Shown piece after piece: positions 1 through 36,790 of a DNA stretch of 36,790 nucleotides. The stretch is taken from positions 1-36,790 of the forward strand of contig JASEEX010000019.1 in the NCBI GenBank assembly GCA_030019415.1, written 5' to 3'. The notes under the pieces are model-generated. The model had not been told where the DNA came from. It did not search any database and saw only the letters and a list, made by a program, of their open reading frames with translations. Source of the DNA: Thermodesulfovibrionales bacterium. GTDB taxonomy: Bacteria; Nitrospirota; Thermodesulfovibrionia; Thermodesulfovibrionales; SM23-35. The first letter of the stretch is position 1; each line of letters opens with the position of its first letter. The position numbers were made by a program, and so were the translations under genes.

Positions 1-12
1 CAAAACTGTAAC

Positions 13-1326
13 TTAAAAATTGCAATTTTTTGTCTTGACAAATGGGTCCACCTTAGCCTTCACCTTTAAATCAAATCTTTTACCTGGCAGAAACCAAAAT
101 AAATCAACTGTCTTAGCCATATCTTGAGCTGGCATGAGGGTCGAGGTGCTTTGAAGCTTCTTCCAGCTATCTTCTCCTAATATTTCTTCATATTCTTTTA
201 TTGCTATTTTTTGCCCTTCTTTCCCGATGAGGTCTTTAGACATCATGGCTTTGAAAAATTTAAAAACCATCATTTCAGGATGGGCCTCTGCAATTCTACG
301 CGCTTGCAACTCCGTATCTTCCGGGGAAAATACATCAACGCCTTTCAGTTTTAAATATTTTTGTGCTACTTTTTTGCCTTCATCTTTAAGTATTTGCCTG
401 TCATCTTGCTTTTTCCAGTAATTCTTTTTCCCTATTTTTTTTGAAGCATGTTCCAAATATGTTCTGACTTCTTTGTGGTCAAAGAGATCAGGCTTGGGTA
501 AAATGTTAGCAATAGGGCTACCTACTATAAGATTTGTTACGTCCTTACCAATAGCTTCATTAAGGATGCTCGACAGTTTTTCCTTGATTTCATCCGTTGT
601 CGGAATCTCAAAATTATCTATTGCTGAACAGACATAAATTGTGGCATTTCCATAAAATACCAATGGGCTCCAGCCCTTTGCTGAAAAACTTTCAACCGCC
701 GCTCTATGTAGAAAGATGGTAGATACCCCTCTAATATTTACATGATGATAAGCAAATTTTAGGTGATTAGCTAAGAAACTCCTTTCTATAGATGTTAAAC
801 CTCCAAAGACTCCCTGAGCTGAGCAGAAATTATCCACAACATCAACAATATCTGCTAAAGTCTTCCATCTATCAGTACCCTTCAGAATAGCTGCCACAAT
901 TTTTGCATCGGTTCTTTCATGTCTCATATGAAGGTTAATACAGTTTTCGATGACCTTAATGATCTTTTCATCGAGACCTATGAATCCTAAGGAATTGCTT
1001 AGCAAAGGTACAATCTCCCTCGTTAACTTAGGGTCAATATCTGATATAAAACCACTCTTGCCTAAGATATAACCTTGCCATTCTTTTCTCTCTTTACCTA
1101 TGTCATGTGCTATTACAGAAGCAAGAAGAACCTTTTCTTCATCTTCTAACAGGTTAAAATGTTGTGGTTTTCTTAAAATTGGAAGAAGCTGGATAATAGC
1201 ATCAAGTTCTACCATCGAATGTTCAAAAAGGCTCTGCTCAAATTCCCTCCTTTTTGCAGTTAGTCTTTTCCAGTTTCTGTTAATCATCCAGATAGCAGCA
1301 TTTTCTTTTATTTTTTCAAACTCCAT
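13..1326 (-). CDS. cas10d: Type I-D CRISPR Cas10d (Csc3), N-terminal HD half, probably truncated
   Basis: Large-subunit protein of a type I-D CRISPR effector. In this subtype the HD nuclease that cuts target DNA sits in Cas10d rather than in Cas3. The 437-residue product has an HD-type domain: FEHSMVE near residue 36, AHDIGKE with H74-D75, and NLHMRHE further on. It is followed by the stretch HVNIRGVSTIFLHRA that I associate with Csc3. The start is ATG at 1326 with GGAGG four bases upstream. Family members are usually about twice this length, so the Palm-like C-terminal half is missing. The last conserved-looking piece is FWFLPGKRFDLK, and the stop lies in an A/T palindrome at the window edge. 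Upstream on the same strand lie cas3 relics and cas6, the expected companions. I infer a decayed effector. The HD domain could still fold, but interference seems unlikely. Family call rests on remembered motifs. Confidence 0.8.
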   Translation of the reverse strand: MEFEKIKENAAIWMINRNWKRLTAKRREFEQSLFEHSMVELDAIIQLLPILRKPQHFNLLEDEEKVLLASVIAHDIGKERKEWQGYILGKSGFISDIDPKLTREIVPLLSNSLGFIGLDEKIIKVIENCINLHMRHERTDAKIVAAILKGTDRWKTLADIVDVVDNFCSAQGVFGGLTSIERSFLANHLKFAYHHVNIRGVSTIFLHRAAVESFSAKGWSPLVFYGNATIYVCSAIDNFEIPTTDEIKEKLSSILNEAIGKDVTNLIVGSPIANILPKPDLFDHKEVRTYLEHASKKIGKKNYWKKQDDRQILKDEGKKVAQKYLKLKGVDVFSPEDTELQARRIAEAHPEMMVFKFFKAMMSKDLIGKEGQKIAIKEYEEILGEDSWKKLQSTSTLMPAQDMAKTVDLFWFLPGKRFDLKVKAKVDPFVKTKNCNF

Positions 1327-1352
1327 AAATCCTCCAAATATTTGTCAGTGCA

Positions 1353-1472
1353 TTAGTTGGATACTGCCTCGCTTTTTACGCTCCCTGTTGGTGCTCTTAG
1401 GATCACAGATTCGCCTCTTGAAAGTGCCTCAAAAGTTGCTATCTGATGGGGATAGGGATCATGGCCTGTGAG
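1353..1472 (-). pseudogene. cas3 helicase relic 1 (N-terminus to Walker A, broken)
   Basis: The minus strand translates to LTGHDPYPHQIATFEALSRG followed by ESVILRAPTGSVKSEAVSN and a stop. This looks like the first 40 residues of a Cas3-type SF2 helicase: the PY-HQ Q-motif-like segment, then motif I (APTGSGKSEA). The Walker A glycine before the lysine is replaced by valine, and the frame stops at once, 27 bases before the cas10d ATG. The frame is open upstream to 1631, through an unrecognised stretch that includes RKEYRKRLKLLQKFPFLAGS. Unlike relics 2 and 3, this copy has no repeat inserted between the Q-like motif and Walker A. Position just upstream of cas10d fits the cas3-cas10d order of type I-D loci. 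Confidence 0.7.
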
Positions 1473-1606
1473 GTTTTTGAATCGTATGAATAAAACCCCT
1501 TTAATGGTGAATGCATTCCCCATTCTACTTCCTGCAAGGAAAGGAAACTTTTGTAACAGCTTTAATCGTTTTCGATACTCTTTTCTGTCAGAATCGGATG
1601 GAATTT

Positions 1607-1664
1607 TAGGGACACATCCCTTATTTCTTGCTTAACCAAGCAGAAATTATGGGATGTGTCCCTA
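1607..1664. repeat. Palindromic element, perfect 14-bp inverted ends
   Basis: TAGGGACACATCCC at 1607-1620 is exactly repeated in inverse at 1651-1664, with about 30 bases between. The shape is that of a REP-like or miniature palindromic element. It separates the open frame of relic 1 from a short ORF at 1662-1754 and supplies that ORF's stop codon, so it probably inserted into a formerly longer gene. Confidence 0.7.
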
Positions 1665-1754
1665 TTTACTTGGTTCTTTGACGAGGGTATCTAAATCATC
1701 TTTCCCATATTTATTTCTCTGCCATCTTCCTATTTCTCTTATTGCAGAAAGCAT
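1662..1754 (-). pseudogene. 5' gene fragment, possibly Cas8-like (Csh1/TM1802 type)
   Basis: ATG at 1754 with GGAGG at 1759-1763 opens a 30-residue frame that reads MLSAIREIGRWQRNKYGKDD and then LDTLVKEPSK before a stop supplied by the palindromic element at 1607-1664. The opening M-L-x-A-I-x-E-I-G and the D-x-L-V-x-x-P pattern remind me of the first residues of Cas8b/Csh1/TM1802-type CRISPR proteins. That is a weak, memory-based resemblance over a very short stretch. A good ribosome binding site and a promoter-like pair upstream (1867-1895) say it was once the start of a real gene. It could be any interrupted ORF. Confidence 0.35.
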
Positions 1755-1866
1755 AATGCCTCCGTTATAAACAATCTAAATCCATCCTTATCCTGCCTGA
1801 CAAACCTCGGGCCGATTCTTAGGTTCATGTTCATTCATCCCCCCATGTCCATGAAACCTCAAGCCT

Positions 1867-1895
1867 ATTTTATATAGATTTCACCGAAAGGTAAA
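1867..1895 (-). promoter_or_regulatory. Candidate sigma70-type promoter for the decayed cas region
   Basis: On the minus strand TTTACC (1890-1895) and TAAAAT (1867-1872) are separated by exactly 17 bases, a good match to a -35/-10 pair. It points at the ORF fragment starting at 1754. The rest of the gene-free stretch 1327-2174 holds two cas3 relics, two palindromic elements and A/T-rich sequence with no further gene I can support. Confidence 0.4.
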
Positions 1896-1988
1896 GGGAG
1901 ATTATGCCCTAAAAATGCAGATTTATAGAGATTTATAAGCTATTGTTAAACCGAGAAATTTTAGCATAAAAGGTGATTTCAACACACC

Positions 1989-2057
1989 TCACAATAAAAA
2001 ATGGAGCAACGCCTCGCTTTTCCCGCTCCCTGTTGGTACACGGAGGATAACAGATTC
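1989..2057 (-). pseudogene. cas3 helicase relic 2 (Walker A segment only)
   Basis: The minus strand reads ESVILRVPTGSGKSEALLHF, then LL and a stop. This is the motif I segment of the same helicase as relic 1, here with an intact Walker A (GSGKS). It begins exactly at the edge of a REP-like repeat (2058-2113) and has lost everything on both sides. A relic of 23 codons cannot be functional. Confidence 0.6.
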
Positions 2058-2113
2058 TCCCCCCACCCTGACCCTCTCCTCTACGAGCCATGGCCGCAAG
2101 GGGAGAGGGAGGG
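2058..2113. repeat. REP-like CCCTCTCC/GGAGAGGG palindrome
   Basis: C-rich run containing ACCCTGACCCTCTCC is followed by GGGGAGAGGGAGGG after a spacer, forming an imperfect hairpin. The same kind of element sits at 2891-2930 inside cas3 relic 3 at the matching position of the reading frame, and a relative is inside hemH (10816-10868). Confidence 0.65.
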
Positions 2114-2134
2114 TATATGTTTTATATATACTAA

Positions 2135-2156
2135 GCTACTTTAGCTACAAAGTAGC
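2135..2156. other. Hairpin after the DUF2283 gene
   Basis: GCTACTTT (2135-2142) pairs perfectly with AAAGTAGC (2149-2156) around a 6-base loop, 19 bases beyond the end of the DUF2283 gene. No U-tract follows on the minus strand, so it is at best a weak terminator or an mRNA 3' end stabiliser. Confidence 0.4.
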
Positions 2157-2174
2157 ATAAAACAGACAAAATAT

Positions 2175-2396
2175 CTAACCCTTACCTTTAGCATGAAGAA
2201 TTGTGAGGCCGACAAGCTCTTTGTCATGGTAATGATAAATAACATCGTCTTCCATTTCGCTGTCATTGGCTTGCTGAGGCTTTCTAAAGCTTATATAAAG
2301 CACATCTGCTTCCTCATCATAATCAACCCATACACGCTTAGAAGGCATCCTTAGTAAATACGGAATTGAATCTAAAATGTCCTTCACTTTTTCCAT
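2175..2396 (-). CDS. DUF2283 family protein, putative antitoxin-side partner
   Basis: 73-residue protein with the hallmark DUF2283 core VDYDEEADVLYISFRKP followed by the short strand pattern ending LVGLTILHA. The family is small, cytoplasmic and of unknown biochemistry, and often lies next to small nuclease-like toxins. Start ATG at 2396 is preceded by AAGGTGA. It overlaps the upstream toxin-like gene by 13 bases, so the two are translationally coupled. The pair sits in the middle of cas3 relics. Function as an antitoxin is inferred from the neighbour only. Confidence 0.75.
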   Translation of the reverse strand: MEKVKDILDSIPYLLRMPSKRVWVDYDEEADVLYISFRKPQQANDSEMEDDVIYHYHDKELVGLTILHAKGKG

Positions 2397-2701
2397 AATT
2401 CACCTTTCTTTAAGATTTTCTCAGGTTTTGAGGTCATAAATGCTGTTATTATAAAGCCATCACTTTCTTGCTCCTTATATATTACAATAACATCTTTTTC
2501 AGAAATAACTGTCTTTCTATAATGTTTTACAGCTATAAACTCGTTCGCCCCTCTATGAACGATAGCATCAGGGTCTTCTATACATTCAAAAACCATATCC
2601 TGGTTTCCTGCCATATAATCATGAGCTTCAACGATATGTGCCCAACGTTCGGCTGTCAGTCTTATCACTTTATCATTCTTTGAAATCACAGTTCCAATCA
2701 T
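2384..2701 (-). CDS. Small BECR/RelE-fold nuclease-like protein, putative toxin
   Basis: 105-residue protein with RLTAERWAHIVEAHDYM at the N-terminus, a central EFIAVKHYRKT strand and the C-terminal FIITAFMTSKPEKILKKG. This layout (TxERWxHI...H, then a Y/K strand, then AFxTSK) matches small barnase/ColicinE5/RelE-like phage- and plasmid-borne RNase domains in general build. I cannot name the exact family. Start ATG at 2701 has only a weak ribosome site. A 14-bp-arm inverted repeat (2724-2760) 22 bases upstream is a likely operator. Downstream DUF2283 overlaps by 13 bases. Toxin role is inference from fold pattern, size and coupling. Confidence 0.55.
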   Translation of the reverse strand: MIGTVISKNDKVIRLTAERWAHIVEAHDYMAGNQDMVFECIEDPDAIVHRGANEFIAVKHYRKTVISEKDVIVIYKEQESDGFIITAFMTSKPEKILKKGELWKK

Positions 2702-2723
2702 TCTCGTTTATCCAATCGTTTTA

Positions 2724-2760
2724 CCTAAAGGTATGATACGGATTTTATCATACTTTTAGG
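2724..2760. promoter_or_regulatory. Inverted repeat upstream of the toxin-antitoxin pair
   Basis: CCTAAAGGTATGAT (2724-2737) and ATCATACTTTTAGG (2747-2760) pair at 13 of 14 positions around a 9-base centre. Its place just before the toxin-like ATG suggests an operator for autoregulation. A terminator for the relic that ends here is the alternative, but no U-tract is present. Confidence 0.5.
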
Positions 2761-3009
2761 TTTTTCTGATGTTACCATTGGAAGAGAATAGATCATCCTT
2801 TTGGGGTGAGATTTTCCTTTAAAATCTATGAATAGCACAAATACTACCTCACTCTTCTCACTCCCTGTCAGTGCTCTGAGATAATGGAATTCCCCCCTCA
2901 CCCTTGCCCTCTCCCCCTGTGGGAGAGGGTATCTGAGTTTTGCCAGTGACTCATAGGTTACCGTCTGGTGGGGATAAGGCTCATGGCCTGTAAGGTCTTT
3001 GGATTGCAT
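2725..3009 (-). pseudogene. cas3 helicase relic 3 (N-terminus, motif I and Ia) with in-frame repeat insertion
   Basis: Still open for 94 codons, but its content is a damaged Cas3 N-terminus. It starts MQSKDLTGHEPYPHQTVTYE, then has an in-frame REP-derived insert (YPLPQGERARVRG), then a broken Walker A (RALTGSEKSE), VFVLFIDFKGKSHPKRMIYS and LPM. The K-R-M-I-Y-S-L-P-M run is typical of motif Ia in Cas3 proteins. The frame ends at once afterwards, whereas a Cas3 should be about 700 residues. The ATG at 3009 is plausibly the original cas3 start, 18 bases after the hicB stop. No function expected. Confidence 0.7.
2891..2930. repeat. REP-like element inside cas3 relic 3
   Basis: CCCCTCACCCTTGCCCTCTC followed by GGGAGAGGG forms the common REP hairpin. 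It is inserted between the ESLA and VILRAPTG segments of the helicase frame, the same junction at which relic 2 begins. Confidence 0.65.
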
Positions 3010-3027
3010 AAATAGAACAAAGTGATA

Positions 3028-3273
3028 TTAAACAGTTACTACTTCTTGCTCGTTCTGAATGATGATTTTCGGGTTTGGATTTTTCGGAGGAACAGGCAGC
3101 CCATTTTCTTTTAATAGATTAATATGTTCTTTCATACCCCACTTTGCTTTATAAATGCAATCCTCAACGGAGTGTCCTATACCAGTAAATCCTTCTAACT
3201 CTGGAGAATAAAATCCAAAGTAGTCTGGATCTGCTGTAGCCTCAATTACCAATGAGTATTCTAATTCAATCAT
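3028..3273 (-). CDS. HicB-family antitoxin-like protein without adjacent HicA
   Basis: 81-residue protein of the HicB partial RNase H-like fold: EYSLVIEATADPDYFGFYSP, then ELEGFTGIGHSVEDCI and the helix EHINLLKENGLPVPPKNP. These are the standard substrate-like strand, the D/E-x-E-G-x-x-T-x-G turn and the G-x-P-x-P tail. I place the start at ATG 3273 because GGGAGGG lies four bases upstream; the longer frame from 3306 would overlap cas6. No C-terminal DNA-binding domain is visible. There is no hicA on either side, so it is an orphan antitoxin or a stand-alone HicB-like protein. It lies between cas6 and the cas3 relic. Confidence 0.75.
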   Translation of the reverse strand: MIELEYSLVIEATADPDYFGFYSPELEGFTGIGHSVEDCIYKAKWGMKEHINLLKENGLPVPPKNPNPKIIIQNEQEVVTV

Positions 3274-3290
3274 TTTTCCCTCCCAGTTTT

Positions 3291-4250
3291 TTAATACCTG
3301 TACCACCCGTTCCCGAAGACTGCATCTTCTCCCACGTGGACATATTCTCCCAAAACTATTAATGGCAGGAATTCTGTTAAGGCTCCTTCGAAGGTAATTT
3401 TTCCCATAAACCCACTCTGGTCGTGCTGAATGGGCTGAGTCTTTCTTTTGCGTTTTATATCAATCCATCTGAGATTTACTTCTCTTGTCTTTATTGCCAT
3501 TGCCTTTTCTGCTATGCCTTTGAAATCCACATTAATTGGGCCACCACAGTAGGTAGCTGAGAGGGCATTAATTCTATCCCTCAATCTCCTGATGAAATGG
3601 TGGAATTCGGGGATCCTCACGACCTCACTTTTGCCTTTCTCACCAGTAGGGTTGTATTTGATTCTCGTTGGCGTAAGAAAATGGAGTGTTATCCTATGCT
3701 GGTTTATTTTCTTTGCATATTCAATAAGTTCACTTCCTGTTATGAGTTTGTGAATGTTTTTGACCGTATTTGATTCAGAATCATAGATGGATTCCGAAAT
3801 GCCATTTTTGATAATGCTTATATTTCTCAGAATAAATCTTCCCCTGTTTAGCCCGATCCCAACTTTTCCGAGTTCGATAATTGGAACTATCACATAAGGG
3901 AGGTAGTTTATTCTATCTCCAACCAGAACCATTTCAAACGAAATAGGCATATTAGATGAATACTCTATTTCTTCTTCGAGAGGTGGTTTCAAGATATAGC
4001 CACGGGGTACATTCTGCAGTCTTCTTGCTGGATTGATACCGACGGGATTGAATATGAGTATATAAGCACATTTCTCTTTCAGGATGCACGAATCGCAGCT
4101 AATTCCTTTATTCATTGAGCAAACGAGCCTTCTTAATGATGAGCCGAATGCCCCCCTTAGAACAGTGCCTTTGTTGAACTCTGGCATACGTATTATTGTC
4201 TCAGGGATAAGAGTGAACCTGTAATGGGCAAGTCTGAAGGCTTCGAGCAT
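3291..4250 (-). CDS. cas6: Cas6 CRISPR pre-crRNA endoribonuclease
   Basis: RAMP-fold endoribonuclease that cuts CRISPR repeat RNA into crRNA units. The 319-residue protein has the N-terminal MPEFNKGTVLRGAFGSSLRR, a four-cysteine cluster (CDSCILKEKC, plus an upstream C), LTPTRIKYN in the middle and a glycine-rich C-terminus (FEGALTEFLPLIVLG, then GEDAVFGNGWYRY). These fit the PF10040-type Cas6 with a C-terminal G-rich loop. I choose ATG 4250, which starts MLEAFRLAHYRF; the frame opens 14 codons earlier but that part looks non-coding. A TATAAT at 4261-4266 lies only ten bases before this ATG with no ribosome site. The gene looks intact although its cas3 and cas10d neighbours are broken. It may serve a CRISPR array elsewhere. 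Confidence 0.85.
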   Translation of the reverse strand: MLEAFRLAHYRFTLIPETIIRMPEFNKGTVLRGAFGSSLRRLVCSMNKGISCDSCILKEKCAYILIFNPVGINPARRLQNVPRGYILKPPLEEEIEYSSNMPISFEMVLVGDRINYLPYVIVPIIELGKVGIGLNRGRFILRNISIIKNGISESIYDSESNTVKNIHKLITGSELIEYAKKINQHRITLHFLTPTRIKYNPTGEKGKSEVVRIPEFHHFIRRLRDRINALSATYCGGPINVDFKGIAEKAMAIKTREVNLRWIDIKRKRKTQPIQHDQSGFMGKITFEGALTEFLPLIVLGEYVHVGEDAVFGNGWYRY

Positions 4251-4260
4251 AGCTATAAAG

Positions 4261-4266
4261 ATTATA
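4261..4266 (-). promoter_or_regulatory. -10 box close to the cas6 start
   Basis: TATAAT on the minus strand ends ten bases before the chosen cas6 ATG (4250). A transcript from it would have a leader of only a few bases. No good -35 match is seen 16-18 bases upstream. Confidence 0.45.
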
Positions 4267-4299
4267 CACCAGCAAGAATGGGGAGTCATCAAATTTTAT

Positions 4300-4328
4300 T
4301 TGACAAACCTTAATATGCATGATAACTT
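4300..4328 (+). promoter_or_regulatory. Promoter of the small lysine-rich ORF
   Basis: Perfect -35 TTGACA (4300-4305), 17-base spacer, then a weak -10 TAACTT (4323-4328). It points at the 24-codon ORF at 4364, which has a strong Shine-Dalgarno. Confidence 0.5.
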
Positions 4329-4363
4329 AATTCAAAAAATCTGAATAAAAGGAGGTATGATTT

Positions 4364-4438
4364 ATGCCTTGCAAACCAGGACACAAAGAAGCTATTACTA
4401 AAAAGATTGCTAAAAAACCGGCTAAAAAGAAGAAGTAA
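4364..4438 (+). CDS. Tiny lysine-rich basic peptide (24 residues)
   Basis: Short ORF reading MPCKPGHKEAITKKIAKKPA then KKKK. AAAAGGAGG (ending 4355) lies eight bases before the ATG, the best ribosome site in this part of the window, and a TTGACA promoter element lies further upstream. Nine or more of 24 residues are lysine and there is a single cysteine. The tail resembles the AKKPAKK repeats of histone-like nucleic-acid-binding tails. It ends two bases from the convergent ilvN stop. I do not recognise a family. It may be a real nucleic-acid-binding or ribosome-associated microprotein. The expression signals, not homology, support it. Confidence 0.55.
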   Translation: MPCKPGHKEAITKKIAKKPAKKKK

Positions 4439-4440
4439 AG

Positions 4441-4926
4441 TTATTTTTTAACGCCTTCTCGAGCAATCGCAATTTTGCCAGTCCTTACAAACTCCTTTAT
4501 GCCCATGGGCTTGAGGAGTTCGATAATTGCCTCTATTTTCTTTTCGTCACCTGTAACCTCTATCGTATATGTATTCTGACTCGAATCCACAATCCTTCCC
4601 CTGAATATCTCCGCAAGCCTCAGAACCTCTGCCTTTTCTTCCTGTTTGGGAGCAACCTTTATCAGCACCATCTCCCTTTCGACATGGTCAAACTCTGTCA
4701 TGTCAACTACCTTTATAACATCTATAAGTTTGTTGAGTTGTTTTGTTATCTGTTCTATTATCTGGTCATCACCGCTTGTAACTATGGTCATAATTGATAT
4801 CTGTGGGTCTATCGTCTCTCCGACAGAAAGGCTCTCTATGTTATAACCCCTGCCACTGAATAGACCTGCAATCCTTGAAAGAACCCCGAATTTATTTTCA
4901 ACAAGAAGTGAGATCGTATGACGCAT
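4441..4926 (-). CDS. ilvN: Acetolactate synthase small (regulatory) subunit
   Basis: Regulatory subunit of acetohydroxyacid synthase, the first common enzyme of valine, leucine and isoleucine synthesis. It binds the catalytic IlvB dimer and confers valine feedback. Residues 1-75 form an ACT domain starting [20 protein letters not shown] with the [16 protein letters not shown] helix-strand. The C-terminal half (REMVLIKV to the end) is the ALS_ss_C domain. Length 161 is typical. Its ATG follows the ilvB TAG directly (TAGATG), so translation is coupled and subunit ratio controlled. Last gene of the ilvDBN run. Confidence 0.95.
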
Positions 4927-6663
4927 CTATTTCACTGCCTTCAGCTTCTTTTCAGCCTTCTTTTCTGCCTCTTCAAATAGCATATGGTCAATCGGTGCAC
5001 CTGCAGGCACCATTGGATAGACCTTTTCTTTCCAGTCAACAATGAAGTCCATAAACACTGTCTTCTTTATTTTAAAGGCCTCTTTAAGAACAGGCTCAAC
5101 CTCACTCGGTTTTATTGCCCTTAAGCCAACAGCTCCATAAGCCTCTGCTACTTTAGCAAAATCGGGGACAACATCAGAATGAAGATGACTATATGAATAC
5201 CTTTCATTAAAGAAAAGCTCCTGCCACTGCCTGACCATGCCAAGATAGTGGTTGTTGAGTATAGCGACCTTTACAGGCAGTTTATTAACAACAGCCGTTG
5301 CAAGCTCCTGAATATTCATCTGTATACTCCCATCACCTGCTATATCAATCACGAGCTTGTTAGGATGTGCAAGCTGTGCACCGATTGCAGCAGGAAAACC
5401 ATAACCCATTGTCCCTAATCCACCCGATGTCAGGAGGGTTCTCGGTTTATCAAATTTATAGAACTGGGCTGTCCACATCTGGTTCTGGCCCACCTCAGTT
5501 GTAATGATTGCATCCCCTTTTGTTAGTTCATAAATCTTTTCAACAACAAACTGGGGCTTGATTACCTCATTGCTGAAAGTATATGTCAATGGCCTTTCCT
5601 TTCTCCACTCATCTACCTGTCTCGACCATGCCTTGCGAACCTCGCCCCACTGCTCTTTCACATCTTCTTCCAGGATTTTGTTTAAAACTGTAAGAACCCT
5701 CTTTACATCGCCTACTATCGGTATATCTACACGCACATTCTTTTTGATTGAAGTTGGATCAATATCTATATGGATTATCTTTGCATTGGGTGCAAAGGCA
5801 TCAATCTTACCTGTAACCCTGTCATCAAATCTCACACCTATTGCAATCAGCAAGTCAGACTCCTGTACCGCCCTGTTCGCATAATAGGTTCCATGCATTC
5901 CGAGCATGCCGAGGGAAAGGTTATGTGTTCCTGGAAATGAACCGAGGCCCATCAGAGTCATTGTTACAGGAATTTCTGTATGCTCTGCGAGCTCTCTGAG
6001 TTCCTTAGAACCACCAGAGAGTATTACACCGCCGCCAGCCATGATAACCGCCTTCTTTAATTTTGCAATCAGGTGAGCTGCCTTAACTATCATCCACCTG
6101 TTACCCTCATAAGTTGGGTTATAGCTCCTTATATCTATCTCTGGCCATGTAAACTCTGTCTTTGATGCAGTCACATCCCTTGGAAGGTCTATTAGGACCG
6201 GGCCAGGCCTTCCAGACATGGCAATATAGAATGCCTCTCTTACAATCCTCGACAGTTCTTTTACGTCCTTTACAAGGTAATTATATTTTGTGCAAGGTCT
6301 TGAGATACCGACTATGTCAGCCTCCTGGAAGGCGTCATTACCTATAAGGGGCGTTGGTACCTGGCCTGAGAAGACAACAATAGGAATAGAGTCCATAAAT
6401 GCGGTGGCAATACCAGTTACTGTGTTTGTTGCACCAGGACCTGAAGTCACGAGCGCAACTCCTGCTTTCCCTGTTGACCTTGCATACCCATCAGATGCGT
6501 GTACCGCACCTTGCTCATGCCTGGTGAGTATAAGCTGGATATCCTTGTTGTCATAGAGAAGGTCAAAGATAGCAAGAACAACACCCCCCGGATAACCGAA
6601 GATGTATTTTACTCCCTCTCTCTTGAGAGACTCTAAAAAGATTTCAGCACCTGTTATTTTCAT
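4927..6663 (-). CDS. ilvB: Acetolactate synthase large (catalytic) subunit
   Basis: Thiamine-diphosphate enzyme joining two pyruvates to acetolactate, or pyruvate and 2-ketobutyrate to acetohydroxybutyrate. Seen: ThDP-activating glutamate in [17 protein letters not shown] (E50), the [11 protein letters not shown] segment, the FAD/central domain, and the C-terminal ThDP motif GDGSIQMN ending at [14 protein letters not shown] use ATG 6663 (starts [17 protein letters not shown], 578 residues) because AGGTGGA precedes it; the longer frame runs back into ilvD. It starts 17 bases after the ilvD stop and is coupled to ilvN. Confidence 0.96.
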
Positions 6664-6680
6664 AAAGTTCCACCTAATTT

Positions 6681-8336
6681 TTATTTTAACATGATCGCTC
6701 CCTTGCCTGCAGAACTGACCATCTTTGCATATCTTGAAAGATATCCCTTCTTTATCTTGGGATCTGGAGGCCTCCAATTGCTTAATCTCTCCTTAATATC
6801 CTTATCCGAGAGAATCAGATCAATCCTCCTACTCGGTATATCTACCCTTATCCTGTCACCGTTTCTGACTATCGCTATTGGGCCACCTTCCATTGCCTCG
6901 GGTGATATATGGCCTATGCACGGGCCCCTTGTGCCTCCTGAAAACCTGCCGTCCGTAACAAGGGCGACGGAGTCGCTTAGACCCATCCCCACTATTGCCG
7001 AAGTAGGAGACAACATCTCCCTCATTCCTGGGCCACCCTTTGGTCCTTCATATCTTATAACGACAACATCTCCATAGTTTATCTTACCTTCGAGGATTAT
7101 CTTCATAGCATCCTCTTCTGAATCAAATACCCTTGCTACACCCTCAAACTTCATCATATCCTTACTAACAGCAGACTGTTTAACAACAGCTCCTTCTGGC
7201 GCAAGATTACCACGGAGTACGGCAATTCCTCCTTCTTTGTGATAGGCCTTACCGAGAGGCCTTATGACATCCTCATCTGTGATCTCTGCTGAGTCTGCAA
7301 TTTCATGTATGCCCTTACCACTTACAGTAATAGCATCGTGTAACCTGTCTCTGAGCCTCTTAATGACCCCGGGTATCCCTCCTGCATAGTCAAGGTCTTC
7401 GAGGTAATGTCTGCCTGCTGGAAGCATATCACAGATATGTGGTGTTTTCCTGCTTAGCCCATCAAAGAGCTCCAGCGGTAGATCAACACCTGCCTCATGG
7501 GCTATTGCAAGGATATGAAGCACTGTATTTGTTGAACCTCCGAGTGCGAGGTCAACCATTATGGCGTTCTCAAATGCCCCTTTTGTCATCATCTTTCGCG
7601 GTGTTATATTTTTTCTGATAAGTTCAACAATCCTTCTGCCGCTTCCAAATGCAATCCTCTTCTTTTTTGACGATACGGCAAGTGCCGTCGCACAGCCCTC
7701 AAGGCTCATTCCGAGGGCCTCTGTTACACATGCCATTGTATTTGCGGTATACATACCCTGGCATGAACCTTCGCCTGGACAGACACACATCTCAAGGGCC
7801 TCAAGTTCTTCATCTGTTATCAAGCCTTTCTTGTACTTACCAACTGCCTCGAATGTATCGTTGACGAGGGAAAGCCTCTTGCCTTTCAGATGGCCGGAGA
7901 GCATCGGACCTGCGGTAACAACTATTGAAGGGATATTAACCCTTGCGGCAGCCATAAGCATTCCAGGAGTAATCTTATCGCAGTTTGTCAGGAGCACAAG
8001 ACCATCAAATTGGTGCGCCTCTGCGATTGTCTCCACCGAATCAGCAATCAGCTCTCTTGATGGAAGGGAATAATGCATGCCCCTGTGACCCATCGCTATT
8101 CCATCGCATATGCCCGGGATTCCGAAAAAGAATGGGTATCCTCCACCTGTATGTATACCCTTTTCTATGAACCTCTCAAGGTCATGCATCCCTATATGGC
8201 CCGGGATTATATCTGTAAAGCTCGTTGCTACACCGATAAAAGGTTTGCCCATCTCTGTCTTTGGAATACCTGTAGCATAGAGAAGTGCCCTGTGGGGAAC
8301 CCTCTCCAATCCTTCTTTTATAATCTTACTTCTCAC
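6681..8336 (-). CDS. ilvD: Dihydroxy-acid dehydratase
   Basis: Fe-S enzyme that dehydrates 2,3-dihydroxy-isovalerate and -methylvalerate to the 2-keto acids, third step of branched-chain amino acid synthesis. 551 residues, full length. Likely cluster ligands are C77 (GICDG), C119 (NCDK) and C192 (CPGEGSCQG). The N-terminus has IIPGH rather than the PCN motif of some actinobacterial and plant enzymes, as in the archaeal/Bacillus-type branch. C-terminal [10 protein letters not shown]-like motif is present ([12 protein letters not shown]). Start is GTG 8336 with GGAGG six bases upstream. First gene of ilvDBN; a palindromic repeat fills the space before it. Confidence 0.95.
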
Positions 8337-8355
8337 AGTAACCTCCTCATCTTTG

Positions 8356-8448
8356 AATCACCAATAACCAAATTCCAATTACCAAATAAATCCCAATAAT
8401 CAAATTCCAATTACCAAAGTTTGGTTATTGGGATTTGGTGATTGATTA
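8356..8448. repeat. A/T-rich palindromic repeat (CCAATAACCAAATTCCAATT type)
   Basis: AATCACCAATAACCAAATT at 8356 is answered by the inverse TTTGGTTATTGGGATTTGGTG at 8420, with internal direct repeats of CCAATTACCAAA. It fills the gap between the DUF465 gene and ilvD. No coding content; it could fold into a long hairpin between the transcripts. Confidence 0.65.
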
Positions 8449-8676
8449 TTAAGTTGTATGGCCCTTTTTATATTCTCTAATCAGCTCTGCCATCCTGTCT
8501 TTCTTGAGGAGCTTCTGCTTCTGTATCCTTTTCCTTTCAAACTCTTCATCTGGGGTAAGATAGCGTTTGCTGTCAATCTTCGCAAGGAGTCCCTCGAGAT
8601 TTCTGTGCTCTTCTATAAGCCTCCTAAACTCCTCACTCTCCTTTTTTAGAAGTTCGACGACCTTTCCTTCTTGCAA
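8449..8676 (-). CDS. DUF465 (YdcH-like) small coiled-coil protein
   Basis: 75-residue, charged, helical protein: LLKKESEEFRRLIEEHRNLE, a short turn with YLTPDEEFERKRI, then KQKLLKKDRMAELIREYKKG. The E-H-x-x-L-E and the K-K-x-x-L-K-D-R pattern are those of the YdcH/DUF465 family, small cytoplasmic coiled-coil proteins of unknown role. Start is TTG at 8676 with AAAGGAGG six bases upstream. It follows hemG by 53 bases, a gap that holds a long hairpin. Confidence 0.8.
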   Translation of the reverse strand: MQEGKVVELLKKESEEFRRLIEEHRNLEGLLAKIDSKRYLTPDEEFERKRIQKQKLLKKDRMAELIREYKKGHTT

Positions 8677-8693
8677 CTCTACCTCCTTTTTTT

Positions 8694-8729
8694 ACCCCGT
8701 AGGAATGCCCCATGGCTTTCCAACGGGGT
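8694..8729. repeat. Long near-perfect hairpin between hemG and the DUF465 gene
   Basis: ACCCCGT (8694-8700) pairs with ACGGGGT (8723-8729), and inside it GGAA/TTCC and GCC/GGC also pair around a 4-base CCAT loop. The arm is about 14-15 bp. On the minus (transcribed) strand A's, not U's, follow, so it is not a standard terminator. It may mark an mRNA processing or stability boundary, or be another inserted palindrome. Confidence 0.6.
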
Positions 8730-10094
8730 TTATGAAAAATTACCACCAAGAATCCTTTCTGCCAGCATATATGAATTCTCTATACAGTCATTAACACCAA
8801 CCCCTCGATAGGAATTACCCGTGATATAAAGACCCCTGTAGCCGCTAACAATTTTGCCAATAGCCTCAAGCCTTCTCTCATGACCTAAGAGATACTGCGG
8901 TATACCTTTCTCATGCATATAAATCTTTACAAAATCAGGCTGGGCCCTTATATCCATGACATCTCTCAGAACGTCCATAACCATCTCCACGAGTCTATTC
9001 TCGTCCTGCAGTGCAAGTTCTGATGACCTGGCGCCCCCAACCATACTCCTGAGAAGCACATAACCTTCAGGTGCCCTGTTTGGAAATATGCTTGAATCCC
9101 AAAGTGTTCCGAGTACCTTCCGGCCTTCTCTTTTAGGCACAAGAAAACCAAAACCGTCAAGGGGTTGTTTTATCTTATCTCTCATGTAGCCAAGGCATAC
9201 AACAGAGATAGGAGGATAAGGGATTTCCTTAAGGATTAAAGATAGGTTTCTGTTAAAGTCCTTAACCATTTCTGATGAAGCATGGGCAGGTGTTGCAATA
9301 ACGGCACCCTCTGCCTCAAACCTTGAATTATCAGAGAGAAAAACAATATAGTTGTCACCTTTTTTATCAATCGAAACCACCCTGCTTCCTGTCTTCAGCC
9401 TTTCTCCCAGATGATCTTCAAGGGCCTTTATAAAAACCTCCATACCATCATAAAATGAAGTAAGAACTCCACCAGGCCCTGGCCCTACCTTCCTTCCCGA
9501 TGTTTTAGCCTCCTTCCGGAGTTTTATCAAAGCCTTTATGAGACTCCCGTGTCTTTTTTCTAGCTCATATATCCTCGGGAAGCAATTCTTAAAACTCATG
9601 GTTTCAGGATCGCCTGCATAAATTCCTGATGCCATTGGGTCAATGAGTCTTTCATATGCCTCTATGCCGAGCCTCCGCTTCGCAAAGTCAGCAAGAGTCT
9701 CGTCATCCTTTTTCCCCTTTGGCACAAAGATTTCGTATAAAATCCTCATTCGTCCATAAAGGCTCAGAAGATTCGATGAGAAAAAAGAAAGAGGTGACTC
9801 AGGTAAAATATGAAGTTTTCCTCCAGAAAATATGTATCTTTTTCTTGCTGCGTCATTACTCCTTAAAGGAGTAAGTCCGAGCTTCACAGCGAGTTCGAGT
9901 GTCTTCGGTCTGTTATCTAAAAAGCCGTTGACACCCCCTTCACACAGAAAGCCCCCTACCCTGTCAGTCCATATCTTGCCTCCTGCCCTTCTCTCAGACT
10001 CAAAGATAAGAATATCTAAAGAAGGGTCTGTTTCTATGAGAAAGTAGGCTAAGGAGAGACCAGAAATCCCTCCACCAACGATAATTAACCTCAT
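8730..10094 (-). CDS. hemY: Oxygen-dependent-type protoporphyrinogen oxidase (HemY/HemG family)
   Basis: FAD enzyme of heme synthesis, oxidising protoporphyrinogen (or coproporphyrinogen) to the porphyrin; membrane-associated. 454 residues. The N-terminal dinucleotide-binding motif is IIVGGGISGLSLAY, followed by the acidic FESERRAGGKIWT segment. The C-terminus has GLYITGNSYRGVGVNDCI, the second FAD-contact motif typical of this family. Start ATG 10094 lies one base after the hemH stop, so the two are coupled. Substrate choice between the protoporphyrin and coproporphyrin routes cannot be told from this. In an anaerobe the electron acceptor would not be oxygen. The gene is often called hemG in annotations. 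Confidence 0.92.
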   Translation of the reverse strand: MRLIIVGGGISGLSLAYFLIETDPSLDILIFESERRAGGKIWTDRVGGFLCEGGVNGFLDNRPKTLELAVKLGLTPLRSNDAARKRYIFSGGKLHILPESPLSFFSSNLLSLYGRMRILYEIFVPKGKKDDETLADFAKRRLGIEAYERLIDPMASGIYAGDPETMSFKNCFPRIYELEKRHGSLIKALIKLRKEAKTSGRKVGPGPGGVLTSFYDGMEVFIKALEDHLGERLKTGSRVVSIDKKGDNYIVFLSDNSRFEAEGAVIATPAHASSEMVKDFNRNLSLILKEIPYPPISVVCLGYMRDKIKQPLDGFGFLVPKREGRKVLGTLWDSSIFPNRAPEGYVLLRSMVGGARSSELALQDENRLVEMVMDVLRDVMDIRAQPDFVKIYMHEKGIPQYLLGHERRLEAIGKIVSGYRGLYITGNSYRGVGVNDCIENSYMLAERILGGNFS

Positions 10095-10095
10095 C

Positions 10096-11196
10096 TCACA
10101 TCCACCCCTTCTCCTTCAGGCCTTTCATAACCATGTCCTTTAATGCCTCTATAAATAGGTGATGTGTATTCAGAGAAGCCACTCTTTTAAGCACCATACC
10201 AAGCCTTCTGGCCATGTTTTTATATAATATATCTATTTCGTAAAGGGTCTCAATATGGTCTGAAACAAAACTTATCGGGGCGAGGAGTATATTCTTATAT
10301 CCCAGCTCAGCAAACCTTTTAAGTACCTCCTCCGTAGAAGGCTCAAGCCATTTAACAGGGCCGCTCTTACTCTGATACGACAGATGCCACTCTATATTTA
10401 ACCTTTTTATTATCTCTCCAATCGTCCCGAGTATCTGATTTACATAGGGGTCTCCCTCTTTAATCAGCCTCTCCGGAAGATTATGGGCGCTGAAAAGCAC
10501 AGGCATTTTGAGTTCTGAGTTTTGAGTTCTGAGTTCTGAGTTAATCGCAAATGATTCAAGTCCTTTTTTTATCACATCCACAAGAGCATCTATGTATAAC
10601 GGATGGTTAAACCATGATGAGATACAGAAGACTTCTATAGGATATCCTGAAAGGACCTCTTTTAATCTCGACAGTGATGAGCCTGCTGTAGCATACGAAT
10701 AATGGGGATACATGCTTATCGCAATAAGTTTCCTGATTCCGGTATTATAGATTTCGGGAATCACTTCCTCTATTAAAGGATGCCAGTAACGCATACCTAC
10801 ATAAACCTTAAACTTCACCCCCTCCCTTACCCTCCCCCCTCGAGGGGGAGGGGTGGGTGGGGGGGATTCCTGACTTCTGACTTCCCCGGCCTCGCTCCGC
10901 GAAGCGGGGCGGACTGACTTCTGATTAAGTGCCTCCTCGAGGGCTTCTGCCTGCTTACTGGTTATATCGAGGATCGGGGATCTGCCTCCTATAAGGCTAT
11001 ATATTTTTTCTGTCTTTTTCGAGCGAAGACTTGATATGAGCCATGCTATGGGTCTCTGAAGGAATGGAGATCCGAGTCTTATGATCTTCCTATCAGAGAA
11101 GAGATTATATAGAAATGGCCTCACTGCCTGGAGGGAATCAGGTCCCCCAAGGTTTAAAAGTATTACACCTATAGTCTCTTTTTCAGTCTCACCCAA
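10096..11196 (-). CDS. hemH: Ferrochelatase with two repeat-derived in-frame insertions
   Basis: Inserts ferrous iron into porphyrin. Seen: VILLNLGGPDSL at the N-terminus, SMYPHYSYATAG, the catalytic histidine in LFSAHNLPE (H238), and SDHIETLYEID with E316. At 366 residues it is about 45 longer than a usual bacterial ferrochelatase. The excess equals two low-complexity inserts. Residues about 91-128 (SRSEAGEVRSQESPPPTPPP and on) come from DNA repeats at 10816-10927. Residues about 217-230 (AINSELRTQNSELK) come from a repeat at 10508-10548. Both keep the frame and lie between secondary-structure elements away from catalytic motifs. Start is TTG 11196 (no ATG fits), with a weak AGGA ribosome site. 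Coupled to hemY. Confidence 0.93.
   Translation of the reverse strand: MGETEKETIGVILLNLGGPDSLQAVRPFLYNLFSDRKIIRLGSPFLQRPIAWLISSLRSKKTEKIYSLIGGRSPILDITSKQAEALEEALNQKSVRPASRSEAGEVRSQESPPPTPPPRGGRVREGVKFKVYVGMRYWHPLIEEVIPEIYNTGIRKLIAISMYPHYSYATAGSSLSRLKEVLSGYPIEVFCISSWFNHPLYIDALVDVIKKGLESFAINSELRTQNSELKMPVLFSAHNLPERLIKEGDPYVNQILGTIGEIIKRLNIEWHLSYQSKSGPVKWLEPSTEEVLKRFAELGYKNILLAPISFVSDHIETLYEIDILYKNMARRLGMVLKRVASLNTHHLFIEALKDMVMKGLKEKGWM
10508..10548. repeat. GAGTTCTGAGTT tandem repeat inside hemH
   Basis: TTGAGTTCTGAG-type units repeat about three times in a row, encoding NSELRTQNSELK within ferrochelatase in the reverse direction. The sequence type (AACTCAGAACTCAAAACTCA) is a low-complexity dispersed repeat, not ordinary coding sequence. 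Confidence 0.6.
10816..10927. repeat. REP-like palindromes inserted in hemH
   Basis: Two neighbouring palindromes. The first, CCCTCCCTTACCCTCCCCCC then GAGGGGGAGGGGTGGG, is a relative of the REP elements at 2058-2113 and 2891-2930. The second has GACTTCTGACTTCC, the hairpin GCCTCGCTCCGCGAAGCGGG, and a second GACTTCTGATT. Together they encode about 37 extra residues of hemH without breaking its frame. Confidence 0.7.
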
Positions 11197-11274
11197 ATCT
11201 CAATCCTGGTATCGAAATTCCTATTGATTTATTTTAAGAAATCCAATACATTGATGTCCACTACCTACACATCC

Positions 11275-11304
11275 TTGACCAAATAAATCATACTATGGTA
11301 ATTT
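11275..11304 (+). promoter_or_regulatory. Candidate promoter of the aminotransferase-serA-purA-comF run
   Basis: TTGACC (11275-11280), 18 bases, TAATTT (11299-11304). It lies 36 bases before the ATG at 11340, which has AGGAG at 11329-11333. The 143-base gap to the divergent hemH holds nothing else I recognise. Confidence 0.4.
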
Positions 11305-11339
11305 TTAAAAACGTAGTTGAAGTAAGATAGGAGTTTTTA

Positions 11340-12479
11340 ATGCTAAAGCGTTATCTATTAGCCCCTGGCCCAACACCAGTTCCTTCAGAGGTGCTGCTTG
11401 CAATGGCAACGCCTGTAATCCACCACAGGTCACCGGATTTCCTCCCTGTGCTTGATTCTGCAAAGAAAGGTCTTCAGTGGTTATATCAGACAAAAAAAGA
11501 CGTGCTTATCCTCTGCTCAACTGGCACAGGTGGAATGGTTGGGGCTGTGAATAACTTCTTCAACCACGGAGACAAGGTTCTTGTTATAAACGGTGGTAAA
11601 TTCGGAGAGCGATGGACAAAGATATGTCAGTCCTACGGCCTGAAGGTCGAAGAGATTATTGTAGAATGGGGTTATGCGGTCAGGCCTGAAATGGTCGAAG
11701 AGAAGCTCAAAAAGGATCAGGGCATAAAAGGCGTGTTTGTCCAGGCATCAGAGACCTCAACAGGTGTTTATCATGACATAAATGCCCTTGCATCTATTGT
11801 TAAAAGATATGAAGATACATTATTCATAGTTGATGCTATTAGTGCCCTTGTTGCCCATGACCTGAGAACAGATGAATGGGGAATAGACATAATGGTAGGG
11901 GGTTCACAAAAGGGTGTGATGCTCCCACCGGGCCTTGCCTTTGTCAGCGTGAGTGAAAAGGCGTGGGAAAAAGCAGAGACATCAAAGTTGCCTAAGTTCT
12001 ATTTTAATTTTAAAAAAGAACGCGAAAACCTCGCAAAAAACCAGACAAACTTCACATCTCCAGTTACGCTCATCATCGGTCTTAACGAAAGCCTGAAGAT
12101 GCTTCAGGCAGAAGGACTTGAAAATGTATATAAAAGACACGAGATGCTTGCCCATGCTACAAGAATGGCTGTTCAGGCCCTCGGTTTAGAGCTCTATTCA
12201 AAGGAGTCTCCATCAAATGCCTTAACAGCCATTATGGCACCTCCTGGAATAGATGGACAGGCAGTGTATAAAAATCTTCGGGAAAAATACGGTATCACAG
12301 CAGCCGGGGGGCAGGACAGGGCAAGGGGTAAAATATTCAGGATTGCCCATTTAGGATATGTAGACAGATTTGATATCATAACAGCAATTGCAGGTATTGA
12401 GATGGTGCTGAAAGGAATGGGCTATCCTGTAAAACTCGGTACGGGTGTAGCAATTGCTGAGGAACTATTGATGGATTAG
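11340..12479 (+). CDS. Class V PLP aminotransferase, probable phosphoserine/serine aminotransferase
   Basis: Fold-type I PLP enzyme of the alanine-glyoxylate / serine-pyruvate aminotransferase group. N-terminus LLAPGPTPVPSEV and HHRSPDF are family signatures. STGTGGM binds the cofactor phosphate, the aspartate of FIVDAISAL stacks on PLP, and the Schiff-base lysine is K191 in GGSQKGVMLPPG. 379 residues, full length. ATG 11340 has AGGAG six bases upstream. It lies 13 bases before serA, so I infer that it transaminates 3-phosphohydroxypyruvate in serine synthesis, as class V enzymes do in lineages without a classic SerC. Glyoxylate or pyruvate as substrate is the alternative; sequence alone does not decide. 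Confidence 0.88.
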   Translation: MLKRYLLAPGPTPVPSEVLLAMATPVIHHRSPDFLPVLDSAKKGLQWLYQTKKDVLILCSTGTGGMVGAVNNFFNHGDKVLVINGGKFGERWTKICQSYGLKVEEIIVEWGYAVRPEMVEEKLKKDQGIKGVFVQASETSTGVYHDINALASIVKRYEDTLFIVDAISALVAHDLRTDEWGIDIMVGGSQKGVMLPPGLAFVSVSEKAWEKAETSKLPKFYFNFKKERENLAKNQTNFTSPVTLIIGLNESLKMLQAEGLENVYKRHEMLAHATRMAVQALGLELYSKESPSNALTAIMAPPGIDGQAVYKNLREKYGITAAGGQDRARGKIFRIAHLGYVDRFDIITAIAGIEMVLKGMGYPVKLGTGVAIAEELLMD

Positions 12480-12492
12480 ATGAGGGATACAG

Positions 12493-14097
12493 ATGAAGAA
12501 CGTAGCTATCAGCAACGTCCTGAAGGTTCTTATCAGTGACAGTATCTCGCCGAAAGGTATAGAGATACTCAAAGATGCAGGTCTTGAGGTTGATATAAAA
12601 ACGGGCATAAAACCTGAGGAATTGAAGGCATCTATTGGTGGTTACCATGGCCTGATAATAAGGTCTGCAACAAAAGTGACACGGGAGATAATAGGTGCCG
12701 CTGCAAACCTGAAGGTCATAGGACGTGCAGGTTCCGGGCTTGATAATGTTGACATAACGGCAGCCACAAAAAAGGGGATTGTTGTGATGAATACACCTGG
12801 CGGAAACACAATCACTACGGCGGAACATACAATCGCCCTGATGTTTGCCCTTGCAAGACAGATACCGCAGGCCACAATGTCGATAAAGGAAGGCAAATGG
12901 GAGAAAAAAAGGTTTATGGGTGTCGAGCTCTTCAACAAGACCCTCGGTGTCATTGGCATAGGAAATATTGGGAGCCAGGTTGCAAAGAGGGCACAGGCCT
13001 TTGCGATGAATGTAATAGCCCATGACCCTTTCTTGAGTGAGGATAAGGCTAAGGCTATGGGTGTTGAGAAGGTTGGTCTCGAAGAGTTATTCAGGCGCTC
13101 CGACTTTTTAACGATTCATACCCCTCTAACACCGGAGACAAAAAACATGATAAATAAAGAGACTATTAAGAGGATGAAAGATGGTGTCAGGATAATTAAC
13201 TGCGCAAGGGGTGGCATTGTTAACGAGAAGGACCTATATGATGCCCTTGTAGAAGGCAAGGTTGCAGGTGCTGCCCTTGATGTATTTGAGAAGGAACCGC
13301 CTGAGAATAACCCTCTTCTTACCCTGGATAATGTAGTCTCTACCCCTCACCTCGGCGCCGCAACCAAGGAGGCACAGGAGAATGTGGCTATTGCAATCGC
13401 TGAACAGATAGCGGATTATCTCATTCGTGGAACAATACGAAATGCTGTTAACTTTCCATCAATTCCCGCAGATCAGGTTGCAAAGCTTCAGCCCTATATT
13501 ACCCTGTCTGAGAAACTCGGTTTATTTGCAGCTCAGATATTTGAAGGTGGTGTCACAGAGATAGCGATCGAATACCGCGGAGAGGCGTCCGAGATTGACA
13601 CTGCTCCAGTTAAAATAGCTGCAATCAAGGGTTTCCTTTCTCCGATCTTAGAAGAGACGGTAAACTTCGTCAACGCACCAATCATAGCCAAGGAACGGGG
13701 AATAGAAATTAAGGAGACGAAGAGTGCTGATGCCGGTGATTATCAGAGCATGGTTGCGATCAGGATAAAGGCAAAGGATAAAGAAAGCTATTTTGCGGGA
13801 ACACTCTTTAGCAGGAAAGACCCCCGTATTGTAGGTATTGATAACTTCAAGGTTGAGATTGTACCTGAGGGAGAGCTTCTCTTTATGTATAATAACGACA
13901 GACCCGGTGTTATCGGAAATATCGGAGCACTTCTCGGTAAAAACAATATCAATATCTCAAGGATGCATTTTGGAAGAGAGACCCAGGGAGGCAGAGCGAT
14001 CTCTGTTGTCACCATAGATAGCCCTGCCACACCCCAGATCCTTGAGGAGATAAGGAATCTTCCGAACATCCTTTCGCTCAAACGCATAATTCTCTGA
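12493..14097 (+). CDS. serA: D-3-phosphoglycerate dehydrogenase, long form
   Basis: NAD enzyme that opens the serine pathway by oxidising 3-phosphoglycerate. 534 residues in the order: substrate/NAD core (IGRAGSGLDNVD, the Rossmann motif GVIGIGNIGSQVAKRA, arginine in NCARGGIVNE at about 239, glutamate in DVFEKEPPE, histidine in STPHLGAAT), the allosteric substrate-binding (ASB) domain, and a C-terminal ACT domain from about LLFMYNNDRPGVIGNIG. The ACT domain normally senses serine. ATG 12493 has GAGGGA upstream and gives a slightly longer N-terminus than usual (MKNVAISNVLKVLISDS); KVLISDS is the conserved start region. Coupled with the aminotransferase before it. Confidence 0.96.
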   Translation: MKNVAISNVLKVLISDSISPKGIEILKDAGLEVDIKTGIKPEELKASIGGYHGLIIRSATKVTREIIGAAANLKVIGRAGSGLDNVDITAATKKGIVVMNTPGGNTITTAEHTIALMFALARQIPQATMSIKEGKWEKKRFMGVELFNKTLGVIGIGNIGSQVAKRAQAFAMNVIAHDPFLSEDKAKAMGVEKVGLEELFRRSDFLTIHTPLTPETKNMINKETIKRMKDGVRIINCARGGIVNEKDLYDALVEGKVAGAALDVFEKEPPENNPLLTLDNVVSTPHLGAATKEAQENVAIAIAEQIADYLIRGTIRNAVNFPSIPADQVAKLQPYITLSEKLGLFAAQIFEGGVTEIAIEYRGEASEIDTAPVKIAAIKGFLSPILEETVNFVNAPIIAKERGIEIKETKSADAGDYQSMVAIRIKAKDKESYFAGTLFSRKDPRIVGIDNFKVEIVPEGELLFMYNNDRPGVIGNIGALLGKNNINISRMHFGRETQGGRAISVVTIDSPATPQILEEIRNLPNILSLKRIIL

Positions 14098-15395
<1,298 letters not shown>

Positions 15396-15396
<1 letters not shown>

Positions 15397-16082
15397 TGGG
15401 TCTTTTAAACCTCCTCTATCCCTCAAAATGTCCATCCTGCGGAAGTGCATCTGATGTATTTTACCATTCACCAATATGTGCCTCCTGCTGGTCTAAGATA
15501 AAGAGGTACTCCGGTCTATCATGCAGGATATGCGCTATGCCATTTTCATCAGAATATGCGGAGATATGCTTGCAGTGCCTTAAAAAGGCACCTCCCTTCT
15601 CTAAGGCCATTAATTATGGCCTTTATGAAGGGGCACTTGCAGAGGCGATTAACCACCTGAAATTTCATGGTCTAAAAAGACTTGCAAAACCTCTCGGCAG
15701 GCTACTGTTAAGTTTTGACCTCTCCATTGTGGACGGCGCAGTGCCTGTTCCTTTAAGCATAAAAAGGCTGAGAGAAAGAGGCTTTAACCAGTCCCTGCTT
15801 ATAGCAAGGGTTATAGCAAAGAAGATAGGGATTCCTCTGTTAATGGATATCCTCTTAAAGAAAAAGGAGACACCTCCACAAATAGGTTTGTCTGCAAAGG
15901 AGAGGCTTTCAAACCTTAAGAATGCCTTCGAGGTGAAAGGAGATATAAGAGGTCTCAGACTCCTCCTTGTTGATGATGTGATGACAACAGGAGCAACAGT
16001 GACAGAGTGCTCAAAGGAACTCTTGAAAGCTGGAGCAAAAGAGGTTATCGTCCTTACCCTCGCAAGGTCAAGTATGATGTGA
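15396..16082 (+). CDS. comF: ComF family phosphoribosyltransferase-like protein
   Basis: 228-residue protein with an N-terminal double zinc ribbon (CPSCGS, CASCW, CRICAMPF, CLQCL) followed by a phosphoribosyltransferase domain. The PRPP loop is LLVDDVMTTGATVTE. ComF helps bring single-stranded DNA in during natural transformation in competent bacteria, and homologues are also common in non-competent ones, where the role is unclear. It overlaps purA by one base. Last gene of the run before the defence island. Confidence 0.9.
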
Positions 16083-16085
16083 TGT

Positions 16086-16093
16086 GATATAAT
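16086..16093 (+). promoter_or_regulatory. Extended -10 box directly before the truncated nuclease gene
   Basis: TGATATAAT reading (TG-A-TATAAT, box at 16088-16093) ends seven bases before ATG 16101. No ribosome site lies between. A transcript from it would begin at or next to the ATG. Confidence 0.5.
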
Positions 16094-16100
16094 TTGTTTG

Positions 16101-16568
16101 ATGTCTGATATTGATTTATTCAGAGAAAAACTTCAGTCATTAATCTCAAAGTTCGAAAAGGATAAAACGTACTATTTATCAAAAGGTTACCCAGAGGCTC
16201 AGGTCAGAATCGATTTCATAAATCCATTTTTTGAAGCCCTCGGATGGGATATAGAGAATAAAGCTCAAAAGCCTCCTCATGAAAGGGATGTAATTGTAGA
16301 ACTTTCACCTGAGACAACAAAAAGACCTGATTATAATTTCCGCATAAACGGTATCACAAAGTTTTTTGTTGAGGCAAAACCCCCTTCTGTTGCACTTGAT
16401 GATGTAAACCATGTACTTCAGGCAAAAAGTTATGCATGGTCAACTAAAGAGGTTTATTTTGTAGTCCTTACAGACTTTGAGGAGTTTAAACTCTTTGATG
16501 CCTCCTTAAAACCAAATCCAAAATTCCCGGATGAAGGATTAATATTTTTTTCTTTAAATTCATTATAA
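16101..16568 (+). pseudogene. Truncated type IIG/HsdR-like restriction nuclease domain
   Basis: 155 residues matching only the N-terminal nuclease part of a large restriction enzyme: FREKLQSLISKFEKDKTYYL, then EAQVRIDFINPFFEALGWD, then the PD-(D/E)xK core RPDYNF ... FFVEAKPP (D77, E91, K93), and VLTDFEEFKLFD. Family proteins carry on into a helicase or N6-adenine methylase and target recognition for some 1000 residues. Here the frame stops after IFFSLNSL, 39 bases before the Hhe gene. All active-site residues remain, so a stand-alone nuclease cannot be excluded. An evolutionary remnant cut by insertion of the next gene is simpler. I start at ATG 16101. Confidence 0.75.
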
Positions 16569-16569
16569 T
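16564..16569 (+). promoter_or_regulatory. Candidate -10 for the Hhe gene
   Basis: TATAAT 38 bases before the Hhe ATG, overlapping the stop of the truncated nuclease gene. No convincing -35, only a T-run. Weak. Confidence 0.3.
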
Positions 16570-16607
16570 TAACGTATATATCCGATGTTTATTGGGTATC
16601 TTGGATT

Positions 16608-19600
16608 ATGAACAACCGTCAATCAAAATCCCGTGTAACCCGGCGCATCGAAGAGTGGAAACAAAAACTTGTAGATCTTACGAGGCGCAATCGCCTTCTA
16701 TATTTTAGGCCGAGTAAAACCTCAACCCTTCTCATTGAACACCCCGAACTTCAGACAATTTTTGAGAGGCTTGTAGTAAAAGGAAGAGGCTGGGAGTTTT
16801 GGCTACCACCTGATGAAGAAAACCAAAACCGGGAAGGTCACCTCTTTAAAGATGGCGCTATAGAGCCTAAAGGAACAGTCGAAACTAAACCCATCAAAAA
16901 AGATCAATTAATTTGTAAGGAACAGGATAAGGACCAAATAGAAAAAATTCTTAAAAATCTCTATAGACGAGCAACCGCAGATTACCAAGAAAAAGGCATT
17001 CGTATTCTTCATCTTGCCTTTGGTCTGTTAGTATGGAAAGAAGCAGAAACATCTGAAAAAGTGTGTTCCCCCATAATTTTAGTCCCGGTTAAACTTACTC
17101 GGGAATCGGCAAAAGACCCTTTTAGCCTTCACCTTACTGAGGAAGCAGATGTCGTCCTTAATCCTGCTTTACAGGTTAAACTGCAAAATGATTTCAAGAT
17201 CGAGCTTCCATCGTTGCCAGAAGACTGGGAAGAAAATAAGCTCATTGATTACTTTGATTCGATAGAAAAATCTATTAAACAACTGGGATGGACAGTAGAT
17301 TACTCTGTTCAACTGGGCCTTTTTTCATTTCATAAATTGGTGATGTACCAAGATTTCACAACTAATACATCACTTGTAGAAAAACACCCTATTATACTAT
17401 CACTTTCGGACGAAACCATAGACAATCTTGTGCAAGACGACTTACCAAATATTCGAGATCTTGATACTGTACAACAGCCTATTAATACATTTCAGATTCT
17501 TGACGCTGACAGCAGTCAGCAGCTTTGTATTCAGTATGCCTTGCGAGGACAAAGTTTTGTTATGCAAGGACCCCCCGGAACAGGTAAAAGTCAAACTATT
17601 GCAAATATCATAGCTGAATGTATAGCTCATGGTAAAACAATACTTTTCGTTAGTGAGAAGATGGCAGCTCTTGAAGTAGTATACAAACGACTAAAAGCTG
17701 CTGGACTAGCCGATTTTTGCTTGGAACTTCACAGCCATAAAGCAAATAAGCGAGAAGTCGTAACAGAAGTTGCTCGTTCTTTTAGGGAACACAGAATTCC
17801 GAAGGTAACCATGACAAAGTTAGAGTTTGAAAAACTTACCAAATGCAGAGAAAAACTAAACAACTACGTACTTGCACTCCACAGTGTACGAGAACCTTTA
17901 GGTTTAAGCGTTTACGAAGTAATTAGTTTACTTACCAAACTTGAAAAGATTCCTTTTGTACCTCTTAAACTGCCAGATCCACGCACTCTTACACCCAATC
18001 GAATACAGGTGCTGGAGGAGTTAATACTCCAATTACAAAGGGTTTGGAAGGTAGCTACTGAAGATAAAGAATTTCCATGGCGTGGATTCAGGGAAGCTCA
18101 GTTTACTTTGGAAGTCCGCTCAAATTTGTCAGAACTTCTCGGTGATTTGATTTCTTTAATCAATATACTAAAAGAGGAATCATCTCAGTATGCTACGGTT
18201 ATAGGGGTGGATACACCACCAAAACTTGCTGACGTAGAGTGGTTATTGAAAATAAGCGAACTACTCATACAGAATCCTGTACCTCATTTAAACTGGATAA
18301 CCCATCCTCATATTGATAGTATTATCGAAGAAGCAAAACATTACCAAGATATGTGCGGTTTTTATCTAAACACTCGAGATAATCTTAAAGAACGATACTC
18401 ACAATCATTTTTTGAACTTCCGACTGGATTACCAAATCAGATTAAAGATAAATTGGATAAAACATTAGAAATTCTTGCCCATGATGAGCTCAAAAGCTCA
18501 GAATTACTAAAATACCGCAAAGAACTCCTTCATTTATGTAAAGAGACCCAACGCTTAATCAGGGAATGGCTTCATGATGCAAACGAAATTATTCAACACC
18601 TTGGTTTACCAGATACAGATATTACTATTGAAAGGATTAAACAACTTGCACGGCTTGCACTTCTATGTCATACACAAACAAGACCTGATCAAAGTTGGTT
18701 AGACCCTCTACGCTTACAAGAGGTGCGCGGAATTTTTGCAAAAATAAGAGATGAGTATGAACAGTATAATATCAAAAAGCAAAAACTGTTGGAAATATAT
18801 GATGAGAGCTTTTTTGAGCTAGAATTAGAGAGACTTATCGAGCATTTTAACGGTGTATATCGTACTATATTTAAGTGGTTTTTACCCAAATTTTATAGAG
18901 ATAAGAAAAATATTATTAGAACAACTCGAACAGGTGTTATACCGCTTTCTATACGAGAAGACCTTCTTGCTGCACGGGAACTACTTAGACTAAAGAATAA
19001 ACTTGAAGCAGATCGTAATTATGTAAGTAATATTTTGGGTCAGCACTATCAGGGCTATAACACTGATTTTAAAGTAATTGAATGTAGTCTTGACGTAGCC
19101 AATGAAGCTCTTGAACTTGCTGATATAAGCCCTGTGCCAAATAAACTATCTGATTCTATTTCTATTGGGAAAATTCCACCACCAGAACTTCGCACTATAG
19201 GAACACGACTTTTGAACTCCGTAAACCAGTGGGAGCAATTATCACAAACATTGGTATCGCTCTTTCCATTGCAGAATATACCACATACAGAGATACCGGT
19301 ACATCACACACCCCTCTCACAGTTTGAGCAATGGTTGCAAGAGTTAGAAATTCCGCTCACTGACCTTTATAACTATATAGAGCAAGTTTTTAATACCTGT
19401 TATGGAGAGTTACATACTGATTTTCTTACAATAATACAAGACTTAAAATCATTAGATAAAATTCGTGAGATAAAAGCCCACATTACAACGGAATCCAAAC
19501 GCTTACAAGATGAATTTGGAAGACGCTATTCTGTGATGGAAACAGCGTGGGATGATGTTTTAACATCACTAAATTGGACAAGAAAGGTTCGTGAACTCTT

Positions 19601-22583
19601 TGGTAATCGTCCTATTCCGGAAGCTTTTGCAGTCTTTGTAACAAAAGGAACTATTCCAGCACCACAAAACAGCACGCTTAATAAAATTTACTCACAAACA
19701 AAAGAACTTTTAAGTGCTTTTGAAGATAAATTTAAGACTTCGTCTTCAATCATAGAAAAGCCTGGGTTTTTAACTACGGCCGTGGAAAAACTCGAAAATC
19801 ATTTAAAACCCCATGCCCCTGCTTATAAAGGAACGCTGTTGCATGAGTTAACTTTTGAACTTCTCAAAGAAGGATTAGAACAGTTTCATTCTCGTATAGA
19901 TGATGTTCAAACTTGGATAGATTTCAAAGCTATTGAGAAAAAATTTTATGAGGAAAAACTCGATGAATTTTTTTCAAAACTTGTAAAAACTCCCCTCCTT
20001 GCTTCACAATTATCAGATGTGTTTCGCAAGTCTATTTATCAGGCATGGACCGATGGTATCTTTAAGGAAGACCCCTGCTTAGGAGAGTTTAGATGTCAAC
20101 ATCATGAACAACTTATCGACGAATTCCGTAAACTTGATAATAAATTGGTTTCCCTTTCCTCTCAACGTGTAATAGAAAAAGCAAATAGCCTAAAACCGAA
20201 AGATATCATACAAGCAGGCGAATCAGACATTTTGCTCAGGGAAGCATACAAAAAACGCCGCCATTTACCACTTCGCAAACTCTTCGAAAAAATCCCAAAT
20301 TTACTACTTCGAGTCAAACCTTGCCTTATGATGAGCCCCATTTCAGTTAGTCAGTTTCTTAATCCAGAACATTTACAATTTGATATGGTTATTTTTGATG
20401 AAGCCTCTCAGATTTGTCCTGAAGACGCAATAGGGGCAATTTACCGAGGGAAACAACTTGTTGTTGCAGGAGATAACAAACAACTTCCACCAACAGCGTT
20501 CTTTCAGCAAGCCATGTTGGAGGAATATGATTGGGATGACATCAGTGATGAAGAGTTCGCAATTTTTGACAGCATTCTTGATGCATGCATTCCGATTTTG
20601 CCTCATCAAGAAACATTGCTAAGATGGCATTATAGAAGTAAACACGAATCGCTCATTACTTTTTCCAATGCACGATTCTACGAAAACCGTTTAATTACTT
20701 TCCCTTCTTCTTTGCATGAGCATGAAACCTTAGGAATAAAATTTCATTATGTGCCTGATGGAGTTTATGACAGAGGTGGAAAACGGGATAACCCGCGTGA
20801 AGCCCAAGTTATTGCTGATATTGTTTTTGAGCACTTTAAAAAATATCCGAAGAAAACTCTTGGAGTGGTTGCATTCAGTATTGCACAAATGATAGCTATA
20901 GAAGATGAAATTGAACGTCAGCGTAGAGAGCAACCAGAATTTGAACGATTTTTTAGTGAAGATCGCTTAGAGGGATTTTTTGTTAAAAATTTAGAAAATG
21001 TGCAAGGAGACGAACGAGACGTAATTATTTTTAGTATAGGTTATGGAAAAGACCAACAAGGACGAATAACTATGAATTTTGGTCCACTAAACAAAGATGG
21101 CGGGGAGCGACGACTTAATGTTGCCATAACCAGAGCACGTGAGAAAGTTATCTTAGTTAGCTCGATTAAGGCAGCAGATATTGACCTGAATACAGTACGG
21201 GCACCAGGTGTTTTGAATTTACACAAATATCTTGATTATGCTGAAAGGGGTAAAAAAGCGCTTGAATTAGAATTCACTGTAGAAGGAGAATATGAATCAC
21301 TGTTGGAGGAGGAAGTTGCAAATAAAATTAAGGAGCTAGGTTACAACGTAGTACCTCAAGTAGGTTGTAGCGGCTATCGAATTGATCTTGGAGTACTTGA
21401 CCCCGCTAAACCTAGAAGGTTTATCATTGGTGTGGAATGTGATGGAGCAAGTTATCATTCTGCTTATACTGCGAGAGACAGAGATCGTTTACGTCAGCAA
21501 GTATTAGAAAGCCTTGGCTGGCGTATTCACAGGATTTGGTCATTAGATTGGGTAAATAGACGTGAAACAGAAGTCAAGCGGTTAAAACAAGTCATTGAGT
21601 CCTGTCGAAACAACCCTACACCTCCCTCAACAAATACAAAGCCACTAAATATACCAGAAGGTGACGTACAAGAAATAAAAGTTTTTGGGCTCGATCAAAT
21701 AAATACCCTCCCAGGGACGACCCGATATAAATTTTGTGAACTCAAACCTAATAGTCAAGTTGGCCCTGATTTCCACTCAGCAGAATACAGGACAGAGCAA
21801 TGTCGACTTCTTGAGAAATTAGTAGAAAAAGAAGGTCCGATACATATCGATTATGCAACACGTCGATTGGTAACAGCGTGGGGCTTAGGACGTATTGGAA
21901 CTCGCATCGTTGAAGCAGTTAAAGAAGCCGTAAAGCTTTGTGAGAAGAATGGCAAGTTAGTAATCAGAGGAAAATTTCTATGGCCTCCTAATTTAAATGC
22001 TGTCCCAGTCCGAATTCCAGAGGATGACGACCCTAATGCTTTTCCCCGACTTATTGATTATATACCTCCTGAGGAAATAAAAAATGCAATAATACTAATT
22101 GTTAAGCAAACTATTGGTGGTATAGGTGTTGACTCATTATTGACTACAACAGCACGTATCTTTCGATTTGACAGGACAAGCACCAATATTCAAAACAAGC
22201 TACAGTCTGTCTATAAAAAAATGATCCGTGCAGGCGAACTTTCTCAAAATGATAGTTTGGTAACATTAGGCACAACTACCCAGTTATCTAAAGAGAATAT
22301 AGACAGTAGTAGAGTGCAAGATGAAAAAATAAAAGAAGAGGATTTACAACATCATACGGGCGTAAACGATGACGTTCTTTGGGTCTCAAAAATTGAGGCA
22401 AAAGTTTGGTACAAATTAGCGCATTGGGCCAAGACTAAGCAACATTTCAAACCCGATGAACGTTCTCTCCTTTTTAATATTGGTAAAAAATTATCATTCA
22501 AAAAATTACCCTCTCAAAATCAGGCTAAAAAAGGTAAAAAGCTTTTTGAAAAAGCGATAAACTCAGGATTCATCACAAGATAA
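16608..22583 (+). CDS. hheA: Giant DUF4011-helicase-nuclease-DUF3320 antiphage protein, Hhe type
   Basis: 1991 residues. N-terminal DUF4011 signature RRIEEWKQKLVDLTRRNRLL; SF1 helicase motif I MQGPPGTGKSQTIANII (K327); a long alpha-helical insertion of about 800 residues; motif II VIFDEASQICPEDA (D1264, E1265) with VVAGDNKQLPPTAFF; motifs V/VI VQGDERDVIIFSIGYG and NVAITRAREKVILVSS. Then a Vsr/DUF559-type nuclease (about 1560-1660: YRIDLGVLD, GVECDGASYH, LGWRIHRIWSLDW) and a DUF3320 domain (FHSAEYRTEQCRLLEKLVEK onwards). I recall this architecture as the single-gene Hhe system in the 2020 defence-island survey by Gao and colleagues. Action presumably is recognition and cutting of invading nucleic acid. 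Base composition is visibly more A/T-rich than purA or serA, with many TTA/AAA codons, which suggests transfer. No clear ribosome site at ATG 16608. Confidence 0.88.
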   Translation: MNNRQSKSRVTRRIEEWKQKLVDLTRRNRLLYFRPSKTSTLLIEHPELQTIFERLVVKGRGWEFWLPPDEENQNREGHLFKDGAIEPKGTVETKPIKKDQLICKEQDKDQIEKILKNLYRRATADYQEKGIRILHLAFGLLVWKEAETSEKVCSPIILVPVKLTRESAKDPFSLHLTEEADVVLNPALQVKLQNDFKIELPSLPEDWEENKLIDYFDSIEKSIKQLGWTVDYSVQLGLFSFHKLVMYQDFTTNTSLVEKHPIILSLSDETIDNLVQDDLPNIRDLDTVQQPINTFQILDADSSQQLCIQYALRGQSFVMQGPPGTGKSQTIANIIAECIAHGKTILFVSEKMAALEVVYKRLKAAGLADFCLELHSHKANKREVVTEVARSFREHRIPKVTMTKLEFEKLTKCREKLNNYVLALHSVREPLGLSVYEVISLLTKLEKIPFVPLKLPDPRTLTPNRIQVLEELILQLQRVWKVATEDKEFPWRGFREAQFTLEVRSNLSELLGDLISLINILKEESSQYATVIGVDTPPKLADVEWLLKISELLIQNPVPHLNWITHPHIDSIIEEAKHYQDMCGFYLNTRDNLKERYSQSFFELPTGLPNQIKDKLDKTLEILAHDELKSSELLKYRKELLHLCKETQRLIREWLHDANEIIQHLGLPDTDITIERIKQLARLALLCHTQTRPDQSWLDPLRLQEVRGIFAKIRDEYEQYNIKKQKLLEIYDESFFELELERLIEHFNGVYRTIFKWFLPKFYRDKKNIIRTTRTGVIPLSIREDLLAARELLRLKNKLEADRNYVSNILGQHYQGYNTDFKVIECSLDVANEALELADISPVPNKLSDSISIGKIPPPELRTIGTRLLNSVNQWEQLSQTLVSLFPLQNIPHTEIPVHHTPLSQFEQWLQELEIPLTDLYNYIEQVFNTCYGELHTDFLTIIQDLKSLDKIREIKAHITTESKRLQDEFGRRYSVMETAWDDVLTSLNWTRKVRELFGNRPIPEAFAVFVTKGTIPAPQNSTLNKIYSQTKELLSAFEDKFKTSSSIIEKPGFLTTAVEKLENHLKPHAPAYKGTLLHELTFELLKEGLEQFHSRIDDVQTWIDFKAIEKKFYEEKLDEFFSKLVKTPLLASQLSDVFRKSIYQAWTDGIFKEDPCLGEFRCQHHEQLIDEFRKLDNKLVSLSSQRVIEKANSLKPKDIIQAGESDILLREAYKKRRHLPLRKLFEKIPNLLLRVKPCLMMSPISVSQFLNPEHLQFDMVIFDEASQICPEDAIGAIYRGKQLVVAGDNKQLPPTAFFQQAMLEEYDWDDISDEEFAIFDSILDACIPILPHQETLLRWHYRSKHESLITFSNARFYENRLITFPSSLHEHETLGIKFHYVPDGVYDRGGKRDNPREAQVIADIVFEHFKKYPKKTLGVVAFSIAQMIAIEDEIERQRREQPEFERFFSEDRLEGFFVKNLENVQGDERDVIIFSIGYGKDQQGRITMNFGPLNKDGGERRLNVAITRAREKVILVSSIKAADIDLNTVRAPGVLNLHKYLDYAERGKKALELEFTVEGEYESLLEEEVANKIKELGYNVVPQVGCSGYRIDLGVLDPAKPRRFIIGVECDGASYHSAYTARDRDRLRQQVLESLGWRIHRIWSLDWVNRRETEVKRLKQVIESCRNNPTPPSTNTKPLNIPEGDVQEIKVFGLDQINTLPGTTRYKFCELKPNSQVGPDFHSAEYRTEQCRLLEKLVEKEGPIHIDYATRRLVTAWGLGRIGTRIVEAVKEAVKLCEKNGKLVIRGKFLWPPNLNAVPVRIPEDDDPNAFPRLIDYIPPEEIKNAIILIVKQTIGGIGVDSLLTTTARIFRFDRTSTNIQNKLQSVYKKMIRAGELSQNDSLVTLGTTTQLSKENIDSSRVQDEKIKEEDLQHHTGVNDDVLWVSKIEAKVWYKLAHWAKTKQHFKPDERSLLFNIGKKLSFKKLPSQNQAKKGKKLFEKAINSGFITR

Positions 22584-22606
22584 TTTTTAGAAAGGGGTCT
22601 TTAGAG

Positions 22607-22632
22607 AGTCTGGTCTTCAATCTTCACTCAAC
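22607..22632 (+). repeat. Repeat block A1 before hicBA (pairs with 23223-23250)
   Basis: AGTCTGGTCTTCAATCTTCA followed by CTCAACA recurs nearly unchanged at 23223-23250 before the HNH gene. A second shared block, TTCAGGTAAAATAA, occurs at 22677 and at 23371. The two intergenic regions are therefore related. Confidence 0.65.
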
Positions 22633-22709
22633 AGCATATCTAATAGAAATCAAGAATGTATGATTCCAGGGGGAAGTTCAGGTAAAATAAGGGCATGAAG
22701 GAGGCAGAG

Positions 22710-22952
22710 ATGAAAGAGGCTCTTCAACATACAATTAAAGCATTTATCAGGAAAGGCGAGAAATATTACGTTGCCGAATGTCTTGAAATACCTGTTGTAA
22801 CTCAGGGGAAGACTCTTGATGAAGCTGTAGCAAACCTCAAAGAGGCGGTTGCACTCCATATAGAAGGTGAAAACCTTGAACAACTCGGACTCGCGCCAAA
22901 CCCAACACTGATTATCACAATGGAGACGGAGCCCGCTGCAAGTGTCGCCTAA
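22710..22952 (+). CDS. hicB: HicB-family antitoxin
   Basis: 80-residue antitoxin of a HicAB type II module. Seen: HTIKAFIRKGEKYYVAECLE, then IPVVTQGKTLDEAVANLKEA, the usual HicB core that masks the HicA active site. No C-terminal ribbon-helix-helix or HTH domain is evident. I start at ATG 22710 because AAGGAGG (22698-22704) lies properly in front; an in-frame ATG at 22695 would place that site inside the gene. It overlaps hicA by 11 bases, and order is antitoxin first. Confidence 0.88.
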   Translation: MKEALQHTIKAFIRKGEKYYVAECLEIPVVTQGKTLDEAVANLKEAVALHIEGENLEQLGLAPNPTLIITMETEPAASVA

Positions 22953-23190
22953 ACTCCAGCGACTTTCAGGAAAAGAAGTATTATCAATCCTCTCAAAATT
23001 TGGGTTTACAGTTTATTCCCAGAGAGGCAGTCATGTAAAGCTGAGGCGGACTTCTGTTTCTGGAGAAATACAATCTTTAACCATTGTAATGCATGATGAA
23101 CTCGATATCGGTACGTTACGAGCAATTGTAAGACAAGCCAGTCGTTTTATTCCTGAAGATCAACTCAAAAAGGAATTTTATTCTGATTAA
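22942..23190 (+). CDS. hicA: HicA-family mRNA interferase toxin
   Basis: 82-residue dsRBD-like RNase toxin. Motifs: LSGKEVLSILSKFGF, then QRGSHVKLRR with the catalytic histidine H31, and IVMHDELDIGTLRAIVRQAS. All core parts of a YcfA/HicA protein are present, so it should be active and need hicB. Start is GTG 22942 inside the end of hicB, a coupling that keeps toxin below antitoxin. Confidence 0.88.
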   Translation: MSPKLQRLSGKEVLSILSKFGFTVYSQRGSHVKLRRTSVSGEIQSLTIVMHDELDIGTLRAIVRQASRFIPEDQLKKEFYSD

Positions 23191-23222
23191 GCATCACTAC
23201 CATTCAAAAAGGCAATGAGGTC

Positions 23223-23250
23223 AGACTCTGGTCTTCAATCTTCATTTAAC
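23223..23250 (+). repeat. Repeat block B1 before the HNH gene
   Basis: Partner of 22607-22632. A third, shorter relative (TCTGGTCTTTAATTTTGAT) lies at 23290-23308. Block B2, TTCAGGTAAAATAAAAGCAA at 23371, matches 22677 directly before hicB. Confidence 0.6.
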
Positions 23251-23400
23251 AAGTAAACGAAACCAGTAGGATCTAAAAATTTAAATATGGTCTGGTCTTT
23301 AATTTTGATATTTTCTAAGACATGAATAGGGCTTATGGAAATATTTTAAGCCAATGATTTTAGGAAAAAATTCAGGTAAAATAAAAGCAATAGAAAAGGG

Positions 23401-23751
23401 ATGGACATTAAAATGAGAAACAGGCTTTACTCAAGACATAAAAAACCACAGCCTAAAAAGCCACTCAGCAATAAATCTGTTTTTGAAATCGCAAGAGAGT
23501 TAAAAGAACTTAGTAGGCCAACCAGTAGTTACAGGGAACAATCTCTGAAGATTCACGGCCTCATCTGTGCCAAATGCGGAAGGGAGTTTGATTACAAAGA
23601 CAGGCATCTCCTTACGGTACACCACAAAGATGGGAATCGCCTGAATAATCCCCCCGATGGGTCTAACTGGGAGAATCTCTGTATCTACTGCCATGATGAC
23701 GAACACGGTAGAGGACTACTTGCTGATTATCTAAAAAATAAAGAACAATGA
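23401..23751 (+). CDS. YajD-like HNH nuclease
   Basis: 116-residue protein with a lysine-rich N-terminus and an HNH zinc-type nuclease core: CAKCGREFDYKDRH, TVHHKDGNRLNNPPDGSNWE, NLCIYCHDDEHGR. The two CxxC pairs, the HH pair and the N of ENL make a complete HNH site, and layout matches E. coli YajD, a nuclease of unknown role. Start ATG 23401 gives MDIKMRNRLYSRHKKP; ATG 23413 is an alternative. It follows hicBA behind a duplicated upstream segment, which suggests the two were carried in as small cassettes. Confidence 0.82.
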   Translation: MDIKMRNRLYSRHKKPQPKKPLSNKSVFEIARELKELSRPTSSYREQSLKIHGLICAKCGREFDYKDRHLLTVHHKDGNRLNNPPDGSNWENLCIYCHDDEHGRGLLADYLKNKEQ

Positions 23752-23813
23752 AATAATTTTTATTTCAGTCACCTTGCAGGAAAATATAGTAAACGCACTA
23801 AATATTGTTACAT

Positions 23814-23885
23814 CGTCATTGCGAGCGAAAGCAAAACAATCTCATAAAAACTGGATTGCTTCGTCGCTCCGCTCCTCACAATGAC
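23814..23885. repeat. CATTGCGAGCGAA dispersed palindromic repeat
   Basis: CGTCATTGCGAGCGAAAGC at one end and GCTCCTCACAATGACA at the other form imperfect inverted arms around GCTTCGTCGCTCCG. This is a very common dispersed bacterial repeat type. It lies in the 480-base gene-free stretch 23752-24231. Confidence 0.8.
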
Positions 23886-24008
23886 AATCTATTTATTACG
23901 TTTGTATTAGTTTCCATTAAAGTCTCATTTTAAATCTTCTCTACTGCCTTAAATAGCTGAAAAATTGTATCCGATTTAGAAATAATCATGTTACTTATTA
24001 CCGACTTA

Positions 24009-24098
24009 GTCATTCCTGCGGAGGCAGGAATCCAGTCGCCGTCCCTGTGAAAACAGTGGACTAAAGATTCTGGATTCCGCATCAAGTGCGGAATGACA
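24009..24098. repeat. GTCATTCCTGCGGAGGCAGGAATCCAG-type dispersed repeat
   Basis: Left arm GTCATTCCTGCGGAGGCAGG and right arm CTGGATTCCGCATCAAGTGC ... GAATGACA are inverse partners. A half copy of the same family is at 33021-33060. The rest of 23752-24231 is A/T-rich and I see no gene in it. Confidence 0.8.
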
Positions 24099-24231
24099 CA
24101 GAGAGAATGATTCTCACGCAAATTTACTATCATGAAAAATTTTTCATGATGATTTTAAAAAGAAATTCTGTTAGAATGATGGTGTTCATGATAAAAGTAG
24201 CTCAGATATATTTTGACCTCCGGAAAAATTG

Positions 24232-24888
24232 ATGATAGATCTACATACACACAGTCTTCTCAGCGATGGGGAACTCCTCCCCTCGGAATTAATCAGGAGG
24301 GCCGAGGCGATTGATTATAAGGCTATTGCGATCACAGATCATGTTGACCCGTCAAACATTGATCTGGTGATTCCAAGGATCGTGATTGCAATAAAAAAAC
24401 TTAAGGGCTTAATTTCCATAGAAGCCATTCCCGGTGCTGAGATTACACATGCCCCACCTCAGATTATTCCTGAGCTTGTGAAGGAGGCAAGGCATTTAGG
24501 TGCAAAGATAGTGGTTGTGCACGGAGAGACTATAATAGAACCAGTTGCGCCTGGCACTAACAGGGCAGCGATAGAGGCTAATGCTGATATCCTTGCACAT
24601 CCAGGCATCATGTCAACAGAGGATCTTCTCTTTGCAAAGGAAAAAGGTGTAGCACTTGAGATAACCTCAAGGAAGGGGCATTCTTTATCAAATGGATATG
24701 TTGCAAAAGAGGCTATGAGATTCGGTGTTCCACTATGTATAAACACAGACGCCCACAGCCCATCAGAGTTAATAACAAGGGAGATGGCAATCAGGATACT
24801 CCTTGCCTCAGGGATAGAGGAAAACCGTATTGATTCAATATTCGAGAATTCAAAGGCCCTTATAGAAAAGGCTCTCAGGAGGGATTGA
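24232..24888 (+). CDS. PHP-domain phosphoesterase
   Basis: 218-residue metal-dependent phosphoesterase-like protein: MIDLHTHSLLSDGE (HxH plus D), AITDHVD, the glutamate of IPGAEITHAP, VVHGET, DILAHPG and NTDAHSPSE. These are the seven-or-more metal ligands of the PHP domain, in order. The family includes histidinol-phosphatase-like and other small phosphatases; substrate is unknown. I start at ATG 24232; the frame also has a TTG just before. Its TGA overlaps the next gene's ATG. Confidence 0.9.
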   Translation: MIDLHTHSLLSDGELLPSELIRRAEAIDYKAIAITDHVDPSNIDLVIPRIVIAIKKLKGLISIEAIPGAEITHAPPQIIPELVKEARHLGAKIVVVHGETIIEPVAPGTNRAAIEANADILAHPGIMSTEDLLFAKEKGVALEITSRKGHSLSNGYVAKEAMRFGVPLCINTDAHSPSELITREMAIRILLASGIEENRIDSIFENSKALIEKALRRD

Positions 24889-25586
24889 TGCCGAAGGCGA
24901 TTAAAAAGAAGGTACCAGAGAAGGCCGCTGGTGCAGAGGTAAAGGTTAAAGATAAACTTGCCACTTTGAAGGATACAATAAAGGAGCGGCAGAAGGCGGT
25001 ATTAAGATACGGAGCTGCTATCCTCGTGGCAATTATGGCTATTTCAGGCTTTCTGCTTTATGACCATACTTCACGGAAAAAGGCGAGGATGTTAGATTAT
25101 GAAGCATACAAAATCTATCACAATATCTACCAAAAACAGCCTGTAAATAGGGAGGAACAATACAAAAAGGCCCTGGATATATTTAAAAGGTCTTATGATA
25201 TAAGGAAATCACCAGCAGTGCTTTTTTACATTATAGGCTGCTATTATGAGCTCGGTAGATATGATGAAGCACTTAAGACGCTTAAAGATTTTACGCAGAG
25301 ATATTCGAAGGAAGAGAGGTTCATTCCCCTTGCATATGAGAAGATGGCAATGGCCTATTTAAGGAAAGGGGATACAAAGGAGGCAATGAAGGCACTTGAA
25401 GCGCTTTATAATCTTAAAGGAGACATCTACAAAGATTTTGCCCTTATGGAATATGCAAGGCTCCTCGAGAAAGAGGGAAGGACAGAAGAGGCAAAGAAAA
25501 AATATAAAGAGCTTACCACAAGATTTCCGAATTCGCCATTTAGCACTGAGGAAAAGGCAAAACTATCTGGAAAGAAGGAAGGTTAA
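24888..25586 (+). CDS. Membrane-anchored TPR protein
   Basis: 232 residues. A basic N-terminus is followed by one membrane helix (YGAAILVAIMAISGFLLYDH), then a periplasmic part of tetratricopeptide repeats: YEAYKIYHNIYQKQ, VLFYIIGCYYELGRYDEALK, AMAYLRKGDTKEAMKALEAL and ARLLEKEGRTEEAKKKYKEL. The layout is that of YfgM-like and other TPR scaffold proteins. Start overlaps the PHP stop by one base (coupling). Its 3' end overlaps the convergent transglycosylase gene by four bases. A role in envelope assembly is inferred only. Confidence 0.82.
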   Translation: MPKAIKKKVPEKAAGAEVKVKDKLATLKDTIKERQKAVLRYGAAILVAIMAISGFLLYDHTSRKKARMLDYEAYKIYHNIYQKQPVNREEQYKKALDIFKRSYDIRKSPAVLFYIIGCYYELGRYDEALKTLKDFTQRYSKEERFIPLAYEKMAMAYLRKGDTKEAMKALEALYNLKGDIYKDFALMEYARLLEKEGRTEEAKKKYKELTTRFPNSPFSTEEKAKLSGKKEG

Positions 25587-26848
25587 ACCCTCTTGTGCCT
25601 GTGCCTGGTCTTCGGTCCCTTATTCTTTTGTTTAAAGGAGGCCTTCTTTATTATCGCCCTGTCATCTCTGTCAAGTACGAACTTCCCTTTAGGTGGAAGA
25701 TAAATCTTCATCCCTGCCTTAAGGGGGATTATCTTTTCCATGGAATTCAGGTCGAGGATAACGTGAAGAGGGATACCAGTCTTTTTTGAAATTCTCTTTA
25801 AGGTGTCGCCCTTCTTAACCGTGTACCTATCTATAGAAAACCGCTTTTTACTCGGTATCTGTGATAGTTTTTGTAAAAAGATATCCTTCTTACCTTCAGG
25901 TATTCTCAGGGTATATTCAGAGACATCAGGGGGTGTGCACCATCTTCTGAGCTCAGGGTTTAATCCCTTTATAACCTCTAAGGTTGTTTCTGCACATTCT
26001 GCTGCTACCTCGAGATCAATGGGTAAGTCTATTGTAACTTCATCATAATCAAGGGGTAGATGATATTCAAGTTCTCCAAACCCAAATTCCTGCGGGCTCT
26101 TTGCTATCAAGCTTGCTGCTATGAATTTAGGTACATAATCTTTCGTCTCCCTCTTCAAGTACTTGGAATCAAGGAGCGACCAGTAATCATCTGTCTTTGT
26201 CATGTGGAGTGCTTTAAGGATCTTCCCCTCTCCTGCATTGTATGCGGCCATTGCAAGATTCCATGAGCCGAACATATCATAGAGATCTTTGAGATAGTCT
26301 GCTGCTGCCATAGTGGATTTCACAGGGTCTCTCCTCTCATCCCTCCACCAATTTATCTCAAGGCCATATTTCTTTGCAGTAGATGCAATAAACTGCCAAT
26401 ATCCTGTTGCTCTTCGAGGAGAGTAGGCATGGGGGTTGAAACCGCTCTCGATGAGGGGTAAAAAGACTATTTCTTCAGGAATATCCTTTTCTTTAAGTAT
26501 CTCTTTCATCAGCTCGATATATTTACCCGACCTGCTGAGCCAGAGTGAAAATCTTTCTTTCATCCTTTGGAATAATCCGATATTTTTCTCCACAGCCTTT
26601 ATAGCGAGTTCGTTATTATTATAATCTGATAATATCGCTGAACTGTCTTTTGCCTCTTCAGGCAATGAAGAGATTACGGGTTGTTCAACAGGCCTATCCT
26701 GATTGACCTCGGATGCGTAAACCCCGCACCACGCTTGCGCGTGTTGCGGGGACTGTAAGGGCAGGGCATTCTGACGTGGTGCGGGGTAAACAGGTAAAAC
26801 AAGGAATAAAATGATAGTATATATGATTAAAAGCCATAGTTTAACCAT
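25583..26848 (-). CDS. mltD: MltD-like membrane-bound lytic transglycosylase with LysM
   Basis: Cuts the MurNAc-GlcNAc bond of peptidoglycan to anhydro products. Order: signal peptide (LWLLIIYTIILFLVLPVYPA), a repeat-derived low-complexity linker (about 23-45), a helical region, the SLT domain (FLPLIESGFNPHAYSP with catalytic E134, GYWQFI, AAYNAGEGKI), and one C-terminal LysM (YTVKKGDTLKRISKKTGIPL to KIYLPP). 421 residues. No lipobox cysteine follows the signal, so it may be soluble or anchored by the signal helix. The linker segment CGVYASEVN derives from a DNA palindrome at 26721-26787. Confidence 0.9.
   Translation of the reverse strand: MVKLWLLIIYTIILFLVLPVYPAPRQNALPLQSPQHAQAWCGVYASEVNQDRPVEQPVISSLPEEAKDSSAILSDYNNNELAIKAVEKNIGLFQRMKERFSLWLSRSGKYIELMKEILKEKDIPEEIVFLPLIESGFNPHAYSPRRATGYWQFIASTAKKYGLEINWWRDERRDPVKSTMAAADYLKDLYDMFGSWNLAMAAYNAGEGKILKALHMTKTDDYWSLLDSKYLKRETKDYVPKFIAASLIAKSPQEFGFGELEYHLPLDYDEVTIDLPIDLEVAAECAETTLEVIKGLNPELRRWCTPPDVSEYTLRIPEGKKDIFLQKLSQIPSKKRFSIDRYTVKKGDTLKRISKKTGIPLHVILDLNSMEKIIPLKAGMKIYLPPKGKFVLDRDDRAIIKKASFKQKNKGPKTRHRHKRV
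26721..26787. repeat. ACCCCGCACCAC...GTGGTGCGGGGT palindrome inside mltD
   Basis: Arms ACCCCGCACCAC (26721-26732) and GTGGTGCGGGGT (26776-26787) are exact inverse copies. The element lies in frame just after the signal peptide of the transglycosylase. A relative with the same ACCCCGCACC arms lies at 30317-30360 after ligA. Confidence 0.75.
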
Positions 26849-26880
26849 ACGGGGGGATTTTTAGCCTAAAAAGGATCAAT

Positions 26881-26908
26881 TTGTCAAGAGAAAAATGCAA
26901 TTTATAGG
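26881..26908 (+). promoter_or_regulatory. Promoter of the DUF488 gene
   Basis: TTGTCA (26881-26886), 16 bases, TATAGG (26903-26908), then only six bases to ATG 26915. Transcript start would fall at the ATG. Confidence 0.4.
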
Positions 26909-26914
26909 CTGGAG

Positions 26915-27337
26915 ATGAAAAAGATATACACCCTCGGCACTGACAGGAGAAGTGAAGAAGATTTCATAGAGATCCTTCACGCTTACAATATTCAAGTCCT
27001 GATCGATGTGCGGCGCTTCCCGAAAAGCAAAATTCCTATATTCATAAGGGAGAGCCTCGAACCCCTCTTAAGCCGTGAGGGATTGGAGTATCACTTCCTC
27101 GGGGCAGAACTTGGTGGTTTCAGGAAGGGCGGATACATTACCTATACCCTTACAGATGATTTCAGCAGAGGGATTGCCCTACTCGAGTCCCTTGCCTTTA
27201 ACAAAACAGCTGTCATTATCTGTGCGGAGCGGTTTCCGTGGAAATGCCACAGGAAATGGATTGCAAGAGAGCTGCATAAGAGGGGATGGGAAGTGGAGCA
27301 TATCATTGACAAGGGGAAGGTGTGGATACCAAAATAA
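26915..27337 (+). CDS. DUF488 family protein
   Basis: 140-residue protein with MKKIYTLGTDRRSEEDFIEI, LIDVRRFPKSK, FLGAELGG and the C-terminal CAERFPWKCHRKWIA. The D-V-R-x-x-P and C-A-E ... C-H-R pairs define DUF488, a family of unknown activity sometimes found with DNA-processing genes. Both cysteines of the CAE/CHR pair are present, so any redox or metal site is intact. Single gene between divergent and convergent neighbours. Confidence 0.88.
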   Translation: MKKIYTLGTDRRSEEDFIEILHAYNIQVLIDVRRFPKSKIPIFIRESLEPLLSREGLEYHFLGAELGGFRKGGYITYTLTDDFSRGIALLESLAFNKTAVIICAERFPWKCHRKWIARELHKRGWEVEHIIDKGKVWIPK

Positions 27338-27376
27338 GTTATAAGTTAAAAGTTAAAAGTCTAAAAAGCTTAATCA

Positions 27377-28222
27377 TCAGATTGTGAGGTCGCCAAATAA
27401 AACTCTATTAACCCCTTTAAGGGATTCTATCGGTGACTTAAAGGTGATGGAATCACCGATGATCTCAACAATTGTCCCCAATGCCATTGTATCATCATTA
27501 TTATTCAGGCCGATTATTGTACCATCCTTGAAATCACTATCCCTTAGACTGAGGGATTTACCATTATAAAAGAATCCCACATCGTGCTGATTTAACAAAA
27601 ATTCAGAAACCTTCGTTTCGTTGAAATAATCAAGAAACCTCTTTTTTCTGTATTTGATTCGATCTTCCTTGTCTCTGATCTTAGCCATGCTGGATGCCCT
27701 GAGGCGATGGATATGGATGTCCTCAGTAAGTTTGAGGATATGTTCGAGTTCTTCATGCCTCTGGATCGCGATTATATGTTCAGGTTTTATGGCCCTTATT
27801 TTGCCAATCTTCAATGCCCTTCCAATCTCTCCTGAAATAAGACCTGTTGTATCCACAAAGGTAATCTCCGATTTCTCTCTACAGATACCAACCATTCTTT
27901 TTGACCCATCTATCATCAGGGGAATTTTTTTTGCTGGATTTGTAGAACCCACAAAGAACATTTTCTCAAATCCGAAATTTTCAATATCTCTTTCATTGGA
28001 GAATACTTTCATACTTATTGTCCCTGGCAGACCGAGGGTTGACTGGCCAACATCGGAGTCAACGATGGAAACCCTGATATTTTCCTTTGTCAGTCTTTTT
28101 ATCAAATATCTTGCGAGGGTAGATTTACCTGAATCAGTTGCCCCGATTAATAAGGCAGCGCATTTCTGTTTTTTGAGTTTCTCAAGAAGCCCTTCCCATT
28201 CAGGTTCGGGGAAAATCTCCAT
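27377..28222 (-). CDS. Clp1/Grc3-like polynucleotide 5'-kinase family protein
   Basis: 281-residue P-loop protein: Walker A LIGATDSGKSTLARYL, the Clp1-type SIVDSDVGQSTLGLPG, VGSTNPAKKIP, and FVDTTGLISGEIGRALK. These are the hallmarks of the CLP1_P domain, which in eukaryotes and archaea phosphorylates RNA or DNA 5'-hydroxyl ends. The C-terminal third (GIGLNNNDDTMALGTIV-like region) matches the small beta domain of the group. The IGATDSGKST loop has D where many P-loops have G, as in Clp1 and Grc3. A bacterial homologue could repair 5'-OH ends left by RNases such as HicA-type toxins; that link is inference. TATAAT lies five bases before ATG 28222. Confidence 0.82.
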   Translation of the reverse strand: MEIFPEPEWEGLLEKLKKQKCAALLIGATDSGKSTLARYLIKRLTKENIRVSIVDSDVGQSTLGLPGTISMKVFSNERDIENFGFEKMFFVGSTNPAKKIPLMIDGSKRMVGICREKSEITFVDTTGLISGEIGRALKIGKIRAIKPEHIIAIQRHEELEHILKLTEDIHIHRLRASSMAKIRDKEDRIKYRKKRFLDYFNETKVSEFLLNQHDVGFFYNGKSLSLRDSDFKDGTIIGLNNNDDTMALGTIVEIIGDSITFKSPIESLKGVNRVLFGDLTI

Positions 28223-28227
28223 GGGGA

Positions 28228-28235
28228 ATTATAAC
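28228..28235 (-). promoter_or_regulatory. Extended -10 box at the Clp1-like gene start
   Basis: On the minus strand TGTTATAAT (TG-T-TATAAT, box 28228-28233) ends five bases before ATG 28222. No ribosome site. The message would start at the ATG itself. Confidence 0.5.
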
Positions 28236-28285
28236 AGAATTTTTAATAACAAATTTAAGGTCTTAAAGTTATAATTATCAGGAGT

Positions 28286-29212
28286 ATGAAAGGTCTTCTG
28301 TTATTCTTGTTTCTGATCTTTGTCCCCTACTTCCCAAAGACAGATATCATTATAGGTGGAGAAACCCTCTACGTCATTGAAAAAGATGATACTCTTCAAC
28401 TTATCGGGGCAAAATTAGGAGTTGACTGGAATAGTATTGCAAAAGAAAACAATATTGATATCAGTAAACCTCTCAAGATTGGGCAGGAATTAAGGGTGAA
28501 CAATAGGAAGATAGTTCCGAAGATAGTAGATAACGGAATAATAATTAATATACCCGACAGAATGCTTTACTATTTTAAAAAAGGCAGTTTGAAGGCATTC
28601 ACTGTGGGTCTCGGAATGCCCTCATGGAGAGGGATGACACGCTGGAGAACTCCTTTAGGACAATTCAAGATTACAGACAAGCGAAAAAATCCCACATGGC
28701 ACGTCCCTGAATCCATGCAATGGAAGATGATGATGGAAGGTAAACCGGTTAAGAAGATAGTCCCGCCAGGACCGGACAACCCATTGGGAAGATATGCGAT
28801 AGATACTTCAATTCCAAGGGTTGTTATTCATGAAACCATCTGGCCGACCACTGTTTATCAGTTCAGAAGCCATGGTTGTGTAAGAGTTCTATCAGAACAT
28901 ATAGAGGAGTTTTTCGAGGAGGTTGAAATAAATACATCTGGGGAGATAATATATAGCCCTGTTAAGGTTGCGGTCTCTGAGGTGGGAAGGGTATTTCTTG
29001 AGGTTCATAGAGATATTTACGGAAATTTTAAAGACCTGAGAGATGAGGCTAAAAGGCTTATAAAAGAACGGGGTGTTTCAGATAAAGTGGATTGGCAAAA
29101 GGCAGATTTAATAATTAAAGAAAAATCAGGCGTAGCGGAGGATATAACCTATGATATCAAGAAGGAATTTTTTAAGGAGTATCTTTGCAGCTGCGGCTGC
29201 CTATCCCTTTAG
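28286..29212 (+). CDS. L,D-transpeptidase with N-terminal LysM-like domain
   Basis: Periplasmic cross-linking enzyme of the ErfK/YbiS (YkuD) family. Order: signal peptide (LLLFLFLIFVPYF), LysM (ETLYVIEKDDTLQLIGAKLG ... KIGQELRV), then the YkuD catalytic domain with TPLGQFKITDKRKNP, VIHET and the active-site FRSHGCVRVL cysteine. 308 residues, with a long C-terminal tail that runs 62 bases into the next gene and ends FKEYLCSCGCLSL. That cysteine-rich tail is just the next gene read in another frame, so the original stop was probably lost. ATG 28286 has CAGGAG directly upstream. Confidence 0.9.
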   Translation: MKGLLLFLFLIFVPYFPKTDIIIGGETLYVIEKDDTLQLIGAKLGVDWNSIAKENNIDISKPLKIGQELRVNNRKIVPKIVDNGIIINIPDRMLYYFKKGSLKAFTVGLGMPSWRGMTRWRTPLGQFKITDKRKNPTWHVPESMQWKMMMEGKPVKKIVPPGPDNPLGRYAIDTSIPRVVIHETIWPTTVYQFRSHGCVRVLSEHIEEFFEEVEINTSGEIIYSPVKVAVSEVGRVFLEVHRDIYGNFKDLRDEAKRLIKERGVSDKVDWQKADLIIKEKSGVAEDITYDIKKEFFKEYLCSCGCLSL

Positions 29213-29672
29213 AAAAGTTTTTGCATCTCCAAAGGATAAAAGGTTTCTTGATCTTTACAATGTCCATACTGGCGAAAGACTTAATACGAGGTATTATGAA
29301 TCAGGCATCTACAGTAGTGATGCCATCAATCAGATACATTATTTGTTGAGGTGTCATTATACTGATGAAGTCATGCCTGTGGATATAAGGCTTTTGGATC
29401 TGCTCTGCGATATAAAGGACGTCTTCGGAAAAGATAAAGAGGTTCATATAATCTCAGGCTATCGCTCATATGCCTATAATGAATATCTAAGAAGTCTGGG
29501 CAGGAAGGTAGCAAAAGACAGCCTTCATCTGTGCGGGCTTGCTGTAGACTTCTCAATTCCAGGTGTTAGCAGCAGTGAGCTTTCGAGCGTCGCAAGATCC
29601 TTTTCTGCAGGTGGTGTAGGAAAATATCCTGAATTTGTGCATATAGATCTCGGGCGCATAAGATACTGGTAA
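29151..29672 (+). CDS. DUF882/YcbK-like peptidase M15-type protein with Tat signal
   Basis: 173-residue exported protein. N-terminus SRRNFLRSIFAAAAAYPF is a twin-arginine signal (S-R-R-x-F-L). The rest is the YcbK-type zinc peptidase fold: VHIISGYRSYAYNEYL, DSLHLCGLAVDFSIPG, and FVHIDLGRIRYW, with the His/Asp/His metal ligands expected for D-Ala-D-Ala carboxypeptidase-like proteins. GGAGGA precedes ATG 29151 by about eight bases. Start lies inside the transpeptidase gene. Both should act on peptidoglycan in the periplasm, so they form a functional pair. Confidence 0.88.
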   Translation: MISRRNFLRSIFAAAAAYPFRKVFASPKDKRFLDLYNVHTGERLNTRYYESGIYSSDAINQIHYLLRCHYTDEVMPVDIRLLDLLCDIKDVFGKDKEVHIISGYRSYAYNEYLRSLGRKVAKDSLHLCGLAVDFSIPGVSSSELSSVARSFSAGGVGKYPEFVHIDLGRIRYW

Positions 29673-29676
29673 CAGT

Positions 29677-30243
29677 TTAATAATCTATTCCTTTCTGGGG
29701 CTCTATCCCCTGCCTATAGGCATGCTTTATCTCTCTCACTTCGGAAGCGGTATGGGCCCTTTCGATAACCTCCGGATGGGCATCTCTGCCGGTCAGGATC
29801 AGGTGCATCAGAGGAGGTTTATTTTCTATCAACTCCAGCATCTGAGGAAGGTCTACAAGCCTCAGTTTAAGGGCATTATTTATTTCATCTAAGATTAAAA
29901 TATCAAAATTTCCTGAGAACAATTTTTCTTTTGCAAGCCTTATGGCTTCCTGGGCATTGGCTCTGTGTTCTTCATAGGGGTATGTGTTGCCGTATAGCCC
30001 GCAGAACCCCTTACCGGTGAGGTGGAGCTCAATATTTGGGGCAAGTCTCTTTACACCGTCGATCTCTCCTGAATACATATCGCCTTTCATAAAATGTATT
30101 ATGCAAACCCTCATGCCATGCCCTACTGCCCTTAGCGCCATGCCTAATGCTGAGGTGGTTTTTCCCTTTCCGTGACCTGTTATAACGACGACAAGGCCGA
30201 CCTTCTTTTTTGGCTCGAGCCTCTGGAGTTTTTCTTCTTCCAT
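29677..30243 (-). CDS. cobO: Corrinoid (cobalamin) adenosyltransferase
   Basis: ATP:co(I)rrinoid adenosyltransferase of the CobA/CobO/BtuR type, making adenosylcobamides. 188 residues: GLVVVITGHGKGKTTSALGM (Walker A, near 22-29), IIHFMKG, IELHLTGKGFCG, ILILDEINNAL (Walker B) and LILTGRDAHPEVIERAHTAS. ATG 30243 has AAGGAGG upstream. It is the only cobamide gene in this window; no cobalamin riboswitch is evident upstream. Confidence 0.94.
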   Translation of the reverse strand: MEEEKLQRLEPKKKVGLVVVITGHGKGKTTSALGMALRAVGHGMRVCIIHFMKGDMYSGEIDGVKRLAPNIELHLTGKGFCGLYGNTYPYEEHRANAQEAIRLAKEKLFSGNFDILILDEINNALKLRLVDLPQMLELIENKPPLMHLILTGRDAHPEVIERAHTASEVREIKHAYRQGIEPQKGIDY

Positions 30244-30316
30244 CAAATTTCCTCCTTTTCCCTTATCGAAAGGTTTTTGCTCATTCTATTAAATTATAAA
30301 TAATACTGGATAAATT

Positions 30317-30360
30317 TACCCCGCACCCAAAAAGCCCCGTCCTGTGGACGGGGTGCGGGG
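30317..30360. repeat. ACCCCGCACC palindrome serving ligA
   Basis: Outer arms ACCCCGCACCC and GGTGCGGGGT enclose the terminator hairpin. Arms match those of the element inside mltD (26721-26787). Confidence 0.65.
30328..30352 (-). terminator. Rho-independent terminator after ligA
   Basis: Read on the minus strand, CCCCGTCC-ACA-GGACGGGG (30334-30352 zone, 8-bp GC-rich stem, 3-base loop) is followed by CTTTTT (30328-30332). It lies about 10 bases after the ligA stop and is nested in a larger palindrome with ACCCCGCACCC arms (30317-30360). Confidence 0.75.
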
Positions 30361-30361
30361 T

Positions 30362-32392
30362 TTACTGTCTGCTACGCCTCCCGGTTATCTTTAATAGCTC
30401 GTCACAGGAAATCCTTTTGACTCCGAGGGCCTCTGCCTTCCGGAGTTTCGAGCCAGGATCTTCTCCAACTATGAGGTAATCTGTGCCCTTTGAGACTAAG
30501 GAAGAAGTGTGACCACCGAGGCTTTCAATCATATCCTCCACCTCCTTTCTCGGCCTGGGAAGTGTGCCGGTTATCACAAAGGTGAGACCTTCAAGGGGCA
30601 GTTTTTCTCTCTTTTTAGCCTCAAAATCAGGATTCGTTATCTTAAGACCCAGTGATTTCAGGGTTTCGAGGGTTTTTAGATTTTCAGGATCGTTAAAGAA
30701 GTTTGATACTGAACGAGCGATCTTTTCTCCCATTTGTCTGATCTCTATAATCCTTTCGGGACGCACATTGTATAAATCTTCAGGCCTTTCAAAATTCTTT
30801 GCGAGGAGCTTTGCGGCGTACTCGCCCACGTGCATTATACCGAGGGCGTATAAAAATCTGGCAAAGGTGGTCTTTTTACTCTTTCCAATGGCATCTATCA
30901 GATTCCGGGCTGACTTTTCTGCAAACCTTGGAAGACCAAGGAGGTCTTCCTTCTTAAGTCTGTAGATATCTACGAAATGGCTGATGAGCCCCTTTGAATA
31001 GAAGAGTTCCACATTCTTTTCACCAAGCCCTTCGATGTCCATGGCACCTCTTGAGGCAAAGTGCCTTATCCTTTCCTGAACCTGAGATGGACAGTTAAGG
31101 CCAATACACCTGACAGCTACCTCGCCCTCTCCCCGCACCACTCTGGAGCCACATACGGGGCATCTCTCTAAGATGGGGAAGGGCTTCTCCTTTCCGGTCC
31201 TTTTATCTTTTATTACCGTTATAATATGAGGTATAACCTCACCTGCCCTCTCAACGACTACGGTATCTCCTACCTTTATATCCTTCCTCTGCATCTCGTC
31301 CCAGTTATGCAAGGTAGAACGAGAGACGGTAACACCACCAATCCTTACGGGTTCCAATAGTGCAATAGGGGTAATTACACCGGTTCTGCCAACACTTGGC
31401 ATTATCTCCTTTATCTTAGTAGTGCCCTGATGGGCTGGAAATTTGTAGGCTACAGCCCAGCGAGGTTCCCTTGTCTTTACTCCCAGGAGCCTCTGTAATT
31501 TAAAGTCATTAACCTTTATAACGGAACCGTCAGTTTCAAAGAGGAAGATCCTTCGTTTTTCTTCTATCTCGCTAATAATATTACTAACCTTATCTATTCC
31601 CTTCACGAGTTTCACAACTGCAGGAATGGGAAATCTTGCCCTCTCAAGCCATTTGATGAATTCCCACTGAGTCTTGAATCCCTTACCTCTTACTGCTCCT
31701 ATTCCATAGCATGCGAGATGGAGCTTCCGTGCGGTAGTAATCGATGGGTCAAGCTGCCTTACTGAGCCAGCAGCAGCATTTCTCGGATTTGCAAAGAGGG
31801 GCTCACCTCCCTGCTCCCTTTCTTTATTAAGTTTCTCAAACTCATCAATATCCATATAAACCTCACCACGAATATCAATCTCCTCGGGTGCCTCAACCTC
31901 TTCTATCTTTAAAGGGACAGATTTTATGGTCCGGATATTCTGGGTAACATCTTCACCCTCGTAACCATCACCCCTTGTGGAGGCCCTATATAGAAGACCA
32001 TTCCTGTAAGTTAGCTCGATGGCAAGGCCATCATACTTTGGCTCAACTGTATATTCTATGTCCTCAACTGACCTGAGGAACCTCTTCACCCTCATGTCGA
32101 ACTCCCTCACCTCATCATATGAAAAGGCATTATCGAGGGATAACATGGGCTCAGTATGTCTAACCTTCTCGAACTTATCTAAAGGAGGGGCCCCAATTCG
32201 CAGGGTTGGGGAGTCGGGCAGGATATAATTATACCTCTCTTCAAGTTCCTTCAGGCGAAGATAGAGTCTATCATACTCTTCATCTGAAATGACGGGTGAA
32301 TCCAGGACGTAGTAACGATAGCAGTGGTAATTGAGCTCTTTGACGAGCCTTTCTATCTCCTTCTTAATATCCTCAGGGACCTTCTCAGGCAT
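30362..32392 (-). CDS. ligA: NAD-dependent DNA ligase
   Basis: Seals nicks in replication and repair using NAD+. 676 residues with all domains in order: Ia (NYHCYRYYVLDSP), adenylation domain with the lysine of YTVEPKYDGLAIEL (K119), GDGYEGEDVT, OB domain, four-cysteine zinc finger (CPVCGSRV ... CIGLNCPSQ), helix-hairpin-helix repeats and a C-terminal BRCT (FVITGTLPRPRKEVEDMIES). ATG 32392 has a GAGGAGAG ribosome site. cinA-C lies 30 bases upstream on the same strand; a terminator follows. Confidence 0.97.
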   Translation of the reverse strand: MPEKVPEDIKKEIERLVKELNYHCYRYYVLDSPVISDEEYDRLYLRLKELEERYNYILPDSPTLRIGAPPLDKFEKVRHTEPMLSLDNAFSYDEVREFDMRVKRFLRSVEDIEYTVEPKYDGLAIELTYRNGLLYRASTRGDGYEGEDVTQNIRTIKSVPLKIEEVEAPEEIDIRGEVYMDIDEFEKLNKEREQGGEPLFANPRNAAAGSVRQLDPSITTARKLHLACYGIGAVRGKGFKTQWEFIKWLERARFPIPAVVKLVKGIDKVSNIISEIEEKRRIFLFETDGSVIKVNDFKLQRLLGVKTREPRWAVAYKFPAHQGTTKIKEIMPSVGRTGVITPIALLEPVRIGGVTVSRSTLHNWDEMQRKDIKVGDTVVVERAGEVIPHIITVIKDKRTGKEKPFPILERCPVCGSRVVRGEGEVAVRCIGLNCPSQVQERIRHFASRGAMDIEGLGEKNVELFYSKGLISHFVDIYRLKKEDLLGLPRFAEKSARNLIDAIGKSKKTTFARFLYALGIMHVGEYAAKLLAKNFERPEDLYNVRPERIIEIRQMGEKIARSVSNFFNDPENLKTLETLKSLGLKITNPDFEAKKREKLPLEGLTFVITGTLPRPRKEVEDMIESLGGHTSSLVSKGTDYLIVGEDPGSKLRKAEALGVKRISCDELLKITGRRSRQ

Positions 32393-32409
32393 AAAGACCT
32401 TCTCTCCTC

Positions 32410-32437
32410 AAAAATCCAAATGTCAAAATCCAAATGT
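32410..32437. repeat. Short tandem repeat AAAATCCAAATGTC x2
   Basis: Two exact 14-base units in a row, in the gap between the pncC-like gene and ligA. The pncC stop codon lies in the repeat. Confidence 0.7.
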
Positions 32438-32953
32438 CAAAAAATTTGAATTCACTTTGTCATTTGAGCTTTTAAGTTCCATTACTTCAATGAGAAATCT
32501 CAGTGATAAAAGAGATGCCTCTTCTTTATTCTCCCCTCTACTGCCTGTTAATCTCAGCTCCCTTGAAAAGGTCTGGCCTTCTTTACTCACTGCTATGTAA
32601 ATGAGGCCCCTCCCCTTTCCCTCAAGAACATCAGGGCCAAGGTTGCCGGTAGCCGAAAGGGCGTAGTCTGTTCCCGTCAGTGACCTTATCTTCTCGGCCA
32701 TCTCCTTTACAGTCTCCTCACTTACTACCCCGTATTTTGAAATGATCTCAGGTGAGATGCCTAAAATCTTCTTTTTAGCTTCCACCGAGTATGAGACGAC
32801 TCCTGCCTCAAAAAAGTTACTTGCGCCAGGAAGGATTGTTATATAGTGGCTAATAAGTCCACCAGTGCATGATTCAGCTACTGAAAGGGTTATGCCCCTT
32901 TTCCTGAAAAGTTCATGCACCCTCTTTATAACATCTAAGATTTCTTCGCACAT
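32423..32953 (-). CDS. pncC: Nicotinamide-nucleotide amidase (CinA C-terminal domain protein)
   Basis: Converts NMN to nicotinate mononucleotide in NAD recycling. 176 residues: ITLSVAESCTGGLISHYITI (active site serine/threonine region), GASNFFEAGVVSYS, KYGVVSEETVKEMA, ALSATGNLGPD and a GRGLIYIAV strand. It is the stand-alone C-terminal domain of CinA. The last 15 or so residues (SSNDKVNSNFLTFGF) are encoded by repeat sequence, so the natural end was probably a little earlier. NMN is a product of LigA, which is encoded just downstream, a sensible pairing. Confidence 0.92.
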   Translation of the reverse strand: MCEEILDVIKRVHELFRKRGITLSVAESCTGGLISHYITILPGASNFFEAGVVSYSVEAKKKILGISPEIISKYGVVSEETVKEMAEKIRSLTGTDYALSATGNLGPDVLEGKGRGLIYIAVSKEGQTFSRELRLTGSRGENKEEASLLSLRFLIEVMELKSSNDKVNSNFLTFGF

Positions 32954-32980
32954 CCGATGTCGCCTTAATATACATCAATA

Positions 32981-32989
32981 ATTATAGCA
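32981..32989 (-). promoter_or_regulatory. Extended -10 promoter of pncC-ligA
   Basis: TGCTATAAT on the minus strand (TG-C-TATAAT), ending 27 bases before ATG 32953. A conventional leader length. The -35 position reads TTATTA, a weak match. Confidence 0.5.
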
Positions 32990-33020
32990 AAACTTGTTTT
33001 TCATAATAAGGCTCTTAAGT

Positions 33021-33060
33021 GTCATTCCCGCGAATCCGCCTAAGGCGGAGGGAATCCAGA
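33021..33060. repeat. GTCATTCCCGCG...GGGAATCCAG half repeat
   Basis: GTCATTCCCGCGAATCCGCC, then TAAGGCGGAGGGAATCCAG. A hairpin of the same family as 24009-24098, in the 200-base space between pncC and slp. Confidence 0.75.
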
Positions 33061-33155
33061 ACTGTAATGTTTATTATTTTCTGTCAACGACAAAAAACCT
33101 AGGCTATCGAGGGAAACGAGTTTTATTTATTACAGTGGAGGGTAATAATCAATAG

Positions 33156-33707
33156 TTACCACCAGTAAGGAGGATAATGTCTCCACCACCAGGGGTCCCA
33201 CCAGTAGTGATAAGGGTAGGGATAATCACACCAATAAGGACGATAGTCGGGATAATAGACCTTTCTCTCCTTCCATAGATAGATTTCCTTTATCTCAAAA
33301 ACTGGATAGGTATACTCCATTTCGTCTATCCTGCCTGAACGTACTTCAATAAACTCTCCTGCGAGGGTTATCTCTCTTCCCCTGCGATAAATAAGGGGAT
33401 CGAGGAGGCCTTTTTCCTTAGGAAAGATCGCAAGAAATCTTCCATTTGAGAGTTCCATGTCTTTCAAATAACCCCTTGAATCCACGGGAACATAGACCGC
33501 TTCAATCAGAGAACCTCTTTCAATAAATTTTGTATTAACGATTAACCCACCGAGGATAAAAGGCTTTCCTCTATAAAGATCTGGATTATTTCTCGTATCA
33601 GAGAGAGAAAAGTCTCTAATACCTGTCTCCATTATCTCCTGTCTCAGGACAGGTGCGCAGGACAAAACTGTGATGACAACAAAGATTATGAGGAAGAATT
33701 TCTTCAT
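33156..33707 (-). CDS. Slp-family outer-membrane lipoprotein
   Basis: 183-residue lipoprotein: signal MKKFFLIIFVVITVLSC with the lipidated cysteine in LSCAP, then the Slp core (DLYRGKPFILGGLIVNTKFI, GRFLAIFPKEKGLLDPLIYR, GREITLAGEF, YPVFEIKEIYLW). The C-terminus is extraordinarily aromatic: YYPDYRPYWCDYPYPYHYWW followed by DPWWWRHYPPYWW. I start at ATG 33707 so that the signal is N-terminal; the longer frame adds 34 residues with no sense. Slp proteins are starvation- or stress-induced outer membrane lipoproteins of unknown role. Confidence 0.85.
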   Translation of the reverse strand: MKKFFLIIFVVITVLSCAPVLRQEIMETGIRDFSLSDTRNNPDLYRGKPFILGGLIVNTKFIERGSLIEAVYVPVDSRGYLKDMELSNGRFLAIFPKEKGLLDPLIYRRGREITLAGEFIEVRSGRIDEMEYTYPVFEIKEIYLWKERKVYYPDYRPYWCDYPYPYHYWWDPWWWRHYPPYWW

Positions 33708-33774
33708 AATTTTCTTTACCACTATATGAGGGATATTGTCAAGCTGACTGGTAGAGTTGGAAGGTTCGATTGAG

Positions 33775-33803
33775 TAGACAAAAATGTGAAACAAAGTCAT
33801 AAT
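33775..33803 (+). promoter_or_regulatory. Promoter of the archaemetzincin gene
   Basis: TAGACA (33775-33780), exactly 17 bases, CATAAT (33798-33803), then nine bases to ATG 33813. The leader would be two or three bases. Confidence 0.5.
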
Positions 33804-33812
33804 TGACAAAGC

Positions 33813-34349
33813 ATGGAAGGAATTGTCATCATCCCTATAGGCAAAATTGATTCAGAAGTCCTGAGGGACATTGCTAATGCCCTCAAAGAGGCATTTCATT
33901 GCGAGGTAGAAATAAATAAAGGAATATCTATCCCACAAGATGCCCTTAACACCAGAAGAAGACAGTATCACTCCACAACCATTCTCAAAAAGATAAAGTC
34001 TATTAAACCAGAAAATTTTAATCGAGTACTCAGTGTAATTGATGTAGACCTTTATGTACCTGAACTTAACTTTGTCTTTGGAGAGGCAGATATATACTCA
34101 GGGGTAACAGTAATATCACTCAAAAGGCTTAGACAGGAATTCTATGGGCTCCGTCCAGATAAAGGGCTTTTTCATTTGAGGGCTATCAAAGAGGCCATCC
34201 ATGAAATAGGCCATACCTATGGTCTTGATCACTGCCAGAACCCAAAATGCATAATGTATTTTTCCAATACCCTCAGAGATACGGATAACAAAGGGCCGGG
34301 ATTCTGCAATACCTGTTTATCTCTTCTCGAGGACTATCTTGTGGTTTAA
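33813..34349 (+). CDS. Archaemetzincin-family zinc metalloprotease
   Basis: 178 residues. The active site HEIGHTYGLDHC matches HExxHxxGxxHC (H130, E131, H134, H140, C141), followed by C146-I-M148 and the C165-x-x-C168 pair, the second zinc site typical of archaemetzincins. N-terminal part IVIIPIGKIDSEVLRDIANA is the usual substrate-side sheet. The family is best known from archaea and vertebrates and is scattered in bacteria. Cytoplasmic; targets unknown. Its 3' end overlaps the convergent cooT-like gene by 33 bases. Confidence 0.92.
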   Translation: MEGIVIIPIGKIDSEVLRDIANALKEAFHCEVEINKGISIPQDALNTRRRQYHSTTILKKIKSIKPENFNRVLSVIDVDLYVPELNFVFGEADIYSGVTVISLKRLRQEFYGLRPDKGLFHLRAIKEAIHEIGHTYGLDHCQNPKCIMYFSNTLRDTDNKGPGFCNTCLSLLEDYLVV

Positions 34350-34505
34350 AAGCGATATCTCTTTAACCTCTCCCTCAAAGACCCTCTGTTCTCCAAAGAG
34401 GTTCCTGAGATAAATCTTTCCTCCCTCAGGCCTCATGATATCCACATTCTCTAAGTAAAGCTCTTCTTTTCCATCCTTGTAAACATAGGCGTTTGCTTCA
34501 CACAT
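34317..34505 (-). CDS. CooT-family nickel-binding small protein
   Basis: 62-residue protein starting MCEANAYVYKDGKEELYLEN, then VDIMRPEGGKIYLRNLFGE and EGEVKEISLLNHKIVLEKR. The M-C-x-A start and the all-beta pattern are those of CooT, which binds nickel through its N-terminal cysteine and helps mature carbon monoxide dehydrogenase. No coo genes lie nearby. ATG 34505 has AAGGGGGA upstream; the longer frame to 34529 is not needed. It overlaps the DUF3842 stop region, so the two are read together. Confidence 0.82.
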   Translation of the reverse strand: MCEANAYVYKDGKEELYLENVDIMRPEGGKIYLRNLFGEQRVFEGEVKEISLLNHKIVLEKR

Positions 34506-34506
34506 G

Positions 34507-34929
34507 CTAATCCCCCTTTCCCACCTCATGCCTTACATTTTCTATAATTTTTTCTATCATATGTGGAAGAGGCTCTTTCTCTACCCCTATCACATTTACA
34601 CCTTCCTGATTTAATGGAAGGAGAAATTTTTTTGCGCTTGACAATACAATTGCCTCTGCCATCTCTGGCGTAAGTTCTCCCAACATTGCATTAGGAAGCA
34701 CTATGCTTAGAGGACCGATTAAGATATCAGCCCTTTTTGCATTTAAGACAATTGCATTTTCACCGCTTGCACCCTTATTTGCCCTCGATTTCATCATAAC
34801 TGATGTTGCAAAGGCATTCGTCCCGAGTGCAAGGATTTCAATACTATCTCCGAACTCATCTCTTAGCCTCTTGACAATCAGGCTTCCGATGCCACCACCC
34901 TGGCCATCAACAACAGCAATCTTGAGCAT
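34507..34929 (-). CDS. DUF3842 family protein
   Basis: 140 residues: LKIAVVDGQGGGIGSLIVKR, ILALGTNAFATSVMMKSRAN, KGASGENAIVLNAK, ADILIGPLSIVLPNAMLGEL and LLPLNQEGVNVIGVE. Rossmann-like nucleotide-binding look at the N-terminus (GxGGGxG). DUF3842 is of unknown role, found in anaerobes. It is followed at once by the cooT-like gene. TATAAT lies five bases before ATG 34929, with no ribosome site. Confidence 0.85.
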   Translation of the reverse strand: MLKIAVVDGQGGGIGSLIVKRLRDEFGDSIEILALGTNAFATSVMMKSRANKGASGENAIVLNAKRADILIGPLSIVLPNAMLGELTPEMAEAIVLSSAKKFLLPLNQEGVNVIGVEKEPLPHMIEKIIENVRHEVGKGD

Positions 34930-34934
34930 AGATA

Positions 34935-34943
34935 ATTATACCA
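34935..34943 (-). promoter_or_regulatory. Extended -10 box at the DUF3842 start
   Basis: TGGTATAAT (TG-G-TATAAT, box 34935-34940) on the minus strand ends five bases before ATG 34929. Divergent from the malic enzyme's own TATAAT at 34992-34997. Confidence 0.5.
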
Positions 34944-34991
34944 AAAATACCCCTCACCCTACATTTGTGATTATGAATCGTCTAAATTAGG

Positions 34992-34997
34992 TATAAT
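34992..34997 (+). promoter_or_regulatory. -10 box of the malic enzyme gene
   Basis: TATAAT 19 bases before ATG 35017, with a GAGGTA ribosome site in between. -35 is not evident. Confidence 0.4.
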
Positions 34998-35016
34998 CAT
35001 AATCGAGGTAATAACC

Positions 35017-36417
35017 ATGACCCATATTCCAGGTCCGGGCTATAGCATAACAATAAGGTTAGAGATAGAGAGCCGAATCGGAATGTTCGCACAGATAGCC
35101 ACAGCTATAAGCCAGGCTGGTGGTGATCTCGGTTCCATAGATATTGTTCGCGTTGAAAAGGGAAAGATAATCAGGGATGTTACTGTAAATGCGAGGGATG
35201 AAGGGCATGAAAAAGAAATCGTAAAGTCTATAAAGGGTATAAGAGGGATAAAGGTTCTCAGGGTTATGGACCGCACCTTCTTTGCCCACCAGGGAGGCAA
35301 GATAGAGATTCACAATAAGATTCCCCTTAGAAATAGAGATGACCTCTCAAAGGTTTATACACCTGGGGTGGCAAGAATCTGTGTTGATATCCAGGAAAAT
35401 AAAAGACATGCCTACCGTTACACGATAAAAGGGAACTCCGTTGCTGTGGTAACAGATGGCACGGCTGTTTTAGGTCTTGGCGATATTGGGCCAGAGGCAG
35501 CCATGCCTGTTATGGAAGGCAAGGCTATGATCTTTAAGGAATTTGCCGGGATTGATGCCTTTCCAATAGCTCTCGGAACTACAGACGTGGAAGAGATAAT
35601 TAGTACAATCAAAGGTATTTCTCCTACCTTTGGGGGTATAAGCCTCGAGGATATTTCTGCTCCGCGATGTTTTGAGATAGAGAGAAGATTGAGACAGGAA
35701 CTTGACATCCCTGTCATCCATGATGACCAGCACGGAACTGCAGTAGTCGTCCTTGCCGCCCTCATTAATGTCTCAAGGTTATTAAAAAAGGATATAAAAA
35801 AATTTAAAGTGGTTATAGTCGGTGCAGGTGCAGCAGGTACGGCTACTGCCCTCATACTTTCAACTTATGGGGTAAGAGATATAGTTGTGTGCGACAGGGC
35901 AGGTGCCATTTATGAGGGAAGAAGGCGCAATATGAATCCCTACAAAAGGGCACTCGCAAAGAAAACCAATTTAGGAAAGCTCAGGGGTAGTATATCGGAT
36001 GCAATGGAAGGGGCAGATGTCTTTATAGGTCTTTCATCTCCTGATGTCATAACACCGGATGATATAAAGAGGATGTCGAGGGAACCAGTGGTATTTGCCC
36101 TTGCCAATCCTGAACCAGAGATAGCACCAGAGGATGCCCTTCCACTCGTCAGGGTTCTTGCAACAGGAAGATCTGACTATCCTAACCAGATAAACAACAT
36201 GCTTGGCTTCCCGGGTATTTTCAAAGGGCTACTGGATATCAGGGCAAGGGGTGTGAATGAAGAGGTCAAGTTTGCAGCTGCCCGTGCCATTGCCTATAGT
36301 GTAAAGGACGACGAGCTAACCGAAGATTATATAATTCCGAGTATCTTTGATAAAAAAGTGGTTGTCTCTGTTGCCCATGCAGTAGCAGAAGTAGCAAAAG
36401 CAACAGGGATTGCTTAG
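35017..36417 (+). CDS. NAD(P)-dependent malic enzyme with N-terminal ACT domain
   Basis: Oxidative decarboxylation of malate to pyruvate. 466 residues: an ACT domain (about 9-80, GYSITIRLEIESRIGMFAQI) fused to a bacterial-type malic enzyme. Catalytic features: VYTPGVARIC with the tyrosine, GNSVAVVTDGTAVLGLGDIG, KAMIFKEFAGIDAFPI, the metal-binding DISAPRCFEIE and IHDDQHGTA, and the Rossmann VVIVGAGAAGTATAL, then LANPEPEI and FPGIFKGLLD. The ACT domain suggests amino-acid control of carbon flow to pyruvate, which feeds IlvB. Monocistronic. Confidence 0.93.
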   Translation: MTHIPGPGYSITIRLEIESRIGMFAQIATAISQAGGDLGSIDIVRVEKGKIIRDVTVNARDEGHEKEIVKSIKGIRGIKVLRVMDRTFFAHQGGKIEIHNKIPLRNRDDLSKVYTPGVARICVDIQENKRHAYRYTIKGNSVAVVTDGTAVLGLGDIGPEAAMPVMEGKAMIFKEFAGIDAFPIALGTTDVEEIISTIKGISPTFGGISLEDISAPRCFEIERRLRQELDIPVIHDDQHGTAVVVLAALINVSRLLKKDIKKFKVVIVGAGAAGTATALILSTYGVRDIVVCDRAGAIYEGRRRNMNPYKRALAKKTNLGKLRGSISDAMEGADVFIGLSSPDVITPDDIKRMSREPVVFALANPEPEIAPEDALPLVRVLATGRSDYPNQINNMLGFPGIFKGLLDIRARGVNEEVKFAAARAIAYSVKDDELTEDYIIPSIFDKKVVVSVAHAVAEVAKATGIA

Positions 36418-36603
36418 TTATTTTGTCTTTTTTCTCCTTGTTTTTGTTGCGGTTTTCTTCCCCGATTTCTTCTTCTCCTTTGCAAGTCGTTCCATAACAA
36501 TCCTTTCTGCCTCGAGCCAGTTGTCGAGGTCACGACCTTCAATCCATCCACTCTTTTCATAAATTTCATATGCCACCTTTGTTATTTCATCCTGTAGATT
36601 CAC
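36418..36603 (-). CDS. DUF2934 small protein with lysine-rich tail
   Basis: 61 residues: LQDEITKVAYEIYEKSGWIE, GRDLDNWLEAERIVMERLAK, then a lysine/threonine tail ending TKTRRKKTK. The IxxxAYxxxxxxGxxxGxxxxDWxxAE pattern defines DUF2934, short helical proteins of unknown role. I choose GTG 36603 as start because GGAGG lies six bases upstream; from ATG 36618 that site would be inside the gene. The stop abuts the malic enzyme stop (convergent). Confidence 0.8.
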   Translation of the reverse strand: MNLQDEITKVAYEIYEKSGWIEGRDLDNWLEAERIVMERLAKEKKKSGKKTATKTRRKKTK

Positions 36604-36790
36604 TTCACACCTCCACATATGTTTTTTAACATTATATATAAATCATGTCACACTTAAAAAGCAACACGCCCTCATATAAATCTGTTACGTAAAAATCATT
36701 CTTGCACATATGGGAAACTATTTGTGGACATATTGTTAGGTAAAGTTCTTGCTCTTCCTGCTTAAAGCCTGCGGGGATATGTTTATTGTG

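Follow-up and report, generated by a model that had tools for sequence, protein, structure and literature searches.

A gene in a 36,790 nt contig from a Thermodesulfovibrionales bacterium (JASEEX010000019.1; the whole stretch is referred to below as the window) raises the question of which family its 1991-residue product, here designated P0001, belongs to, and of what a very long helical insertion contributes to its helicase. An initial annotation made from the sequence alone had described an Hhe-type defence protein and had offered the insertion as a candidate sensor. In the literature searched, no description was found of how DUF4011-type defence proteins recognize invaders.

Domain architecture and catalytic residues

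The ORF is a single intact frame, and Pfam searches bore out the annotated combination of DUF4011, an SF1 helicase, a Vsr-type nuclease and DUF3320 in one chain (Table 1). The components by which the superfamily is recognized, namely DUF4011, both helicase halves (AAA_11 and AAA_12, with motifs I and II) and the MTES_1575 nuclease, all scored above Pfam cut-offs, as did DUF3320 (residues 1721–1768, E 9e-12), which has been interpreted as a winged helix–turn–helix (wHTH) domain (PMC3710099). The match of DUF559 to the nuclease was weak. The residues singled out in the initial annotation for mutation were numbered exactly: K327 of Walker A was unchanged in 27 of 27 rows of an alignment of proteins with the same two-unit arm as P0001 (see below), and E1265 of the DEAS motif and D1593 of the nuclease were unchanged in all 62 rows of a second alignment (A3), in which E1610 and D1612 of the nuclease were likewise invariant.

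When the helicase model was compared with solved structures, it matched Ighmbp2 with Z 18.5 (rmsd 4.3, 288 residues aligned), Upf1 with Z of about 18 and Dna2 with Z 17.2 (rmsd 2.7, 253 aligned). As modelled, the core is an SF1B helicase with Upf1/Dna2-type RecA domains.

A small three-helix module that matches no Pfam family makes up the last 88 residues. The same module was found at the C-termini of two SF1–MTES_1575 proteins lacking a Pfam DUF4011 match (L044 and L158) and in AIPR-type proteins, one annotated as AIPR (L189) and two assigned by C-terminal resemblance (L187 and L188). The tail is an accessory module, mobile among defence proteins. Two Actinoplanes homologues, L083 and L084, extend for 1057 and 577 residues from the ECDG motif of the nuclease to the end, where 270–300 is usual.

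Table 1. Features of the P0001 locus, with positions in the window and residues of P0001
Feature	Position	Strand	Residues	Evidence or remark
P0001, DUF4011–SF1B helicase–Vsr-like nuclease–tandem wHTH protein	16608..22583	+	1–1991	1991 aa, ATG start
DUF4011 domain	16665..17183	+	20–192	Pfam PF13195, E 1.6e-33
Motif I/Walker A, GPPGTGKS (K327)	17568..17591	+	321–328	Invariant in two-unit alignment
Helical arm between motifs Ia and II	17925..20207	+	~440–1200	AlphaFold2, nested pairing ranges
Module A1	18114..18422	+	503–605	Short-form profile match; unbiased self-scan
Module A2	18513..18824	+	636–739	Profile match, self-scan; A1 helix pattern shifted by ~132
Single-copy basic tip	18831..18932	+	742–775	Between A and B stacks
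Module B1	18930..19346	+	775–913	Profile match, self-scan
Module B2	19404..19886	+	933–1093	Profile match, self-scan; B1 helix pattern shifted by ~160
Motif II/Walker B, DEASQ	20397..20411	+	1264–1268	Invariant, 62 rows
RecA2 helicase half, motifs to VI	20586..21164	+	1327–1519	AAA_12; Ighmbp2/Upf1 and Dna2 model matches
Vsr-like PD-(D/E)xK nuclease, REase_MTES_1575	21306..21593	+	1567–1662	Pfam E 3.3e-36
First predicted winged helix, overlaps DUF3320	21780..21983	+	1725–1792	H-H-H-E-E in model
Second predicted winged helix	22068..22268	+	1821–1887	H-H-H-E-E in model
C-terminal tail module	22317..22580	+	1904–1991	Missing from the 94.5% identical G308 orthologue
8.1-kb island between comF and PHP gene	16083..24228	.		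comF–PHP adjacency in relatives; low GC
Lone HsdR_N/type IIG N-terminal piece	16098..16568	+		156 aa; matches 7–143 of a 1011-aa type IIG profile
hicB–hicA toxin–antitoxin pair (hicB 22695–22952; hicA 22942–23190)	22695..23190	+		HicA Pfam 3e-14, HicB-like 3e-4
Small HNH endonuclease	23401..23751	+		HNH Pfam 9e-8

Genomic context and horizontal transfer

In two relatives belonging to this family, comF lies next to the PHP gene, with gaps of 87 bp (G012) and 121 bp (G005), and the sequence between these genes in the window is therefore an 8.1-kb insertion. The junction resembles a hotspot, being empty in these two genomes and holding about 0.8–1 kb or more in several others of the family. The atypical base composition reported in the initial annotation was recovered, with a GC content of 0.36–0.40 over approximately 16–24 kb compared to 0.42–0.46 upstream and 0.40–0.44 just downstream.

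The adjacency of hicBA and the HNH gene to P0001 was likewise as annotated, but within the family these genes are not conserved as neighbours: neither they nor the HsdR_N piece, which is probably the relic of a restriction gene, recurs next to homologues, and all three were rejected as partners of P0001. A PADLOC scan of 102 immediate homologue neighbours gave scattered matches and no conserved partner gene, and no modification gene was found linked to the P0001 gene. The sole repeated arrangement was a downstream operon conserved in a clostridial subclade with two to three arm units (L058, L104 and L132), encoding a Ser/Thr kinase, an FHA-annotated protein and a 4Fe-4S (radical SAM-like) protein. 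Elsewhere in the window, positions 23790–24080 carry two dispersed repeat families (cattgcgagcgaa... and cattcctgcggaggcaggaatccag...) with more than 20 matching places in the genome, and the protein encoded at 13–1326 on the minus strand gave a weak Cas10d/Csc3 match (18.7 bits against a cut-off of 60) that is probably due to chance.

A copy with 94.5% DNA identity over 16544–22307 was found in a genome of another family of the same class (G308), the identity extending from 64 bp ahead of the start codon to codon 1900. This copy lay in a different context, among trp-like genes as judged from an ORF reading, and for this reason the gene apparently moves alone. These sequence comparisons show a recent horizontal transfer of the P0001 gene. 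The copy (L043 1-170, G308:C110) ends early, without the last ~88 residues; it is cut near codon 1900 by a repeated ATTCCCC-type sequence close to the contig end, which is perhaps the end of an insertion element.

These data also bear on whether P0001 instead has a housekeeping role, in DNA repair or against plasmids, and lies in the island by chance. In P. aeruginosa a DUF4011 gene is core and flanks a defence hotspot (PMC10250203), and the lack of recurrent defence neighbours beside homologues would fit such a role. However, a search of 60 other genomes of the family and order turned up no close copy, the distribution is patchy, and both the recent transfer and the fact that the nearest named families (Hhe, ProA and PDC-S37) are defence families argue against it. 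We consider a housekeeping role improbable.

Family assignment

The Hhe label did not hold. The NCBIfam Hhe model (NF042953) scored 919.8 bits (E 4e-276), less than half of its cut-off of 2000, and the NCBIfam ProA model (NF058533) scored 1418.9 bits against a cut-off of 1500, its match spanning the helicase, nuclease and wHTH part. The top whole-protein PADLOC match was PDC-S37, a single-gene phage defence candidate (1528.7 bits, E 0, in three stretches), whose profile aligns through the nuclease up to the wHTH part, compared to 630.3 bits for the PADLOC Hhe model. As neither NCBIfam score reached its cut-off, P0001 was filed as a PDC-S37-type protein of the wider superfamily rather than as Hhe.

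The architecture pointed the same way. P0001 runs for 329 residues beyond the nuclease, DUF3320 included, whereas the Hhe profile ends 110 positions after its match; in the Hhe-like relatives L051 and L056 the chain ends directly behind the nuclease, and no wHTH/DUF3320 was found in L051. The initial annotation had itself named a domain order other than that of Hhe as evidence against its reading, and the order does differ, P0001 adding the tandem wHTH/DUF3320 region and the tail. Hhe membership was ruled out by scores and architecture combined. Genuine Hhe membership, with the helical insertion playing a passive role, would account for the DUF4011, helicase and nuclease held in common, for the very low E-value and for the two-unit length of the arm in L051 and L056, but given the much better ProA and PDC-S37 scores and the additional C-terminal domains it is highly improbable.

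ProA is further characterized by an N-terminal extension of approximately 350 residues before DUF4011, which in P0001 starts at residue 20. A homologue with the extension (L045) reached 2128.8 bits with the ProA model, and the extension was also found in L089, where part of it looks transglutaminase-like (E 0.007). Neither HEPN nor transglutaminase had a Pfam match in P0001, and there is no room for them ahead of DUF4011. P0001 is a member of the PDC-S37/ProA branch of the DUF4011–SF1–Vsr superfamily. No text on PDC-S37, or on ProA as a defence protein, was found in the literature searched.

Modular organization of the helical arm

The variation in the insertion was assessed in 97 homologues, drawn from genomes, plasmids and also viral contigs in a sampling biased towards relatives of P0001. 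The spacing between Walker A and Walker B was quantised, at ~628 residues in the majority and 760, 822–943, 1207–1257 and 1499 residues in the remainder, with P0001 at 943. A profile of the short insertion passed over P0001 in overlapping pieces (profile positions 1–226, 124–411 and 262–571). Such overlaps on long insertions indicate that two parts, A and B, are repeated and the remainder is not; indeed, coverage of the short-form profile climbed from one to two to four over A and B only.

In profile–profile comparisons, A1 matched A2 (hhalign 98.2%, E 6e-14) and B1 matched B2 (98.7%, E 2e-16), while A modules showed no relation to B modules or to the flanking parts (probability 38% or less). 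A scan of 210 window pairs made without the short-form profile returned offsets of 133 and 160 as the top matches. Chance or artefact as the source of the repeats was ruled out by the controls (A against B, and head and tail regions) together with this unbiased scan. P0001 thus carries two A and two B modules around the tip, which revises the initial annotation: a helical insertion of about 800 residues between motifs I and II is present, but it is not one undivided element.

The order AAtBB, with t denoting the tip, was found in 20 of 32 two-unit forms, and the number of modules rose to at most four of each kind, by profile, in L068, in the order AAAAtBBBB. Tandem duplication of an A–B block was ruled out, as the order is A-A-B-B and not A-B-A-B. 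Module counts fail in some divergent members, and in a minority of two-unit or longer proteins the profile missed a copy or gave an odd string, such as AAAtBBAtB in L102, so that strict pairing of A with B holds for the majority and not for all. The tip is single-copy in most long forms and net positive in 95 of 96 homologues; the conserved region ahead of motif II is more basic still, and the charge of the tip does not prove nucleic-acid contact.

Predicted shape of the arm

Structure prediction, which had been proposed for the insertion, gave an AlphaFold2 model in which the arm is all helical, with block pLDDT mostly 75–93 and a pTM of 0.39. Compact PDB bundles aligned to nested ranges of the model (400..1200, 500..1104, 568..971, 613..927 and 646..877), although these matches were weak (TM ~0.1 or less, Z 6 or less). 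An antiparallel hairpin with its midpoint near residue 770, where the tip lies, would be expected to give nesting of this kind. The order A(n)–tip–B(n), as opposed to A-B-A-B, is also what layer-wise growth of a two-stranded arm would require. We therefore infer an antiparallel hairpin from the alignment ranges and helix patterns of the model.

Evolution of arm length

Global alignments of sister or near-sister proteins located the length differences on either side of the tip, with paired insertions of 143 and 123 aa between L081 and L118. Global alignment of other pairs gave insertions of 151 and 168 aa (L132/L104), 102 and 63 aa (L125/L096), and 106 and 146 aa (L088/L060, the last in two pieces) in the same arrangement. 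A tree built from the motor and nuclease requires no fewer than 14 changes in the number of arm units, compared to a mean of 35 when shuffled, and 11 changes were forced by well-supported branches for the two-unit class alone. Divergence between A copies and between B copies was correlated (rho 0.49, uncorrected for kinship).

Arm-length classes could instead have arisen by swapping of whole arms between lineages through recombination rather than by paired duplication. Copies within one protein are mostly old, with median identities of 27% for A and 30% for B, and yet sisters differ in unit number, which would fit swapping. On the other hand, the L081 copies are fairly young on both sides (58% for A and 55% for B) and resemble the single copy of L118, which looks like paired duplication. 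Swapping is a possible, if tentative, explanation. Our own reading, for which we judge the case evenly balanced, is that the arm is a telescoping hairpin of n outgoing A and n returning B modules that evolves in whole A+B layers while the tip and motor stay fixed, and that the distance reached by the tip consequently varies in discrete steps and changes frequently, plausibly to suit phage targets or to evade phage inhibitors.

Neither arm modules nor arm-length variation was found described in the literature searched; the module grammar is the new part, and the gene itself is a new member of a known defence superfamily. This grammar turns a vaguely defined helical insertion into a testable machine, made up of a motor, an arm whose layers can be counted and a single conserved tip. 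Relatives that are one layer apart, such as L081 and L118, offer a natural test of whether specificity depends on reach, and a two-part insertion obliged to match on both strands of a hairpin represents an unusual case of coordinated protein evolution.

Proposed mechanism and nature of the target

Taken as a whole, we consider it reasonably probable that the P0001 gene encodes a self-contained, horizontally acquired anti-phage helicase–nuclease with a paired-layer hairpin arm between motifs Ia and II. The SF1B core would translocate on nucleic acid, presumably DNA, driven by ATP, the C-terminal tandem wHTH domains would hold the DNA, and the Vsr-like nuclease would cut it without a modification enzyme. 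The first RecA domain would bear the antiparallel arm, with the A stack leading out, the matching B stack leading back and the basic tip at the far end. In P0001 this would amount to two layers, with A1 and B2 paired at the base and A2 and B1 further out. With layers gained or lost as A+B pairs, the length of the arm would shift in fixed steps while the tip and motor stay. The arm may thereby keep the tip, acting as a sensor or clamp on DNA or on some target protein, at a defined distance from the motor, and the tip may contact nucleic acid. Judged from sequence, the likely function is modification-independent DNA restriction with the arm as a spacer or sensor.

The target could alternatively be RNA or a transcription or translation complex, attacked in the manner of Upf1/Sen1 or HelD with the arm as a pry bar, infection then being stopped by cell shutdown and not by cutting of phage DNA. 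This rival has to be taken seriously, since most of the structures closest to the core are those of RNA helicases (Ighmbp2, Upf1, Sen1 and Setx). The SF1 enzyme HelD reaches into RNA polymerase by helical arms, and RAP-domain proteins were among the weak matches of the nuclease. However, the fusion to a Vsr-type PD-(D/E)xK nuclease and the pair of winged helices speak for DNA, and Dna2, a DNA nuclease–helicase, matches the core almost as well as the RNA helicases do. We regard an RNA or complex target as unlikely, and retain DNA restriction as the preferred reading.

Comparison with known systems

Among the named families, Hhe shares DUF4011, the SF1 helicase and the Vsr-like nuclease with P0001, but its profile leaves no space for the wHTH part. 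ProA differs in its N-terminal extension, which P0001 lacks. The PDC-S37 profile has a length of 1550, close to that of one-unit homologues, whereas P0001 has a two-unit arm and the tail module.

The giant MTES_1575 proteins, with the order HEPN–transglutaminase–SF1 helicase–Vsr–wHTH, have the helicase–Vsr–wHTH core in common with P0001, which has neither HEPN nor transglutaminase; for these proteins, modification-independent DNA restriction with recognition by the C-terminal winged helices has been proposed (PMC3710099), and no mention of arm modules was found in the parts of this paper examined.

The best-ranked Foldseek matches of the arm model were mostly the arms of SMC, MukB, Wadjet and Rad50, with weak scores. 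As proposed here for P0001, these systems carry a long antiparallel arm with a functional tip on an ATPase. The ATPase is a different one and the likeness seen is a weak one of shape (TM ~0.1 or less), and, unlike their arms, the arm of P0001 grows by pairs of homologous modules.
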